The notes under the pieces are model-generated. The model was not told where the DNA came from, ran no database searches, and was given only the letters and a program-made list of their open reading frames with translations. A program made the position numbers and the translations under genes. Source: Halapricum salinum (lineage in GTDB: Archaea > Halobacteriota > Halobacteria > Halobacteriales > Haloarculaceae). From it: a stretch of DNA of 64,000 bases. The DNA lies in contig NZ_CP031310.1 of the NCBI RefSeq assembly GCF_004799665.1, positions 2,844,887 through 2,908,886 on the forward strand, given 5' to 3'. Of this stretch, positions 1 through 64,000 are shown in pieces; positions within the stretch are counted from its first letter, which is position 1, and every line of letters begins with the position of its first letter.

Positions 1-392
1 GCGTCGAGCTGACGTCTGGCAGCGGCCAGCGCTTCGGCGGTCGTCGACGGCGTCGTCCGTTCGAGCACCCGCGAGACGTCGACGGCGTATCCCTGTTCGT
101 TCGCGGCCTCGCACAACTGCCCGAGATCCTCGCGGACAGACGGACCGACTCTCACGTCGAGCCCGTTCGTCTGTCGAGCGTATCCAACCAGGACTGCTTC
201 TAACGAGAGCGGTGACTCACGGAGAACCGAGCCGGCTGCGAAGACGCGCGCGGTCGGCGGTCGACCCCTCTCTTCGAGGCGCTCGATAGCTTCGGCTCCA
301 CGCTCCCGATCCCGCGAGAGCGGTTCGTCCGGAGTGAACGTCCCGATCACGCTCTCGCCCTCCTTCGACTCTCGACGCCGTAAGTCGCCCAC
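1..392 (-). CDS. Partial hypothetical protein, 3' end outside window
   Basis: An open minus-strand frame runs off the left edge of the window. It reads as a soluble, acidic, haloarchaeal-looking protein, with segments such as GESVIGTFTPDEP, ARVFAAGSVLRESPLS and VLVGYARQTNGLDV. GTG codons at 392 and 350 are the only plausible starts; no ATG is in frame near them, so the start is uncertain. I do not recognise the family. The frame is favoured over its neighbours because its composition is strongly acidic with Val, Leu and Ala-rich helices, while the alternative frame is rich in Arg and Thr. The gene diverges from the pilin-like gene that follows. Confidence 0.5.
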   Translation of the reverse strand, partial: MGDLRRRESKEGESVIGTFTPDEPLSRDRERGAEAIERLEERGRPPTARVFAAGSVLRESPLSLEAVLVGYARQTNGLDVRVGPSVREDLGQLCEAANEQGYAVDVSRVLERTTPSTTAEALAAARRQLD

Positions 393-584
393 CAGCGAGT
401 TTCCCCTGGCGTCGTGTGTGCTGTTCGTCGATCGATGGCTGATATCTCTCTCACCCCAATCCCCCGTTGCGTACGTACAGATCCACCGATCGCCTGCCTA
501 ATATCAGTATCGGTTGGGTGCGAAACGAGCGCTCCAGTGCAGTGGCCGGTCGGCTTAAGGTGTTCGCTCACGAACGATCGATCG

Positions 585-1028
585 ATGGCCGCTGGCTCGT
601 TGTCCGGAGACGAACAGGCAGTCTCAGAGATGGCGAGCGTGATCACACTCGTCGCTATCGCGTTCGTGATCGTCTTCGCTATCGGGGCGAACGTCCTCTT
701 TTTCGAAGCCGACACGGACGGGCCTGACACTACGATCTCGTTTCAGTACTTCGAGGAACTCTCTGCGTTGCAGGTCTCGCACGACGGAGGCGAGGGGATC
801 CGTGCCGGTGATCTCCTCATCCAGGGCCCCCAACGAGAGGTGACCTGGGCCGAGATCGACAGAGGAATGGACGACTCTTCGATGGTCGAATCGGGAGATG
901 CGATCCGTCTCGGTGACGCAGGTGCCTACGGTGAAACCGTCGGAGAGAACGATCGCATCGTGGTCCTCTACGCCAACGTCTCTGCCGAGACTACCGTCCT
1001 CGCCCAGTGGAACGGGACTCGTGGATAG
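585..1028 (+). CDS. Archaeal type IV pilin-like protein
   Basis: This 147-residue protein is probably an exported pilin or pilin-like subunit that is processed by a prepilin peptidase such as PibD. After a short polar N-terminus comes DEQAVSEMASVITLVAIAFV, the haloarchaeal pilin N-terminal signature: a charged segment, a conserved Ser-Glu, then one hydrophobic helix at about residues 12-35. The rest is an acidic globular domain ending in an NGTRG segment. A TATA-like CTTAAG element at 552-559 lies about 26-33 bases before the ATG at 585, which supports this start and leaderless transcription; earlier in-frame codons encode unlike sequence. It stands alone without pil genes nearby, so its role in adhesion or surface structure is inferred only. 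Confidence 0.75.
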   Translation: MAAGSLSGDEQAVSEMASVITLVAIAFVIVFAIGANVLFFEADTDGPDTTISFQYFEELSALQVSHDGGEGIRAGDLLIQGPQREVTWAEIDRGMDDSSMVESGDAIRLGDAGAYGETVGENDRIVVLYANVSAETTVLAQWNGTRG

Positions 1029-1119
1029 GCATTTAACGCCACGGGCGAACGTCTTCCCGCGCCCTGTCACGCCCCGGCGGTCGGGATCGCCGACGACGAC
1101 TGAGTCTCAGTCGACGCTC

Positions 1120-1521
1120 TCAATCGCTGCTATACGCGTCCAGCGCGTCCCACTCCTCCTCGATCAGTTCCCGGACGCCGTGAGTGAGAATCCCCTCCCC
1201 CAGGCTCGTCGCCCGGTAGTACGAATACAGTCCCTCGCGGTCGGGCTCGCTGCGCTTGCGGTTCTCGACCAACCCGACGTCGACCAGTTCGTCCAGGTGG
1301 TAGTGCAGCGTGTTGCCCGCGACGTCCAGTCGCTCCTCCAGTTCTGTCGGCGTCATCGCGCCCGCCTCGACCAGCGTCGCGAGGACGCGAAACCGCGTCT
1401 CGTTGCCGATCGCCCGCTGCATCGCCAGATACTCTGACAGCTCCAGCAGGCTCGCCTCGGGTAGGAACCCCTCCCGCCCGTCGCTGGGTTGTCGCCGCGA
1501 TCGGTCACCACTCTCAGCCAT
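1120..1521 (-). CDS. Winged-helix (ArsR-like) transcriptional regulator
   Basis: A DNA-binding protein of 133 residues if it starts at the ATG at 1521. The central part (AIGNETRFRVLATLVEAGAM, then TPTELEERLDV and NTLHYHLDELVDVGLV) is a typical winged helix of the ArsR/HTH_20 kind common in haloarchaea. The C-terminus (YSYYRATSLGEGILTHGVREL) is the wing and dimer region. No metal-binding cysteine motif is visible, so metal sensing is not supported. A TTG-initiated extension to 1566 is possible. It is divergent from the gene at 1620, and an AT-rich stretch at 1526-1540 together with TATATA at 1588 suggests a shared promoter region. The target is unknown; nitrite reductase lies one gene away. 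Confidence 0.85.
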   Translation of the reverse strand: MAESGDRSRRQPSDGREGFLPEASLLELSEYLAMQRAIGNETRFRVLATLVEAGAMTPTELEERLDVAGNTLHYHLDELVDVGLVENRKRSEPDREGLYSYYRATSLGEGILTHGVRELIEEEWDALDAYSSD

Positions 1522-1585
1522 ACGTGAATATATAAAATGCGCCACTGTAAATGTTCGCTGACTCAATATTCGCTGAAACGGCCGC

Positions 1586-1597
1586 TATTTATATATG
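1586..1597 (+). promoter_or_regulatory. TATA box of the 1620 gene
   Basis: TATTTATATATG sits 23-34 bases before the ATG at 1620, the spacing expected for a leaderless haloarchaeal transcript. No ribosome-binding site is visible between the two, which fits. Confidence 0.7.
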
Positions 1598-1619
1598 TAT
1601 GGCGTGAGCGACGCCAGAT

Positions 1620-2270
1620 ATGCGCGATCGGATCATCGAGGAACTGGGGGGACTCGCACACGACCGATTGCTGGTGTATCTCATGGGTCCCTACTCGGCG
1701 TTCGACATCGGGGCAGCGCTGGAACGAGCCGACACACCAGAGGATGTCGTCGACCTTCAGGCACTCCCCGAGGCGGTCGACTTCGGAGCGCTGGTCGGGA
1801 CGGATTCGGGGGTCGAAGGCCAGGAGGCGACGCTCGACCTCTTGCTCGGCGTGCGCGATTCGTTGCGGACGGACCCGGGCGTGAATGCCTTTCTGGCGAT
1901 CGACGTCGACGTCCCACTGGAGGAGATGGACGCCGCGACCCAGAGCATCGAGTTCGCGCTGGCGAGCAACGCTGTGGTCTACGTCGTTCCCAAGGTCGGG
2001 AACAACCTCGGCGTTGGGATCGAGACAGGGGCAGTCCTCGAGGCGATCTTCCAGCGCGAGGCCGACCCGACCGATCACCGCGAGCGCGTCGTCTTCGTCC
2101 ACGAAGCGGGTGTCACGAGCGCGATGATCGCCGCGGTCCTCGATCGCTGGGACGCCCGCGTCTACGACTACGAGGACCGCGCCGATCTCGTTCGGCAGGT
2201 CCGCCTGTTCGTCAGAGACGTCGTCCGACGCGAGCAAGTCGGCGACCTCTCGACGCTGGATGCAGAGTGA
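1620..2270 (+). CDS. DUF7509-type haloarchaeal protein
   Basis: A 216-residue cytosolic protein of a family found in haloarchaea, which I recall as DUF7509. It begins RDRIIEELGGLAHDRLLVYLMGPYSAFD. The LLVYLMGPY strand followed by conserved acidic and Asn-Asn-Leu-Gly segments (VYVVPKVGNNLGVGIETGAV) resembles the nucleoside 2-deoxyribosyltransferase-like Rossmannoid fold, where an MGPYS-type loop binds nucleotide. That resemblance is an inference; no catalytic assignment is made. The TATA box at 1586-1597 fixes the start well. It lies 109 bases upstream of nirK on the same strand, with no obvious promoter between, so cotranscription is possible. Confidence 0.75.
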   Translation: MRDRIIEELGGLAHDRLLVYLMGPYSAFDIGAALERADTPEDVVDLQALPEAVDFGALVGTDSGVEGQEATLDLLLGVRDSLRTDPGVNAFLAIDVDVPLEEMDAATQSIEFALASNAVVYVVPKVGNNLGVGIETGAVLEAIFQREADPTDHRERVVFVHEAGVTSAMIAAVLDRWDARVYDYEDRADLVRQVRLFVRDVVRREQVGDLSTLDAE

Positions 2271-2379
2271 TATCGGACGTGCCGAACACGTTCGGCCGTC
2301 GTATCGGGGCCTGAGAAGCTGATTCTCAGTTGAAGTACGTCGGTCGGCAAGCGTCACGTGTAGGACCCAAGTGATCACC

Positions 2380-3483
2380 ATGTTCGACACCTCACGCCGC
2401 AAGCTGCTCGGTGCGGTCGGGCTCGGCGCGCTCGCCTCGCTCGCCGGCTGTGGCGGCGACTCCGACGGCGACCAGACTCCAGGCGCTCGGGCCAGCCAGT
2501 CGACGCCCGAACCCGCCAGCGAACCTGACGTCGACTCGGTCGCCGCCGACCCGACCGACGTTCCCGACCCGATCGAGCGCGACCACAGCGAGACCATCGA
2601 AGTCACGCTCACCGTCGAGGAGGTCACCGCCGAGGTCGAACCCGGCGTGACCGTCGACTACATGACCTTCGACGGACAGGTACCGGGGCCGATGCTCCGC
2701 GTCCGGCAGGGCGACACCGTGGAGTTCACCCTGGAGAACGCGCCCGAGAACGCCACGCTGCACAACGTCGACTTCCACGCCGTCTACGGGACCGGCGGCG
2801 GTGCAGTCGCGACGACGGCCGCCCCCGGCGAGGAGAACGCCATGCGATTCCAGGCGCGCTATCCCGGCGCGTTCATCTACCACTGTGCCGTCCCGAACAT
2901 GGACTACCACATCTCGACGGGTATGTTCGGGATGATCCTCGTCGAGCCGCCGGAGGGGTTGCCCGAAGTCGATCAGGAGTTCTACCTCGGCCAGCACGAA
3001 CTCTACACCAGCCACGACGCGGGGACGCCGGGTCACCACAGCTTCGACTACGAGGCGATGCGGGCCGAGGAACCGACCTACGTCCTGCTCAACGGCGAGA
3101 AGTTCGCCTACGCCGCAGACAACCACGGCCCGATGGAGGTCGATGTCGGTGACACCGCCCGCGTCTACATGGTCTCGGGCGGGCCGAACCTCACGTCGAG
3201 TTTCCACCCGATCGGCAACGTCTGGAGCGAGGCCTGGCCCAACGGCTCGGTCACCACCACGCCCGACGAGTTCGTCCAGACGATGTCCGTCCCGCCGGGC
3301 AGCTGTTTCGTCGGGACGCTGGACTTCGAGGTCCCCTCCCGCGTGAAGCTCGTCGACCACGCCCTGACGCGAGTCACTCGAAAGGGCTGTCTGGCCGAGA
3401 TCGACGCGACCGGCGAGGAAGACGAGTCCATCTACGATCCGGACTTCGACGGGAGCACTCACGAGGGACCACTATACGACTGA
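2380..3483 (+). CDS. nirK: Copper-containing nitrite reductase NirK
   Basis: Reduces nitrite to nitric oxide at the outer face of the membrane. The 367-residue precursor starts with a twin-arginine signal (SRRKLLGAVGLGALAS) and a lipobox LAGC with C24 as the lipidated residue, then a Ser/Pro/Glu-rich linker and two cupredoxin domains. All ligands expected from the family are visible. Type 1 copper: H128, C169, H177, M182. Type 2 copper: H133, H168, H327. Catalytic: D131 and H276. The CAVPNMDYH loop is the shorter type rather than the Alcaligenes CAPPGMVPWH type. GTG at 2371 would add three residues, but ATG 2380 places the arginine pair properly. No other denitrification gene is within the window; the gene is convergent with rtcB. 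Confidence 0.95.
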   Translation: MFDTSRRKLLGAVGLGALASLAGCGGDSDGDQTPGARASQSTPEPASEPDVDSVAADPTDVPDPIERDHSETIEVTLTVEEVTAEVEPGVTVDYMTFDGQVPGPMLRVRQGDTVEFTLENAPENATLHNVDFHAVYGTGGGAVATTAAPGEENAMRFQARYPGAFIYHCAVPNMDYHISTGMFGMILVEPPEGLPEVDQEFYLGQHELYTSHDAGTPGHHSFDYEAMRAEEPTYVLLNGEKFAYAADNHGPMEVDVGDTARVYMVSGGPNLTSSFHPIGNVWSEAWPNGSVTTTPDEFVQTMSVPPGSCFVGTLDFEVPSRVKLVDHALTRVTRKGCLAEIDATGEEDESIYDPDFDGSTHEGPLYD

Positions 3484-3525
3484 CGTGTCGACGGCCGGCT
3501 CGTGAGCAGTCTCGTCTGCGAACAG
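3480..3525 (-). repeat. Dispersed copy of the 60-bp repeat unit
   Basis: Read on the minus strand, these 46 bases match the tandem repeat unit at 19858-19903 with a single mismatch; 40 bases (3486-3525) are identical. The copy fills the gap between the convergent nirK and rtcB genes and includes the nirK stop codon. It contains the SalI-type palindrome GTCGAC and GGCCGGC. A sequence shared at this level between two unrelated intergenic sites indicates a mobile or structurally constrained repeat family. Confidence 0.85.
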
Positions 3526-3526
3526 T

Positions 3527-6415
3527 TCACCCCTTGATGTTGCAGACGGGGAACGTCCGAGCGACCTTGTCGCCGATGCCGAGCGCGTCCGAGACGTTCA
3601 CCACCTCGTCGACGTCCTTGTAGACGCCGGGCGCTTCCTCGGCGACGGTGGCGCCGCTCTGGGCTTTGACGTAGATGTGCTGTTGCTCGCGGAGGTCGTC
3701 CTGCACGTCCTCGCCCCAGTAGGTGTTCTTCGCCTGCGTCCGGGACATCAGTCTGCCAGCCCCGTGGGCAGTCGAGCCGAAGGTCTCTTCGAGCGAGCGC
3801 TCTCCCCCCCGGAGGACGTAGCTGCCCGCGCCCATGCTCCCCGGGATGATGATCGGCTGGCCGACGTCGCTGTAGGCTGGCGGCAACTCGGGCCGGCCCG
3901 CCGGGAACGCCCGCGTCGCGCCCTTGCGGTGGACGTACAGCTCCCTGTCCTCGCCGTCGACGTCGTGGACTTCTTTCTTGGCGATGTTGTGCGCGACGTC
4001 GTACAGCAGGTCCATCTCCATGGCCTCCCACTCCCGGTCGAAGACGTCCGCGAAGACCTCGCGAGTACGGTGCATGATGAGCTGGCGATTGACCCACGCG
4101 AAGTTGATCGCCGCACACATCGCTCCGTAGTATTCCTCGGCGAGGTGCGAGCCAGCGGGGGCGGCCGCGAGTTCCTTGTCCGGTAACTGGTTCAGCAGCC
4201 CCTGATGGGCCTTCTCGATCTCCCGCAAGTAGTCCGTGCAGACCTGATGACCGAGCCCGCGCGAGCCACAGTGGATCAGCACGACGATCTGGTCCGCTTC
4301 GAGTCCGAACTCTCCCGCTACGTCCTCGCGGAAGATGTCGGTGACGCGCTGGACCTCTAGGAAGTGATTGCCCGAGCCGAGCGAGCCGACCTGGACTTTC
4401 CCGCGATTCTTCGCCTTCTGCGAAACGGCGCTCGGATCGGCGTCCGGCCGCCGTCCCTCGTCCTCGCAGTGTTCGAGGTCCGCGGGGACGGCGTAGTCGT
4501 TCCGCAGCGCCCACTCCATCCCGTCGGCGAGAATCTCGTCGATGTCGCCCTTGGTGCCCTCGAAGATGCCACCGCCGCCGAGACCTGACGGAATCGCGTC
4601 AAATAGCGCGTCGACGAGTTCTTCTTCTCGTCCACTAACGTCGCTGTCGGTCAAATTCGTCTTCAGCATCCGGACGCCGCAATTCGAGACGACAAACCCG
4701 TCTGCGAGGAAATTGTGAGCGTCGTGAGCGACACCGATGTCATAGACCGCTTTCTCACCAGCGGGTTCGATGTGTTCGATCGTCGATTCGACGGTCATGT
4801 CGTCACTGACAGTCGTCTGCTCGCAGAACTCATCGAACGTCGGGAACGCGTCGCCGGGACGCGGACGCCCTTTCCGACCGGACCAGGCACTGCGCTCGAT
4901 GAATCGGTCGTTGATGTCGTACTTCTCTTTGAGCGTCTCGACAGGTGTTCCACCGTCTGCTAGCGTTCTCACCTCGTTTGCGATGTGTTCCCGGCGTTCG
5001 ATCTCTCGTTCTTTCAGCTTGAGATACTGGATCGCTTTGACGGCCAACCGACGTTTGTGTCGGTTGTAGCGGTACCCGACCGTCTCGAAGAAGCGGATCA
5101 GATTCGCCGAGTCGTTCTTGACACCCAGTCGAAGTCGGACGGTGTCGTGTTCGCGGTTCGAGTCAGTCTCGAAGGACTCTATCTCGTTCGTCTCGATACC
5201 GAGATCACCGAGGAACGACGCGAGGTCCGCAAGGAATCGCCGCCCGTCTCCTGCAGTATCGACGGTCCGGGTCTGTGAAACCTTGGGACAGTAGAGATTC
5301 ATGTCGTGCTGGGCTGCCGGCGCGTTCATTTCGGCTCCGAAGTACGCGCTGTAGAAGAGTGCCTTCTGCCAGTCGGCAAGTCGGTCGAGATACCATGGTG
5401 TCGAAAAGCCGGCCGCGACTTTCGGACCGTCCGGGACCCCGAGTTTCTGGAGCGTCAGACGAAGGGCTTTCGATGTCGTCTTGAAGCTGTATTCGGTCGT
5501 CTCGAAGGTCTCGCCCTCGATGTCGTGGTCTCGGTCGCGCGAGTAGACCTTCGAGGGCTTGAATCCGATCGCTTTCACGTCCTCACGGATACCTTCGAGA
5601 TCTTCCGGCTCCCCGTAGAACCAGAGCTGTCCCTCACCACCCAGCGAGCCGTCACCGAGATGAAATCCGACAAGTTTGAGCAGGCGATTGAATGCCTCAT
5701 CGGTCGATTTGAGGGGCAAGAGACCCCGATTTTTGAGGACGCTGCGGATCTGTGGATTCGCGTCTTCCAAGTCGTCGACCGAGAGGACGGTGAATTCTTC
5801 GGGATCGTCGTGCTCGATTCCCTGGAAGGGCTGGACCAGCGCTTCGTCGCCGGCTTCGAGATCGCCGAGTTCGACCATCCCGTCAGGTGTCGCGAACGGG
5901 TGGTCCGCGGTTGCTTCGATCGTCTCGCCGGTCGCCGTCTGGACCTCGTAGACCTGCTTGGTCCCGCTTTCGGTAAACAGTCGAATATCTGAACTGGTGA
6001 GTGAGTCCCCGGCTACGGTCGCCCGCTCTCGCTCGAATCGATCGCGAACCGATTCGATCGGCATCTTCCGACCGAACGACAGCCGGACGTCGGTCGACCC
6101 CGGCAAGCAATTGATGTCATATCCTACCGCTCCGGGGCTGATACAGCCGTCTTCGGCATCTATCCCTGCCACCCCGCCCACGGGAAACCCGTAGCCCTGG
6201 TGGCCGTCCGGCATGCAGATGGCGTACTTCTGGATGCCCGGCAGATGAGTCGTATTCGTGAGTTGTTCGAGGGTCTTGTCCTCGCTAATCTCCTCCAGCA
6301 GGGCTTCGCTCGCCAGTACTCGGGCGGGCACGTTCATTTCCCCCTCTTGGGGAATTTCCCAGACGTATTCACGCACCTTTTCGAGCGTGACGTCGCCGGC
6401 GTCGTAGGTGGTCAT
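3527..6415 (-). CDS. rtcB: tRNA-splicing RNA ligase RtcB, intein-containing
   Basis: RtcB joins 2',3'-cyclic phosphate and 5'-hydroxyl RNA ends in tRNA splicing and RNA repair, using Mn2+ and GTP. The 962-residue precursor contains a 476-residue intein; the two exteins (102 and 384 residues) would make a mature 486-residue enzyme. In mature numbering the expected ligands are present: D100, C103, H208, H239, H333, and the guanylylated H408 in TAHGAGR. The start at 6415 (MTTYDAGD) fits the family; an extension to 6553 has no family similarity. Archease, the RtcB activator, is encoded just upstream on the same strand. The end abuts a dispersed repeat shared with another locus. Confidence 0.97.
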   Translation of the reverse strand: MTTYDAGDVTLEKVREYVWEIPQEGEMNVPARVLASEALLEEISEDKTLEQLTNTTHLPGIQKYAICMPDGHQGYGFPVGGVAGIDAEDGCISPGAVGYDINCLPGSTDVRLSFGRKMPIESVRDRFERERATVAGDSLTSSDIRLFTESGTKQVYEVQTATGETIEATADHPFATPDGMVELGDLEAGDEALVQPFQGIEHDDPEEFTVLSVDDLEDANPQIRSVLKNRGLLPLKSTDEAFNRLLKLVGFHLGDGSLGGEGQLWFYGEPEDLEGIREDVKAIGFKPSKVYSRDRDHDIEGETFETTEYSFKTTSKALRLTLQKLGVPDGPKVAAGFSTPWYLDRLADWQKALFYSAYFGAEMNAPAAQHDMNLYCPKVSQTRTVDTAGDGRRFLADLASFLGDLGIETNEIESFETDSNREHDTVRLRLGVKNDSANLIRFFETVGYRYNRHKRRLAVKAIQYLKLKEREIERREHIANEVRTLADGGTPVETLKEKYDINDRFIERSAWSGRKGRPRPGDAFPTFDEFCEQTTVSDDMTVESTIEHIEPAGEKAVYDIGVAHDAHNFLADGFVVSNCGVRMLKTNLTDSDVSGREEELVDALFDAIPSGLGGGGIFEGTKGDIDEILADGMEWALRNDYAVPADLEHCEDEGRRPDADPSAVSQKAKNRGKVQVGSLGSGNHFLEVQRVTDIFREDVAGEFGLEADQIVVLIHCGSRGLGHQVCTDYLREIEKAHQGLLNQLPDKELAAAPAGSHLAEEYYGAMCAAINFAWVNRQLIMHRTREVFADVFDREWEAMEMDLLYDVAHNIAKKEVHDVDGEDRELYVHRKGATRAFPAGRPELPPAYSDVGQPIIIPGSMGAGSYVLRGGERSLEETFGSTAHGAGRLMSRTQAKNTYWGEDVQDDLREQQHIYVKAQSGATVAEEAPGVYKDVDEVVNVSDALGIGDKVARTFPVCNIKG
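4682..6109 (-). other. Intein with LAGLIDADG-type endonuclease in RtcB
   Basis: This in-frame segment encodes 476 residues, from C1 (CLPGSTDV) to N476, followed by the extein cysteine of CGVRML. Visible splicing blocks are block A at residues 1-13, block B at TADHPF (68-72), and blocks F/G at YDIGVAHDAHNFLADG and VVSN. The residue before the terminal Asn is Ser, not the usual His. Block C (LVGFHLGDGSL, about 147-156) and block E (ALFYSAYFGAEM, about 250-261) mark a two-motif DOD homing endonuclease with its acidic residues kept. The insertion falls directly before the Mn-binding catalytic cysteine of RtcB, a site known to host inteins in other archaea. Confidence 0.95.
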
Positions 6416-6470
6416 ACTCGAAGCTTCTGCGGCCTTCCTCAAAAGCTGTCGGACGGGGGTGTCACTTCCG

Positions 6471-7589
6471 TCAGTCGGTTGCGGCCGGTGTCCCCTCGGG
6501 GCGACTCGTCGGTTGCCGGCCCAGCCAGGCGTCAAGCGAGAGTGGGCCAGCACCGAGCGTGAAGACGGCCGAGGCCAGCCCGAACAGCGTGATGTGTGCG
6601 AGTACGGGGTCGTCGGGCAGGCCGAACAACGTCAGCGTGAACAGGACGAACGCTCCGGCGGCAGTTGCGCGCGTCAGGAGGCCCGCGATGAGAAGCAGAC
6701 CAAAGGCGATCTCAGCGAGGCCCGCGCCGACAACCCAGACGCCGGGGTCGACGGGCACGATCGACGTGAGATCGTATTTCGCGACGACGCCGAGCCCGGG
6801 ACCGGGGTTGAGCAGTTTCTCACCCAGTCCCAGAAGGACGAACGTCACGCCCAGGCCCACGCGCAGAATCACCGGCACGTAGGCGGTGTAGGGGTCGAGT
6901 CGCTGCTGAAGTTCCCGTGCTCGAGCGTGGACCGGGTCGATCCGGCTGTAGTAGGTTCCAGGTGAGCTGGCGACGCGGCTGAGGAGGTGGTCGCCGCTTG
7001 GTCGCCCGCTCCCAAGCAAGAAGATCGCCAGCAAGCCGGGGACGTACTCCAGCGCGAGGATCGTCCTCGGGAAGAACGCGAGCGAGGCGACGTAGGTGAG
7101 CAGTCCGACGAGCGCCACGACGCGGGTCGCCAGCCCGAACAGCAGGAAGAAGCCCAGGCCGATCATGAGCAGGCGGACTTCGGCCTGCGCGGCCGCTCCG
7201 AGGTGATCAGCCGTCATCACCGACGGGCTGAAGATGTAACCGATGAACCCCGCACCGACCAGCGGCAGGCCCATGCTGAGTCGGAGCATCCACGGGACGT
7301 ACGTCAGATACTCCGCCAGCGCCGACCGGAGCACCTCGAAGTCCGGGATCGTCGGTCTGACCCACAGGAACGCCCCGACGCCGGCGGTCGCGAGCAGGCC
7401 GACCCCACCGAACAGCACGGCGTTTGCGGGGTCCGTGAGCACCTCGATCGTGAACTGGAGCCCCTCTTGCGGTGGATTCTCGGTGACGTAGCGAACGTGT
7501 GCCACTACTGGCCGTACACTGACTGCCAGCAGCGTCAGTACCGCGACGAGCAGGCTCGCCCGCCGGGTGTAGGCGCGAGGAACGGTCAT
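6471..7589 (-). CDS. DoxX-family membrane protein
   Basis: A 372-residue integral membrane protein with two DoxX-like four-helix units. The N-terminal hydrophobic segment (SLLVAVLTLLAVSVRPVVA) may be a signal anchor, followed by an external stretch (HVRYVTENPP) and then helices such as VLFGGVGLLATAGVGAFLW, GLPLVGAGFIGYIF, LLMIGLGFFLLFGLATRVVALVGLL, ILRVGLGVTFVLLGLGEKLL and GLAEIAFGLLLIAGLLTRATAAGAFVLF. DoxX proteins are linked to quinone or thiol redox in some organisms, but this one has no assigned role. It is 68 bases downstream of archease on the same strand and 55 bases upstream of rtcB, so it may share their transcript. The ATG at 7589 is chosen because the preceding sequence lacks hydrophobic character. 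Confidence 0.85.
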   Translation of the reverse strand: MTVPRAYTRRASLLVAVLTLLAVSVRPVVAHVRYVTENPPQEGLQFTIEVLTDPANAVLFGGVGLLATAGVGAFLWVRPTIPDFEVLRSALAEYLTYVPWMLRLSMGLPLVGAGFIGYIFSPSVMTADHLGAAAQAEVRLLMIGLGFFLLFGLATRVVALVGLLTYVASLAFFPRTILALEYVPGLLAIFLLGSGRPSGDHLLSRVASSPGTYYSRIDPVHARARELQQRLDPYTAYVPVILRVGLGVTFVLLGLGEKLLNPGPGLGVVAKYDLTSIVPVDPGVWVVGAGLAEIAFGLLLIAGLLTRATAAGAFVLFTLTLFGLPDDPVLAHITLFGLASAVFTLGAGPLSLDAWLGRQPTSRPEGTPAATD

Positions 7590-7657
7590 CGTCAGTCGAT
7601 AGGGCCTCGGGCCGCTTAAACGGACAGTTCGGTACACCTCGGCGGACGCCAGCCCGA

Positions 7658-8068
7658 TCAGACGTCGAAGACGACGTACGCGCACCAGCCAGCGTCGGTC
7701 TCGTGGAGTTCCATCTCGGAGTACGTGACGGCCTTGACTTCCCGGGCCGTGACTGCCGAAAGCGGGACTCCCCGTGCACTGGCGTCGACTGCCCAGCCGT
7801 CGGCCGTCTCCGTGACCGTCGCGTCGTTGTCGACCGGGAGGACGTTCCGCACGTCTCGCTGGTAGATGAGTTCGTCCAGATAATCGAACAACAGCGCTTC
7901 GGACGACTCGGCTGTCACCGAGAGCCTGAAGCGCTCGCCCTGGGCTGGCACGTCTTCGCACATCGCAGCCGCCAGCCCGTCTGCGACGGCCGCGAAGACG
8001 TCGTCGATCGACTCCCCTGTGGCTTCGACCGCGACGTCTGCGGTGTGCTCGCGAAGCGTGAAACTCAT
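7658..8068 (-). CDS. Archease, RtcB cofactor
   Basis: Archease accelerates RtcB guanylylation and allows multiple turnovers of RNA ligation. The 136-residue protein has the family hallmarks: HTADVAVEATGESIDDVF near the N-terminus, the acidic residues that bind metal, and a C-terminal block GVPLSAVTAREVKAVTYSEM ending ...WCAYVVFDV with a terminal acidic-Val pair. Length is typical. Its start overlaps the stop of the upstream DUF502 gene by 4 bases (ATGA), implying translational coupling. Its nearness to rtcB, with only the DoxX gene between, matches the conserved rtcB-archease association in archaea. Confidence 0.95.
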   Translation of the reverse strand: MSFTLREHTADVAVEATGESIDDVFAAVADGLAAAMCEDVPAQGERFRLSVTAESSEALLFDYLDELIYQRDVRNVLPVDNDATVTETADGWAVDASARGVPLSAVTAREVKAVTYSEMELHETDAGWCAYVVFDV

Positions 8069-8796
8069 AGCTCCGAGGTGTCGCGGGGTGGGACGTCGAT
8101 TTCGCCCCCGATCTCACCAGGGATCTGCTCTTCGTCGGCCTCGTTGATCGCGACGCCGCTGGTGACGACCGAGCGCATCCCTTCCTCGACGCTCATGTCG
8201 ACGTCGTAGACCTGCTCGTCTTCGACGTGGACGACGAACCCACCCATCACCGGGTTGGGCGCCATCGGCAGGTAGAGCGTCGTCATCTCGTCGTTACCCG
8301 TCGCTGCACGGATGTTCTCGGAGGTATCTGCAGTCACGAAGGCGACGCAGTACGACCCCTGAGTGGGGTACTCGACGAGTTTGACTTCCTGAAAACTCTG
8401 GACGTCGCTGTCGAGCAGCAGCTTGCTCATGTCGTTGAAACTGCTGTATACTGCGCCCAGGCCCGGAATCGAGGACATCGCGTTGTCGAACGTGGCTTCG
8501 ATCCGATTGGACAGCCGGCTGGTTTCGGTGAGGACCCCGATCAGGAGGATGAGCGACAGCAGCGAGACCAACGCCGCGAGGTCGGCGGCGAACTGATCGC
8601 TGATGCCCAGCTCCTGCAGCAGGGTGGCAAGCGGGCCGACCGAATCCAGCATGAAGTTCATCGCAAAGCGGAAGACGAACAGCGTGATGAGGACCGGAAT
8701 CGCGACGGCGAGACCACTGATCATCGAGGTTCGCAGGAACCCACGGATCGATCGATCCCCGCCGGATCCCGGCTGCATCGGGCCTGAGGGTTGCAT
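8065..8796 (-). CDS. DUF502 family membrane protein
   Basis: A 243-residue protein with two strong N-terminal transmembrane helices (MISGLAVAIPVLITLFVFRF and LAALVSLLSLILLIGVLTE), then a soluble domain with the DUF502 signature TLYLPMAPNPVMGGFVVHV. Related bacterial and plant members (LCV/COV proteins) are membrane proteins of unresolved function. ATG 8796 is preferred: a TATA-like element (CACAAAAATGG on the plus strand, 8819-8829) lies about 25-33 bases upstream. Alternative ATG at 8778. It heads the group DUF502-archease-DoxX-rtcB and is divergent from the HD-domain gene. Confidence 0.88.
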   Translation of the reverse strand: MQPSGPMQPGSGGDRSIRGFLRTSMISGLAVAIPVLITLFVFRFAMNFMLDSVGPLATLLQELGISDQFAADLAALVSLLSLILLIGVLTETSRLSNRIEATFDNAMSSIPGLGAVYSSFNDMSKLLLDSDVQSFQEVKLVEYPTQGSYCVAFVTADTSENIRAATGNDEMTTLYLPMAPNPVMGGFVVHVEDEQVYDVDMSVEEGMRSVVTSGVAINEADEEQIPGEIGGEIDVPPRDTSEL

Positions 8797-8889
8797 GTGC
8801 GGGGTAGTCACAGTGGGGACACAAAAATGGTCGTTTGTCTCGCGGCGCTGAGCGCGAACTGTTTTTTCGCTCGCCCACCAACGGCGTCT

Positions 8890-9723
8890 ATGAGCGATAC
8901 TGACGACCCAGCCGCCGCCGACGTCCAGGCCGGCCGCGTCTACGATCCGAGCGCAGATCACTCCTTCCCGGACGAGCGCGTCAACGACGTCCTCGAGCGG
9001 GTGGCGAGCGACGAGGAGATCCAGACGCTACTCGAGGCACAGAACGTCAACCCCGTCACGCGAAAGCGGTACAACGACCACGGCTCGAAACACGTCAGCA
9101 TCGTCCGTAACCGCGCGCTCTGTCTGTACGACCTGCTCAAGCGCGGCTCGGTCTCGTTCAACGGCGCTGCCGATCAGGGCCTCGACGAGGCCGACGAGGC
9201 CGTCATCGTCGCGCTCGCGGCGACCTTACACGACATCGGCCACATCGTCCACCGCGACGACCATCCCTACTACTCGATCCCCCTCGCTGCGGACGTCCTC
9301 GACCGCGTCCTCGAGGAACTCCCCTACTACGATCTGGCCGACGCGGTCAGAGTCAAGGGAGAAGTGCTACACGCGATCCTCTGTCATCACACCGAGGAGA
9401 CACCGCTGACGACCGAGGCCGGCGTCGTCCGGGTCGCCGACGCGCTGGACATGGAACGCGGTCGCTCGCGCATCCCCTACGAACGGGGTGGCCGCGGGAT
9501 CAACACCGTCTCCAGCCAGGCGATCAGGAACGTCCGACTCGGGCCGGGCGAGGACAGGGTCGTCCGCGTCGAGATAGAGATGACCAACGCCGCCGGCGTC
9601 TACCAGGTCGACAACCTTCTGAAGGCAAAGCTCAGGGGCTCGGGACTGGAAGACGATATTCGGATCGTCGCCGTCAACGTCCGCGAGGACGCCGACCAGA
9701 TCGTCGAGCGGGTCGAACTATAG
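8890..9723 (+). CDS. HD-domain metal-dependent phosphohydrolase
   Basis: A 277-residue protein of the HD superfamily, which hydrolyses phosphoester bonds such as those of nucleotides or signalling molecules. The metal-binding pattern is visible as HVSIVRNRALCLYDLL, then ATLHDIGHIVHRDDH (the HD pair plus further His), then LHAILCHHTEE and a later VADALDMERGR aspartate. The substrate is unknown. The start ATG at 8890 follows a GTTTTTTCG TATA-like element at about 8859-8867. A T-rich stretch (9726-9735) right after the stop may terminate transcription. Confidence 0.88.
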   Translation: MSDTDDPAAADVQAGRVYDPSADHSFPDERVNDVLERVASDEEIQTLLEAQNVNPVTRKRYNDHGSKHVSIVRNRALCLYDLLKRGSVSFNGAADQGLDEADEAVIVALAATLHDIGHIVHRDDHPYYSIPLAADVLDRVLEELPYYDLADAVRVKGEVLHAILCHHTEETPLTTEAGVVRVADALDMERGRSRIPYERGGRGINTVSSQAIRNVRLGPGEDRVVRVEIEMTNAAGVYQVDNLLKAKLRGSGLEDDIRIVAVNVREDADQIVERVEL

Positions 9724-9783
9724 GACAATTTTTGTTGGATCGCCGCCAGAATACTTTTGCGTTCTGGACGGAATTACTCGGCT

Positions 9784-10509
9784 GTGTCCGAGGCAAGTGT
9801 ACTGACTATCGGTGGCGCGAAAGGTGGTGCGGGAAAGACGGTCACTGCGATCAACGTGGCGTCGGCCGTCCGTTCGGTCGGCTACTCTGTCGTGGTCGTC
9901 GACGCCGACCTGGGGACGACGAACGTCGCCGACATCCTCGAACTCGACTGTGAGACGAGCATCCACAAAGTGCTCGCTGGCGAGGCCGACATCGGCGAGG
10001 CAATCGTCACCACCGAGACGGGTCTCGACGTCGTCTCCGGTGGGGACTCACTCGAATACTTGATCGACGCCGACCCGGCGGAACTTCGGCCCGTAATCGA
10101 CACGCTCGCCGACAGTTACGACGTCGTGATCATCGACACCGGAACCGGCCTCAGCCACGAGGTATTGGTCCCGTTCGGCCTCGCTGACGGAGTCGTCCTG
10201 GTCTCGACGCCGAAGAACACCTCCATCGTCGACACGCGAAAGACTGCGGAAGTCGTCGAGAAGGTCGACGGTACGCTCCTCGGCGTCGTCGTCACGCGCG
10301 TCACCGACGACACCGACGTCGACCGGGTCCGCGACCAGATCGATCTCGATCTGCTGGGACTGCTTTCTGACGACCCCCAGGCCTGCAAGACTGAACCGGT
10401 CGTCATGGAAGCGCCCGACAGCGACCTCGCAGATGGTTACCGCCAGCTCGCGACGACGCTCATCCGCCTGGAAAACGACCGCAAAGACGCCGACGGCGAC
10501 GATCAGTAA
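9784..10509 (+). CDS. MinD/ParA-like P-loop ATPase
   Basis: A 241-residue SIMIBI-class ATPase of the MinD/ParA/Mrp superfamily. The deviant Walker A motif (GGAKGGAGKT, with signature lysines K13 and K18) is next to the N-terminus, followed by VVVVDADLGTTN and the Walker B-like VVIIDTGTGLS. The C-terminal tail is hydrophilic (NDRKDADGDDQ), and no clear amphipathic membrane-targeting helix like that of bacterial MinD is visible. GTG at 9784 is the start that puts the P-loop at the usual distance; the preceding AATACTTTT at about 9750-9758 is a plausible TATA box. In haloarchaea several MinD paralogues place motility and chemotaxis machinery at the poles; the role of this one is unassigned. No ParB- or MinE-like partner is adjacent. 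Confidence 0.85.
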   Translation: MSEASVLTIGGAKGGAGKTVTAINVASAVRSVGYSVVVVDADLGTTNVADILELDCETSIHKVLAGEADIGEAIVTTETGLDVVSGGDSLEYLIDADPAELRPVIDTLADSYDVVIIDTGTGLSHEVLVPFGLADGVVLVSTPKNTSIVDTRKTAEVVEKVDGTLLGVVVTRVTDDTDVDRVRDQIDLDLLGLLSDDPQACKTEPVVMEAPDSDLADGYRQLATTLIRLENDRKDADGDDQ

Positions 10510-10571
10510 CCGTCGTCGCTCGACATTCGAGTAGACACAATCGTTTTGTTCCATGATACCGATGTACACAC

Positions 10572-11012
10572 ATGAGTCTCACTCCGACAGACGGCCCGGA
10601 GGTCCGGGGCTCGGAGGGCCAGGAAGTCCCAGAACGGGCGACACGCCCGCCACTGTCGGGTCGCGCGCGAGCCGACGCAGTCGCTGTTAGCCTCCAGCGC
10701 AGTGTTTCTCGGGGATGGCGATCAGTTTGGGCGACCGTTCGAACCGGTTTCGATCGCCTGCTCAGCCCGGGGTTAGCCGCCAGTGACCAGAACTCGCTGG
10801 CCGACGACGCCGTCGAACCCCCTCGTTGCCCGCGGATCGATACCCTCCCCGCCCGCGCGTTCCCGCTGACCTACCCCGCCCGATCCTACCGGCTCGTCGA
10901 CAACGACGCCGACCTCGTCGCCGAAGTAGACGACGACACCCTGCGGATGTATCACCCTGAGGGCTCCGACGCCTGGATCCGATCTGACATCTGGATCGAC
11001 GTCCAGCCGTGA
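10572..11012 (+). CDS. Hypothetical haloarchaeal protein
   Basis: A 146-residue protein I do not recognise. The N-terminal half is Pro/Arg/Ser-rich and probably disordered. The C-terminal half (TLPARAFPLTYPARSYRLVDNDADLVAEVDDDTLRMYHPEG to the end) looks like a small beta-rich domain common downstream of haloarchaeal genes. It lies 62 bases after the MinD-like gene on the same strand, and the sequence TTTTGTTCC near 10544 may be a terminator or a promoter between them. A role linked to the ATPase is only a neighbour guess. Confidence 0.6.
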   Translation: MSLTPTDGPEVRGSEGQEVPERATRPPLSGRARADAVAVSLQRSVSRGWRSVWATVRTGFDRLLSPGLAASDQNSLADDAVEPPRCPRIDTLPARAFPLTYPARSYRLVDNDADLVAEVDDDTLRMYHPEGSDAWIRSDIWIDVQP

Positions 11013-11110
11013 CATCCTCCCCATCCTGAAGGGCTTGACAGCGGTGGCCCCCACGATTTCTGGGACTGAATAGAAAGCCCTTAATCCCGGCACGGCCAAC
11101 TCGATTTTGA

Positions 11111-11184
11111 GCGGGGCTGGTCTAGTCTGGCTATGACCTCAGCCTTCCAAGCTGACGACCCGGATTCAAATTCCGGGCCCCGCA
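11111..11184 (+). tRNA. tRNA-Gly (TCC)
   Basis: The acceptor stem GCGGGGC pairs fully with GCCCCGC and is followed by discriminator A at 11184. The anticodon stem TCAGC/GCTGA encloses the loop CTTCCAA with anticodon TCC. The T arm is CCCGG-ATTCAAA-TTCCGGG-like. CCA is not encoded. An AT-rich element (CCCTTAATCC, about 11089) upstream could be its box A promoter. Confidence 0.95.
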
Positions 11185-11203
11185 CTTCTCTACTGCAATT
11201 CCG

Positions 11204-11881
11204 TCAGAGAGCACCGGCTTCGTCTCGGGACTTCCCGCTGATCCGGGCGTAACAGTTCCCGCTCGACACCTCGAACTCTATCACTCGGCAGTCACTCGCC
11301 GCCAGGTCCGCCTCGAACTCCGCGGGCGCGTAGATGTGATAGAATCGCGCTACTGTTTCCCCTCCCGGAAGTGTCCAGTCGATCTCCGTATCGAACCCCG
11401 TCTCGGCCTCGGCGTCGGCGTCGAAGCGATCGTGGGCCGTACTCCAGGCGCTGACCAGTGCCTCGCCCTCGGGAGAGAGGACCCGGGCCAGTTCGTCCAG
11501 ACTCTCTCGGCGCCGCTCGCGACTCGGCAGGTGGTGCAGCGTCGCCACGTAGACGGCCAGGTCGACGCAGTCGTCCGCCAATGGGAGTCGCGCGGCGTCG
11601 CCCTGGAGCAACCGGACCCACGTGGGATCGAGTTTCTCGCGGGCCTCTCTCAGGAGGTTTCGACTCGCGTCGAGGGCGAGCACCTGATCGGCCCGTTCGT
11701 GCAGCACGGCGGCGTGTCGGCCGTTCCCACAGCCGAGATCGAGTCCGAGGTCGACCTGTGTGGCGGCCTCGACGAACTCGGTGACTTCCGGCCAGGGGTG
11801 GGCCCGCGTCTCCGAGAAGTGACTCGCGATCGTCTCGTAGGTCTCCCGAACCGACCGGGCGTCGTGGTCGTCGCTACCCAT
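11204..11881 (-). CDS. Class I SAM methyltransferase, Trm9-like
   Basis: A 225-residue SAM-dependent methyltransferase. Motif I is LGLDLGCGNGRHA, motif II is LALDASRNLL, and the post-motif region LLQGDAARLPLADDCVDLAV is typical. The N-terminus (YETIASHFSETRAHPWPEV) closely follows the Trm9/ALKBH8 pattern of HF-x-TR-x-x-PWP, which methylates wobble uridine side chains in tRNA. This points to tRNA wobble modification rather than small-molecule methylation, but that is an inference. ATG 11881 is preferred over an upstream in-frame start at 11890. The gene is convergent with tRNA-Gly and lies downstream of the small HTH gene at 11918. Confidence 0.85.
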   Translation of the reverse strand: MGSDDHDARSVRETYETIASHFSETRAHPWPEVTEFVEAATQVDLGLDLGCGNGRHAAVLHERADQVLALDASRNLLREAREKLDPTWVRLLQGDAARLPLADDCVDLAVYVATLHHLPSRERRRESLDELARVLSPEGEALVSAWSTAHDRFDADAEAETGFDTEIDWTLPGGETVARFYHIYAPAEFEADLAASDCRVIEFEVSSGNCYARISGKSRDEAGAL

Positions 11882-11917
11882 ACCGACCACAGATCCGCGG
11901 CCGGCAAGGGGGTTTCG

Positions 11918-12148
11918 CTACCGTCGCTCGACGCGCCAGGTCGTCGCGTTAGTGTACGACCACTTCTCGATCGCCAGCTCCGAGGACCTGTCCGCGAGCT
12001 GGCCGAGTACGCTTCCGATCTCCCGCGCAGAGAGATCGATCTCCTCGGCGAGGAACTTGCTCTTGACGTACACTGGTTCCTCGGCGGCGCGCTCGCGGAG
12101 GTGGGCGGCGACTCGCTGGCGCTTGCGGTCGGTCGCGGCCGAGGACAT
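11918..12148 (-). CDS. Small winged-helix protein (DUF7123 type)
   Basis: A 76-residue HTH-like protein. The segment HLRERAAEEPVYVKSKFLAE followed by LSAREIGSVLGQLAD is a winged-helix core, and the ending WSYTNATTWRVERR is the wing. I recall it as DUF7123, a haloarchaeal family of unknown target. Its ATG overlaps by one base the stop codon (TGATG) of the upstream membrane-protein gene at 12148-12429, so the pair is likely translationally coupled. Confidence 0.8.
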   Translation of the reverse strand: MSSAATDRKRQRVAAHLRERAAEEPVYVKSKFLAEEIDLSAREIGSVLGQLADRSSELAIEKWSYTNATTWRVERR

Positions 12149-12429
12149 CACTGGTCACCTCCGAGCAGCCCCGCGCGTGCGATGACTGCCAGCACCCCTG
12201 CGTCGTGTGACGGTCGGTGGCGATGCCCGACGATCAGACACGCGGCGTTGAGGACGAGCAGTGGGGCGATCAGTTCCAGGGAGTGATCCAGTGCGAGCGC
12301 CGGGAGATAGCCCAGTGGGGCCAGGACTGCACCCCAGAACCCGACGGTTTCGACCGCCGAGCGGCTTCGAGACAACGCTGAGGAGGGCAAGCGGCCGAGG
12401 TGGTCGACCGCCGTTTCGTGACGGCTCAT
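12148..12429 (-). CDS. Small hypothetical membrane protein
   Basis: A 93-residue protein with two predicted hydrophobic helices (FWGAVLAPLGYLPALALDHS and LIAPLLVLNAACLIVGHRH), then a short soluble tail. The family is not recognised. Its stop codon overlaps the start of the DUF7123-type gene, so the two form a small operon. The gene is divergent from the DHH phosphoesterase at 12578; the 148 bases between contain no strong TATA motif. Confidence 0.65.
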   Translation of the reverse strand: MSRHETAVDHLGRLPSSALSRSRSAVETVGFWGAVLAPLGYLPALALDHSLELIAPLLVLNAACLIVGHRHRPSHDAGVLAVIARAGLLGGDQ

Positions 12430-12577
12430 ATCTCACCCCTCGAACGCCACTCCCCAAAAGGCGCTGAAAGCTCAAATAGCCGTTTGATACTGGCCCCGCT
12501 CCGGATTTCCCTGTTCACCCGGGAGCCGGACGCACGTCGCCGGTAGACACATCTGCCAGGCGGTCGAACGTCGGTCG

Positions 12578-13606
12578 ATGGCCACCTCCCAGGAACTCAG
12601 GGACGTCCTCGCCGGCGGCGATACGCTGACGATCGTCTGTCACAACAACCCCGACCCCGACTGCCTGGCCAGCGCGCTGGCACTCGGGCGCATCGCCGCG
12701 ACAGTCGGCATCGACGAACGTCGAATCCTCTACAGCGGCAACATCTCTCACCAGCAAAACCGCGCGTTCGTCAACCTCCTCGATATCGATCTCAGGCCGT
12801 TCGAACCCGAGGCTGTCGTCGACCGCCCCGAGGGATCGTTGCTCGCGTTCGTCGACCACGCCGTCCCCGAGTCCAACAACGAGGTCCCGGAGGGAACGCC
12901 AGTCGATATCGTCGTCGACCATCATCCCGTCGACGGCATCGAAGCCCGATTCGTCGACCACCGCGTCGAGGTCGGGGCGACGGCGACGATCCTTGTCGAG
13001 CACCTCCAGAATCTCGGCGTCGAACTGGACGCGACTCTCGCGACCGCGCTTCTGTTCGCGATCCGTCGGGAGACGCTGGGTTTTCTCCGCGGGACGACGA
13101 GCGCCGAATACCAGGCCGCAAGCACCCTCCACGACCGCGCCGACCGTGACCTCCTCCGCAAGCTCTCGACGCCCTCGGTCAGCGGCGTGACCGTCGACGC
13201 CATCGCCGACGCGATCCGAAATCGAGTCGTCCGCGGGGCGGTTCTCATCACCCACGTCGGGCGGACAATCGAGCGCGATGCGCTCCCGCAAGCGGCTGAC
13301 TACCTCGCCACCCTCGAAGGCGTCGAGACTGCCATCGTCTTCGGGATCGTCGACGACGCGATCCACGTCAGCGCCCGCTCGACCGACGCCCGCGTCCACA
13401 TCGGCGAGGTACTCGATGCTGCCTTCGCGGACGTTGGCAGCGCCGGTGGCCACCGCGAGATGGCCGGTGGTGAGATCCCGCTCGGGATACTCGCTGAATA
13501 CTCAGCCGACGACGAGACACTGGTCGACATCGTCGAACAGGTCGTCACCGCTCGGCTGCTGGCCGGTCTCAACATCTCCGAGAACGGGGATTCAGTCGAG
13601 AGCTAG
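12578..13606 (+). CDS. DHH-family phosphoesterase (DHH-DHHA1)
   Basis: A 342-residue manganese-dependent phosphoesterase of the RecJ/NrnA/GdpP superfamily, acting on short nucleic acids or cyclic dinucleotides. Motif I is VCHNNPDPDCLASALAL, motif II is LAFVDHAV, motif III is VVDHHPVDG (the DHH triad), and the DHHA1 domain ends with GSAGGHREMAGGEIPLG. It lacks the N-terminal TrkA-N domain seen in its paralogue at 37405-38859. Both share FVNLL(D/G)ID and IADAIRNR/LAEAIRNR blocks. The start ATG has no clear TATA or ribosome-binding site in front. The substrate is not determined here. Confidence 0.92.
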   Translation: MATSQELRDVLAGGDTLTIVCHNNPDPDCLASALALGRIAATVGIDERRILYSGNISHQQNRAFVNLLDIDLRPFEPEAVVDRPEGSLLAFVDHAVPESNNEVPEGTPVDIVVDHHPVDGIEARFVDHRVEVGATATILVEHLQNLGVELDATLATALLFAIRRETLGFLRGTTSAEYQAASTLHDRADRDLLRKLSTPSVSGVTVDAIADAIRNRVVRGAVLITHVGRTIERDALPQAADYLATLEGVETAIVFGIVDDAIHVSARSTDARVHIGEVLDAAFADVGSAGGHREMAGGEIPLGILAEYSADDETLVDIVEQVVTARLLAGLNISENGDSVES

Positions 13607-13662
13607 GCTGAGCAGAAATCGATGCATGCTTTGTCGGGCCCCCCGACCTACAGGGTATACTG

Positions 13663-14817
13663 ATGACAGACGGGTCCACGGACGAGAGTATTCGCGAGCA
13701 TCGGCGCAACTTCGAGAAGATCTGGTGGCAAAACCCCGAGCGACAGAACTGGGCGTCTTCCTCCTGGTGGTTTTTCATCCTCTTTCCCGAGGGCGAGGAG
13801 GGGTACGGCCCCAAGCAACTCATGTTCTCGATCGCCGCCCGCGTCGGCGATCACTGTCTCGTCAACGACCGTCCGACGCCCGGACTCGACCCGAACCGCC
13901 CGGTCTCCGACGATGAAGACAGATTCAACGTCATGACTGTGGGCTGGGCCGGTGACGACGAGGAAGTCCACGATCACGTCGTCAACCAACCGTCCGAGGC
14001 CGTTCTCTCCCGAAACGACCAGCGCATCGATGCCTGGACCGAGAACGAGGCTGGCGAGCGCCGCGGGAGCCATCTCGAAGCGCTCTCGGACCCGCTCGGA
14101 CTCAAGATGGAGGTCGTCGGCGACGACGTCGAGGCGGAGTTCGAGGCGCGCGGGGAACTCGACTCGACGCTGACAGCGCCTCACCACGGGCTCGACGTCG
14201 AGACACCGCTAGGTGGCGTTCAGGTCCTCGCCTGGCGCCAGATGGACTTCGAAGGTGAGTTCGACCTCCCCGGCGGCACGGAGACGCTGTCGGGATCAGC
14301 GTACTTCCAGCGGGTGTGTTTCGACATGCCGCTGTTCCCCTGGAAGTGGATCTGGGCCATCTTCCCCGACGGGACGGCCTTCTCCGCGATGGTCCCGTTC
14401 ATCGGCCCCCAGTTGTTCCGCAAGGGCTACAAGTTCTTCTCCTCCACTCGGCTCGAACGACTGACGATCCCGCTCCGGCAGACTGCGTTCTGGCAGTGGG
14501 GTGACGGCAGTCGCGTCGACTTCGACCGGGTCACGATCGAACCGATTCTCGATACCGGCGAGCACCCGGACTTCGACGTCCGCGTCGAGAACGACAACGG
14601 TGACTACGTGTCTTTCGTTGCCAGCACCTACGGCCACGCACGCAACTGGCTCGACCGGCCGATTCTGGGCGGCCTCGCGGAGTCACACTGGAGCTACAAC
14701 GAGTTCATGTTCCGCATGTCGGGCCTCGCCGGGCGCATCGACGGCGAGGAAATCGATAGCGACTCGCTTGGCAAGTGCTTCGGGACGCTCGAATACAGTA
14801 CCGGAATCGGCCTGTAA
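13663..14817 (+). CDS. Hypothetical protein, possibly lipocalin-like
   Basis: A 384-residue soluble protein rich in Trp and acidic residues. It has a WASSSWWFFILFPEGEEGYGPKQLMF block at the N-terminus and HARNWLDRPILGG-AESHWSYNEFMF near the C-terminus. Paired WWF and large beta-rich halves recall the two-domain CrtC/AttH lipocalin-like fold of carotenoid 1,2-hydratases, but this is a weak resemblance and no catalytic residues can be named. Conserved-looking patches (YFQRVCFDMPLFPWKW, LTIPLRQTAFWQW) suggest a genuine family. A GGTATACTG element lies immediately before the ATG, and a perfect inverted repeat (GTCGGG/CCCGAC, 13633-13647) precedes it. Confidence 0.65.
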   Translation: MTDGSTDESIREHRRNFEKIWWQNPERQNWASSSWWFFILFPEGEEGYGPKQLMFSIAARVGDHCLVNDRPTPGLDPNRPVSDDEDRFNVMTVGWAGDDEEVHDHVVNQPSEAVLSRNDQRIDAWTENEAGERRGSHLEALSDPLGLKMEVVGDDVEAEFEARGELDSTLTAPHHGLDVETPLGGVQVLAWRQMDFEGEFDLPGGTETLSGSAYFQRVCFDMPLFPWKWIWAIFPDGTAFSAMVPFIGPQLFRKGYKFFSSTRLERLTIPLRQTAFWQWGDGSRVDFDRVTIEPILDTGEHPDFDVRVENDNGDYVSFVASTYGHARNWLDRPILGGLAESHWSYNEFMFRMSGLAGRIDGEEIDSDSLGKCFGTLEYSTGIGL

Positions 14818-15132
14818 CTGCTGGTCTCTAAGTCGATCCTCTTTCGCACCACAGCACCCCAGCAGGGATTCGAACCCGATGACGAGACTCGCTGCGCTCG
14901 TCTCGCGTGGTTCAAATCCTGAGTCGCATTTGCGACTCACGAATTTGCGATCGCAGAGAAATGCTCACGGGTCACTCCGTTCCCTGTTCGCGTTCGAGGC
15001 CTCACTGCGTTCGACCTCGCTATGCTCCGGCAGGGATTCGAACTACCTCCACTTCGCTCGCTATCGCTCGCTCGTGGCGTCATTCAAACCCTGGTTCGCA
15101 TCCGTCGCTCGCGAACTTGCGAGCGACAGAAG
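14818..15132. repeat. Gene-free stretch with degenerate tRNA 3'-end copies
   Basis: Between the 13663 gene and tRNA-Glu there is no credible gene. The stretch holds truncated copies of the 3' end of tRNA-Glu: 15023-15043 is identical to the 21 bases at 15133-15153 (exactly 110 bp away), and 14863-14877 keeps 15 of them. Between the copies are small hairpins and Ser/Arg-codon-like CGCTCG runs, for example the perfect inverted arms TCGCTCGCGAA and TTGCGAGCGA at about 15103-15124. The arrangement looks like serial insertion or duplication at the tRNA 3' end. Short open frames here are translation artefacts of the tRNA T arm. Confidence 0.75.
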
Positions 15133-15207
15133 TGCTCCGGCAGGGATTCGAACCCTGGTCATTGCCGTGAGAGGGCAATATGATTGGCCGGACTACACCA
15201 CCAGAGC
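15133..15207 (-). tRNA. tRNA-Glu (CTC)
   Basis: On the minus strand the acceptor stem GCTCTGG pairs with CCGGAGC (one G-T pair), with discriminator A at 15133. The anticodon stem TTGCC/GGCAA holds the loop CTCTCAC, anticodon CTC. The T arm is CAGGG-TTCGAAT-CCCTG. CCA is not encoded. Its 3' end is copied downstream at 15023 and partly at 14863. Confidence 0.95.
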
Positions 15208-15275
15208 GTGCACTCGTTGGTACTGGGGAGATACGTAAAACGGTTCCGTTTCCGACCGCCGTATGCCGATGTGTC

Positions 15276-16553
15276 TCACTCTTCGTCCTCGAACGGCGAC
15301 CCCGCAGCGTCCGGTTCGTGGCCCGGTAAACTGATGATGTTCTCCCGGCCGACCCGCAGTTTCGTGATCTCGTCGTCCTCTTCCATATCCGACAGCAGCA
15401 TGCTCACTTTCGACTTCGACCAGTTTGTCTCCTCGACGATTGCCGACTGTCGCATCCGACCGCCGTGGGATTCGAGCAACGAGGCGACGCGATCTGTGTC
15501 CGAGAGTAACTCTTCGTCGGTGACTGTCGTCGCGGGCTCGTCCGAACCTTCCGCCTCAGTCGGCGTCTCGGCCGCTGCCCCACTGTCGTCACTCGACGGC
15601 GTTGATTGGGTGACCCTCCTCTCGTCGCCATCGTCGGCCGAAATCACCGTCCGATAGAGTGCGACCGTCCCGCCAGCCAACAACAGGACGATCAACCCCA
15701 CGACGAACATCCCGCCGATACCGTCGTCCGCGCTGGTCTCGACCGGTGCAGTCGTCGGTGACTGTCCCGAAGTGGTCGGGCCCACACTTGTCGTCGGAGT
15801 CGTCGTGGCTGCTGTCGACACCGTCTGGGTTGTCGTCATCGTCCGCCCAGCCGGCTGGAACGTGACCAGGGGCCGCTCTGGGTTGAACTCGTACTCACCC
15901 TCCCAGGCGATCCACTCGCTCTCGGCCTGCGAGTCGGGATCGTCCTGCGAATCCGGCCCGGGATCGACGCTCGCAAAGACCAGCCCCGGCCCCGGTCGTA
16001 TCGTCAGACGCTGGTTTGGACCGAGGTACAATCCGACATCGAACGCTTCGCCGAAGACGACCTGCTCACCTTCGACACTCGCGAGGTTCGTCCACAGAAA
16101 CGACATCTCGACTTTGCCCTGCGTCCCGAGGTTGAACCCGCCCCGGGCGACGTGCGCATGCTTGCGGAAGTTCGTCGCGTTCATCGTCCGGTTCGTCGAC
16201 TGCGTCCCGGTCGCCGCCAACGACTCTGCTTGCGCGACGAACTCCCGGTAGAGCTCCATCTCCGTGTTGTTGAACTCCTCCGCGTAGGATTCGAACGCAG
16301 GGACTTCGCTCTCGTTGAGTGGCCGCGAGTGTATCGTCGTCCACCGAACCGTTCCGTTCTCGTAGACAGTCAGCGTGTACGACGTTCGAGAGAACCCGTC
16401 CGGTGTCGAATCACTGACGTTGCCCGCGTCGACGGCTGCGGGCTGCAGAGAACCAGTCGCCTGCGTGCCGGACATGCCACCCGTTACACCCACGAGACCC
16501 GTGAGGGAGACGGCCAGAATGACGAATCCGATCACGTGGGGGCGGCGGACCAT
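15276..16553 (-). CDS. Membrane-anchored winged-helix protein
   Basis: A 425-residue protein with an N-terminal signal-like helix (VIGFVILAVSLTGLVGVTGG), a large extracellular domain (about residues 40-245) with several N-x-S/T sites, and a Thr/Ser-rich stalk. One transmembrane helix follows (GMFVVGLIVLLLAGGTVALY, about residue 280), then an acidic linker and a C-terminal cytoplasmic winged helix (DRVASLLESHGGRMRQSAIV, then WSKSKVSMLLSDMEEDDEI). Haloarchaea have a family with this layout (DUF7345 plus DUF7343 as I recall). The design suggests a one-component receptor that senses the outside and binds DNA directly. The start is fixed by the TATA box at 16577-16586. Confidence 0.88.
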   Translation of the reverse strand: MVRRPHVIGFVILAVSLTGLVGVTGGMSGTQATGSLQPAAVDAGNVSDSTPDGFSRTSYTLTVYENGTVRWTTIHSRPLNESEVPAFESYAEEFNNTEMELYREFVAQAESLAATGTQSTNRTMNATNFRKHAHVARGGFNLGTQGKVEMSFLWTNLASVEGEQVVFGEAFDVGLYLGPNQRLTIRPGPGLVFASVDPGPDSQDDPDSQAESEWIAWEGEYEFNPERPLVTFQPAGRTMTTTQTVSTAATTTPTTSVGPTTSGQSPTTAPVETSADDGIGGMFVVGLIVLLLAGGTVALYRTVISADDGDERRVTQSTPSSDDSGAAAETPTEAEGSDEPATTVTDEELLSDTDRVASLLESHGGRMRQSAIVEETNWSKSKVSMLLSDMEEDDEITKLRVGRENIISLPGHEPDAAGSPFEDEE

Positions 16554-16576
16554 CTATTCGTACTGTCCAATGGATC

Positions 16577-16586
16577 GTATAAAAGA
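16577..16586 (-). promoter_or_regulatory. TATA box of the membrane winged-helix gene
   Basis: CTTTTATACG on the minus strand lies 24-33 bases before the ATG at 16553, typical of a leaderless haloarchaeal promoter. Confidence 0.75.
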
Positions 16587-16643
16587 ACTACGCCTACGTG
16601 ATCTCAGTAGACGAGGTGGCGAGACGGAAACCACCCGACGTGA

Positions 16644-19600
16644 TCAGGCAAGGGCGTCGGCGAGCCGCTCGATCGGGTGGGGCGGTTCCTCGCCCTCGTA
16701 GTCTTTGAGCTGGCCGCGGCAGGAGGCCCCAGGTGCGACGACGGACTCGCCCGAACTCCGGTCGAGCTGGTCGTAGAGGATCGACGCGATGGCCTTGCTC
16801 ATCGAGTAGTGCTCGGCCTCGTAGCCGAACGAGCCGGCCATCCCACAACAGCTGGAATCGACGGCGTCGACCTCGTAACCTGCCCGTCGGAGCACACCTA
16901 CCGCGTGGTGATCCTTCTTGGTCGCCTTCTGGTGGCAGTGGCCGTGATACGAGAGCGACTCGGTGGGTGCGTCGAAGTCGATTTCCGCGTCCAACCGATG
17001 CACGTCCAGATATTCGGCGATTCCGTAGGCGTTGGCCGCGACGCGTTCGACGTCGTCGCCCGAGAGCAAGTCGAGGTAGTCCGACTGGAACATCACTGCC
17101 TCAGAGGGTTCGACGAGGACGACGTCCCATTCCTCCTCGACTCGCGGTGCGAGTTTCGCGACGTTCTCCTCGGCCTGCTCGCGAGCCGTGTCCAGAAAGC
17201 CCTTCGAGTGCGGTGCGCGCCCGGAGTCGACCACGTCGGTAGGGACCTCGACGTGGACGCCCGCCGCTTCCAGTACTTCGACGGCGGCCATTCCCGCCTC
17301 GGGACGGTTGTAGTTGGTGAAGGTGTCGGGGAACAGCAGGACTTTCCGGTCGGCCGCCTCCTCGCTGACAGCTGGCTCGTGATCGGCGAATCGATCGACG
17401 AAGGTGTTGCGGTAGAATGTGGGGAGTTCCCGCTCGCGAGCGATTCCGAACAATTTCTCCTGAACGATTCCGGCACCAGGAAGCTTCTGTGCCCAGTTCG
17501 ACAGCGGGGCGAGCGCGCTCGCGAGTGGGTAGAGCGTGCCGGCGTTGGCGAACAGCCGATCGCGGATCCCCGGTCCCTCTTGCTCGTGGTGGGCGTGTTT
17601 GACCTCCACTTTGAGCTTGGCCATGTCGACCTCGCTCGGGCAGTCCTTGGCACACCCTTTGCAGCCGACACAGAGATCCAGCACCTCCTCCATGAATTCC
17701 TCTTCTCGTGGATCGTCAGGGAGGTCGCCACTCATTGCCTGGCGAAGCATGTTCGCCCGCCCACGAGTCGCCTGGATCTCCTCGTTCGCGGCTCGATAGG
17801 TCGGGCACATCACGCCGCCAGTCGTTCCCTGCGGGCCGCGACAGCCGCCACAGCCGTGACAGAGTTCGACCATTCCGGCCATGCCGTTGTCGTTGTCCCA
17901 GTTCAGCGTCGGCTCGAACGGGATCTCGAGTTCGTACTCGGGATCGAACCGGAGATTCTCGGCCATGTCCGCCACGCGAGCGCGCTCGGGGACGCCCTCC
18001 GGCAGCTCCTCGTCGGCGGCGTAGCCACACACTTGACTCGGGTTCAGCAGCCAGTCCGGATCGAAAGTGTGCTTCAGGTCTCGGAGGAGCTCCCAGACGT
18101 GCTGGCCGTAGAGTTTCCGGTTCCACCCGCTCCGGGCGCGACCGTCACCGTGTTCGCCCGAGACGCTACCACCGTACTCGACGACCAGATCGGTCGCGTC
18201 CTCGGCGATCGAGCGCATCTGGTTCACGCCGTCCAGCGTCTTGGTATTCACGAGCGGCCGGATGTGCAAGCAACCAGGGCCGGCGTGGGCGTAGATGCTC
18301 GCAATCGTGCCGTTGTCTTCGAGGACTTCCTGGAATCCCTCGACGAACCCGGGGAGGTTCTCCGGCGGGACCGCCATGTCCTCGATGAAGGAGATGTGTT
18401 TTTCGTCTGTCGTCCGGCCGAGCAGAATCGGGAGGCCGGACTTGCGAAGCTTCCAGAAGCGCTTGCGCTGGTCGTCGTCGTGGGCCTCGCGAGCGTCGAA
18501 GGCGATGACGTCCTCGTCGGTGATATCGGCCGCGCCCTCGTCGGGCTCGACCATCGACTCGACGCCCGCAGTGCGGTCGGCAAAGAGGTTCGCGACCTTC
18601 TGCTTGCCGTCGGCGTCGTCCTCGGCGTAGAACTCCACCAGCAGCGTGGCCCGGGTTCCATCGGGCAAAATCTCCTCGACAAGATCGCCGAAATCCTCGG
18701 TATCGGCGGCCAGATCCAGCAGGACCTCGTCGAGCACTTCGACTGCCGCGGGGTCGTGTTCGAGGATGATCGAGACGTCTTCCATCGCGCTGACGAGATC
18801 CTCGTAGAACAGCAACGCGACGGACTTGGTGTTCGGCAAGGATTCGAGTCCGACAGTGGCTTTCGTGACCGTCGCGAGTGTCCCCTCACTCCCGCAGAGC
18901 AACTTTGCGAGATTGACTGACTCCTCCTCGCGTGCGCGTTCGACCAGCCTGTCGAGGTCGTAGCCGGAGACGTTGCGCTTCAGGCTCGGGAAGGCGTCCA
19001 GAATCTCGTCGCCTTCCTCCTCGATCAGGCGCTCGACGGTCGCGCAGATCTGCGCTTCGAGGTCGCCATCGGGATCTGCCCGGTCACTCAGTTCTTCCAG
19101 ACTCATCTCGCCCCACTCGGTGACAGTCCCGTCGGCCAGCACGACCTCCGCACTCTCGACGTAGGCGGCGGTCATGCCGTACTTCAGCGAGTGTGACCCC
19201 GAGGAGTTGTTCCCGATCGCCCCGCCGATGGCGCTCTTATCCCGCCAGGCCGGGTCGGGCGCGAACTTTAGTCCGTGGTCTTCGAGTTCGGTGTTGAGAT
19301 CACCGATGTACATTCCACACTCGAGTCGGGCGGTCTGTCCCTCGGGATCGACGTCGAGCAGGCCAGTCATGTGCCGCGAGAAGTCCAGTACGACGGCCTC
19401 GTTGACGGTCTGGCCGGCGAGACTCGTCCCGCCACCCCGCGGGAGGACGGGGATCTCCCGTTCGGCGCAGTAGGTCATCACGCTCGAGACGTCGTCGGTA
19501 TCCTGCGGGAAGACGACGCCGATCGGCGTCACCTCGTATGCGCTGGCGTCGGTCGCATAGAGCTGGCGGGTGTACTCGTCGAAGCGGACGTCTCCCTCGA

Positions 19601-19730
19601 CGCGCGAGCGCAGGTCCGCGACGAGACCCGGTCGTTCGACCTCTCCCGAGACGTAGTCGTAGTCGGCGCGTCCGTCCTCGGCGGGATCCACTGACGGCCC
19701 GGACTGTCCGACGTGATCGCTGATTCCCAT
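16644..19730 (-). CDS. FAD/Fe-S D-lactate (or glycolate) dehydrogenase
   Basis: A 1028-residue fusion of a GlcD-type FAD oxidase and a GlcF-type iron-sulfur protein, as in haloarchaeal D-lactate dehydrogenases. The N-terminal FAD domain has PVLPRGGGTSLAGQ and SAIGGAIGNNSSGSHSLKYG; the FAD-oxidase C-terminal region includes HIRPLVNTKT and SGEHGDGRARS. Then come ferredoxin-like clusters (CHGCGGC..., and LCVGCKGCAKDCPSEVDMAK) and a CCG domain (SYHGHCHQKA, SCCGMAGSFG). It oxidises a 2-hydroxy acid and passes electrons to the respiratory chain; which acid cannot be told from sequence. ATG 19730 is chosen; an upstream extension to 19811 runs into the repeat region and is not family-like. Confidence 0.93.
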   Translation of the reverse strand: MGISDHVGQSGPSVDPAEDGRADYDYVSGEVERPGLVADLRSRVEGDVRFDEYTRQLYATDASAYEVTPIGVVFPQDTDDVSSVMTYCAEREIPVLPRGGGTSLAGQTVNEAVVLDFSRHMTGLLDVDPEGQTARLECGMYIGDLNTELEDHGLKFAPDPAWRDKSAIGGAIGNNSSGSHSLKYGMTAAYVESAEVVLADGTVTEWGEMSLEELSDRADPDGDLEAQICATVERLIEEEGDEILDAFPSLKRNVSGYDLDRLVERAREEESVNLAKLLCGSEGTLATVTKATVGLESLPNTKSVALLFYEDLVSAMEDVSIILEHDPAAVEVLDEVLLDLAADTEDFGDLVEEILPDGTRATLLVEFYAEDDADGKQKVANLFADRTAGVESMVEPDEGAADITDEDVIAFDAREAHDDDQRKRFWKLRKSGLPILLGRTTDEKHISFIEDMAVPPENLPGFVEGFQEVLEDNGTIASIYAHAGPGCLHIRPLVNTKTLDGVNQMRSIAEDATDLVVEYGGSVSGEHGDGRARSGWNRKLYGQHVWELLRDLKHTFDPDWLLNPSQVCGYAADEELPEGVPERARVADMAENLRFDPEYELEIPFEPTLNWDNDNGMAGMVELCHGCGGCRGPQGTTGGVMCPTYRAANEEIQATRGRANMLRQAMSGDLPDDPREEEFMEEVLDLCVGCKGCAKDCPSEVDMAKLKVEVKHAHHEQEGPGIRDRLFANAGTLYPLASALAPLSNWAQKLPGAGIVQEKLFGIARERELPTFYRNTFVDRFADHEPAVSEEAADRKVLLFPDTFTNYNRPEAGMAAVEVLEAAGVHVEVPTDVVDSGRAPHSKGFLDTAREQAEENVAKLAPRVEEEWDVVLVEPSEAVMFQSDYLDLLSGDDVERVAANAYGIAEYLDVHRLDAEIDFDAPTESLSYHGHCHQKATKKDHHAVGVLRRAGYEVDAVDSSCCGMAGSFGYEAEHYSMSKAIASILYDQLDRSSGESVVAPGASCRGQLKDYEGEEPPHPIERLADALA

Positions 19731-19800
19731 TATCCGGCCCTTCGGACGCCCGGAGATTAAACCCACGCTCTCACGTTTGACTTTTCGGCCGGCTGGACTA

Positions 19801-20040
19801 CTCACACACAAAAGTGTTCGCGAGCCGGCCGTCGACAGGTCAGGTCTCCCGGCCGGACTGTTCGCAGACGAGACTGCTCACGAGCCGGCCGTCGACAGGT
19901 CAGGTCTCCCGGCTGGACTGTTCACAGACGAGACTGCTCACGAGCCGGCCGTCGACAGGTCAGGTCTCCCGGCTGGACTGTTCACAGACGAGACTGCTCA
20001 CGAGCCGGCCGTCGACAGGTCAGATCTCCCGGCTGGACTG
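19801..20040. repeat. 60-bp tandem repeat array (about four units)
   Basis: Units with an exact 60-bp period run from 19801 to 20040. Units 2-4 (19861-19920, 19921-19980, 19981-20040) differ at only one or two bases each; the first is degenerate over its first 20 bases. Each unit carries GAGCCGGCCGTCGACAGGTC and an imperfect hairpin AGCCGG...CCGGCT. The array fills the gap between divergent promoters of the dehydrogenase (minus) and the hydrolase at 20124 (plus). It has no spacers, so it is not CRISPR. A 46-bp piece of the unit recurs at 3480-3525 in reverse orientation. All frames through it are open, but no gene is supported. Confidence 0.95.
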
Positions 20041-20092
20041 GCTGCGCATCAACGCGCAGCCGTGCCGCCGTCGACACGACAGTCGTCACCAC

Positions 20093-20100
20093 GTATAAAT
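20093..20100 (+). promoter_or_regulatory. TATA box of the alpha/beta hydrolase gene
   Basis: GTATAAAT ends 24 bases before the ATG at 20124, the leaderless spacing. It lies just after the 60-bp repeat array, so the array sits directly upstream of this promoter. Confidence 0.75.
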
Positions 20101-20123
20101 CATTCTCACTCCTACTACAGAGT

Positions 20124-21065
20124 ATGAAACTCCGGAACGCGCTCGGTGCAGTCGTCGGCGGGGTCGGCCTCGCGGCCGTGACCAACCGCGTGCTCTCCTC
20201 GAAATCCGAAGCACTCGCCCCCCCGTTGTCGGGCGAACATCGGACGTATCGCTGGCGAGGGTTCGACGTCGGATACACCGAGGCCGGCGATCCCGATGAT
20301 CCCGAGCTGGTGCTCTTTCACGGCGTCAACGCCGCAGCCTCCAGCCACGAATTCGAACCCGTCTTCGACGCGCTGGCCGAGAACTACCACGTTCTCGCAC
20401 CCGACCTGCCGGGCTTCGGGACCTCCGATCGCCCGCCGCTTCTGTACTCGGCGTCGCTCTACCAGACGTTCGTCGCCGACTTCTGTGTCGACCTCACGGA
20501 CGAGCCGACGGTCGTCGGATCTGGTCTCTCAGGCGCGTACGTCGCGCTGGCGGCCGAAGAGATCGAGGTCGAGCGCCTGGTACTGATCTCGCCGACGGAC
20601 TCGACCATGGGTGGTGACGGCCAGCGAGCCTGGGTCCGGTCACTACTGCGCGCACCAGTCGTCGGCCAGGCGCTGTACAACGGGATCGTGAGCGAGCGCT
20701 CGATGCGGCATTTCCACGCCGATCACGGTTACTTCGATCTCGACAACCTCACTGACGAGCGACTCGACTACGAGTGGCAGAGCGCCCACCAGCCCGGCGC
20801 GCGCTTCGCCCCGGCGTCGTTCCTCGCTGGCTATCTCGACCCCGAGCAATCCCTGGAGGAGGCCCTGGGCCGCCTCGACGTCCCGGTGACGCTGGTCTGG
20901 GGACGAGACGCGTCGGTAACGCCGCTGTGGGAGGGCCGCTCGCTCGCGGAATCCGCCGACGCGACGTTGGTCGTCTTCGACGAGTCGCTATTGTTGCCCC
21001 ACGTCGAACACCCCAACCAGTTCGTCGACGTACTGAGTGGCGATTTCGACAGCGAGTCGGGCTGA
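20124..21065 (+). CDS. Alpha/beta hydrolase fold protein
   Basis: A 313-residue alpha/beta hydrolase. The oxyanion region is [13 protein letters not shown], the cap/strand segment is [17 protein letters not shown], the nucleophile elbow is [13 protein letters not shown], the acid is in [13 protein letters not shown], and the base His is in [11 protein letters not shown]. The elbow reads G-S-G-L-S-G, so in the usual alignment (G-H-S-x-G-G) the nucleophile Ser position is occupied by Gly; a one-register shift could still place a Ser. Enzymatic activity is therefore uncertain. The N-terminal stretch ([19 protein letters not shown]) could be a membrane anchor. The TATA box at 20093-20100 sets the start. 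Confidence 0.88.
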
Positions 21066-21071
21066 TCCGCT

Positions 21072-21347
21072 CTACATACCCATGTCTTCGGCGGGCTCGG
21101 GGATCGGGAGGTCGTGCGGCGAGACGCCCAGCAGTTCGCCAGCATGGTCGAGCGCCATATCGAAGCCGTAGTAGCGTTCGAGTTCGTCCCCGTCGGCACT
21201 CGGCCGGACTTTCAGCATGGCGTAGCCCTCGATGTTCTGGGCGACGGCAGCGGTCCGCCCGTCGCGATCGAACGTCAGGATGCGCTCAGTCTCTGTCTCT
21301 TCGTAGCGGGCGGTGATACCGTTCGCGGACGCAGAGGCCTCGGTCAT
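21072..21347 (-). CDS. DUF7111-type small haloarchaeal protein
   Basis: A 91-residue acidic protein, recalled as the haloarchaeal DUF7111 family: NGITARYEETETERILTFDR, then AVAQNIEGYAMLKVRP and YYGFDMALDHAGELLGVSPH, ending PIPEPAEDMGM. The function is unknown; the fold looks like a small alpha-beta domain. ATG 21347 is preferred to an in-frame upstream start at 21398, which would add Arg/Cys-rich unlike sequence. It is convergent with the hydrolase, 6 bases away. Confidence 0.75.
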   Translation of the reverse strand: MTEASASANGITARYEETETERILTFDRDGRTAAVAQNIEGYAMLKVRPSADGDELERYYGFDMALDHAGELLGVSPHDLPIPEPAEDMGM

Positions 21348-21435
21348 TGGCCGTGACTGAGTCCTACACCAAGTGAAGCGTTCCGATTCACAGCGCAAGC
21401 GAAATCAAGTAGTGGGACGACCACGACCCTCGGAT

Positions 21436-21711
21436 ATGAAGTGGCTCCAGAGCGGCCGCCGCCGCGACCTCTGTGTGCTTCTCTATAGCAGCGACGGCGT
21501 TCCGGCGCAGAAGCTCAAGACCAGTCTCGAACGCCGCTATGACGACCGAATAGATCCCAAGCAGTTCTACGGCGCACTCGATGCCTTGGAACGACTCGGC
21601 CACGTCCAGAAACGGACGGAGGGACTGAGCGACGTCTACGAACTCACAGCTGCGGGCCGCGAACACGTCGAGAGCTATACCGAGTGGCTGGACGAGCAGG
21701 TCGACCAGTGA
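21436..21711 (+). CDS. PadR-like winged-helix regulator
   Basis: A 91-residue DNA-binding protein. It begins MKWLQSGRRRDLCVLLYSS, then has QKLKTSLERRYDDRIDPKQFYGALDALERLGHV, the PadR/wHTH core, and YELTAAGREHVESYTEWLDEQ as the C-terminal dimer helix. Haloarchaeal short PadR proteins of this size are common. The start is the ATG at 21436. It ends 4 bases before the stop of the convergent acyl-CoA dehydrogenase gene, whose regulation it could plausibly affect, though nothing in the sequence proves it. Confidence 0.85.
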   Translation: MKWLQSGRRRDLCVLLYSSDGVPAQKLKTSLERRYDDRIDPKQFYGALDALERLGHVQKRTEGLSDVYELTAAGREHVESYTEWLDEQVDQ

Positions 21712-21715
21712 TTCG

Positions 21716-22858
21716 CTACTGGAGCAACTGATCGGCGATCGTATTCCTGAGGACTTCGCTGGTCCCCTCGTAGATCTCGTTGAGTTTGGCGTCGCGGTAG
21801 AATCGCTCGACCGGGAAGTCCTTGGTGTAGCCGTAGCCGCCGTGGATCTGGATCCCCTCGTTTGCCACCTCTCTGGAAATTTCGGAGGCGTAGAGCTTCG
21901 CCTGTGCGGCCTCTTTGATGTGGTTCTCGCCGCGGTCTTTCAGATCTGCGGCCTGGTGCATGAGCAGCCGGGCGGCCTGGAGCTTGGTGTCCATGTCCGC
22001 GAGCTTGTGCTGGATCGCCTGGAAGTCGCTGATCGGCCGGTCGAACTGCTCGCGATCCTGGGCGTACTGGAGGGCCTCGTCCAGGGCTGCCTGGGCGATC
22101 CCGACCCCGCGAGCGGCGATGGTGATTCGACCACCATTGAGCGTCTTCAGCGCGTGGACGAATCCCCGGCCCTCCTCGCCGAGTCGCCGCGATTCTGGAA
22201 TTCGCATGTCGTCGAAGCGCAACTCGGCCGTGGGACAGCCCTTGTCACCGAGTTTGTGTTCGGTCCCCTCGACGTGGAAGCCGTCGTCTTCCTCGGGGCG
22301 GACGATGAACGAGGAGATTCCCTTGTTGTCGGCCTCGGGATCGGTCTTGGCGAAGAGGACGACCGTGTCGGCCACTGACCCGTTGGAGATCCACAGCTTT
22401 CCGCCGTTAACCACGTACTCGTCACCGTCTTTCTCGGCAGTCGTCTCCATCGCTGGAACGTCGCTGCCCGCCCCTGCTTCCGAGAGCGCGAACGCACCGA
22501 TCTCTCGGCCTTCCGCCAGCGGCGTGAGATACGCCTCTTTTTGACTCTCGTCGCCAAATTCGTAGATCATGTTGCACGCCAGCGAGATGTGCGCTGCGAC
22601 GATGGTCCCGAGGCCGCCACTGCCCCGGGAGATCTCTTCGAGTGCCATCGCGTAGGCGTGGTAGTCCAGGCCGGCCCCGCCGTACTCCTCGGGGATTGGC
22701 ATGCCCATCAGGCCGAGGTCGGCCATCTCGTCGATCAGATCCTGTGGAAATTCGTCTTCGTCGTCGATCTCTGCCGCGCGCGGGACGACCTCTTCGTCGA
22801 CGAACTCGGCGACCATCTCCTGGATCTGGCGCTGCTCGGTGGTCGGGCTAAAGTCCAT
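21716..22858 (-). CDS. Acyl-CoA dehydrogenase
   Basis: A 380-residue FAD flavoenzyme that forms the trans-2-enoyl-CoA in fatty acid or branched-acid breakdown. Family marks: FALSEAGAGSDVPAM, KLWISNGSVADTV, IAARGVGIAQAALDEAL, FQAIQHKLADMDTKL and the C-terminal IHGGYGYTKDFPVERFYRDAKLNEIYEGTSEV, in which E364 (YEGTSE) is at the catalytic-base position. Length is standard. It lies 162 bases downstream of the 3-hydroxyacyl-CoA dehydrogenase on the same strand, so the two probably serve one beta-oxidation or ketogenic route. ATG 22858 matches the family start (MDFSPT). Confidence 0.95.
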   Translation of the reverse strand: MDFSPTTEQRQIQEMVAEFVDEEVVPRAAEIDDEDEFPQDLIDEMADLGLMGMPIPEEYGGAGLDYHAYAMALEEISRGSGGLGTIVAAHISLACNMIYEFGDESQKEAYLTPLAEGREIGAFALSEAGAGSDVPAMETTAEKDGDEYVVNGGKLWISNGSVADTVVLFAKTDPEADNKGISSFIVRPEEDDGFHVEGTEHKLGDKGCPTAELRFDDMRIPESRRLGEEGRGFVHALKTLNGGRITIAARGVGIAQAALDEALQYAQDREQFDRPISDFQAIQHKLADMDTKLQAARLLMHQAADLKDRGENHIKEAAQAKLYASEISREVANEGIQIHGGYGYTKDFPVERFYRDAKLNEIYEGTSEVLRNTIADQLLQ

Positions 22859-23020
22859 GCCATCCGCTAGCTCCCCCTCTGTCTTTACTGTTGGTGAGCA
22901 CCGAGGACAGAAAACGTGCAAACAGTTCTCACAATACCCGAACAGGGGGGCGTTTCGGACCTCCCGTAGTTCCAGCATATTAGCATGGCAATTCCCGGTC
23001 TTCCAGCGGAACTGATCGGG

Positions 23021-23881
23021 TCACTCGTACTCGTAGAATCCCTTGCCGGTCTTCTTGCCCAGATCACCCGCATCGACCTTGCGCTTGAGCAAGTAGGGCG
23101 GCTTGTACCGATCGCCCAGTTCTTCGTGGAGTGTCTCGGCGGCGTTCAGACAGATGTCCAGACCGATGTGATCGGCCAGTTCGAGCGGTCCCATGGGAAC
23201 GTTCGTTCCGAGCTTGAGTCCGCGGTCGATATCCTCGCGCGTCGCCGTCCCCTCGTCGAGTGTCCGAATGCCTTCACACACCCAGGGAATGAGCACGCGA
23301 TTGACGACGAACCCGGGCTTATCGTCGGACTGCCAGGTCTGCTTCTCCAGGGACTCGGCGAAGTCGTGGGCGAATTTCGCAGCGCGGGCCTCTGTCTTCT
23401 CGCCGGCGATGACCTCGACGCCGGGCATCAGCGGGACGGGATTCATGAAGTGGAGGCCGACGACGAATCCCTCGCGGTCGGTGACGCTGGCGATGGAGGT
23501 GATCGAGAGCGTGCTGGTGTTGGTCGCCAGGACGACATCATCGTCGACGATGTCGTCCAGCTCCGCGAAGATGTCCTGTTTGACTTCCAGGTTCTCGACC
23601 ACGGCCTCGACGACGAGGTCGCACTCGGCGAGATCAGCGAGGTCGGTCGTCGCGTCGATTCGGTCCCGGATCGAGGCGGCCTCGCTCTCGGTGAACCGGT
23701 CCTTCCGGACGAAGCGATCGAGACTGTCCTGGATCGACTCCGCACCGCTGGTCAGGGCCTGCTGGTCGACGTCGCGCATGACCACGTCGTAGCCGTTGGT
23801 CGCGGCGACCTGGGCGATTCCACTTCCCATCGTCCCCGCGCCGACGACGCCGACGGTGTGCACTGCATCGAGTTCGCGCAT
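23021..23881 (-). CDS. 3-Hydroxyacyl-CoA dehydrogenase
   Basis: A 286-residue NAD(P)-dependent enzyme (3-hydroxybutyryl-CoA dehydrogenase type). The Rossmann motif GVVGAGTMGSGIAQ is at the N-terminus; DLVVEAVVEN, LATNTSTLSIT and GLHFMNPVPLM are the conserved catalytic-region blocks including the active His; the C-terminal domain ends DLGKKTGKGFYEYE. It likely works with the acyl-CoA dehydrogenase downstream. No enoyl-CoA hydratase is in the immediate vicinity. Haloarchaea use such genes in fatty acid and polyhydroxyalkanoate-related metabolism. Confidence 0.95.
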   Translation of the reverse strand: MRELDAVHTVGVVGAGTMGSGIAQVAATNGYDVVMRDVDQQALTSGAESIQDSLDRFVRKDRFTESEAASIRDRIDATTDLADLAECDLVVEAVVENLEVKQDIFAELDDIVDDDVVLATNTSTLSITSIASVTDREGFVVGLHFMNPVPLMPGVEVIAGEKTEARAAKFAHDFAESLEKQTWQSDDKPGFVVNRVLIPWVCEGIRTLDEGTATREDIDRGLKLGTNVPMGPLELADHIGLDICLNAAETLHEELGDRYKPPYLLKRKVDAGDLGKKTGKGFYEYE

Positions 23882-24045
23882 ATCACGAGTCCGCGCGCGG
23901 ACGCGGTAAACGTGGCGGTGGGTTCCCCGATCCTACGATCCAGTCGTGAGGTACTCGTTCGTCACATCCTACGAGTATAACCACACTATCAGGGCCTCTA
24001 GGGTCGTATAATGGTGAATATACATTAGACAGAACACTGTTGTGG

Positions 24046-24999
24046 ATGGTCAAGAGACCGCAAAACGAAATGGGGAACCCCGGTTCGCGGTCAGACCTCG
24101 ACGCCGACGAGACATCGATCGTCACACCGATCATCGAAACGCTCGCCGACGCAGTGCCGAAGATCAGAACCGCCTTCGAGACACATCGTGCCTACGAGGG
24201 CGAGGAGAATCCGAGCGGTGAGGAGATGCTCGCCGCGGACGTCTACGCCGACGAACTCCTCGAATCCCGACTCGGCGACCTCGACTGTGTGGGGACCTAC
24301 GCCAGCGAAGAGCGTGCGGATCCGGTCGACACGGGCGAGGGACTCTCGCTGGCGGTCGATCCGCTCGACGGATCCAGCAATCTCACGTCGAACAACGGCG
24401 TCGGGACCATCGTCGGGATCTACGACGCCGAACTTCCGGCGACAGGCCGCGACCTCCTCGGTGCAATCTACGTCCTCTACGGACCGACGACGACCGCGAT
24501 GGTCGCCACCGAGGCGGGAGTCACGGAGTATCTGGTCAGCGACGGCGACCTCGACGTGTTGACCGAGGAGGTCGAAATCAACGACGAGGGAGCCGTCTAC
24601 GGATTCGGCGGCCCAGTCCCGGAGTGGTCACGAGAGTTTCGCCGGTACGCCATGTCGATCCAGCGCCGACTCAAGCGTCGGTACGGCGGCGCGCTCGTCG
24701 GCGACGTCAACCAGGTGCTGAGCTACGGCGGTGTGTTCGCCTATCCGGAGTTAGAGACGCGGCCCGAGGGCAAACTACGACTGCAGTTCGAGGCCAATCC
24801 GATCGCGTTCATCGTCGAGCAGGCCGGCGGCGAGTCCTTCGACGGCGACTCCTCGGTACTGGAGACCGAGGCCGAGCGTCTCCACCAGCGGACGCCGCTA
24901 TTCGTCGGCAGCGAGGAGCCGATGGCCCAGTTGATCGAGACACTCGGCGGGCGAGCGCGGGACCCCCACGTGACGACGCGGGACTCGCCGTGGGAGTAG
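24046..24999 (+). CDS. Class I fructose-1,6-bisphosphatase
   Basis: A 317-residue protein that hydrolyses fructose 1,6-bisphosphate in gluconeogenesis. The sugar-phosphatase core AVDPLDGSSNLTSNNGVGT holds the metal ligands; GGVFAYP, PEGKLRLQFEANPIAFIVE and QAGGES with LHQRTPLFVGS are the class I FBPase C-terminal signature, distinguishing it from inositol monophosphatase. The start is not certain: ATG at 24046 fits a GAATATAC box at 24015-24023, while 24070 is also possible. It is divergent from the 3-hydroxyacyl-CoA dehydrogenase. Confidence 0.92.
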   Translation: MVKRPQNEMGNPGSRSDLDADETSIVTPIIETLADAVPKIRTAFETHRAYEGEENPSGEEMLAADVYADELLESRLGDLDCVGTYASEERADPVDTGEGLSLAVDPLDGSSNLTSNNGVGTIVGIYDAELPATGRDLLGAIYVLYGPTTTAMVATEAGVTEYLVSDGDLDVLTEEVEINDEGAVYGFGGPVPEWSREFRRYAMSIQRRLKRRYGGALVGDVNQVLSYGGVFAYPELETRPEGKLRLQFEANPIAFIVEQAGGESFDGDSSVLETEAERLHQRTPLFVGSEEPMAQLIETLGGRARDPHVTTRDSPWE

Positions 25000-25040
25000 G
25001 TTTCCGTAGCTTTTCTACCGCGGCCGCCGAACTGTCGGCC

Positions 25041-25349
25041 ATGACACTCGTCGCGTTCCTGAGCGTCGCACCGGTCATCGAAGACAGCATGTCAGGCGAG
25101 GTCGCCAAAGCCGTCGCCGCACTGGACGACTTCGCCGTCTCCTACGAGACCACGCCGATGGGGACGATCATCGAGACCGACGACACTTCGGAGTTGTTCG
25201 CGGCCGTCGAGGCGGCCCACCGCGCCGTCGAGGCCGACCGCGTCTCGACGTTTCTGAAAATCGATGACAAACGGACGATCGAACAGGAGGCTCGCGAGAA
25301 AGTCGAATCCGTCGAGGAGCATCTGGGCCGACCCGCCAGAAGCGAGTGA
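25041..25349 (+). CDS. MTH1187-family thiamine-binding protein
   Basis: A 102-residue protein of the MTH1187/YkoF-like (DUF77) family. Diagnostic parts are MTLVAFLSVAPVIED, VAKAVAALDDFAVSYETTPMGTIIET, AVEAAHRAVEADRVSTFLKIDD. Members form tetramers and bind thiamine or a related compound; an enzymatic role is not established. It is 41 bases after fructose bisphosphatase, likely in the same transcript. Confidence 0.9.
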   Translation: MTLVAFLSVAPVIEDSMSGEVAKAVAALDDFAVSYETTPMGTIIETDDTSELFAAVEAAHRAVEADRVSTFLKIDDKRTIEQEAREKVESVEEHLGRPARSE

Positions 25350-25428
25350 GCTACGGTATCGATTCTCACACAGTGGGAATCTTGCTGCAATTATAGAGTG
25401 AGAGGGTACAAACCGTTCTGGTAGACCG

Positions 25429-25623
25429 ATGACTACCAGCGAGGACGCGCCACTGGGGAGGGGAATCAGTCCGGGGGAAGCTGCTGCGAGTGTACTCGCG
25501 GAGGTCCCTCGGTTCGAGCGTGACCACGATTCGCGAGCGGATCGATCCGAGTCGGGAGATTCCGATTCGCGGCGTGTGAACCGACGCTCCGTGGCCGAGA
25601 CACTGCTTCTGGCTGGACAGTGA
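25429..25623 (+). CDS. Possible 64-residue haloarchaeal protein
   Basis: A short open frame of polar, Ser/Arg/Asp-rich composition, with a helix LGRGISPGEAAASVLAEVPRF and a second one RSVAETLLLAGQ. No family is recognised. An AATTATAG element about 36 bases before the ATG may be a promoter. The frame could be a real small protein or an accident of GC-rich sequence, hence the low confidence. Confidence 0.35.
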   Translation: MTTSEDAPLGRGISPGEAAASVLAEVPRFERDHDSRADRSESGDSDSRRVNRRSVAETLLLAGQ

Positions 25624-25694
25624 GAAATCGGTGCGTGTCCGATCACGACCGATGATGAGAAAACGGTAAACGGCTCCCGAGCGAGGGTCCGGGC

Positions 25695-26627
25695 ATGGAT
25701 CCCCTCAATCGGATGGCCACCGAACTCGTCGACGAGGCCATCGACTTCGCCGACGAACTGGCCATCGACGTCCACCAGCTCGATAGCGACGCCACAGTAC
25801 TCGATTTCGGCGTCGAGACCCCCGGCGGCGTCGAAGCCGGCCTCATGCTCGCGGAGATTCAGACGGCCGGCCTGGCGACCCTCCAGACCGACATGCGCGA
25901 GATTGACGGCGTCCCGCGCACGCACGTGGAACTCTCGACTGACTACCCCGGACTCGCCCTGCTGGGCTCGCAGAAAGCGGGCTGGGAGATCAGCACCGAG
26001 AGTTTCGAGGGCCTGGGATCGGGACCGGCCCGCGCGCTCGTAGCAGAGGAAGACGAGTTCGCCCGCCTGGGCTATCGGGACGCCTTCGAGTTCGCCGTCC
26101 TCGCGCTGGAATCGGACACGCTCCCCGACGAGTCGGTCGTCTCGCAGGTCGCAGAGATGGCCGGCGTCCCCGAGAGCGGCGTCTTCCTGCCGACGTACGC
26201 CAGCGCCTCCATTCCCGGAAGTGTCACGGCGGCCGCTCGCGCCGCCGAACTGGCGGTCTTCCGACTCGCCGAACTCGGATACGATCCGCTGGACGTGCTC
26301 TCGGCGTCGGCCTCGGCACCGGTCGCGCCCGTCGCCGGCGAGGAAGACCTCGCGATGGCCCGGACCAACGACGCGCTCGCCTACGGCGGGCAGGTTCACC
26401 TGGTGGTCGACGAGCCGTTCGATCGCTTCGAGGAGATCACCGCCAGCGCAGCCCCCGAGTACGGCGACCCGTTCGTCGACATCTTCGAGGGCGTCGACTG
26501 GGAATTGGCCGACCTCTCGATGGAACTGTTCGCCCCGGGGCAAGTCACCGTCGACGTCGTCGGCGGCGACACGCACGTTCTGGGACAGCGCCGCGAGGAC
26601 GTCCTCGCCGAGAGCTTCGGCCACTGA
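25695..26627 (+). CDS. mch: Methenyltetrahydromethanopterin cyclohydrolase
   Basis: A 310-residue Mch homologue, which hydrolyses 5,10-methenyl to formyl derivatives of a tetrahydropterin. Sequence blocks include GGVEAGLMLAEIQTAGLA, LSTDYPGLALLGSQKAGW, GSGPARAL, VFLPTYASASIPGSV and ARTNDALAYGGQVHL. In haloarchaea, which lack methanopterin, the homologue is thought to act on tetrahydrofolate C1 units. A small gene starts 3 bases after the stop. Confidence 0.95.
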   Translation: MDPLNRMATELVDEAIDFADELAIDVHQLDSDATVLDFGVETPGGVEAGLMLAEIQTAGLATLQTDMREIDGVPRTHVELSTDYPGLALLGSQKAGWEISTESFEGLGSGPARALVAEEDEFARLGYRDAFEFAVLALESDTLPDESVVSQVAEMAGVPESGVFLPTYASASIPGSVTAAARAAELAVFRLAELGYDPLDVLSASASAPVAPVAGEEDLAMARTNDALAYGGQVHLVVDEPFDRFEEITASAAPEYGDPFVDIFEGVDWELADLSMELFAPGQVTVDVVGGDTHVLGQRREDVLAESFGH

Positions 26628-26630
26628 GGG

Positions 26631-27110
26631 ATGGCCCGGACGAAAGCCGTCCCCGCCCCCGTCTCGATGGACGCCCTCGAATCGGCCCGGCAGGCCGTTC
26701 CGCTCGTGCCAAAATCCACCGACGACTGCTGTGGCCGCGTCCAGCAGCGCGGGCCGGCCGACACCAGGGAGTCGGCCCAGGACTGGCTGGCCTTCCTCGA
26801 CGCGCTCGACCTCGTCGCGGAGACGAGTCGCGGCTACGAGCGCGGGAGCGTCGGTCTGACCGAAACACCGCTGGGTCAGTGCTTCCGCGAGAACGTCTAC
26901 GGCGTCGCCGAGGTCCTCGACGCGCTCGAAGACGGGCCGCTGACACCCGAGGTGGTGTTCGAGCGGACCCGCTCGATCGTCCCGACCTGGGAGCGCAACC
27001 GTCACGCTGACTGGGAAGCGGTCTGGCGCGAGCGGACCCAGCGAGTGCTCCAGTGGGCGGTCGTGTTCGGCCTCGTGACAGCCGACGACGGCCAGTTTGG
27101 CACCCAATAG
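26631..27110 (+). CDS. Haloarchaeal conserved protein downstream of mch
   Basis: A 159-residue soluble protein starting 3 bases after mch, so probably translated from the same message. It has a CCGRVQQRG segment, DWLAFLDALDLVAETSRGYERG and later a Trp-rich region (IVPTWERNRHADWEAVWRERTQRVLQWAVVFGLV) that looks like a winged-helix-type layout. The family is not recognised with certainty. Close linkage to mch hints at a C1-related or regulatory function; this is inference only. Confidence 0.7.
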   Translation: MARTKAVPAPVSMDALESARQAVPLVPKSTDDCCGRVQQRGPADTRESAQDWLAFLDALDLVAETSRGYERGSVGLTETPLGQCFRENVYGVAEVLDALEDGPLTPEVVFERTRSIVPTWERNRHADWEAVWRERTQRVLQWAVVFGLVTADDGQFGTQ

Positions 27111-27162
27111 CGCCCTCCATCTGTCGGGCGGTTTATGGTTGCTGAGGCGTTAGAGAAGGTGT

Positions 27163-27849
27163 ATGGCGGAAGAACTGGCTCCGGGTGTGTGGTTTCTCGA
27201 TCTCGGCTTGATCAGGCCGGTCGAGACCAACTGTTATCTCGTCGACGACGGCGAGGTGACGCTCATCGACACCGGACTCTGGTGGAACCGCCCCTCGATG
27301 GACGCCGAACTTGCGGAGGCGGGGTACACGCCCACAGATGTCGACCGCGTGCTCCTCACGCACTACGATCTGGACCACACCACGGGACTGCGACACCTCC
27401 CTGGATTCGAAGGGCCGATCTACATCGGCGAGGCCGACTACGACCTCTACACCGGCGCGAGCGACCCGCCGTTGATCCACCACAAGGGACTCTTTCACCG
27501 GCTCGTTCGGCCGTTCTTCCCGCTGCCGAGAGACGCCGACGTCCGGCCCGTCGCCGATGGCGAGCGGATCGGCAATTTCACGGCGTATCACACGCCCGGA
27601 CACAACCCCGGTCACCTGGCGTACGTCCACGACTCGGGTGCGGCGTTCGTCGGCGACCTCCTCTGGGAGGACGACGGCGAGCTGACGCCGCCGTTCTGGC
27701 TGGACTGCTACGACACCACGCAACTGCGCGAGAGCATCGTCGCCTTCGCCGGGGCGATCCCGGACGTGGAAGTCATGGGCATGGGCCACGGCACGCCGAT
27801 CAGAACGGGCGCGCATCGACTGCTCGACGATCTCGCGGCGCGGCTGTGA
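27163..27849 (+). CDS. Metallo-beta-lactamase fold hydrolase
   Basis: A 228-residue MBL-fold enzyme. The metal motif is LLTHYDLDHTTG (H-x-D-x-D-H), followed by HTPGHNPGHLAYVHD (third His), FVGDLLWED (bridging Asp) and GMGHGTPI (last His). The start NCYLVDDGEVTLIDTG is typical of glyoxalase II-like or quinone-dependent family members. The substrate is unknown. It is separated from rqcH by 70 bases. Confidence 0.92.
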   Translation: MAEELAPGVWFLDLGLIRPVETNCYLVDDGEVTLIDTGLWWNRPSMDAELAEAGYTPTDVDRVLLTHYDLDHTTGLRHLPGFEGPIYIGEADYDLYTGASDPPLIHHKGLFHRLVRPFFPLPRDADVRPVADGERIGNFTAYHTPGHNPGHLAYVHDSGAAFVGDLLWEDDGELTPPFWLDCYDTTQLRESIVAFAGAIPDVEVMGMGHGTPIRTGAHRLLDDLAARL

Positions 27850-27919
27850 GTAGTTCGTCGGTGCGCGTCGCCCGACAGCCGAACGTCACGTCTTTGGGGC
27901 CGCCGCCAGTGGTGGCAGT

Positions 27920-32318
<4,399 letters not shown>

Positions 32319-32398
32319 CGGCTGGCCGCCAGCCGCTGAGCGCGCCCGGCCGAAACTGCTACGTTTATACCCGGCCCGCCGTGACTCGACGGTGAGAG

Positions 32399-33076
32399 AT
32401 GATCAAGGAGGCGCTTCGGGCCCCACTGGCTGGCGAGCGACGATGGAAACGCCTTGCGATCGGCGGTGGATGGCTCGCGGTTTCGTTCGGTATCGTCCCA
32501 CTGTGGGTCGTTCTGGGGTACGTGGTCCAGTTCGCCGAGGCCGTCGCCGAGGACCGTTCGGACGTTCCGCCGTCGTTCGAGTACTGGGGCCTGCTCATGA
32601 GCAGGGGGGTCCGGGCGTTCGGCATCAGTGTGGTCTATCTGTTCGTACCGGCGGCGTTCGCGATCTACGGTGCCTTCCTGTATTTCATCGCACCGTTCAA
32701 CGAGAGCTTCACCACCGCGCGGGCCCACGAACCGCTCGCTATCGCGGCTGTGCTCTTCGCGATTGCGTTCTACCTCCTTCCGGCAGCACTGCTCACCTAC
32801 GCCATCGACGGCCGTACCCGTGCAGGCTTCTCCCCGCGCCAACTGGTCCGGTTCTGGGTCTCCTGGACCTATCTCCGGAGCTGGCTCCTCTCCGTGTCAC
32901 TCGTGGTCGCTTTGCACCTCTGTGCAATCGCCGTCGCGCTGACTGCCATCGGCGTGCTCGCAGTTCCCGTTGTGATCTTCTACAGCTATCTCGTCGGCAT
33001 GTACGTCCTCACGACTGGAACGAGCAGTCTGCTGGCAGACATCGATACGCGCACTCGGCCGGGGCGACGGACGTAA
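32399..33076 (+). CDS. DUF4013 membrane protein, copy 1
   Basis: A 225-residue protein with about six hydrophobic helices (for example RLAIGGGWLAVSFGIVPLWVV, VYLFVPAAFAIYGAFLYF, AIAAVLFAIAFYLLPAALLTY, LSVSLVVALHLCAIAVALTA). It belongs to the DUF4013 family of haloarchaeal membrane proteins of unknown function. A TATA-like TTTATAC at about 32364-32370 is 29-35 bases before the ATG. It sits 80 bases after katG. A paralogue follows directly, with its own promoter. Confidence 0.85.
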   Translation: MIKEALRAPLAGERRWKRLAIGGGWLAVSFGIVPLWVVLGYVVQFAEAVAEDRSDVPPSFEYWGLLMSRGVRAFGISVVYLFVPAAFAIYGAFLYFIAPFNESFTTARAHEPLAIAAVLFAIAFYLLPAALLTYAIDGRTRAGFSPRQLVRFWVSWTYLRSWLLSVSLVVALHLCAIAVALTAIGVLAVPVVIFYSYLVGMYVLTTGTSSLLADIDTRTRPGRRT

Positions 33077-33125
33077 TACCACCGGGACGATCCTCTCTGA
33101 GGATCCGTCGTCGAATCAGGGTTCG

Positions 33126-33135
33126 TTTTTATATG
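33126..33135 (+). promoter_or_regulatory. TATA box of second DUF4013 gene
   Basis: TTTTTATATG lies 24-33 bases before the ATG at 33159. It shows that the second DUF4013 copy has its own promoter rather than depending on the first. Confidence 0.7.
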
Positions 33136-33158
33136 GTTATTCCTCGTTGGCATCGACA

Positions 33159-33827
33159 ATGATCGAAGACGCGATTTCGTTTCCACGGAACAGTGACGAC
33201 TGGCTGACGACACTGCTGATCGGCGCGATACTCTCGATATTCTCGTTTCTGCTCGTCCCTGGGTTGATCCTCCAGGGGTTTCTGCTCCGGGTTGCGCGGG
33301 CCGGCGCGAACGACGAGGTAGAACCGCCGACGTTCGGCAACTGGATCGAACTGCTGGTCGACGGCGTGAAAGCTTTCATCGTCGCCTTCGTCTACGGAAT
33401 TCTTCCAGCGATGGTATTCGTCGCCATGATTTCGGTCCTGGCCGGCGGTGCGGTGTTCTCGGCGCTGAGTGGGAACGCGGGGGCTGCGGCCGGATTCGGC
33501 GTGCTGATCGCCGTGGTCGTCCTCGTGATGCTGCCGGTGTTCCTGTTGATCGGCTATCTCACGATCGCTGCACAGGTCCGCCTTGCAGTCACCGGCGACC
33601 TCGGCGCGGCATTCCAGGTCGGCACAGTCGCCCGGACCGCGTTCAACGCTGATTTCTTCGTGGGGTTCCTCCTCGGAGTGATCGTCGGGATCGCCCTTTC
33701 GATCGTCGGCTCGCTCCTCGTGATCGTCCTGGTCGGCCTGTTGATACTGGTCTACGCACAGATCTCGATGTACTATCTCTTCGGCCGTGGGTACGGGAAG
33801 GCGACCGGCGATAGTAGTCGGGCGTGA
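33159..33827 (+). CDS. DUF4013 membrane protein, copy 2
   Basis: A 222-residue polytopic membrane protein related to the upstream copy. Features are [21 protein letters not shown] at the N-terminus, [39 protein letters not shown], and a C-terminal pair ([28 protein letters not shown]). A GYLxxxxR-like pattern ([23 protein letters not shown]) precedes a conserved Asp/Trp loop typical of DUF4013. ATG 33159 is fixed by the TATA box; a TTG at 33147 is less likely. Confidence 0.85.
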
Positions 33828-33877
33828 CACAGATCGGAAACAGCAGGCACTTACCGCCACCTCTCGGAGCCACGACC

Positions 33878-34945
33878 ATGCGAATCGCCGAGCGCCAGCG
33901 CGTCGAGGGCGGGGGCGAGCGGATCACTGTCGTCCCCGAGAGTCTCGACGACCTCTGGCACCTGAGCTACGTCATCGATCCCGGCGACTTCGTGGCCGGG
34001 GACACGACCCGCCGTATCCAGCGCAACGACGAGGACCTCCGGGACACTGGCGGCGAGCGCGAACACCTCTGGGTCAAACTGGAGGTCGAGGACGTCGAGT
34101 TCGCGAAGTTCGCCAACCGACTCCGGGTGTCCGGCGTCATCTCGGAGTGCTCGCGGGAGGACCAACTGGGGCTGCACCACACGATCAACGTCGAGGAACA
34201 CACCGAACTCGACGTCGAAAAGGTCTGGAACACAGATCAGCTAGAACGCCTCGAAGAAGCCGAAGAGGCCACTGACCAGCCCGACGTCGCCATCGCGACC
34301 GTCGAGGAAGGCGAGGCCTACGTCCACACGGTCGCCCAGTACGGCACCGAAGAGCGGGCGTCGATCACCGGGCCGACGGGCAAAGGCGAGTACGCCCGCC
34401 CTCGCGAGGAGCTGTTCGAGGAACTCACGGCCGTCCTGCAGCGCCTCGATGCGGACGCGATCATCCTCGCGGGACCGGGATTCACCAAACAGGACGCCCT
34501 CGGATACATCGAGGAGAACGCGGCAGACCTGATGGAGAAGATCACGACCGTCGATACGAGTTCCGTGGGTGATCGTGGCGTCCACGAGGTGCTCAAACGC
34601 GGTGCCGTCGAGGACGTCCAGCAGCAAACTCGGATCGCCGAGGAGGCGTCGCTGATCGACGAACTCACCGAGCGCATCGCTACGGGGGCAGAAGTCGCCT
34701 ACGGCCCGGATTCGGTCGCCGAAGCGGCCGACTATGGCGCGATCGAACACCTGCTCGTACTCGACGACCGACTTCGCTCGGAGCGTGCAGGCGAGGGCGA
34801 GTGGGACATCGACGTCGACCGGCTCGTCGAGACCACCGAACAGAAGGGCGGTGAGGTGACGGTCTTCTCGAGCGAGTTCGACCCCGGTCAGCAACTCGCG
34901 AACCTCGGCGGGATCGCTGCATTGCTCCGTTATCGCCTTTCATAA
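33878..34945 (+). CDS. pelA: mRNA surveillance protein Pelota (Dom34)
   Basis: A 355-residue tRNA-like factor that binds the empty A site of stalled ribosomes and, with ABCE1, splits them. N-terminal eRF1-like Sm domain: [20 protein letters not shown] with [17 protein letters not shown]. Central domain: [21 protein letters not shown]-terminal domain: [16 protein letters not shown], and [22 protein letters not shown]. The eRF1 GGQ motif is absent, as expected for Pelota. Start ATG 33878. A T-rich terminator follows the stop. Confidence 0.97.
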
Positions 34946-34959
34946 TCTCGCCGAAACGG

Positions 34960-34966
34960 TTTTTTG
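34960..34966 (+). terminator. T-run terminator after pelota
   Basis: A run of T residues (GGTTTTTTGCC) lies 15 bases after the Pelota stop and before the next gene, in line with the oligo-T termination signals of archaea. It has no strong hairpin. Confidence 0.45.
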
Positions 34967-35010
34967 CCTCCCCGTCCATCGTTCTGTAATCGGGTACCGA
35001 TTCGAGATAG

Positions 35011-36168
35011 ATGTCATTCGAAGAACAGGCAGACTTCGCCAAGCAGGTCGCCGATCTCAACAAGTACGGACAGGCCCTCAACAGCTGTGAGACTGTCGAA
35101 GAGGTCGTCTCACTCACGCTGGAGGCAGTCTCACTACTGTTCGATTTCACTTCAGCGACGTTGATCGAGGTTCGGACGAACGGACCCGAGGTCATCGAGA
35201 GCACGAATCGGAACCTCTCTGCGGGCGATCGGCCCAGTGAGGTGGGCCGTCGTGCCGTCGAGACCAAGGAGACGATCACCGAGACTGGCGCGGACGCCGG
35301 AGTGGCCCCCGATTCGTCGGTCACGGCGACGCTTGCGGTCCCGGCGAAGATCGTCGACGACGTGGTGGTCGTCCTCGTCATTCGGTCGACGTCAGTCGAC
35401 GAGATCGGCGAAGAGTACGCGACGCCGCTGGAGATTCTGGCCTCACACGCGGCGACGGCGATCAGCAACATCCGCTCGCGCCAGCAACTCGAACGCGCCC
35501 GCAACGACCTGGCAAAGCGCAAGGAGATGATCGAGCTCTACGACAAACTCCTGCGCCACGACCTGGGTAACGACCTGCAGGTCATCTCCGGGTTTGCCGA
35601 CGCGCTGGTCGGTCGCCTCGACGGTGACAACGCCCGCTACGCAGAGAAGATCCATCGGGCGGCCGAGAACTCCGCCGACCTCATCGAGCGGGTCGGGAAC
35701 CTCGTCTCGACGCTCGAAGCCGAGGAAGAGCCCGAACCCCGGTCGCTGCAGACCGTGCTCACGACCGTCGTCAAGAACGTCGATTCCCAGTACGAGACGT
35801 TGCGGATCGAGTTCGATCCCGACATCTTCGACTACCAGGTCTACGGTGGGGATCTGCTGGATTCGGTCTTCCAGAACATTCTCTCGAACGCCGCCGTCCA
35901 CAACGAGGGCGAGGTCACGGTCCGGCTATACGTCGAGGAACTCCCGCCGGATGCGCTCGTGGTCGGCATGGCTGACGACGGCAGCGGTATCCCCGAAGCG
36001 ATCCGCGACGAACTGTTCGAGATGGGCAAGAAAGGCCCCGAGAGCGAGGGGACCGGTCTGGGTCTGGGCTTCGTCCGTGCGCTCACGGAATCGTACGGCG
36101 GCGGTGTCGAAGTGACCGACAGCGAGTTCGGCGGTGCCGAGTTTCGCGTCCACCTCGAACGCGTCTGA
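35011..36168 (+). CDS. GAF-domain sensor histidine kinase
   Basis: A 385-residue soluble kinase. The N-terminal GAF domain covers about residues 20-155, with LLFDFTSATLIEV and ILASHAATAISNIRSR. The H box LYDKLLRHDLGNDLQVISG places the phospho-acceptor at H183; the N box is FQNILSNAAVHN; the G1 box MADDGSGIPEAI and G2 box GTGLGLGFVRA complete the HATPase domain. No response regulator is adjacent, which is common for haloarchaeal orphan kinases. The signal is unknown. A short coiled coil links GAF and H box. Confidence 0.95.
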   Translation: MSFEEQADFAKQVADLNKYGQALNSCETVEEVVSLTLEAVSLLFDFTSATLIEVRTNGPEVIESTNRNLSAGDRPSEVGRRAVETKETITETGADAGVAPDSSVTATLAVPAKIVDDVVVVLVIRSTSVDEIGEEYATPLEILASHAATAISNIRSRQQLERARNDLAKRKEMIELYDKLLRHDLGNDLQVISGFADALVGRLDGDNARYAEKIHRAAENSADLIERVGNLVSTLEAEEEPEPRSLQTVLTTVVKNVDSQYETLRIEFDPDIFDYQVYGGDLLDSVFQNILSNAAVHNEGEVTVRLYVEELPPDALVVGMADDGSGIPEAIRDELFEMGKKGPESEGTGLGLGFVRALTESYGGGVEVTDSEFGGAEFRVHLERV

Positions 36169-36186
36169 GTCGCCCCCGCGCTCCGA

Positions 36187-36942
36187 TCAACTGACCTCGA
36201 CCGTGAGCCCGTCCTCGGCGAATCTGACGTCCCCGTCGTATTGCTCGTCGAGCGCGTCCAGCATCCGCTCGTGTCGCCCCTCGGTGTGTGGATAGAGGTG
36301 GCTAAGATAGACGCGGCCGACCTCGGCGTCCGCGTTCGCCAGTGCCCGGCCCAGACTGGTCGGCGTGGCGTGGTTCGAGACGTCGACCTCGTCGGGGAAC
36401 GAGCAGTCGTGGACGAGGACTGCCGACCCGTCGGCGAACGCGATCAAGTCGGTGAAGGCCTCGCTGTCACCCGAGAACGTGAGTTCGGCCTCGCTGTCGG
36501 GGTGGCCGAGTCGGTAGGCGAAACACTGCATCGAGTGGCGCGTCTCCATCGCCTGGCAGTCGAATCCGGCGAGGGAGAACGACCCCTCCTCGAGGTCACG
36601 GATCGCCAGGTCGACGCGGTCTTGCAGGTAGTCGTGGACCTCGAGCAGATCGCGGACGAGCGACGCCGTACCCGGCGGGCCCGCGACGGTCAGCGACTCT
36701 GCGCCGGCGAGCCAGCGTGCTTTCAGCAGGGCGAGCAGATCCGAGACGTGATCGAGGTGGTGATGCGTCAGGAGGACGGTGTCGACGCCCTCGTAGCCGA
36801 CGGGGGTGCGCTGGAGGGCGTGCAGGACCCCGCTGCCGCAGTCGACCAGGAGTCGGTCGTCACCCGATTCGACGAGGAGTCCGGTCTGGAACCGGGTGCC
36901 AGTGGGCATCGCAGATCCAGTACCGAGGACGGTGAGTTGCAT
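36187..36942 (-). CDS. RNase Z-like MBL-fold hydrolase
   Basis: A 251-residue metallo-hydrolase of the RNase Z/ElaC-like group. It starts MQLTVLGTGSAMPTGTRFQTG; the metal motif is LLTHHHLDHVSDLLAL; then METRHSMQCFAYRL, LTFSGDSEAF, LVHDCSFPDEVDVSNHAT and YLSHLYPHTEG supply the other ligands. Length is shorter than full RNase Z (about 300 residues), and the tRNA-binding exosite arm is not evident, so it may act on small phosphodiesters or other substrates. It is convergent with the histidine kinase gene. ATG 36942 is preferred. Confidence 0.9.
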   Translation of the reverse strand: MQLTVLGTGSAMPTGTRFQTGLLVESGDDRLLVDCGSGVLHALQRTPVGYEGVDTVLLTHHHLDHVSDLLALLKARWLAGAESLTVAGPPGTASLVRDLLEVHDYLQDRVDLAIRDLEEGSFSLAGFDCQAMETRHSMQCFAYRLGHPDSEAELTFSGDSEAFTDLIAFADGSAVLVHDCSFPDEVDVSNHATPTSLGRALANADAEVGRVYLSHLYPHTEGRHERMLDALDEQYDGDVRFAEDGLTVEVS

Positions 36943-37084
36943 GCATAGAGCGACGACGCCCGGGAGAAAATGGCTGGCGGTCCCCAGCGCCAGTGACAGA
37001 ATCTCGCTGCCGCGCAAGACGCGAGTCAGACGCTCGGAAGCCGAGCAACCAAGAGTTAAGGTTCCACAATTCGAGAGGCCGCAT

Positions 37085-37408
37085 ATGGCTATCGACAGGG
37101 AGACCACGCCATCGGAGATCACGACGCTGGTCGGTCGCGAAGTCTACTCGAACAACGGCGTCTTCGTCGGCGAAATCGAGGATCTACGCCTCGATCTCAA
37201 CGCCGAGTCCGTCACGGGCCTCGCCCTCCACCAGCTCAACCACGAACTGTTCGACCAGGAGACCCGCAGCTCCAGGGGCGTCATCGTCCCCTACCGCTGG
37301 GTCCAGGCCGTCGGCGACGTCGTCATCATCAACGAGATCGTCGAGCGGATGCAGACCCCAGACTCCGAATCGGCAGAGCCGGACGCAGAAGGCGAAATGC
37401 GCGCCTAG
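37085..37408 (+). CDS. PRC-barrel protein, CdpB-like
   Basis: A 107-residue PRC-barrel protein: ITTLVGREVYSNNGVFVGEI with LNAESVTGLALHQLN and RGVIVPYRWVQAVGDVVIIN. In haloarchaea, CdpB1 and CdpB2, PRC-barrel proteins that position FtsZ-linked division machinery through SepF, look like this; assignment as one of them is plausible but unproven. Its stop codon overlaps by 4 bases (CTAG) with the stop of the convergent TrkA-N/DHH gene. Confidence 0.8.
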   Translation: MAIDRETTPSEITTLVGREVYSNNGVFVGEIEDLRLDLNAESVTGLALHQLNHELFDQETRSSRGVIVPYRWVQAVGDVVIINEIVERMQTPDSESAEPDAEGEMRA

Positions 37409-38859
37409 GACCCGTTGGAACTGTCGCCCTCGACGCCCATCGCCTCGAACAGTTTCGTCTTGACGGCTTCCTCGGTGAGCGACAACAGCAGTTCGCGATT
37501 GTCCTCACTGCTCTCGATGCCCGTAAAGATGCCAAGCGGAATCTCGACGCTGGCGTCGGTCGAGTGGCCCGCGGCCTCGCCGATATCGGAGAACGCGTCG
37601 CTGAGGACGTTCCCGATGTTCATCCGGATATCCTTCGAGCGCGCGGCGAGATAGATCGTCTCGTCGACGATGCCGAAGACTGCAGTCGTGGTGATTCCCT
37701 CCAGATTGAGGAGTTGCTGGGCGGCCTGGGCCAGCGCCTCCCGATCGCGGATGAAGCCGGCGTTCGAGACGAGGTGGCTCCCCCGGACGTCTCGGTTGCG
37801 GATCGCCTCGGCGAGAACGTCGAGGGTCTCCGGGCTCATCGACGGCGACTCGACCTGTTCGAGCGTGTCGTGATCCGCGAACGGATAGAGATAGGCGGCC
37901 GCAGTCAGATCCGCCGGCGTCGTGTCGCGTTTGAAGTCCAGCGTCTCGGCTCGAATACCGTACAGCAAGGCTGTCGCGACTTCTTGACTCAGGTTGAGGT
38001 CGAACTCCTGAACGTATTTGGTGAGGATGGTCGAGGTCGCGGAGACGTTGGGCCGGACGTCCGAGAAACTGGCGTCGATCTCGGTTTCGGGTTCGTGATG
38101 GTCGATGAGGATGTCGACGCTTTCGAGTGGTGTGGCCTCCGGGTCGCCGCTCTTTGAGTAGTCGACGATGGCGATCGTGTCGTACTCGTCGAGATTGGTC
38201 TCGTCGCGGGCGAGGAGATCGATCCCCAGGAGATTGACGAACGCGCGGTTCTCGTGGTGGCCGATCTCTCCCTCGTAGATGATATCGGCGTCGATTCCGC
38301 GGTGGTCGGCGATCGCCTGCAATGCGGCCGCACTGGCGATCGAGTCCGGGTCCGGGCCCCGGTGAATGAGAATCGCGAGTTGATCGCCGGTCGCGTCGAT
38401 GACCTCGGAGAGTTGTTTCGCGCGGTGTTCGAGTTCGCCGGTTTCGAGCGATCGGAGTGCAGAGTCGGCGATGACGGCCGAGGGATTGATGACGACGTCG
38501 GCTCCGCGCTCGGCGAGTTCGTCCGCGGAGACGGGGTCGGACGCGCGGGCGACGATGAAGTGGTCGGTCTCTGCTTCTCGAAGCGTTTCGACGGCCGTTT
38601 TGTTGGCCTCGACTTCAGATGAGAGGATGAGGACGGCGTCGCGGCCGGCGACGTCCTCTGCGATCGAGGGGTCCTGAATGTCCGCGACGCGTGCGTTGAG
38701 ATCCTGATCGCGGAGCGCTTCGACCCGTCCCTCGTCCTTGTCGAGGATGAGGACGTCTTTGCCCTCCTCGACCAGTTCTTCGGCGACGGCGTGGCCGACG
38801 CTTCCACAACCGAGGATGGCGTAGGAAGACATCGAGGCCATCGTAACGACGCTGCTCAT
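37405..38859 (-). CDS. TrkA-N plus DHH-DHHA1 phosphoesterase
   Basis: A 484-residue fusion. Residues about 10-150 form a TrkA-N Rossmann domain (SYAILGCGSVGHAVAEELVEEG, VLILDKDEGRVEAL) that can bind NAD or a nucleotide. Residues about 155-470 form a DHH phosphoesterase (HRGPDPDSIASAAAL, TIAIVDYSK, LIDHHEPETEI) with DHHA1 (GEAAGHSTDASVEIPLG). In this family the Rossmann domain may sense a ligand that regulates hydrolysis of oligonucleotides or cyclic dinucleotides. The DHHA1 loop reads AAGHSTDASVEIPLG, less canonical than the GGHREMAGG of the paralogue at 12578. Start ATG 38859. Confidence 0.92.
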   Translation of the reverse strand: MSSVVTMASMSSYAILGCGSVGHAVAEELVEEGKDVLILDKDEGRVEALRDQDLNARVADIQDPSIAEDVAGRDAVLILSSEVEANKTAVETLREAETDHFIVARASDPVSADELAERGADVVINPSAVIADSALRSLETGELEHRAKQLSEVIDATGDQLAILIHRGPDPDSIASAAALQAIADHRGIDADIIYEGEIGHHENRAFVNLLGIDLLARDETNLDEYDTIAIVDYSKSGDPEATPLESVDILIDHHEPETEIDASFSDVRPNVSATSTILTKYVQEFDLNLSQEVATALLYGIRAETLDFKRDTTPADLTAAAYLYPFADHDTLEQVESPSMSPETLDVLAEAIRNRDVRGSHLVSNAGFIRDREALAQAAQQLLNLEGITTTAVFGIVDETIYLAARSKDIRMNIGNVLSDAFSDIGEAAGHSTDASVEIPLGIFTGIESSEDNRELLLSLTEEAVKTKLFEAMGVEGDSSNGS

Positions 38860-38990
38860 AGCGTCTTGGTGGTCGTGTCGGAAGGCCTTATAACACCGAC
38901 TTTCCTCTCAGTCTTTGAAATGAGAGGGCGTGCCGTCCCGCGGTCGAAAGGAAACCTATTTTACCGGCCTGCCATTACGAGCAGGTGCAA

Positions 38991-39064
38991 GGGCCGGTAG
39001 CTCAGTCTGGCAGAGCGTCTGACTCTTAATCAGACGGTCACGTGTTCAAATCGCGTCCGGCCCG
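38991..39064 (+). tRNA. tRNA-Lys (CTT)
   Basis: The acceptor stem GGGCCGG pairs with CCGGCCC; discriminator G at 39064. The anticodon stem TCTGA/TCAGA holds loop CTCTTAA with anticodon CTT. The T arm is ACGTG-TTCAAAT-CGCGT. CCA is not encoded. A 30-base piece of its 3' end is repeated 136 bases downstream. Confidence 0.95.
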
Positions 39065-39207
39065 CTCACTCTATCGCTCGCAAAACCGCGAGCAATTGCT
39101 GTGCGGACCCGGCGGGATTTGAACGCAGGGAGTGGGAGGTGAGCGACGTCGAAGGCGGAGCGAACGGGAACGACCGTGTGTTCAAATCGCGTCCGGCCCG
39201 CTCACTC
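39042..39207 (+). repeat. tRNA-Lys 3'-end direct repeat flanking a 106-bp block
   Basis: The 30 bases 39042-39071 (T arm to 3' end of tRNA-Lys plus 7 flanking bases) recur exactly at 39178-39207. The block between them (39072-39177) contains a reversed piece resembling the T arm and 3' end of another tRNA (39103-39125, GCGGGATTTGAACGC) and GC-rich arms. Nothing in it looks like a gene. The pattern is that of attachment-site duplication at a tRNA with only a short remnant left. The bases 39208-39312 hold one more T-arm-like AGGATTTGAACG and no gene. Confidence 0.75.
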
Positions 39208-39312
39208 ACTCTTCGTTGTACGTCACGAGAAGCACACTGACATCGCTGCGGCCCCGCATCGTTTGACCGACCAGTCCGGGGTCGACAAGAGGATTTGAAC
39301 GTTACTGGCCAG

Positions 39313-40749
39313 TCATAACAGCCCCGCATCACGTCCGATAGCCCGCACGGTCGATCGAAGCTCTTTGCTGGTGAACAAGAGCGAGACGGTGTAGGTCAGG
39401 CCACCGACACAGAGGATCGCGATGACATTTCCCCACCACGCTAGCGGTAGCATCGACCTGGCCGTCCACACGACAGCGGCCATCAGCGCACCGCTGACGA
39501 ACTGTTCGATCAGCGGCCGTGGGAGGAGTTCGATCCCTGGAACGAGAGTGCCCACCACATAGGCTCGGAAGAGATACCCAAGAGCTTCGCTGACGACCGT
39601 CGCGGCGACGACACCGATCGGCCCGATCAGGAAGTACAGACCGACGCCCAACAACAGGTTCACGGAGAAGACGACGACAGAGGTTCTGAGATTGAGTTCT
39701 GGTCGGTCCACCCCGTTTATCACCGAGACGAGGATCGATTTCTGTGACCGAAACAGGTGAAACAGCGCTAGTCCGGCGACGAAGGCCCCAGCATCCGCGT
39801 ATTCGCTCCCGAAGAACGTGACCACGACTGGTCGGCCCATCACCAACCCACCGAAAAACAGGGGGACAGCGATCACGCTGGCGTACGCGAGATTGTTCCG
39901 GACTTCCCGTTCGATCTCCTCGCCCTTGCTCTGGAGATTACTGATTCGCCCCATGAGACCACTGCTCGACACGCCCGCAACGAACATCGCCGGCATGGTA
40001 ATCTTCATACTCACTTCGTAATTACCGACGACACTGGTACTGGCCAGCGCACCGAGGAGTAGCACGTCCATTCGATTCTGTGCGGTGCCGACGATACCGT
40101 TCGGGATACTCGACCGGGCGAAAATCCCGATTTGGCGGAGTGAGTCCAGGGACGGGACCCGCGGTCGGGCCCCGATCAGGTAGAGCGCAACCGGTGCGAC
40201 CACGAGGTTCGCGATGACCATCCCACCGACCATCCCCGCGACCCCGTAGCCGCCGAGCACAAACGCCGCCTGTGCGAGGACGCGGATGACGTCCCTGGCT
40301 GCCATCAGCCAGTTGCTCACGCCAAAATATGCAGTCGATTTGAGCACTTCCAATGTCGTGAGATACACGACAACGCCCGAGAACAGCACCGAAACTAGAA
40401 TCCAGCCGTCGGATTGCTCGGTAAGCCTCGCGATCGGGTCGGCGAACACGAACGCCGTTATCGTGACCACGACGATCGAGATGAAGATCCCGATCAGCGT
40501 CGAGCTGACTGCCTCTCCCGACGGAAAGTCGACTTCAGTCAAGCGCTTTCGACACGCATTTGCCCACCCTGTGACAGGATTGTCGAGAAACGAGACGATC
40601 GCCATCAACAGATAGAACGCACCGTATCCCGACGGTCCCAGCAGGCGTGCGAGAAGTATCGCACCGAGGAACGCGACCAGCATCGTCACGACCCGTCCAA
40701 CTACACCGATCCCGACCTGGACGCCGAAGTCCGTGTCTCCGATGCTCAT
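39313..40749 (-). CDS. Lipid-linked oligosaccharide flippase (MATE/Wzx type)
   Basis: A 478-residue polysaccharide biosynthesis flippase with about 14 hydrophobic helices, beginning TDFGVQVGIGVVGRVVTMLVAFLGAILLARLLGPSGYG. Charged and Asp/Arg-bearing loops (ARDVIRVLAQAAFVLGGYGVAG, SSIPNGIVGTAQNRMDVLLLGAL) match RfbX/Wzx-like families. It would move a polyprenyl-linked glycan across the membrane. Its ATG begins 3 bases after the stop of the 42-residue sulfatase-like remnant, and the unit is codirectional with the sulfatase-like and GT4 genes upstream. Confidence 0.92.
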   Translation of the reverse strand: MSIGDTDFGVQVGIGVVGRVVTMLVAFLGAILLARLLGPSGYGAFYLLMAIVSFLDNPVTGWANACRKRLTEVDFPSGEAVSSTLIGIFISIVVVTITAFVFADPIARLTEQSDGWILVSVLFSGVVVYLTTLEVLKSTAYFGVSNWLMAARDVIRVLAQAAFVLGGYGVAGMVGGMVIANLVVAPVALYLIGARPRVPSLDSLRQIGIFARSSIPNGIVGTAQNRMDVLLLGALASTSVVGNYEVSMKITMPAMFVAGVSSSGLMGRISNLQSKGEEIEREVRNNLAYASVIAVPLFFGGLVMGRPVVVTFFGSEYADAGAFVAGLALFHLFRSQKSILVSVINGVDRPELNLRTSVVVFSVNLLLGVGLYFLIGPIGVVAATVVSEALGYLFRAYVVGTLVPGIELLPRPLIEQFVSGALMAAVVWTARSMLPLAWWGNVIAILCVGGLTYTVSLLFTSKELRSTVRAIGRDAGLL

Positions 40750-40752
40750 CTG

Positions 40753-40881
40753 TCAGATCTTGGAATTGGGGTTGTCGTACCCGTCGGTGCCCGCCAACGA
40801 GTGGCAGTCGTCGAAGAGCGTGTGTACGTCGAAACAGTCTTTCCTGACGGTGTCCAGAACGACCAGGGCAACGTTCGCCAT
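40753..40881 (-). pseudogene. Truncated sulfatase-like gene, 42 codons
   Basis: The frame MANVALVVLDTVRKDCFDVH is the start of a haloarchaeal sulfatase (alkaline phosphatase superfamily), including the metal-binding Asp in VVLDT. It ends after 42 residues with CHSLAGTDGYDNPNSKI, with no catalytic Cys-x-Pro-x-Arg region. The ATG lies one base after the stop of the larger sulfatase-like gene at 40883, and its stop is 3 bases before the flippase ATG, so translation remains in a coupled chain. It looks like a large in-frame internal deletion. It is probably non-functional, though a small peptide is possible. Confidence 0.65.
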
Positions 40882-40882
40882 T

Positions 40883-41848
40883 TCAGACTCTGTACCCGAG
40901 ATCGCGGAGCCGATTGTCGATCTCGCCTTCGTCGCTCTCGTGACGACTGATCTCACCGTCGACGATCCGTCGTCGGGAACCGACTTCTGTCACCGCCCAC
41001 GGGACCTCCGTGAGTCGGGGGTGTCGAACGCCGTCGGGATGGGCGTACCCGCGCAGCGGGAACGGCCAGAGCCGCTCGCCGAACAGTTCCCCGTGGTCAG
41101 CACTGAACACTGTTCGGCCCCCGAGGTCCTCGGCGAGGTCCTGGGCGTAGTGGAACGCATACTGGAGGTTGTCTTTGTAGCCTTCCCACACTTCCTCGCG
41201 TGTCACGTTTCCCGCCTTGAGGTCGTCACCCGGGTGGAGCCCGTCGTCTGTGTCGGCTCGCGGTGTCCCGTCGGCGTTACCAACCACTGGTGCGTGCGGC
41301 TGGAAGTAGTGGACGATGATCCGCTTGTTCGGGTATCTCTCGTGGACCGACCGAGCTGCGTCAGAGAGCGTGTCCGGATGGATGGTGACACCTCCGCTGA
41401 CACCCACACCGTCGATCGCACCACCGGCGTTTTTGATCTCTTTTTCGGAGAGCTCACCGGACTCCACCCACAGGTTCACGATCTTGTGGAAGGAGTCGGG
41501 CGCGATCTTCGAGATCCAGGGGTTAGCCGTCACGTAGACCGTGTCGGGATACGCCGCGCCATCGAACGTCTTCTCCATCCACTCCGGGCTGGAACAGCCG
41601 ATAGAGTGGACACGCCGGTACTCGTCGAACTGCTCGGTATCGATACACTCCTCGAAGAGATCCGCTCGGCAGGCGTCCAGAAGGAACAGATTGTCCCAGT
41701 CTTCGTCCATGAAATCGATGCCCGAATTACCGTGTATCTTCCCCAGTATCGGGCCCGCGATGCGGGAAGAGAACCGCAACCGCCACCAGTACGGATCGTC
41801 TCCATTGGCGGCGATCTCGGAGGCCGCGTACCGTATCTTATCCAGCAT
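40883..41848 (-). CDS. Sulfatase-like (alkaline phosphatase superfamily) protein A
   Basis: A 321-residue protein. Metal-site residues of the superfamily are visible: DNLFLLDACRADLFEE (Asp ligand), IVHYFQPHAPVVG (His), and VFSADHGELFGERLWPF (Asp-His). The sulfatase Cys-x-Pro-x-Arg formylglycine motif is absent; the corresponding place may be SIGCSSPEW, so the enzyme is more likely a phosphodiesterase/phosphomutase or a phosphoglycerol-type transferase than a true sulfatase. A conserved TVYVTANPW block also matches protein B at 43090. The position between GT4 and flippase genes suggests modification of glycans or their lipid carriers. Confidence 0.85.
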   Translation of the reverse strand: MLDKIRYAASEIAANGDDPYWWRLRFSSRIAGPILGKIHGNSGIDFMDEDWDNLFLLDACRADLFEECIDTEQFDEYRRVHSIGCSSPEWMEKTFDGAAYPDTVYVTANPWISKIAPDSFHKIVNLWVESGELSEKEIKNAGGAIDGVGVSGGVTIHPDTLSDAARSVHERYPNKRIIVHYFQPHAPVVGNADGTPRADTDDGLHPGDDLKAGNVTREEVWEGYKDNLQYAFHYAQDLAEDLGGRTVFSADHGELFGERLWPFPLRGYAHPDGVRHPRLTEVPWAVTEVGSRRRIVDGEISRHESDEGEIDNRLRDLGYRV

Positions 41849-41913
41849 TCTTGTGGGACACGAGGTCACGCTGGTTGAAATCAGTCGTGGTTTGTCGGCC
41901 ACCGAGATATCGC

Positions 41914-42978
41914 TCACAGGAGGCGTTGGTAAACCGCTGCGTGGGTCGCGGCGATGTCGTCCATCCCGTGGGCAGCCCGGTAGTCCCGCATCGATTCGAG
42001 TACCGGCTGTGGGTCTTCGAGCACCGTTCGCACTCGCTCCGCACCACTGTCGGGGTCGTCGATCGGGAACACCGCCGGGAAGCCGTACTCGGCTGTGAGT
42101 TCCCGGAAGCGCTCCACATCGGTTCCGAGAACCGGGACCTCGTAGGCGAGACACCAGTTCAGTATCCCGCTCTGTGTCACTGATTCATACGGGAGCACTG
42201 CGAGGTCCATCGCGTTGAACAGCGCGTGAAATTCGTCGTCGTCCAATACCCCTGTGACGACGACACCCTCGCCACATCTGGACTGGATCTCGGCCATGTA
42301 CTCCTCGTATTCGCCTTCGTGCGTACCGCCGCCGACGACGAACGTCGCTTCCGGGACTCGTTCGGCGATATCGAGGAACGTGTGATACCCTTTCTGCGGC
42401 CGCACGAACCCCGGTTCGGCGACGATGTCGGTGTCCGGATCGAGCCCGAGCCGATTGCAGGCTTGTTCACGTGACATCGGATGGATGTCGGTCGGAACGC
42501 CGTGGGCGATCACCTCGACGGACGACAGCGACGTGGTCGCCTCGAACGTCTGCCGCGTGTCCTCGGAGAGGAAGATCGCGTAGTCGGCCACGCGTGCCAG
42601 CATCCAGTTGTTGAGGCGGAGATACGTCCACTTCAAACCCACCAACGGCGGCTCGACGGTCTCTTCGCCCCATGCACTGTGGAAGGTGATGACGATCGGG
42701 CGTCTACGGAGCGTCGAGAGGATCCACAGGATCGGAAAGACGAACCAACTCGCGATACTTTTCGGCCCGTAGATATCGTACTCGTGTTGAACGTGAATGA
42801 CGTCGCTGTCCGTCGTCCCCGCCTTCACAGATTGTCTGATGTAATGAACCACGTTGCATGACCGCAATCTCAGCGGCGTTCGGTGGTAGTCGATCTCCAG
42901 AGCGTCCTCTAGAGTCTTCGTGTATGTCGCAATGCCACAATCCTGATCCGGGCCAGTCGCGAAGAGCTCTACTTTCAT
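41914..42978 (-). CDS. GT4-type glycosyltransferase, copy 1
   Basis: A 354-residue GT-B fold glycosyltransferase. The N-terminal half has the acceptor-side LFATGPDQDCGIATYTKTL and VIHVQHEYDIYGPKS; the C-terminal half carries the nucleotide-sugar region PGFVRPQKGYHTFLDIAERV, VVGGGTHEGEYEEY and the E-x7-E-like YESVTQSGILNWCLAYEVPVLG. The latter is not canonical in its second Glu. It heads the minus-strand set (GT4, sulfatase-like A, remnant, flippase). It is divergent from sulfatase-like protein B, with 111 bases between. Confidence 0.92.
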   Translation of the reverse strand: MKVELFATGPDQDCGIATYTKTLEDALEIDYHRTPLRLRSCNVVHYIRQSVKAGTTDSDVIHVQHEYDIYGPKSIASWFVFPILWILSTLRRRPIVITFHSAWGEETVEPPLVGLKWTYLRLNNWMLARVADYAIFLSEDTRQTFEATTSLSSVEVIAHGVPTDIHPMSREQACNRLGLDPDTDIVAEPGFVRPQKGYHTFLDIAERVPEATFVVGGGTHEGEYEEYMAEIQSRCGEGVVVTGVLDDDEFHALFNAMDLAVLPYESVTQSGILNWCLAYEVPVLGTDVERFRELTAEYGFPAVFPIDDPDSGAERVRTVLEDPQPVLESMRDYRAAHGMDDIAATHAAVYQRLL

Positions 42979-43057
42979 TGGACGCCGTTTTCGTAGTGAT
43001 GGCCCTGCTGCCGGCAGATAACTCTTTCCATCCCCTTCTCCTCACCCGACCGAAGGG

Positions 43058-43064
43058 AATATAG
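43058..43064 (+). promoter_or_regulatory. TATA box of sulfatase-like gene B
   Basis: GAATATAG ends about 25 bases before the ATG at 43090 and supports that start for the sulfatase-like protein B. Confidence 0.6.
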
Positions 43065-43089
43065 TGGCTACCACGCACACAACGATTTG

Positions 43090-44079
43090 ATGAGCGTCCT
43101 CGACGGATTACGCTACGCATACCGAGAGATACGCGACAACTACGACGACCGTTTTTGGTGGCGTAATCGATTCTTCCATCGTCTCATCGCGCCGTTCCAC
43201 CTCACTGTGTATCCGACACGGAGCGCTGCGATAGACGTTCCAGAAGCGGACTGGGATACGCTGATCGTTCTCGATGCCTGTCGAACCGATCTCTTCGAGG
43301 AACGGGCGGATGTGGGCAGGTTCGACGAGTACCGCACCGTGACGAGTCGTGGCAGTGCTACCCAAGAGTGGGTCCGTCAAAACTTCGCTGGCAGGTCGTT
43401 CGGTGATATGGTCTACGTGACAGCGAACCCGTTCGTCTCGCGGGAAGCGGGGGATGCCTTCCACGAGATCTACGAACCCTGGGTGAGCGAGTTCGACGAG
43501 GAGACGCGGACAGTTCTCCCGGAGAAGACGACCGAAACCGCGATTCGAGCCCACCGTGACCATCCCGACAAGCGAATCGTCGTCCACTACATGCAACCCC
43601 ACCATCCGTTCGTCACGGCCCCCGAGTTACAGTTTCACGGGTGGCAGATCGACGACTTCGAGGGGTGGAAAGAGAAACAGGAAGAGACAGGGCTGAAAGA
43701 CGACGTGAAGAAGGGGCGCCCACATACGCCGTGGGACGCACTGTATATGGGTCTCGTCTCGAAGGAGGCTGTCTGGGACGCGTACGGGGACAATTTGACC
43801 AGAACGCTGGATTCCGTCTCCGAGTTGCTAGACGAAATCGAGGGACGGACGGTCCTGACCAGCGACCACGGAAACATGCTCGGTGAGCGGACGTTTCCCC
43901 TGCCACTGCAGGTGTACGGTCACCCGTCCGGCATCCGCAATTCCGAACTCGTCGACGTACCGTGGGCAGTCGTCGAGACTGGGCAGCGCCGGACCGTCTC
44001 CGACGACGGAACGGTTACGCAATCGGAGCACGATCAGGAGATGGTTCAAGACCGTCTCGAAGACCTCGGCTACGTCTGA
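43090..44079 (+). CDS. Sulfatase-like (alkaline phosphatase superfamily) protein B
   Basis: A 329-residue paralogue of protein A (40883). Shared blocks: DTLIVLDACRTDLFEE, FDEYRTVTSRGSATQEW, DMVYVTANPFVS, IVVHYMQPHHPF, TVLTSDHGNMLGERTFPLPLQVYGHPSGIRN. Asp and His metal ligands are kept, while Cys-x-Pro-x-Arg is missing. A N-terminal hydrophobic-aromatic stretch (FWWRNRFFHRLIAPFHL) may associate with the membrane. It is transcribed away from protein A, with GT4 genes on both sides. The TTG at 43087 is less likely than ATG 43090. Confidence 0.85.
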   Translation: MSVLDGLRYAYREIRDNYDDRFWWRNRFFHRLIAPFHLTVYPTRSAAIDVPEADWDTLIVLDACRTDLFEERADVGRFDEYRTVTSRGSATQEWVRQNFAGRSFGDMVYVTANPFVSREAGDAFHEIYEPWVSEFDEETRTVLPEKTTETAIRAHRDHPDKRIVVHYMQPHHPFVTAPELQFHGWQIDDFEGWKEKQEETGLKDDVKKGRPHTPWDALYMGLVSKEAVWDAYGDNLTRTLDSVSELLDEIEGRTVLTSDHGNMLGERTFPLPLQVYGHPSGIRNSELVDVPWAVVETGQRRTVSDDGTVTQSEHDQEMVQDRLEDLGYV

Positions 44080-44181
44080 TAGTGATTACTGTCGGTCTGT
44101 TCCACATCGACCGTCCGGAGTCGGGTGGTCGTAGTGATAAAGCGCTACAGTACTCACTGTGAATCACCGTCGCGGTGATCG

Positions 44182-45327
44182 CTACGTTCGACTGTCGGCG
44201 TCGGAGAGGTCCACGAACGACCGGTACTCGCTGTCCAGCGTGTTCCGAAGTCGGCGACCAAACGCGTCCACGGAGAATTTGTCCACCCGCTCACGCGGGT
44301 CGCCGTCGATGCCGTCACGCTCGAATCGCTCGATGGCTTCCCGGATCTCGCCTGGAGTCCCGTCGTGAAAGAGCCCGTTTTCGCCCGCAGTCACGAACAC
44401 TGCCGGGAATCCCTCTTCGCGGGTCAGCACGGCCTTCCCGCTGGCGTTTGCCTCGATGGGGACGATCCCGAAGTCCTCGTTGCGACCGTTAAAGACGAGT
44501 GCCCGACAGTTCGACAACAACTCGTACTTGGTCTCCTCGGGCACGAAGCCCCGGTACTCGAGGTTCGGCGCGCGCTCGATGTCGCGCCGGACCGTGTCCG
44601 CAACGTCTCCCGCACCGCCTGCGAGGACGAGTTCGTGATCGGTCCCCCGGAAGGCCGTGACGATCTCGGGAACTCCCTTTTCCTCGTCGAGACGGCCGAG
44701 GTGGAGGTAGTATCCGCGATCCCCGCCAGTTCGGCACGCAGCCAGGTCGACTGGCGGATACACGACTGTCGATTCTCGGTCGTAGTACTTCCGAATTCGA
44801 CGGGCGATGACCGGGCTGTTGGCCAGATAGTGATCGACGCGGGGATCGACAGTCACGTCGCGCAGCCTGAGATATCTGACCAACGGGCGGGCGAGTTGCC
44901 CCGTGAACGAGTCCTTGCGGTCGTGATAGAGGTCGTAGAACCACCGCGGCGGCGAGTGACAGTAATTGATGTGAAGGGTGTCGTCGGGCGTAATTACAGC
45001 CCGGGTCGTCGCGCCCGATGTCACGAGGATATCCGGATCGCCGAACGCCCGCCAGTCGACGTCTTCCCAGAGGGCGTACTCGAAGACACGGCCGACACGA
45101 GACTGGAGGCGTCGAAGCGGCGTCGGAGACAACGACGGTACGACGTCGACAAACTGCACGTCTCCATATGGATTCGGTTCGTCGGGAGACGGGGTGCCGA
45201 TCGTGTACACTGTGTCTTCACCGAGCACGTCGGCGAGATGCGTCACGAGATACTCGGCGCCACCCCAGGCGTTGACGTGCCAGTGGGCGACGGCTACGTC
45301 GAGATCCGCCAGCGCGTCGTCGGTCAT
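44182..45327 (-). CDS. GT4-type glycosyltransferase, copy 2
   Basis: A 381-residue GT-B enzyme. N-terminal VAVAHWHVNAWGGAEYLVTHLADVLG is the classical Gly-Gly-Ala-Glu motif of GT4. C-terminal YYLHLGRLDEEKGVPEIVTAF, LVLAGGAGDVADTV and NGRNEDFGIVPIEANASGKAV form the nucleotide-sugar site with E-x7-E as E-D-F-G-x-x-x-x-E. It likely adds a mannose, glucose or related sugar to a lipid-linked glycan. It is separated by 69 bases from aglG-like, same strand. Confidence 0.94.
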   Translation of the reverse strand: MTDDALADLDVAVAHWHVNAWGGAEYLVTHLADVLGEDTVYTIGTPSPDEPNPYGDVQFVDVVPSLSPTPLRRLQSRVGRVFEYALWEDVDWRAFGDPDILVTSGATTRAVITPDDTLHINYCHSPPRWFYDLYHDRKDSFTGQLARPLVRYLRLRDVTVDPRVDHYLANSPVIARRIRKYYDRESTVVYPPVDLAACRTGGDRGYYLHLGRLDEEKGVPEIVTAFRGTDHELVLAGGAGDVADTVRRDIERAPNLEYRGFVPEETKYELLSNCRALVFNGRNEDFGIVPIEANASGKAVLTREEGFPAVFVTAGENGLFHDGTPGEIREAIERFERDGIDGDPRERVDKFSVDAFGRRLRNTLDSEYRSFVDLSDADSRT

Positions 45328-45396
45328 ACGATATCGTGGGGGACGCCGGTGAAAAAGATAGCGAGCGCACCCCCCGTCGTAGCCACTGCATCAGCG

Positions 45397-46329
45397 TCAG
45401 TATTTGCGGGCGCCATAGAGGTAGCCCGCGCCGACAGTGCCAGTCAGCACGAACAGCATGACCAACTGGGTAATCGCGGATTTCGACGGTGACGTAACGG
45501 CTGACCGAAACCGTTCCGGGGCGAACTCGGTGAGCAATCGTTCCAGAAAATCGGTCTCTTCGTCGGTCGAATCCTCGACGAAGGTCTCCATCGCCCGCTT
45601 GGAGTAACCCTGCCAGAACGCCCTGTCGAGCAACCAGCGGACGTCTGTTCGATACTCGAATACCTTGTGCGCGACGACCGCCCTCGGGTTGTACCAGACG
45701 CCCTGTCCGTACTCTTTCTGGAGACGTGCACAGAGCTCGGTCTCGCCGCCCTGGAGGTTGGCGTCGCCCTTGCGGCCGCCGATGTCGGTGTCGAATCCGC
45801 CCAATTCGAGGAAGACCTCGCGATCGAACGAGATGTTCGAACCGTTCGTGTTGCGAACCTCGCCGGCTTTCTCGACGTCGCCGTCGGGGCCGAACCCGCG
45901 GTGGGTCACGCCGATCAGCCAGTAGAACTCTTCGGGGAGAAATCCGGGTTTGCCGGCGACCCACTCGGGGACCATCTTCCCGCCGGCTGCGATGGCGCCC
46001 CGATGTTCGTACGCCTCGACGAGTTCGGCGACCCAGTCGGGATCGGCGATAGCGTCGTCGTCGAGAAACGCCACGACGTCGCCGGTCGCGGCGTCGGCAC
46101 CGTGGTTGCGGGCTTCGAGGAGGCCGCGGTTCTCGGGAAGTTCGGTGACGACGGTGTCTCCGTCAGCGCCGAAGTCCCACTCGAACCGTTCTGTGACCTC
46201 GTCGTTGCCGTCGCTGACGAGCACGAGCTCGACGTTCTCGTAGGTCTGGGCGCGGACGCTGTCGGCGGCGTCCAGCAGGTCGTCGTAACGATCCAGCGAG
46301 TGGGTACACAGGACGACCGAGACGCGCAT
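45397..46329 (-). CDS. aglG: AglG-like GT2 glycosyltransferase
   Basis: A 310-residue GT-A glycosyltransferase. VSVVLCTHSLDRYDDLLDAADS, then ENVELVLVSDGNDE, DVVAFLDDDAIADPDWV (the D-x-D) and FDREVFLELGGFDTDIG form the GT2 core. One C-terminal hydrophobic segment (AITQLVMLFVLTGTVGAGYLYG) anchors it. Length and layout resemble AglG of Haloferax volcanii, which adds glucuronic acid to a glucosyl-dolichyl phosphate in the S-layer N-glycan pathway; the exact sugar is not proven. It is divergent from aglB with 157 bases between. Confidence 0.85.
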   Translation of the reverse strand: MRVSVVLCTHSLDRYDDLLDAADSVRAQTYENVELVLVSDGNDEVTERFEWDFGADGDTVVTELPENRGLLEARNHGADAATGDVVAFLDDDAIADPDWVAELVEAYEHRGAIAAGGKMVPEWVAGKPGFLPEEFYWLIGVTHRGFGPDGDVEKAGEVRNTNGSNISFDREVFLELGGFDTDIGGRKGDANLQGGETELCARLQKEYGQGVWYNPRAVVAHKVFEYRTDVRWLLDRAFWQGYSKRAMETFVEDSTDEETDFLERLLTEFAPERFRSAVTSPSKSAITQLVMLFVLTGTVGAGYLYGARKY

Positions 46330-46471
46330 GGGTCGGGGTGGGAGGGCCACGGGCCTAAGCGTTTTCTTCCGAATGCGGTCTGCTCGACTTCCGGCGATCT
46401 GACCTCCCCGAGCGGACAGACTTCATAAGGCTTATGCGCGCCTTGGCAGTTTGACCGGCTAATGAGTACCT

Positions 46472-46477
46472 GGAGGT
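46472..46477 (+). promoter_or_regulatory. Shine-Dalgarno site of aglB
   Basis: GGAGGT lies 9 bases before the aglB ATG, complementary to the 16S 3' end. It indicates a leadered message, unlike most genes in this window. A short palindrome CATAAG-G-CTTATG at 46424-46436 in the same gap may be a promoter or regulator site. Confidence 0.65.
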
Positions 46478-46486
46478 CGCCCGTTT

Positions 46487-49414
46487 ATGAGCCAAGAGAG
46501 TGACGAAGCGTTCGCAGAGGTAGACGAGGCGCTGGCATGGTTCAAGCAGTGGTATCACGTGCCGGCGCTTTTAGGACTCCTCGTCTTTGCGTTCTGGACT
46601 CGGGCACGGACGTGGGGAAACTTCGTCTCCGGTGGCGAAGTGTATTTCAGCGGAAACGACGCCTGGTATCACCTCCGCCAGGTGAAGTACACGGCCAGGA
46701 ACTGGCCGGAGACGATGCCGTTCGAGGTATGGACGAACTTCCCGACAGGAACCTCCGTATCGCAGTTCGGGACGATCTACGATCAGGTAATCGCCACGGC
46801 CGCATTGGTCGTCGGGCTCGGGAATCCGAGTCAACAGACGATCGAATTAGTCCATCTCTTCGCGCCAGCCGTCGTCGGGACGTTGATCCTGATCCCGACG
46901 TACTACCTCGGCAAGCGACTGGGTAAGAATCGTTTCAGTGGCATCGTTGCAGCTGTGATCGTCGCCCTGTCGAGCGGAACGTTGCTGGCCCGCGGTCTCG
47001 TCGGCTCCGCGGACCACCACGTCGCCGAGGCGTTCACGCAGGCGCTCGCCGCACTCGCAATCGTCGTGGCACTGCAGGTCGCAGACCAGGAAAAGCCCGT
47101 CTGGGAACTGGTCCTCGACCGAGACTATGCGGGGCTTCGCCGGCCAGTCGCCTATGCAGCACTCGCCGGAATCGCGACAGCGCTGTACATGTGGGTCTGG
47201 CCGCCTGGCGTGTTGTTGCTCGGCATTCTTGGCCTGTACGTCACTATTCAGGCTGTCCTGGACCATCTCAAAGGCCGCAGTCCCGAACACGTCCTCATCG
47301 CCGGCGCGGTCCTCTTCGTCGTCACCGCGGTCTTGATGCTGTTGCCCATCGAGCGACTCGACGTCGCACCGGTGAAGTTCTCGCTGCTCCAACCCGGGCT
47401 GGCCTTGATCGGGGCGTTCTGGTGTGCAGCACTGGCCGGTATCAGCCGAATCTGGGACGACCGCTCGTACCCCGAGTGGACGTACGCCGTCGTCGCTTTC
47501 GGCACGATCATCGTCGGGGTCGCCGCGATAGCGCTCCTCGCGCCACGGGTCTACAACCTCTTCTACCAGCAGTTCATCCGTATCTTCGGTCGGTTCGTCG
47601 GACAGAGCCCCTCGGGCGCGGCGGCAACCGTCGCCGAAGTTCGAGCGCTGCCGAACCCACTGGAGACCCTCCAGACGTGGTACGGGTTCGTCCCCTTCAT
47701 CGCGCTCATCGGAGCTGGGCTGGCAGTCGTTCGCTCGGCCATCCTGCAGAAGTCCCGACCCGAGCTGCTGTTCGTCGTGCTGTGGCTGTCGGTGATGTTT
47801 TCAGCCTCGTACACGCAGGCACGATTCAGCTACTATCTCACGGTCCCCTTCGCAGTGATGGCAGCCTACGCGATCGGCACTGGCTTCCAGTATCTCAGCC
47901 AGGCCGCCAGAGAGGCCTCGACGGACGTTCGTCCGTATCAGATCATGGCGGTCGTGACGGTGTTGTTGCTGCTGGTCGTGCCGATGGCCGTCGGCGTGAG
48001 TGGCCAGCAGAGCGACGTCCTCTCACAGTCAGAGACCCGCGAGCCGATCAGCGTGATCAGCTGGGACAGCAGCCTCGACTGGCTGAACGAGAACACCCCG
48101 GACCAGGGCAACTACGGCGGCGAAGGCAACACGCTGGACTACTGGGGTGAATTTGCCAACGTCGACGACTACGATTACCCCGACGGATCGTACGGCGTCC
48201 TCTCGTGGTGGGACTACGGTCACTGGATCACGACCGAGGGCGAGTCTATCCCGGTTGCCAACCCGTTCCAGGAGTCCGCCAGCGACGCCGCACGGTTCCT
48301 GCTGGCCGAGAACGAGACCGTCGCCAATCAGGAAGTCCTCGCGAACATGAGCGAGGGCGAGAACGCCCAGACGCGCTACGTCATGGTCGACTGGCAGATG
48401 GCGACTGGCGGCAGCAAGTTCACTGCACCGCCAGCGTTCGTCGACGACAAGGAAGCCAGCGACTACGTGCAGGGTGTCGGACTGGGACAAGGATACTTCC
48501 TGTACACGCAGGACTACTACGAGACGATGGTCAACCGTCTCTATCGCTATCACGGCAGCGCGATGGACCCACAGCCGATCGTGACGCGCTGGGGTGGTGG
48601 TCAGGACACCCAGCTTCTCCAGACCTACAGCAGTATGAACGCTGCACGAGCCGCGGTCAACAACTCGACGGCCGCGCAGGTCGGTGGGTTCGGTCCGTAT
48701 CCGAGCGAGCGCGTGCCGGCGCTGGAACATTACCGACTGGTCCAGGTCAGCGACCGGACGATCAACCCACTCCAGGCGTCTCACAACCGACTGATCAGAT
48801 TGTATCAGCAAGGGCTCGATCTGAGCCAGTTCGGGCTCAGTCCTCAGCGAACGCTGCAGCTGTCAGAGCGTAACCCCCACTGGACGAAAGTCTTCGAGCG
48901 CGTCCCCGGCGCGACCATCGAGGGGCAGGGGCCGGCCAACGCGACAGTCACGGCGACCGTCGAGATGCGGATCCCGAACACCAATCGGACCTTCCCGTAC
49001 TATCAGCGCGCCCAGACGAACGCCGACGGCGAGTTCACGATGACCGTCCCCTACGCCTCGACCGGCGCGGACGAATGGGGCCCGGACAACGGATACACCA
49101 ACACGAGTGTCCGTGCGACCGACTCCTATCAGTTCGCAGCACAGCAGTACTCGCTGGTGAACGGATCGGTCGAGATGGCCTACTACAACGCTACCGAGGA
49201 CGTGACCGAAGCACAGGTCATCGGTGAAGACGACTCGCCGGTCGAGGTGACGCTGACCGAGGTCGACCTCCCGGACCAGAACCAGACCAACGACACCACA
49301 GACGGATCAGGCGATAACTCCAGTGACGACGACCAGAACAGCGGGTCCAGCTCGATCGAACCCGTCTTCGACGCGGTCGAGCCTCAGATCCCCGCGGTCA
49401 GAGTCGCAGGCTAA
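46487..49414 (+). CDS. aglB: Dolichyl-phosphooligosaccharide-protein glycotransferase AglB
   Basis: The archaeal oligosaccharyltransferase, moving a lipid-linked glycan onto Asn-x-Ser/Thr sites of S-layer and pilin proteins outside the membrane. The 975-residue protein has about 13 N-terminal membrane helices. The first-loop D-A-W-Y-H (D58) and the DHH in GSADHHVAE supply catalytic acidic and metal residues. The C-terminal globular domain has WWDYGHWI at 574-581, the signature of STT3/AglB. A mucin-like Thr/Asp/Ser tail ends the protein. aglB is followed after 2 bases by a DUF368 gene and preceded, divergently, by aglG. Confidence 0.98.
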   Translation: MSQESDEAFAEVDEALAWFKQWYHVPALLGLLVFAFWTRARTWGNFVSGGEVYFSGNDAWYHLRQVKYTARNWPETMPFEVWTNFPTGTSVSQFGTIYDQVIATAALVVGLGNPSQQTIELVHLFAPAVVGTLILIPTYYLGKRLGKNRFSGIVAAVIVALSSGTLLARGLVGSADHHVAEAFTQALAALAIVVALQVADQEKPVWELVLDRDYAGLRRPVAYAALAGIATALYMWVWPPGVLLLGILGLYVTIQAVLDHLKGRSPEHVLIAGAVLFVVTAVLMLLPIERLDVAPVKFSLLQPGLALIGAFWCAALAGISRIWDDRSYPEWTYAVVAFGTIIVGVAAIALLAPRVYNLFYQQFIRIFGRFVGQSPSGAAATVAEVRALPNPLETLQTWYGFVPFIALIGAGLAVVRSAILQKSRPELLFVVLWLSVMFSASYTQARFSYYLTVPFAVMAAYAIGTGFQYLSQAAREASTDVRPYQIMAVVTVLLLLVVPMAVGVSGQQSDVLSQSETREPISVISWDSSLDWLNENTPDQGNYGGEGNTLDYWGEFANVDDYDYPDGSYGVLSWWDYGHWITTEGESIPVANPFQESASDAARFLLAENETVANQEVLANMSEGENAQTRYVMVDWQMATGGSKFTAPPAFVDDKEASDYVQGVGLGQGYFLYTQDYYETMVNRLYRYHGSAMDPQPIVTRWGGGQDTQLLQTYSSMNAARAAVNNSTAAQVGGFGPYPSERVPALEHYRLVQVSDRTINPLQASHNRLIRLYQQGLDLSQFGLSPQRTLQLSERNPHWTKVFERVPGATIEGQGPANATVTATVEMRIPNTNRTFPYYQRAQTNADGEFTMTVPYASTGADEWGPDNGYTNTSVRATDSYQFAAQQYSLVNGSVEMAYYNATEDVTEAQVIGEDDSPVEVTLTEVDLPDQNQTNDTTDGSGDNSSDDDQNSGSSSIEPVFDAVEPQIPAVRVAG

Positions 49415-49416
49415 CC

Positions 49417-50397
49417 GTGGCGGGCGACACCCAGCAGGATACGGCGGTCGCTGTCAGCGCGTCCGTCCAGCAGCTGGTAACGGTCTATCTGAAGGGGCTG
49501 GCGATGGGCGCGGCCGACTCCGTCCCTGGGGTCTCCGGCGGAACGATCGCGTTCATCACGGGGATCTACGAGCGGCTGATCACGGCGATCACGCGCCTCG
49601 ATCCGACAGCAGTGTTCCTGCTGGCCGGCGTCCACCGTCGTGAGGGCCGGCGGCGCTTCTACGACCGACTGCTGGAGATGGACGTCCCGTTTCTGCTGGC
49701 ACTGGGCCTCGGCGTCGTCAGCGCCATCGTCACCGTCTCTCGGGTCATGCACGCCGCACTCCAGGAGGCAGAAGCGCTCACCTTTGCTTTCTTTTTCGGA
49801 CTGATCGCTGCCTCGGCGGTCGTCCTCTACGAGCACATGGCCGTCGATACGCCCGGCCGGATCGCTGCGGCGGTTGCGGGCTTCGCGATCGCGTTTCTGG
49901 TTTCGGGAGTCACCTCCGGTAGCGACGTCGCCCACACCGTACCGATCATCTTCGTCGCGGGATCGATCGCGATCGTCGCGATGATCCTGCCGGGCGTTTC
50001 GGGGGCGTTCTTCCTCGTATTGTTCGGACAGTACGAGTACCTGACTGGTGTCCTCACGTCGTTCGTCGACGGCGTGCTCGCCGTCGTCGTCGGTGATCGT
50101 GCGATCGGATCACTCGCCGACGCCGCGACGACAGTGTTCACGTTCGGTCTCGGTGCGATACTCGGGCTCTTCACCATCGCGCATCTGATCAGGTGGGCGC
50201 TCGACAACTACCGCGTCGCGACGCTGTCGTTTCTGGTGAGTCTGATGGTCGGTGCGTTGCGACTGCCCGTCGAGCGCGTACTGGATACGGACCCGACACT
50301 CGCAGCCGGGTCGGTGTTGCCGATCGTCCTCGCCGTCGCTATCGGTGGCGGTGTAGTGTTGCTGCTGGATTACTTCACCGACGACCTCGCGTACTGA
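49417..50397 (+). CDS. DUF368 / PopT-type polyprenyl phosphate transporter
   Basis: A 326-residue polytopic membrane protein beginning with GTG. The two internal repeats each contain the family hallmark: ADSVPGVSGGTIAFITGIYE near residue 40 and MILPGVSGAFFLVLFGQYE near residue 200. Bacterial DUF368 (PopT) proteins return undecaprenyl phosphate to the inner leaflet. Starting 2 bases after aglB, it is in the same transcript and is an attractive candidate to recycle dolichyl phosphate released by AglB. That archaeal role is an inference from neighbourhood and family. Confidence 0.9.
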   Translation: MAGDTQQDTAVAVSASVQQLVTVYLKGLAMGAADSVPGVSGGTIAFITGIYERLITAITRLDPTAVFLLAGVHRREGRRRFYDRLLEMDVPFLLALGLGVVSAIVTVSRVMHAALQEAEALTFAFFFGLIAASAVVLYEHMAVDTPGRIAAAVAGFAIAFLVSGVTSGSDVAHTVPIIFVAGSIAIVAMILPGVSGAFFLVLFGQYEYLTGVLTSFVDGVLAVVVGDRAIGSLADAATTVFTFGLGAILGLFTIAHLIRWALDNYRVATLSFLVSLMVGALRLPVERVLDTDPTLAAGSVLPIVLAVAIGGGVVLLLDYFTDDLAY

Positions 50398-50461
50398 GCA
50401 GATACCCGGGCACCGCTTCAGTTGAAAACGTATATCCGTTCGGACAGGAGACACTCATCCA

Positions 50462-51760
50462 ATGGGAACACTACGAGAGTGGGCCGGACGAGTCGGTTTC
50501 CTCGCGATTTCAGTCCTGGTCCTCGCTGGCGGATACGTCCAGGGATTCTGGGCAGTGGGACTCTCGGTGGATCAGCCACCGCTGGTCGTCGACCTGCAGT
50601 TCATCGAAGCGACCTTCGCGATGACGACGTTCGCGGGCTTCTTTCTGGTCTCAGGGCTGCTCTTTCTGTGGCACAGCTACCGGGACGGCGAACCCGGGAT
50701 CGCAACCGATGGTGGCCACGTGGCCGCACTGGTCCCAGTTTACGACGACGCGGGCGTACTCCACCGCAGCGTCGAGAGTCTACTCGCTTCGACTTACGAG
50801 AACCTGACCGTCTGGGTCGTCTACGAGTCCGACGATCAGCCGAGCAAGCAGCGAGCACACGAACTGGCCGACGACCACGAACGCGTCGAAGCCCTGGAGA
50901 ACACGAAGTATCCGGGATCGAAAGCCGGCGCGATCAACTACGCGACCGAGATCGTCGACGCCGCGTTCGTCGCCGTCTTCGACGCCGACGAGCGGATCCA
51001 CCCGCGGTTCGTCGCGGCCGCCGTCGCCGAACTCGACGACTGTGACGTCGTCCAGGGGCGGACGATCCCCGACCCGACTGGCGTGATCGAGTCGATCGCC
51101 TACTACGAGTCGGTCCTCCTGAACTTCGTCGCCCGGCGCGGACTCTACGTGGTCACCGACTTTCGGATGGCCGCCTCGCGTGCAGTCGTCATGCATCGGG
51201 AGGCGCTGGTCGAGACTGGCGGGTATCACACCGAGATGCTGACCGAGGACTTCGAGTTCGCCTATCGGTGTTACAAACATCGACTGGACGTGGTCGAACT
51301 GCTGGCGTACCCCTCCAAGATCGAGGGCGCACACACGTTGCGGGACTGGTGGGGCCAGCGCAAGCGCTGGATGACGGGCTACGCCCAGTCATCCCACTAC
51401 CTCCTCGGAGAGAGTCGACCGCTGACGGACTACCGCAATCCGCTCTCGGCGCTGATCGCGCTCGGGACCGTCGCGGCAGGGTTGTTCTTGCTGTCGGTCA
51501 TCTCGAAGTTCGCCGTCCTGGCCGTCGACGGCGGATTCGACGTTCTGATCGGTGGACTGGCAATCGTCATCGCGATCACACTCGCGGTCCAGATCCAGGA
51601 TTACTGGCAGGGGTCGATCGACGCCTTCGGGCTGACGTGGCTGGCGATTCCCCTGCTGTTCCCGCTGTACAGTCTGGTCGCTATCAAGGCGCTCGTCGAG
51701 TACCTCTTCACCTGGGAAGGCGAGTGGTACAGCGTCTCGAAAGGCGTCTCGGCCGACTGA
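50462..51760 (+). CDS. Processive membrane GT2 glycosyltransferase
   Basis: A 432-residue GT2 enzyme of the cellulose synthase/hyaluronan synthase type. Two N-terminal membrane helices, then the cytosolic catalytic domain: ALVPVYDDAGVLHRSVESLL, FVAVFDADERIHP (D-x-D), MLTEDFEFAYR (T-E-D base) and WGQRKRWMTGY (Q-x-x-R-W, here QRKRW). At least three C-terminal membrane helices follow (SALIALGTVAAGLFLLSVIS, VLIGGLAIVIAITLAVQI, LTWLAIPLLFPLYSLVAIK). It could build a polysaccharide or add to a lipid-linked glycan next to AglB. It starts 64 bases after DUF368. Confidence 0.92.
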   Translation: MGTLREWAGRVGFLAISVLVLAGGYVQGFWAVGLSVDQPPLVVDLQFIEATFAMTTFAGFFLVSGLLFLWHSYRDGEPGIATDGGHVAALVPVYDDAGVLHRSVESLLASTYENLTVWVVYESDDQPSKQRAHELADDHERVEALENTKYPGSKAGAINYATEIVDAAFVAVFDADERIHPRFVAAAVAELDDCDVVQGRTIPDPTGVIESIAYYESVLLNFVARRGLYVVTDFRMAASRAVVMHREALVETGGYHTEMLTEDFEFAYRCYKHRLDVVELLAYPSKIEGAHTLRDWWGQRKRWMTGYAQSSHYLLGESRPLTDYRNPLSALIALGTVAAGLFLLSVISKFAVLAVDGGFDVLIGGLAIVIAITLAVQIQDYWQGSIDAFGLTWLAIPLLFPLYSLVAIKALVEYLFTWEGEWYSVSKGVSAD

Positions 51761-51789
51761 GGGGGCGGAAAACCGAAGCGGCGGATCGA

Positions 51790-53304
51790 TCAGAGGTCGT
51801 ACAACTGGCCGTACTTTTCGGTGACGTACTCGAGGAAGTAGTCGGCCGTATAGGACTCCCCGGTCGCCACTTCGACCAGTTCGTCGGTCGTATAGCGCGC
51901 ACCGTGCCGGTGGACGTTCTCGCGAAGCCACTCCTGGAGGGCTTCGAACTCGCCGGCTCGGATATCGCCGTCGAGGTCGCCGAGGTCGTCTTCGGCGGCC
52001 GCGTAGAGCTGGGCTGCCATGACGCTGCCCAGGGTGTACGTCGGGAAGTACCCGAAGTTACCGTAGCTCCAGTGGATGTCCTGTAGACAGCCCTCGGCGT
52101 CGTTTTCGGGCCGAATGCCGAGATACTGCTCGTACTTGTCGTTCCAGACCTCGGGGACGTCTTCGACGTCGAGATCGCCGTTGACGAGGTCGCGTTCGAT
52201 CTCGAAGCGGACGATGATGTGCATGTGATAGGTGAGTTCGTCCGCGTCGACCCGGATGAGGTTGTCGTCGTAGACGACGTTGGCGGCCTCGTAGAGGGTC
52301 TCGTCGTCGGCGTCGACGTCGAAGGTCTCCCGGACGTCGTCGCCGATCAGCTCCCAGAACGGCTGGCTGCGGCCGACGTGGTTCTCCCAGAGGCGCGACT
52401 GTGATTCGTGGACGCTGAGATCCCGGGACTCACCGAGCGGGTCGCCGTAGTGGTCCTGGGACAGGCCGAGATTGTAGAATGCGTGTCCGAACTCGTGGAT
52501 CGTCGCAGTGAGTGCACTCAACGGATCGTCTTCGAGGAACCGCGTGGTGACACGGCAGTCGAACTGAGAGCCGGAGGTGAACGGATGACTGGACGTGTCG
52601 AGGCGGCCGCGCTCCCAGTCGTAGTTGAGACGGTCGAGAATGTCACGTGAGAGCGATTCCTGGGCGTCCGTCGAGTACGAGCCGCCGTCGAAGGCACGCG
52701 GGAGCGTGACGTCGCTCTCGCCGATGTCCTCGATCAGCGGGACGAGTTCCTCGCGAAGGCGCGTCAGCACTCGTTCTGCGGTTTCGAGGTCGAGGTACGG
52801 CTCGTACTCTTCGAAGAGTACGGCATAGGGCTCTCGATCGGGGTCGATGTGAGCGGCGATCTCGCGGCGAAGTTCGACCAGCTTCTCCAGAGTCGGTGCG
52901 AACTGCGAGAAGTCCGAGTCGGCCTTTGCACCCTCCCAGACTTCGATCGCTTCCGAGGCAGTCGCGGTCACTTCCTCGACTAGTTCCTGCGGGACAGCGT
53001 CGGATCGCTCGTACTCTCTGCGGATCTCCCGAACGACGGCTGCCTGCTCGTCGCTGAGGTCGGCGTCGGCGAGAGCTTCGAGGGCGTCGCCGACGGCCTC
53101 GTCGGTGAGCAGTTCGTGCTGGAGTCCCGACAGCGTCGAGAGTTGCTGACTCCTGGCGGGGGCACCGCCTTCGGGCATCATCACTTGCTGGTCCCACGAG
53201 AGCACTCCCGAAGCCTTGTTCAGATTACTGTATCGTCGATAGTGCTCGAGCAACTCCCGATATGCTTGCGGGGCGTCGGTCGCGTCGTCTGTCGTCGCTG
53301 GCAT
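51790..53304 (-). CDS. M32 family carboxypeptidase
   Basis: A 504-residue metallocarboxypeptidase (thermostable carboxypeptidase Taq type) that trims C-terminal residues of peptides in the cytosol. The zinc motif is ATIHEFGHAFYNLG, the downstream Glu is in LSVHESQSRLWENHVGRS, and the helix-rich N-terminus begins YRELLEHYRRYSNLNKASGVLSWDQQVMMP, as in the family. YGNFGYFPTYTLGSVMAAQL is another conserved block. ATG 53304 fits the family length. Confidence 0.95.
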   Translation of the reverse strand: MPATTDDATDAPQAYRELLEHYRRYSNLNKASGVLSWDQQVMMPEGGAPARSQQLSTLSGLQHELLTDEAVGDALEALADADLSDEQAAVVREIRREYERSDAVPQELVEEVTATASEAIEVWEGAKADSDFSQFAPTLEKLVELRREIAAHIDPDREPYAVLFEEYEPYLDLETAERVLTRLREELVPLIEDIGESDVTLPRAFDGGSYSTDAQESLSRDILDRLNYDWERGRLDTSSHPFTSGSQFDCRVTTRFLEDDPLSALTATIHEFGHAFYNLGLSQDHYGDPLGESRDLSVHESQSRLWENHVGRSQPFWELIGDDVRETFDVDADDETLYEAANVVYDDNLIRVDADELTYHMHIIVRFEIERDLVNGDLDVEDVPEVWNDKYEQYLGIRPENDAEGCLQDIHWSYGNFGYFPTYTLGSVMAAQLYAAAEDDLGDLDGDIRAGEFEALQEWLRENVHRHGARYTTDELVEVATGESYTADYFLEYVTEKYGQLYDL

Positions 53305-53402
53305 AGCGCGGCCTACGGGCGGGCCACCTAAAGAATCCGTGGACGTGCGCGAGAGAGTCTCAACCACGCTTTTCGACGGCCGGAACGTTCGACCGTCTCG
53401 AC

Positions 53403-54476
53403 CTAGGCCCAGGTCTCTGCGATGGATCGGTAGATCGCCTCGCAGCGGTCGACGACCGCTAGCGAGACGCTCTCGGTCGCGGTGTGGGCTTCGCCCGGCT
53501 CAGCGGCCCCGATAACCAGACACGTCGTCCCGGCCCGGGAGGCGAGCCAGCCGGCGTCAGTCGCGTGGGGTTTGACGACGAACTCGGGCGTCCCGTCCTG
53601 GACCGTGTCTGCGGCTTCGAGCGCGACGTCTGCGAAACGCCCGTTCCCGCAGGCCATGGGCGGCAGGTCTTGCTCGACAGCCCAGGAGACGCCGTCCAGT
53701 CGCTCGACGCGATCTAGTGGCGCGCGCGTTCCCGGAACGGTACGCTCGTCGACTGTCACGGTGCACTCCTCGGGAACGACGTTCCAGGCGCTGCCGCCTT
53801 CGATCTCGGTCGCGACGAGACTCCCCGCCACCTCGTGATCGAGCACCGACGTCTCCGGGAACGGCAGGTCGCGGACGATGTCGACAGCGTCCAGTGCACG
53901 GTAGATGGCGTTCTCGCCAGTCTCGGGTTCGCTCGCGTGTGCGGCTGCACCTCTGGCAGTGATCGTACTCCCGCGCCGACCCTTGTGGGCGATGGCGACG
54001 TCGGTCACGCCGGCTGCCGAATACCCGGTCGATCCTTCACCGACGACCGCGAAGTCGGGCGCGAATCCATCGTCGATCGCCGCACGACAGCCGATCCCGC
54101 CCTGTTCTTCGCCGACGAACGAGACGAAGACGAGTTCGCCCGCCGGGTCTGCGTCGCTGAAGGCAGTGGCCATCGCGGCGAGTGATCCCTTCATGTCTGC
54201 GGTGCCGCGACCGTAGAGCCTGTCACCGTCTGCTTCGAAGACGTATTCGTCGTCGTCGAGCTGGCTGTCGTCCGGCGCCACGACGTCGTGGTGGCCGACC
54301 AGTGCCAGCGACTGCTCGCCCGAACCACGGCGTGCGAAGACGTTGCCGTGGTCGTCGCGCTCGACGTCGGCGTCGGTGTGGGTTTCGAGCCACTCGACCA
54401 ACCGGTCGCCGACTCGTGCCGGATCCTCGTGGCTCGGAATCGAGACTAACTCACGCGTCAACGACGCAGCGTCCAT
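53403..54476 (-). CDS. M20 family peptidase/deacylase (ArgE/DapE/LysK-like)
   Basis: A 357-residue zinc hydrolase. LALVGHHDVV, LYGRGTADMKGSLAAM, VFVSFVGEEQGGIGCRAA and VVGEGSTGYSAAG contain the His, Asp, catalytic Asp/Glu and Glu ligands, with the final His in KPHATDAGWLA and GEAHTATESVSL. The dimerisation domain sits in the middle. The subgroup is typical of haloarchaeal N-acetyl-ornithine/lysine deacetylases but substrate cannot be told. ATG 54476 is chosen over the in-frame 54515. It precedes the tiny-gene region. Confidence 0.92.
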   Translation of the reverse strand: MDAASLTRELVSIPSHEDPARVGDRLVEWLETHTDADVERDDHGNVFARRGSGEQSLALVGHHDVVAPDDSQLDDDEYVFEADGDRLYGRGTADMKGSLAAMATAFSDADPAGELVFVSFVGEEQGGIGCRAAIDDGFAPDFAVVGEGSTGYSAAGVTDVAIAHKGRRGSTITARGAAAHASEPETGENAIYRALDAVDIVRDLPFPETSVLDHEVAGSLVATEIEGGSAWNVVPEECTVTVDERTVPGTRAPLDRVERLDGVSWAVEQDLPPMACGNGRFADVALEAADTVQDGTPEFVVKPHATDAGWLASRAGTTCLVIGAAEPGEAHTATESVSLAVVDRCEAIYRSIAETWA

Positions 54477-54531
54477 ACCCTCTCTAGAGGGAGGGGCCGC
54501 AAACAAGCTTCCCAAGAACGATCAGCGGTCG

Positions 54532-54669
54532 TTACTCGTCGGTCCGGGTCGAGCGCATGTGTGATAGCGTAAACTCGTCGATGGGACACTCGCGGGTGTC
54601 CACGGACGGTGACGTTCCCTCCGGCAGGACGTTGCGATCCCCGTGCGCTCGGATCTGAGTCGTGGGCAT
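54532..54669 (-). CDS. Possible 45-residue protein
   Basis: A short open frame MPTTQIRAHGDRNVLPEGTS and ending FTLSHMRSTRTDE. The composition is acidic/polar and codon use is in keeping with neighbours, so a small protein is plausible. A TTTTTT stretch (54694-54699) lies about 25-30 bases before the ATG and may serve as its TATA-like element. An 18-base perfect palindrome (54703-54720) lies just upstream of that element. Function unknown; it is divergent from the tiny gene at 54912. Confidence 0.45.
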   Translation of the reverse strand: MPTTQIRAHGDRNVLPEGTSPSVDTRECPIDEFTLSHMRSTRTDE

Positions 54670-54702
54670 ATCTATGCGTTCTCACGCATCCATCAAAAAA
54701 CC

Positions 54703-54720
54703 TTGTATCCGGAGATACAA
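54703..54720. promoter_or_regulatory. Perfect palindrome, operator candidate 1
   Basis: TTGTATCCGGAGATACAA is TTGTATC - CGGA - GATACAA, an exact inverted repeat. It sits just outside the TATA-like element of the minus-strand tiny gene. A near copy occurs at 54896-54910, so both divergent small genes have it, suggesting one shared dimeric DNA-binding regulator. Confidence 0.6.
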
Positions 54721-54876
54721 ATAAGTAATAAACAACCGTGTAGGCTACTTCGCGTCGTGTTTTGGCGTGGACACTCTCCAGTTGAGTACCAGTAGCACCT
54801 GATTCTCGGCCACACCTAATAACACCTATTACAGACAGTTTGAGACATTATACCGGAGCGCAGTATTAGGGGAAGG
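54721..54876. other. AT-rich gene-free stretch between twin palindromes
   Basis: These bases hold no convincing gene. They are notably AT-richer than the rest of the window, with ACCTAATAACACCTATTAC and similar runs (about 54812-54836). I see no RNA gene hairpin with confidence. They may be a long intergenic leader or hold an unrecognised small RNA. Confidence 0.4.
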
Positions 54877-54910
54877 TATATATGATCGACATCCGTGTAT
54901 CCGAATACAA
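54877..54910 (+). promoter_or_regulatory. TATA box plus second palindrome, operator candidate 2
   Basis: TATATATG at 54877-54884 lies 28-35 bases before the ATG at 54912. Between them, TGTATCCGAATACAA (54896-54910) is a near-perfect inverted repeat sharing TGTATCC and ATACAA with the first palindrome. If transcription begins at the ATG, the motif overlaps the start site, where a bound repressor would block transcription. Confidence 0.6.
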
Positions 54911-54911
54911 C

Positions 54912-55028
54912 ATGAGTTCCAAAACGAAACCTTCGATGGAAGATAGTGACAGTTCGTCCGAGAAAGTGCTGCATTTCTGGTCGAAGACCGACGCCAAAAC
55001 GGCCCGAAAGACGAACGAACGGGCGTAA
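54912..55028 (+). CDS. Possible 38-residue protein
   Basis: The frame MSSKTKPSMEDSDSSSEKVL then HFWSKTDAKTARKTNERA encodes a 38-residue hydrophilic, Lys/Ser-rich peptide with a stop TAA. It is placed right after a strong TATA box and the second palindrome, which argues for real expression. It is too short for a family call. The Lys-rich tail is unlike the acidic haloarchaeal average and may bind nucleic acid or a protein partner; this is a guess. Confidence 0.5.
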   Translation: MSSKTKPSMEDSDSSSEKVLHFWSKTDAKTARKTNERA

Positions 55029-55097
55029 ACGAGCAGATCGTTTTTTAGATCGTCAATATTTCTCGAAGAGCATGCGACGAATGTCGTTCCTGAGGCC

Positions 55098-55847
55098 TCA
55101 GCCCAGAACCCCGTGGCGATCGACACGGACGTCGTCGAACCGACCACCGTAGGCGACGTGGCCGGGGTGGGTCGGCTCCATGCCGGAGCGGACGACCCGA
55201 TCGAATTTTTCCCAGGTGTTCTCCCAGCCGAGGTGAGCAAACTCTGCGAGACAGCGCACGCGATGGGTGGCTCCGGTCCGATGGCGAAGTTGTGGGTTGC
55301 CGGACCGTAGTGCTGCCGTCAGGTCTTCTGGGGCGTTTATTGGTCGGTCGAACGTCGTCCAGGCTTCACCGACCGTGGTCAGGAGATGTGCGTACGAAGA
55401 GGTGAACGCGGGGCGGTCGGACTTGCGGGTGATTTCACTGGCTCGTCGGTTGTGCCAGGAGAGGTGTTTCGGATTGTAGGCCTCGACGCCGTCGATTACG
55501 TCGCTGTAGCGGTCGATCTGTGCGCGGTCGAGGCTGACTGTCAGAAATTCGGGATGTGGGACCAGAACAGTCGCCTGCTGACGATCGAGTTCCTGCATCG
55601 CGCCCTCCAGGGTGATGAAGTCCGGAATCGGCTGCGAGAGGTCGACCGCCAGGACGTGGCGGCGGTCGTGCCAGGGACCCGCGAATATCTCTCGGGCGGG
55701 CACGACGGTCAGTTCGTCGTCGCTGAACTGTTCGGCACGCTGTTGGATCGTCGGCAGTCGGGTGAAATGTGGTGCGTAGACCAGCACGTCGATTCCGCGT
55801 GACTTGGCGCGTTCGACCACCGACTCGTCGAGGATCTTCACGTGCAT
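55098..55847 (-). CDS. PHP-domain phosphoesterase-like protein
   Basis: A 249-residue protein of the PHP superfamily. GIDVLVYAPHFTRLPTIQQRAEQF and LVPHPEFLTVS, VEAYNPKHLSW, FTSSYAHLLTTVGEAWT hold His/Asp/Glu in the order of PHP metal sites, but the canonical N-terminal H-x-H (D-x-H-x-H) is reduced to MHVKILD, so at least one metal site is altered. A TATA-like GATATACC lies 38-46 bases upstream of the ATG at 55847. It is divergent from the zinc-finger-like gene at 55964. Confidence 0.8.
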   Translation of the reverse strand: MHVKILDESVVERAKSRGIDVLVYAPHFTRLPTIQQRAEQFSDDELTVVPAREIFAGPWHDRRHVLAVDLSQPIPDFITLEGAMQELDRQQATVLVPHPEFLTVSLDRAQIDRYSDVIDGVEAYNPKHLSWHNRRASEITRKSDRPAFTSSYAHLLTTVGEAWTTFDRPINAPEDLTAALRSGNPQLRHRTGATHRVRCLAEFAHLGWENTWEKFDRVVRSGMEPTHPGHVAYGGRFDDVRVDRHGVLG

Positions 55848-55963
55848 GTCGACCCTCGTCCCGCGACTCTCGGTCACTGTCCCAGGTATATCCCGGGCCA
55901 CCCCAAAGGGATTCTGATCCAGCCCGGATAGCTTTAAGTCCCTCAGGGGGCCTACGTGTGAGT

Positions 55964-56269
55964 ATGGCACGCTGGGAGTGTGCGATCGAGGGCGACGGCC
56001 GGACCTTCGATCGTGTCGAGGACCTTATCGTCCACCAGGCGACCGATCACGAACGCGTCGAGTGTGAAGTCTGCGGGACCGTCCTGCCCGACGGCTACTT
56101 CGCCATCCGCCACGCGTTCGAAGAACACAGCCGCGCCGAGTACGTCCGTGCCTACGACGCCACCGCCAAGGAGGTCCGCCAGCGCGAGAACGTCAAGGAC
56201 GTCATCGAGAGCGAGGCCGACCTCCGCGAGGTCATCGACCGACTCGAAGGTGGCAGCGGTTCCTTCTAA
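55964..56269 (+). CDS. Small zinc-finger-like haloarchaeal protein
   Basis: A 101-residue protein with a C2H2-type pair: VECEVCGTVLPDGYFAIRHAFEEH, where two Cys and two His can bind zinc. N-terminal WECAIEGDGRTFDRVEDLIVHQATDHE adds a Cys/His. The C-terminus is a charged helix (REVIDRLEGG). I recall it as DUF7565. It may bind nucleic acid; no target known. The TATA-like GCTTTAAG at about 55931 precedes the ATG by 26-33 bases. Its stop overlaps by 4 bases (CTAA) with the stop of the convergent nth gene. Confidence 0.8.
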   Translation: MARWECAIEGDGRTFDRVEDLIVHQATDHERVECEVCGTVLPDGYFAIRHAFEEHSRAEYVRAYDATAKEVRQRENVKDVIESEADLREVIDRLEGGSGSF

Positions 56270-57081
56270 GCCTCGCTCGGATCGACTACGTCCCCAGTCT
56301 CGGGATCGACGCCGACTTGCTCGCAGAGATCCGCCATCGGACAAGCCTCCGGGTCGTCGAGGCAGGCCGGCTTACGCGCGCTGCAGTACTCCCGGCCGAA
56401 CTGGATCGTCGCCGTGTGTCCGAACCCACATTTCTTGGCCGGCACTTCGCGTTCGAGATGCTCGCGAACAGTTTCGTGATCGGCGTCGGCAGGGGCCAGC
56501 CCGATCCGGCGGGCGATCCGGTGGACGTGGGTGTCTACTGGAAAGACACCCTCCTGCCCGCCCGCAAAGAGCAAGACGCAGTCGGCAGTCTTCGGCCCGA
56601 CGCCGTCGTAAGAGAGCAGTTTCTCTCGAACCTCGCCCGGCTCACCGTCGCGAACGAACGTGTCGAAGGCGTCCTCGTCCCCGAACTCCGCGCGTATCTC
56701 TTCGGCGATTGCGATGATCCGCTCTGACTTTTGATTGTAGAGCCCGGCCGACGAAATCGTCTCGGCCAGTCGTTGCTGGTCGGCTATCGCGAGTGCGTCG
56801 ACGAGGTCGCCCCGACCGGCCGGTCCACCTGGGCCGTAGCGCTCTATCAGGCTATCGTGGGCGGGCTGACTCGCCACGTCGGAGGTATTCTGACTCAGGA
56901 TCGTCCTGACGAGACACTCGAAGGCGTCCTGGCCGCCGTAGGCTTTCTGCCAGTAGCGCTCGCCGAGGCGGTCGACGACTTCCTCGGCGCGCGTCGCGGC
57001 TTCACCCGTGGTGAACGCACTCGCTCGCCCACCACCCGATTCGCCGCCGCTGATGTTCTCGGCAGGTTCGTCCGCTGGCAT
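56266..57081 (-). CDS. nth: Endonuclease III (Nth) DNA glycosylase/AP lyase
   Basis: A 271-residue base-excision repair enzyme for oxidised pyrimidines. The helix-hairpin-helix LLSYDGVGPKTADCVLLFAGG holds the catalytic Lys; the catalytic Asp is in VFPVDTHVHRIARR. A 4Fe-4S loop C-x6-C-x6-C-x5-C closes the protein (CSARKPACLDDPEACPMADLC would be written in pieces: CSARKPAC, LDDPEAC, PMADLC); the middle spacing is 6 rather than the usual 2. N-terminal 25 residues are Gly/Ser-rich and disordered. ATG 57081 is the family start. Confidence 0.95.
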   Translation of the reverse strand: MPADEPAENISGGESGGGRASAFTTGEAATRAEEVVDRLGERYWQKAYGGQDAFECLVRTILSQNTSDVASQPAHDSLIERYGPGGPAGRGDLVDALAIADQQRLAETISSAGLYNQKSERIIAIAEEIRAEFGDEDAFDTFVRDGEPGEVREKLLSYDGVGPKTADCVLLFAGGQEGVFPVDTHVHRIARRIGLAPADADHETVREHLEREVPAKKCGFGHTATIQFGREYCSARKPACLDDPEACPMADLCEQVGVDPETGDVVDPSEA

Positions 57082-57169
57082 GGTCGACTCTCCGGGTGAG
57101 AGCACGAAAAACGCAGTGGTCGTCGCCGCGTGACTGCCCACGACGACAGTCTGTCGTCTACCAGCCGCG

Positions 57170-57583
57170 TCACTCGACCGAAAGCGTCAGCGTCACCGCA
57201 GCACCGTCGGCTAGCGCACGCACCAAGTCGCGATCCAGGTCGCCGGCAGCGGCGTCTGCTTCGACCATGACCGTCCGGTCGTCGACGTACTCGCTGGTCC
57301 GGCCGACCAGCGAGCCCTCGTTCTCGAAGGTCATCTCGGGATCACCGCGTCCGGTGATGGTCGTCTCGTGACCCCCGGCTTCAAGTGTCGCCGTGATCGT
57401 CGCCTCGCTGTCCTGGCAAGCTTCGACGAAGGCGTCGTCGAACTCCGCTGGGACCCGGTCGGCCTCGATACCCAGGATACAGTCGCCCGCGGGCGTCAGG
57501 TAGTCGTCGCTGGTCAGTTCGAACGTACTCGCGTGCTTGGCGCTGACGTTCTCGTGACCGCTGGCGCGAATCGTCTCGTCCAT
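57170..57583 (-). CDS. DUF371 family protein
   Basis: A 137-residue archaeal protein of the DUF371 family. Conserved pieces: RASGHENVSAKHASTFELTS with DYLTPAGDCILGIEADR, the family's hallmark, and later GHETTITGRGDPEMTF and GDLDRDLVRALADGA. The function is unknown. It lies 45 bases after the DUF373 gene, both on the minus strand and likely cotranscribed. Both families are almost exclusively archaeal. Confidence 0.9.
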   Translation of the reverse strand: MDETIRASGHENVSAKHASTFELTSDDYLTPAGDCILGIEADRVPAEFDDAFVEACQDSEATITATLEAGGHETTITGRGDPEMTFENEGSLVGRTSEYVDDRTVMVEADAAAGDLDRDLVRALADGAAVTLTLSVE

Positions 57584-57628
57584 GTATTCGGCGAGCGGAC
57601 CGGCGGATTTGACGGTGACGATCCGAGT

Positions 57629-58765
57629 TTAGCTCTCTTTGGAGAGGTCGGCTTCGACGTTCCGGCCACTGAAATAGGCGGCAAAGCGCACGCCGATCAG
57701 ACTCACGAGAACGCCAGCGATCAGAAACAGCGCGAGTTCCGCGCGCGGTTGGAGCTTGACGGCGGCGACCGACAGCGGACCGAACTCGATGCCGGGCATC
57801 GTCACAGTCTCGACGAGGTCCGCCCGCGTCAGGAAGTACGAGGCGACCCCTCGAACCACGAGCCCGACGGCGATTGCGCCGAAGGGCAGGTTCAGATAGG
57901 CGTTTCGGACGCCTTCCTGTCTGAGTAGTTCGTCGACGAGTCGCCCGGTCGCCGCCGCCAACGCCGCTGCGGTCAGCCAGGGGACGGCGTCGTAGACGAA
58001 CCGCATGCCCAACAGGAGGGTCGCGTGGTCACCAATCTCCGAGACGCCCAGCGCACCGGCAAACAGCCCGATGAGTGCGAGCCCGCCCGCGACGACGTAG
58101 GTGACCAGGGCCACCTGACCGGAGTACAGCGCCTCCCGAACCTGTGTCGAGAGCGTTTCGAGCAACTCGTCGATCCCCAGTCCCTTGTACAGCAGGAACC
58201 CGCCGAAGAACGCGGCGATCGCTCCGAGCGCAATCGTCACCTGCCCGAACACTAACAACAGGACCGGAAAGACCAGCAACGCAGCGCCGACGGGGACGAA
58301 CACCGTCTCCCTGAGTTCTTCGTCGGCCAGAAACTGTTTGAGCAGGTAGTAGGTCGACTCGATATCCCGGGCCTGACGCACGACGACCCGGTCGACGGCG
58401 TCGACAGTCAGCCGGCTCTCGACGATCGGGACGAGCCGTTCGTCTTCGGCGCTGTCGACGACGACGACCGCCGAGTCGAGGTCGTACTCTTCGACGAGCC
58501 GGTCGGTCTGTCTGGCGACCGCGCGGTCGATGCTGACCGGATCACCCACACCCGAGAGCATCGCGACGACCGCGTCCTCGCCAGTGTCTTCGAGATCGCG
58601 GGCCACGCGCAGCGACTCCAGCAGACAGTTCACGTGGCTGTCTTCGGGGTCTTCGACGCCGAAGTCCGTCACCAGTGACTCGACGGCCTCCCAGCCGACG
58701 ACCGGTGCGTCGGCGTCCCCCGCGACGTCTGCCCCGCGATCGATACTGACGACCAGCGTGGTCAC
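57629..58765 (-). CDS. DUF373 family membrane protein
   Basis: A 378-residue protein: an N-terminal soluble Rossmann-like domain (TTLVVSIDRGADVAGDADAP, then VVAMLSGVGDPVSIDRAVARQT, AVVVVDSAEDERLVPIVES) followed by about seven membrane helices (VPVGAALLVFPVLLLVFGQV, IALGAIAAFFGGFLLYKGLG, and others). DUF373 is a well-conserved archaeal family with no assigned function. The soluble domain may handle a nucleotide or small ligand and pass a signal to the membrane portion. ATG 58765; DUF371 follows. Confidence 0.92.
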   Translation of the reverse strand: MTTLVVSIDRGADVAGDADAPVVGWEAVESLVTDFGVEDPEDSHVNCLLESLRVARDLEDTGEDAVVAMLSGVGDPVSIDRAVARQTDRLVEEYDLDSAVVVVDSAEDERLVPIVESRLTVDAVDRVVVRQARDIESTYYLLKQFLADEELRETVFVPVGAALLVFPVLLLVFGQVTIALGAIAAFFGGFLLYKGLGIDELLETLSTQVREALYSGQVALVTYVVAGGLALIGLFAGALGVSEIGDHATLLLGMRFVYDAVPWLTAAALAAATGRLVDELLRQEGVRNAYLNLPFGAIAVGLVVRGVASYFLTRADLVETVTMPGIEFGPLSVAAVKLQPRAELALFLIAGVLVSLIGVRFAAYFSGRNVEADLSKES

Positions 58766-58865
58766 AGCCGAGAGCAGACGGCCAGTCTATAAAAATCCTC
58801 GACACTCACCGCCGATAGCTGTCGCTCCGGGCTGTGAAAAACGGAGAAGAAAGAACGGACCGGGC

Positions 58866-59756
58866 TTAGAGCAGACCGGTCTTCTGCAGTTTCATCAGGT
58901 CCTCGGTGTCGAGGGTCTCGCCTTCCTTGAACTTCTGGTAGATCTCTTCTGCTTCCTCGCGAGCGGCTTCCTGTTCCTGCTCGCGTTCCTGGCGCTCTTC
59001 GGCTTCTTCCTTTTTGTCCAGCTCGCGCAGGCGCTTCTGGACGCGCACGAAGTCCTCGTGGTGCTGGTCGGCCGCTTCCTGGGCCTCGACGAACTTCTCG
59101 TGCATCTCGTCGGCCTCGTCACGGATCTCGTCGGCCTCGCGGTAGGCCTCGATCATCTCGTTGTGGTGTTTCTGGGCCTCGTCCGCGAGTTCGGTCACTT
59201 TCTGGTGGTGACGGGAAGCTTCAGAACGGATCTCCTCGGCTTCCTCTTTGATGTCGTCGACGTCGTCGGTCTGTTCGAGCTTCTCCTTGCGCTCGGCGAG
59301 CTTCTCGCGCTTGTCCTCGATCTTCTCGATGAGTTCGCGCTCTTCCTCGGTGCCGAGCACTTCGGTCTGCTGTTTGAATTCGAGATCCTCGATCTCGGAT
59401 TCGAGCTTCTCGACGCTCTTGCCCTCGTTGAGTTCGAGGTCACTCTTCTGCTGTTCGACCTGCTCGAACAGTTCGTTGGCCTCGGCGTTGAGCTCGTTTC
59501 GCTTCTCTTTGTGCTCTTGGACCTGCTCGTTGAGCTCGTCACGCTTCTCGCGGTGCTGCTGGGCCTCGTCGACCTTCTCACGAGTCTTCGCGTTCAGCTC
59601 GTCACGGTCGGATGCTCGTTCAGAAGCGAGTTGGTTGAGTTCGTTGCGTCGATCCCGAAGTTGCCCGGCGAGTTTGATGAGTTCGCCTTTGGACTTCGTC
59701 TCGAGTTCTTCATCTGTCACCGATACGTTCTTGGATTCGTCTATCGAGTCTGCCAT
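58866..59756 (-). CDS. Long coiled-coil protein (DUF7121-like)
   Basis: A 296-residue highly charged protein that is almost entirely a heptad coiled coil (residues about 20-285), for example LAGQLRDRRNELNQLA, DELNEQVQEHKEKRNEL and RLRELDKKEEAEERQE. The C-terminal tail (YQKFKEGETLDTEDLMKLQK) resembles archaeal coiled-coil proteins related to phosphoserine-phosphatase annotations and recalled as DUF7121. The start is ATG 59756, preceded by a ribosome-binding site GGAGG about 10 bases upstream, which is uncommon in this window. The function may be structural or ribosome-related; unproven. Confidence 0.85.
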   Translation of the reverse strand: MADSIDESKNVSVTDEELETKSKGELIKLAGQLRDRRNELNQLASERASDRDELNAKTREKVDEAQQHREKRDELNEQVQEHKEKRNELNAEANELFEQVEQQKSDLELNEGKSVEKLESEIEDLEFKQQTEVLGTEEERELIEKIEDKREKLAERKEKLEQTDDVDDIKEEAEEIRSEASRHHQKVTELADEAQKHHNEMIEAYREADEIRDEADEMHEKFVEAQEAADQHHEDFVRVQKRLRELDKKEEAEERQEREQEQEAAREEAEEIYQKFKEGETLDTEDLMKLQKTGLL

Positions 59757-60073
59757 GTGTTGGAATCCTCCTATGCCATACAGCTCCCATCTTCGACAGA
59801 GGTTCCTCTAGAGAGTGGCGTACGCCGGATAACAAGGTTCCCTGTCATGTTGGGCGTCGCACGATGCTGCCGAACGCCAGGAGCGTTCTGGTGACTGTTT
59901 CTACACCTTTCGGGTATTAAAATATTCCGGTCGGGAACTCACCTGGGCATGAATACCACACACATGGACCGGGTACGCTATGGACTACCAATGTCTCTAT
60001 GTACGTTTATATACTACTTCGATAGGAATCCACACACTACTATTCGGGCTGGAACGAGAGAAACGAACGACGG
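59757..60073 (-). promoter_or_regulatory. Leader and promoter region of the coiled-coil gene
   Basis: These 317 bases hold no gene I can support. On the minus strand there is a TATA-like AATATTTTAATACCC at about 59916-59930 and another, GTATATAAAC, near 60006-60016. Between the first and the ATG at 59756 is a long GC-rich leader ending in AGGAGG. The gene therefore seems to have a leadered mRNA of roughly 130-150 bases. The 3' end of the GH2-like gene abuts at 60074. Confidence 0.6.
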
Positions 60074-61918
60074 CTAGCCGAGAGCGTACGTATTCTCGAC
60101 AGTTCGGTCGGCGGTCGAGAGCGTGAGCGTCACGGCCCCTTCTGCGGGTAACTCGATGGTCGTGAGGGCCGCGCGAGCGTTTGTATCGATGGTCACCTCG
60201 GTCGAACCCGACCCGGCCGGCGACTCCCACTGCAGTTCGCCGGTGAACCGGGTATCGAGGGCGTTGTGGACGAGTACGTCGCTCTCGCTCGCTCCTGGGT
60301 CGGCCAGCGTGGCCTGGATCGGTTCGTAGGCGCTCGCGAGTGCGTCGAACGCCCGCTTTCGGTCGCCGTCGCGTGACAGCACGCCCATCCCTGCGTCGCC
60401 GCTGTCCCGTAGTGCGAACCCTGCGAGTAGTGGCACGCCGGCGTTTCGTAGCCCCTCGGCGACTCGCTTGACGACGGTCGCCTGGTAGCGCTGGGAAGCC
60501 GCGACGTCCCCGCCATCGGTGTGAGTGTCGTGCACCCGTCGGTCGAAGCCGGCCGGTTCCTGCACCGAGTCGGTCGCGAGCGCGCCCGCACCGAACTCTG
60601 CGACGGCGTCGATATCGGGGTGTCGATCCAGCAACCAGTCCAGGTCGGTAGCCGAACCGTAGCGCCAGCCGGGATACAGCGTTGTCCCGTCGGCGTCGAT
60701 TCCCGGCGGGCCAACCACTGGGAATCGCTCGACATCGTCTGGCAGCGTCTCGGCGATCGATCGGGCGTCGCCTGCGTCGTAGCTCGCGCGCCAGGCCCGC
60801 CAGCGAAATCGCAGTCGATCCAGAAAGCCGCTGCCCAGTGGCGTGTCGAACGGATCGACGGGATCGTCGTGGACGGTGACTGCCGAGAGCGAGGCCGCCC
60901 GGCTGTACTGCCGCCCGACCGCAGCCGCCAACTCTCGTCCCCGATCGACCGACACCCGCTGCGAACCAGTCTGGGGCAGATCGACCCATAACAGAACGCC
61001 CGCACGCTCACAGGCGTCGACGACGGCCGGAGAGGGAAGATGGGCGTGCGTCCGAACGAGGGTTGCGTTGGCCTCGACCGCGCGCTCGACGTCCTCGGGC
61101 GTCGAATCGAGCAGATTCAGCCCGCGAGCGGTCGTCTCGGTGCCGTTGATCGTCACTTCCCCGTCCTCGTGGTCGAACTCACAGAAACCGACGGTCGTCG
61201 CCTTCTCGACCCCGTCGAGCTTGGCCGTGACGACGTATCGATTCTGCTCGCCCAGATCGTGTGGCCACCATAGCGACGGGTCTCGCATGGGAATCGAGTG
61301 CTCGACAGTGACCCGCTCGCCCGCGGCCGCCTCGATCGACGCCCGTTCCATCATCCCTCGCTCGCGTCGATCACCGGCCGGTCGAACGGAGAACGTCAGT
61401 CGATCGTCGATGGCTTCGGTCGCGACGACGGTCGCCTGCACGTCGATCGTCCCTTCTGTCCCGTCGATTCGGGGCGTGCCCGTGAGCCGATCGAAATACG
61501 TTCCCTGATACGTCCTGAGCGTCGCGTCCCACCAGATTCCCGGGACAGTCGCAGCGTCAGGGAGGAGGTCGGTCTCGTAGACGCCACCACCACCGTCGGC
61601 GGGTCGCCTGCAGACGACGACGAGTTCGGTCTCGGGTGTGAGGTAGTCGTCCAGGCGGACCCGCAACGGCTCGAAGTAGGTGTCGTGGGTCGCCAGTTCG
61701 GTCCCGTTGCACCACACCGTCGTCTCGGCATAACAGCCCGACAGTTCGAGGACGGCGTGCGGTTCGGTCGCGGTCGTCGGATCCTCGACGACCGTCTTGT
61801 AAGCGACGGCCTCCGACCCGGCGAAGCGCTCGGGTCGCCCCGGCACGTCGACCGGTGTCCACTCCTCGGGGTCGGGACGGCCTGCCTGCGACTCGATCTC
61901 GGCACCACGCCACTGCAT
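60074..61918 (-). CDS. GH2-like glycoside hydrolase family protein
   Basis: A 614-residue protein with the GH2 layout: an N-terminal jelly-roll sugar-binding domain (GCYAETTVWCNGTELATHDTYF, DDYLTPETELVVVCRR), an Ig-like domain, and a TIM barrel (TINGTETTARGLNLLDSTPED, AGVLLWVDLP). The nucleophile region AVAEFGAGAL keeps Glu, but the acid/base segment, normally Asn-Glu, reads VTVHDDPVDP, with no Glu. The activity is thus in doubt. ATG 61918 is chosen because the TATA box at 61942-61949 is 24-31 bases before it; the alternative 61945 overlaps the TATA. Confidence 0.85.
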   Translation of the reverse strand: MQWRGAEIESQAGRPDPEEWTPVDVPGRPERFAGSEAVAYKTVVEDPTTATEPHAVLELSGCYAETTVWCNGTELATHDTYFEPLRVRLDDYLTPETELVVVCRRPADGGGGVYETDLLPDAATVPGIWWDATLRTYQGTYFDRLTGTPRIDGTEGTIDVQATVVATEAIDDRLTFSVRPAGDRRERGMMERASIEAAAGERVTVEHSIPMRDPSLWWPHDLGEQNRYVVTAKLDGVEKATTVGFCEFDHEDGEVTINGTETTARGLNLLDSTPEDVERAVEANATLVRTHAHLPSPAVVDACERAGVLLWVDLPQTGSQRVSVDRGRELAAAVGRQYSRAASLSAVTVHDDPVDPFDTPLGSGFLDRLRFRWRAWRASYDAGDARSIAETLPDDVERFPVVGPPGIDADGTTLYPGWRYGSATDLDWLLDRHPDIDAVAEFGAGALATDSVQEPAGFDRRVHDTHTDGGDVAASQRYQATVVKRVAEGLRNAGVPLLAGFALRDSGDAGMGVLSRDGDRKRAFDALASAYEPIQATLADPGASESDVLVHNALDTRFTGELQWESPAGSGSTEVTIDTNARAALTTIELPAEGAVTLTLSTADRTVENTYALG

Positions 61919-61941
61919 ATCACCTTCCGCGTGCGCCGCCG

Positions 61942-61949
61942 GCATAAAT
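61942..61949 (-). promoter_or_regulatory. TATA box of the GH2-like gene
   Basis: ATTTATGC on the minus strand lies 24-31 bases upstream of the ATG at 61918, deciding between that start and the one at 61945. Confidence 0.6.
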
Positions 61950-62071
61950 CCCGCCACCACCACCTTTTTCTCGTTGGGTCGCTCCTCCGTCGCGACCACG
62001 CCTCGAAAAAGCTGGACCAAAAAGCCGCGAGTCGCTTCGCTCCTCGCGGTCCTACTGCTGGCGATTCCGCA

Positions 62072-62791
62072 TCACACTAGTCGGGCGTCGTCGATCCGCA
62101 ACCGCCCGCGCGTTCCGTCCCACTCTGTCGTATAGTCGAGTTCGATCTTTCGATCCATGTGTGGGCCGTCCGTCACCAGCGTCTCGAATTCGCCGCCCTC
62201 ACCCAGGATGTGGACGCCGTACTCGTCGTTAAGCGTCTCCAGCTCGGCGATCGTACCGGCGTCGAGCGTGCGACCCAGCCAGGATTCGTCGAGACCATGG
62301 GCCGCGACCTGGATGATCCGGATCTCGAAGCCCGCGTCGAGCATCGCCTCGGCCAGCGTTCGGGGGTCGCGCTGCCAGAGCGGCGCGAACAGTTCGGCGT
62401 CGAGCCGGTCGGCCATCGCCTGGATCCGGCTGGTCTGGTACTCGCTCTCGACCGCGCCTGCCGTTATTCCCGTGACACCACCGACGAGTTCTGAATCGAG
62501 ATTCTCGAGTGCGGCCTCCAGCGGTTCGAGTTCCGCGTCGCCCTGCGCCCCCGAGTCGGTCGCAGACCCGGCCTCGAAGTCAGCGGGTTCGACTGCCACC
62601 AACTCGATCCCGATACTCTCGGCGGCGAGTTCGGCGAGTCGCGTCGCCGGCACGTGGTACATGTACGAGTCGCCCTCTGGATGGACTGTCACCAGCCGTT
62701 CGACCGGGTGGCCCGCCTCGAGCGCCCGGTAGAGCGCCCACGAGGAATCTTTACCGCCGGAGAAGAGACTTACCCACGCGCCGTCGTTCAT
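62072..62791 (-). CDS. Diphthine-ammonia ligase Dph6-like (ATP-pyrophosphatase)
   Basis: A 239-residue PP-loop ATP pyrophosphatase for the last step of diphthamide formation on elongation factor 2. The PP-loop is VSLFSGGKDSSWALYRALE; VGGVTGITAGAVESEYQTSRI and the hallmark HILGEGGEFETLVTDGP identify the Dph6/ATP_bind_4 family. It is 153 bases upstream of the GH2-like gene on the same strand. The length matches archaeal homologues. Confidence 0.93.
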   Translation of the reverse strand: MNDGAWVSLFSGGKDSSWALYRALEAGHPVERLVTVHPEGDSYMYHVPATRLAELAAESIGIELVAVEPADFEAGSATDSGAQGDAELEPLEAALENLDSELVGGVTGITAGAVESEYQTSRIQAMADRLDAELFAPLWQRDPRTLAEAMLDAGFEIRIIQVAAHGLDESWLGRTLDAGTIAELETLNDEYGVHILGEGGEFETLVTDGPHMDRKIELDYTTEWDGTRGRLRIDDARLV

Positions 62792-63021
62792 ACCCGCGGT
62801 AGCGTCGCTGCTCGTTTACGTTGCTCGGTTCGACTGAGAGGTTCCGGGAATCGTTTTTCGACGGTCTGGTAGAAACCCTCGATCGGTGATGGGATACTCG
62901 AGGACGCACCCGATCAATAATCGATTTCGGAAGTCGTACTGAATACAGCGCCTATTCAACACGAGACGCACGCGAAATATCGTGGACAAATTTTTCATTG
63001 GATCGTCAGCAATGCCTACAC

Positions 63022-63519
63022 ATGGTCCGCGTGACCCGCCGCCAGACCCTCCAGCTGAGCGCGAGCGCGATCCTCGGCGGCCTCACAGGGTGTAGCGCTC
63101 TGGGTGGTGATTCCGACCCCGATGCCAGGCTCGGTGAAATCGACGTGACGAATCTCGATTTCCGGGCACACACAGTGTCGGTGCTCATACTCGACGACGA
63201 GGAACCAGTGTACTCCGGGGAGATGACCGTCTCGGCAGCCGAACCGGAAGCAGACGATTCCACAGACGTAGCGACGGCCGGCGGTAGCTCTTTCGAGGGG
63301 GTCCCATCCTCCGTCGAGGGGTGCATTCTGTACGCCTGGCGCGACGACCAGTCTCCCTCGAAGTGGAGTGAATTCGACTTCCGGGAACAGAGCGCGTCGT
63401 GTCTGGGGTTGGACATCCGGGTCGGAGACATCCAGGATCCCCGCTCCGACGAGGTCACAATCTTGCACACGACGAATACCAGTGTCTGTGAAACGGCCGC
63501 CAATCACACTACTAGTTGA
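63022..63519 (+). CDS. Tat-exported lipoprotein, function unknown
   Basis: A 165-residue protein with a Tat signal (TRRQTLQLSASAILGGLTGC), where the lipobox LTGC makes C23 or nearby the lipidated residue. The mature part is a Ser/Asp-rich linker and a beta-rich domain (HTVSVLILDDEEPVYSGEMTV, GCILYAWRDDQ, ASCLGLDIRVGD). Two or three Cys may form disulfides. No family is recognised. CAAATTTTTC about 62988-62997 is a TATA-like element for ATG 63022. Confidence 0.75.
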   Translation: MVRVTRRQTLQLSASAILGGLTGCSALGGDSDPDARLGEIDVTNLDFRAHTVSVLILDDEEPVYSGEMTVSAAEPEADDSTDVATAGGSSFEGVPSSVEGCILYAWRDDQSPSKWSEFDFREQSASCLGLDIRVGDIQDPRSDEVTILHTTNTSVCETAANHTTS

Positions 63520-63656
63520 CTGATACTGGGGTGTGAGAGATCTCTACTGCAGTTCCGTCCGGAAGAGACGCGAAGAAGAACTCGCCTCACGTCGTCAGGG
63601 TGCCCGAAGACAGCACCACAGGCGACGACAACTGGTCGCGATGCAGTCTTTACCGC

Positions 63657-63809
63657 CTACCGCCGGACTGTGATCGTCACCGCGCCACAGTCACACTCGT
63701 AGACGTGTCGCGTCCCACCGTCAGTCTCGTAGACGATCCGGCGATTCTCGACGTCGAGTTCGCGATCACACCCCTCGCCAGCGCACGTGCAGGTCAGTTC
63801 GTTCAACAT
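63657..63809 (-). CDS. 50-residue zinc-ribbon protein
   Basis: A short frame not long enough for many gene finders: MLNELTCTCAGEGCDRELDV, then ENRRIVYETDGGTRHVYECD and CGAVTITVRR. Two Cys pairs (C-x-C...C and C-D-C) and one His suggest a rubredoxin-knuckle-like zinc ribbon of the type common in haloarchaeal small proteins. These often help in biofilm, motility or as adapters; this copy has no assigned role. The ATG is at 63809. Confidence 0.65.
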   Translation of the reverse strand: MLNELTCTCAGEGCDRELDVENRRIVYETDGGTRHVYECDCGAVTITVRR

Positions 63810-63939
63810 ATCTCAAACTATTGACCGAGGGGTACTCAAGGCGAGCCATCCGCGGAGTGAAAGTGAAAGTGGTCCGCTCGGCTGGTCGATGCGACGGAAT
63901 CAGTGGCCGCTGAGAGGTGTCAGTGGCCATTCGCGTACA

Positions 63940-64000
63940 TCAGTGCCCGTTGGCGATGTGAGTGTGCGCACCGATGAGCGCGCCCGCGAGGTCGAGGTTC
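63940..64000 (-). CDS. Partial protein, C-terminal end only
   Basis: The minus frame entering from the right edge ends NLDLAGALIGAHTHIANGH then TGA. Only about 19 residues are visible. It looks coding (Gly/Ala/His-rich), but the family is not recognisable. Confidence 0.45.
   Translation of the reverse strand, partial: NLDLAGALIGAHTHIANGH

Follow-up and report, generated by a model that had tools for sequence, protein, structure and literature searches.

A DUF368 membrane protein encoded immediately downstream of aglB is the best candidate for dolichyl-phosphate return in Halobacteria

The aglB locus described here raises the question of how haloarchaea recover the lipid carrier that is set free during N-glycosylation. 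In Haloferax volcanii, dolichol phosphate serves as the lipid on which the glycan is assembled before flipping and transfer by AglB, and the donors are dolichol monophosphates (PMC3871713). The chemistry of such donors means that AglB would leave dolichyl phosphate outside, and hence that the lipid must be returned or replaced. The return of undecaprenyl phosphate is an established activity of bacterial DUF368 and DedA proteins, and an earlier note on this DNA had put forward the DUF368 gene next to aglB as encoding the dolichyl-phosphate recycler.

The window, i.e. the whole 64,000-nt stretch analysed, contains aglB at 46487..49414 (+), which ends in a TAA stop and encodes an archaeal oligosaccharyltransferase of 975 amino acids. 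Its membership in the AglB family is evidenced by a score of 798 bits on TIGR04154 archaeo_STT3 (cut-off 450), matches to the Pfam AglB_core-like and AglB_L1 domains, and the catalytic motif WWDYG at residue 574. Direct reading of the sequence placed a spacer of two bases, CC, at 49415..49416 (+), followed by the GTG of the DUF368/PF04018 gene at 49417..50397 (+), the product of which is a membrane protein of 326 amino acids and the proposed dolichyl-phosphate translocase. The distance of two bases between the aglB stop (49414) and the DUF368 start (49417), as given in the earlier note, was therefore correct. The putative GTG is the first start possible after an in-frame stop, and many orthologues likewise begin between −4 and +7 nt relative to the end of aglB. 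DUF368 and AglB (above its cut-off) each occur once in the whole one-contig genome of 3.45 Mb, and by our own estimate for about 3,400 genes, immediate same-strand adjacency of two given genes by chance would be of the order of 1e-4. The spacing suggests that aglB and DUF368 form an operon. Output of a bacterial-style promoter scan of the window was set aside, since such scans do not apply to archaea.

Judged by the predicted products, the genes flanking this pair are an N-glycosylation-type cluster. Divergent from aglB is a gene for an AglG-type glucuronosyltransferase at 45397..46350 (−), which scored 482 bits on NF041394 (cut-off 440); beyond it are two GT1 glycosyltransferases identified by Pfam match, at 44182-45327 (−) and 41914-42978 (−), and a polysaccharide-flippase-type (Wzx/AglR-like; PF13440/PF01943) protein at 39313..40749 (−) that is a candidate outward glycolipid flippase. 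On the other side, a glycosyltransferase matching Pfam GT2 families is encoded 64 nt 3′ of DUF368, at 50462..51760 (+). A sulfatase-like protein (43087-44079, +), with a weak PF00884 match below the cut-off, is also encoded within the cluster.

The family of the DUF368 protein named in the earlier note was borne out by a score of 217.3 bits (cut-off 26) on Pfam PF04018, currently named 'Undecaprenyl phosphate translocase-like', over profile positions 1-226 of 246. Like PopT and VCA0040, it hence belongs to this Pfam family with a high score over most of the profile; unlike them, it fell below both NCBI equivalog cut-offs of 400, scoring 190 bits on NF052564 (V. cholerae-type polyprenyl-phosphate transporter) and 84 bits on NF052563 (PopT). 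We therefore assigned it to the Pfam family and to neither equivalog, and these bit scores were counted against its reading as a dolichyl-phosphate translocase. It further differs from its bacterial relatives in being archaeal, so that its carrier would be dolichyl phosphate, and in sharing its locus with an oligosaccharyltransferase gene in a cell that lacks peptidoglycan. Its two halves are homologous to one another (hhalign probability 98.2%, E 6e-14), which is a usual mark of membrane transporters, and each half carries a PGxSG motif: PGVSG at residues 37-41 (49525..49539, +) and PGVSG again at residues 192-196 (49990..50004, +) in the second half of the duplication. P37, G38, S40 and G41 as well as P192, G193, S195 and G196 are invariant in all 109 DUF368 proteins compared, including types A and B (defined below) and those of other archaea. 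A sequence search for a relative in the PDB returned none, and a predicted structure with a mean pLDDT of 38.6, made from an alignment of the window protein and one relative only, was not used as evidence.

Conservation of the pairing across Halobacteria, which the earlier note had named as a point to check, was then surveyed in 292 genomes of the class. At least one copy of DUF368 was present in 289 of them and AglB, at a strict threshold, in 284. The seeming absence of AglB from several genomes, for instance those of one genus, is at least partly an effect of this threshold, since the AglB of a relative of that genus scores in two pieces. One near-complete genome with AglB had no detected DUF368, and this was counted against the dolichyl-phosphate-return reading. 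Gene positions were compared in 80 genomes, comprising one for each of 76 genera and four extra. In 52 of the 76 genera, DUF368 followed aglB on the same strand within a distance of 4 kb, most pairs being 0-100 nt apart, and order and strand were identical in all 54 near pairs. A single scan of genome contigs yielded one relative, from Halorhabdus amylolytica, in which DUF368 is also linked to aglB with a gap of −4 nt. The pairing is therefore real and widespread in Halobacteria. In about a third of the genera an aglB-linked DUF368 was absent, which also counted against the proposed role.

Among the 59 linked loci that were fetched, the distance from aglB to DUF368 was at most 250 nt in 52, and the aglB stop and DUF368 start were no more than 10 nt apart in 34 (two of these via over-long open frames); for control, 21% of the remaining same-strand gene neighbours at these loci were this close, according to our own gene calls with crude starts. 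The neighbours of the pair varied from locus to locus: the commonest gene family after DUF368 was found in only 8 of the 59, and a GT2-type gene, the commonest next upstream of aglB, in 26. Gene order on the flanks has hence been reshuffled while the pair itself persisted. In four loci of one family, aglM on the opposite strand sits between aglB and DUF368, and in another locus aglF does so.

A tree of 89 DUF368 proteins contained a clade of 24 (SH-aLRT 99), all of them unlinked to aglB, that was split from the remaining 65, of which 59 are linked. We refer to the former as type B (loci L086-L113 except L091, L098, L105 and L108) and to the latter as type A; their mean identities to the window protein are 38% and 49%, respectively. 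The linked or unlinked label changes about seven times on this tree, and the 52 linked genera are not 52 independent events, owing to common ancestry. Three genomes carry a linked type A together with an unlinked type B, and many carry type B alone, which stands in for the linked type A there. Since hardly any genome is without DUF368, type B can probably replace type A. A search of the type B neighbourhoods for a functional clue (chaperonin, GT2 and other genes) found no family common to more than 8 of the 24.

Outside Halobacteria, DUF368 was found in 34 of the 199 genomes sampled in the phylum, and in none of these 34 was it directly adjacent to aglB, which makes adjacency a halobacterial trait. 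In four genomes of one family within the same phylum, aglB and DUF368 share a strand at a distance of 12-15 kb, which suggests a looser link between the two genes outside the class. The window genome itself also encodes three diverged AglB/STT3-like proteins with STT3 and AglB_L1 domains, one with an additional Laminin_G_3 domain, near 388 kb (L003, 619-3237, +), 3,239 kb (L004, 871-3018, −) and 2,192 kb (L005, 337-3297, −); a simple pattern search did not find WWDYG in any of the three. These may be candidates for a second oligosaccharyltransferase, like that reported for the low-salt glycan of H. volcanii.

A connection to published experimental data was provided by the locus tags of H. volcanii. 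According to Sit et al. (2022; PMC9876793), who mention dolichol phosphate, the alkaline growth defect of a V. cholerae delta-vca0040 mutant is at least partly complemented by HVO_RS12060, the DUF368 protein of H. volcanii. In two other papers, aglB is HVO_RS12050 (PMC7749143, PMC5131992), and the RefSeq tags step by five through aglF (12035), aglI (12040), aglG (12045) and aglB (12050) (PMC7749143). With such steps, a single tag falls between HVO_RS12050 and HVO_RS12060. The gene in this position is presumably aglM, based on the order aglB-aglM-DUF368 in related genera, where the intervening gene scored 746-757 bits as AglM (cut-off 670). Judging by these tags, the complementing protein is very probably the aglB-linked orthologue of the window protein; both are haloarchaeal DUF368 proteins close to aglB, with the difference that the H. 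volcanii gene, two locus tags away, has one putative aglM before it, whereas the window pair is 2 nt apart. Combining the three papers, the aglB-linked orthologue would already have displayed the activity of the family in bacteria, a link that is not drawn in the available text of any of them (PMC9876793, PMC7749143, PMC5131992).

Taken as a mechanism, glycans would be assembled on dolichyl phosphate in the cell and then flipped outward, AglB would move the glycan to protein and leave dolichyl phosphate in the outer leaflet, and the DUF368 protein would bring the lipid back to the inner (cytoplasmic) leaflet for reuse. Given that the donors in H. volcanii are dolichol monophosphates, DUF368 would be able to accept what AglB releases directly, with no phosphatase step. 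We consider it likely that the window protein belongs, as a haloarchaeal member, to the PopT/VCA0040 superfamily of polyprenyl-phosphate translocases, is encoded in an operon with aglB and returns the dolichyl phosphate freed by AglB to the cytoplasmic leaflet. Dolichyl phosphate as the substrate, the inward direction in archaea, co-transcription and the size of the DUF368 share in recycling are what we infer; our literature search found no archaeal DUF368 knockout or lipid-flipping data.

The main competitor overlaps this explanation and differs in scope: DUF368 would be a general recycler of polyprenyl phosphate, serving exopolysaccharide, glycolipids and Dol-P-sugar donors, with its place next to aglB giving co-expression only. 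All polyprenyl-phosphate pathways share one carrier, type B copies away from aglB seem capable of standing in for type A, and a GT2 gene comes after DUF368 in the window, all of which make this a substantial possibility, if somewhat short of an even one; what it leaves unexplained is a link to aglB that is tight and recurrent, in the absence of any other constant neighbour. Another division of labour, in which type A serves AglB alone and accepts dolichyl phosphate straight from the oligosaccharyltransferase, perhaps in a complex, and type B is a general recycler able to take over upon loss of type A, is speculative and we regard it as rather doubtful. Dolichyl phosphate might instead be recycled mainly by UptA and other DedA/VTT-domain proteins (PF09335), leaving DUF368 as an auxiliary conditional on salt or pH. 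These share the proposed job of returning a lipid phosphate carrier but belong to a different Pfam family and are encoded by separate genes, at three loci in the window genome. Their presence in 24 of 25 haloarchaea checked, the conditional division of labour in V. cholerae (PMC9876793) and the interchange of DedA and DUF368 in Pseudomonas (PMC12893004) favour such a role, and DUF368 need not be the sole recycler; yet DedA copy number varies from 0 to 5, while DUF368 is nearly universal in the class and tied to aglB, and we judge a main role for DedA to be unlikely.

The position beside AglB would also suit an outward flippase that feeds Dol-P-linked glycan to AglB, and for the H. volcanii lipid-linked tetrasaccharide PMC3871713 names no flippase, AglR being given for Dol-P-mannose alone. 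AglR/Agl15 and Wzx-type flippases, which have been put forward as moving Dol-P-linked sugars during N-glycosylation in haloarchaea (PMC3871713), are of a different family from DUF368 and act outward on the loaded lipid. The cluster already contains the Wzx-type flippase gene noted above, and the H. volcanii orthologue partly makes up for the loss of DUF368 in a mutant with impaired undecaprenyl-phosphate recycling (PMC9876793), making outward flipping by DUF368 very unlikely. We give even less credence to the adjacency being an inherited accident devoid of a functional link: linkage is clustered on the tree rather than gained many times independently, but the pair was kept across many genera and families while its flanks were reshuffled, and in over half of the linked loci no more than 10 nt separate stop and start. 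The aglB-linked DUF368 protein hence stands as the best candidate for the return of dolichyl phosphate. The idea in the earlier note was mostly supported, by the family, the operon-like spacing, the class-wide pairing and the aglB link of the H. volcanii orthologue by tag; it had missed that about a third of the genera are unlinked, mostly with a separate subtype, and that DedA proteins are present as well.

Its novelty held only in part. The role had been said to be one not assigned in archaea, but a haloarchaeal DUF368 protein had already been tested by complementation, in a paper that also mentions dolichol phosphate (PMC9876793). Both the family of the transporter and its probable function had largely been known before; the operon link to aglB is good and testable. 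A literature search returned no paper with both DUF368 and aglB, and among the best matches of a wider search none ties PopT to archaeal N-glycosylation. Roney and Rudner (2023) are reported to have used synteny, and the aglB link may thus have been published already.

The accounts of archaeal N-glycosylation that we found assign no protein to the return of the lipid carrier. Since DUF368 is linked to aglB, and the complementing gene is very probably the one with this link, what was a general suggestion now points to a single named gene in a tractable archaeon. The split between types A and B means that strains naturally carrying one type, the other or both can be compared. Dolichyl-phosphate recycling in general would be touched upon as well: eukaryotes use the same lipid, to our knowledge without DUF368.
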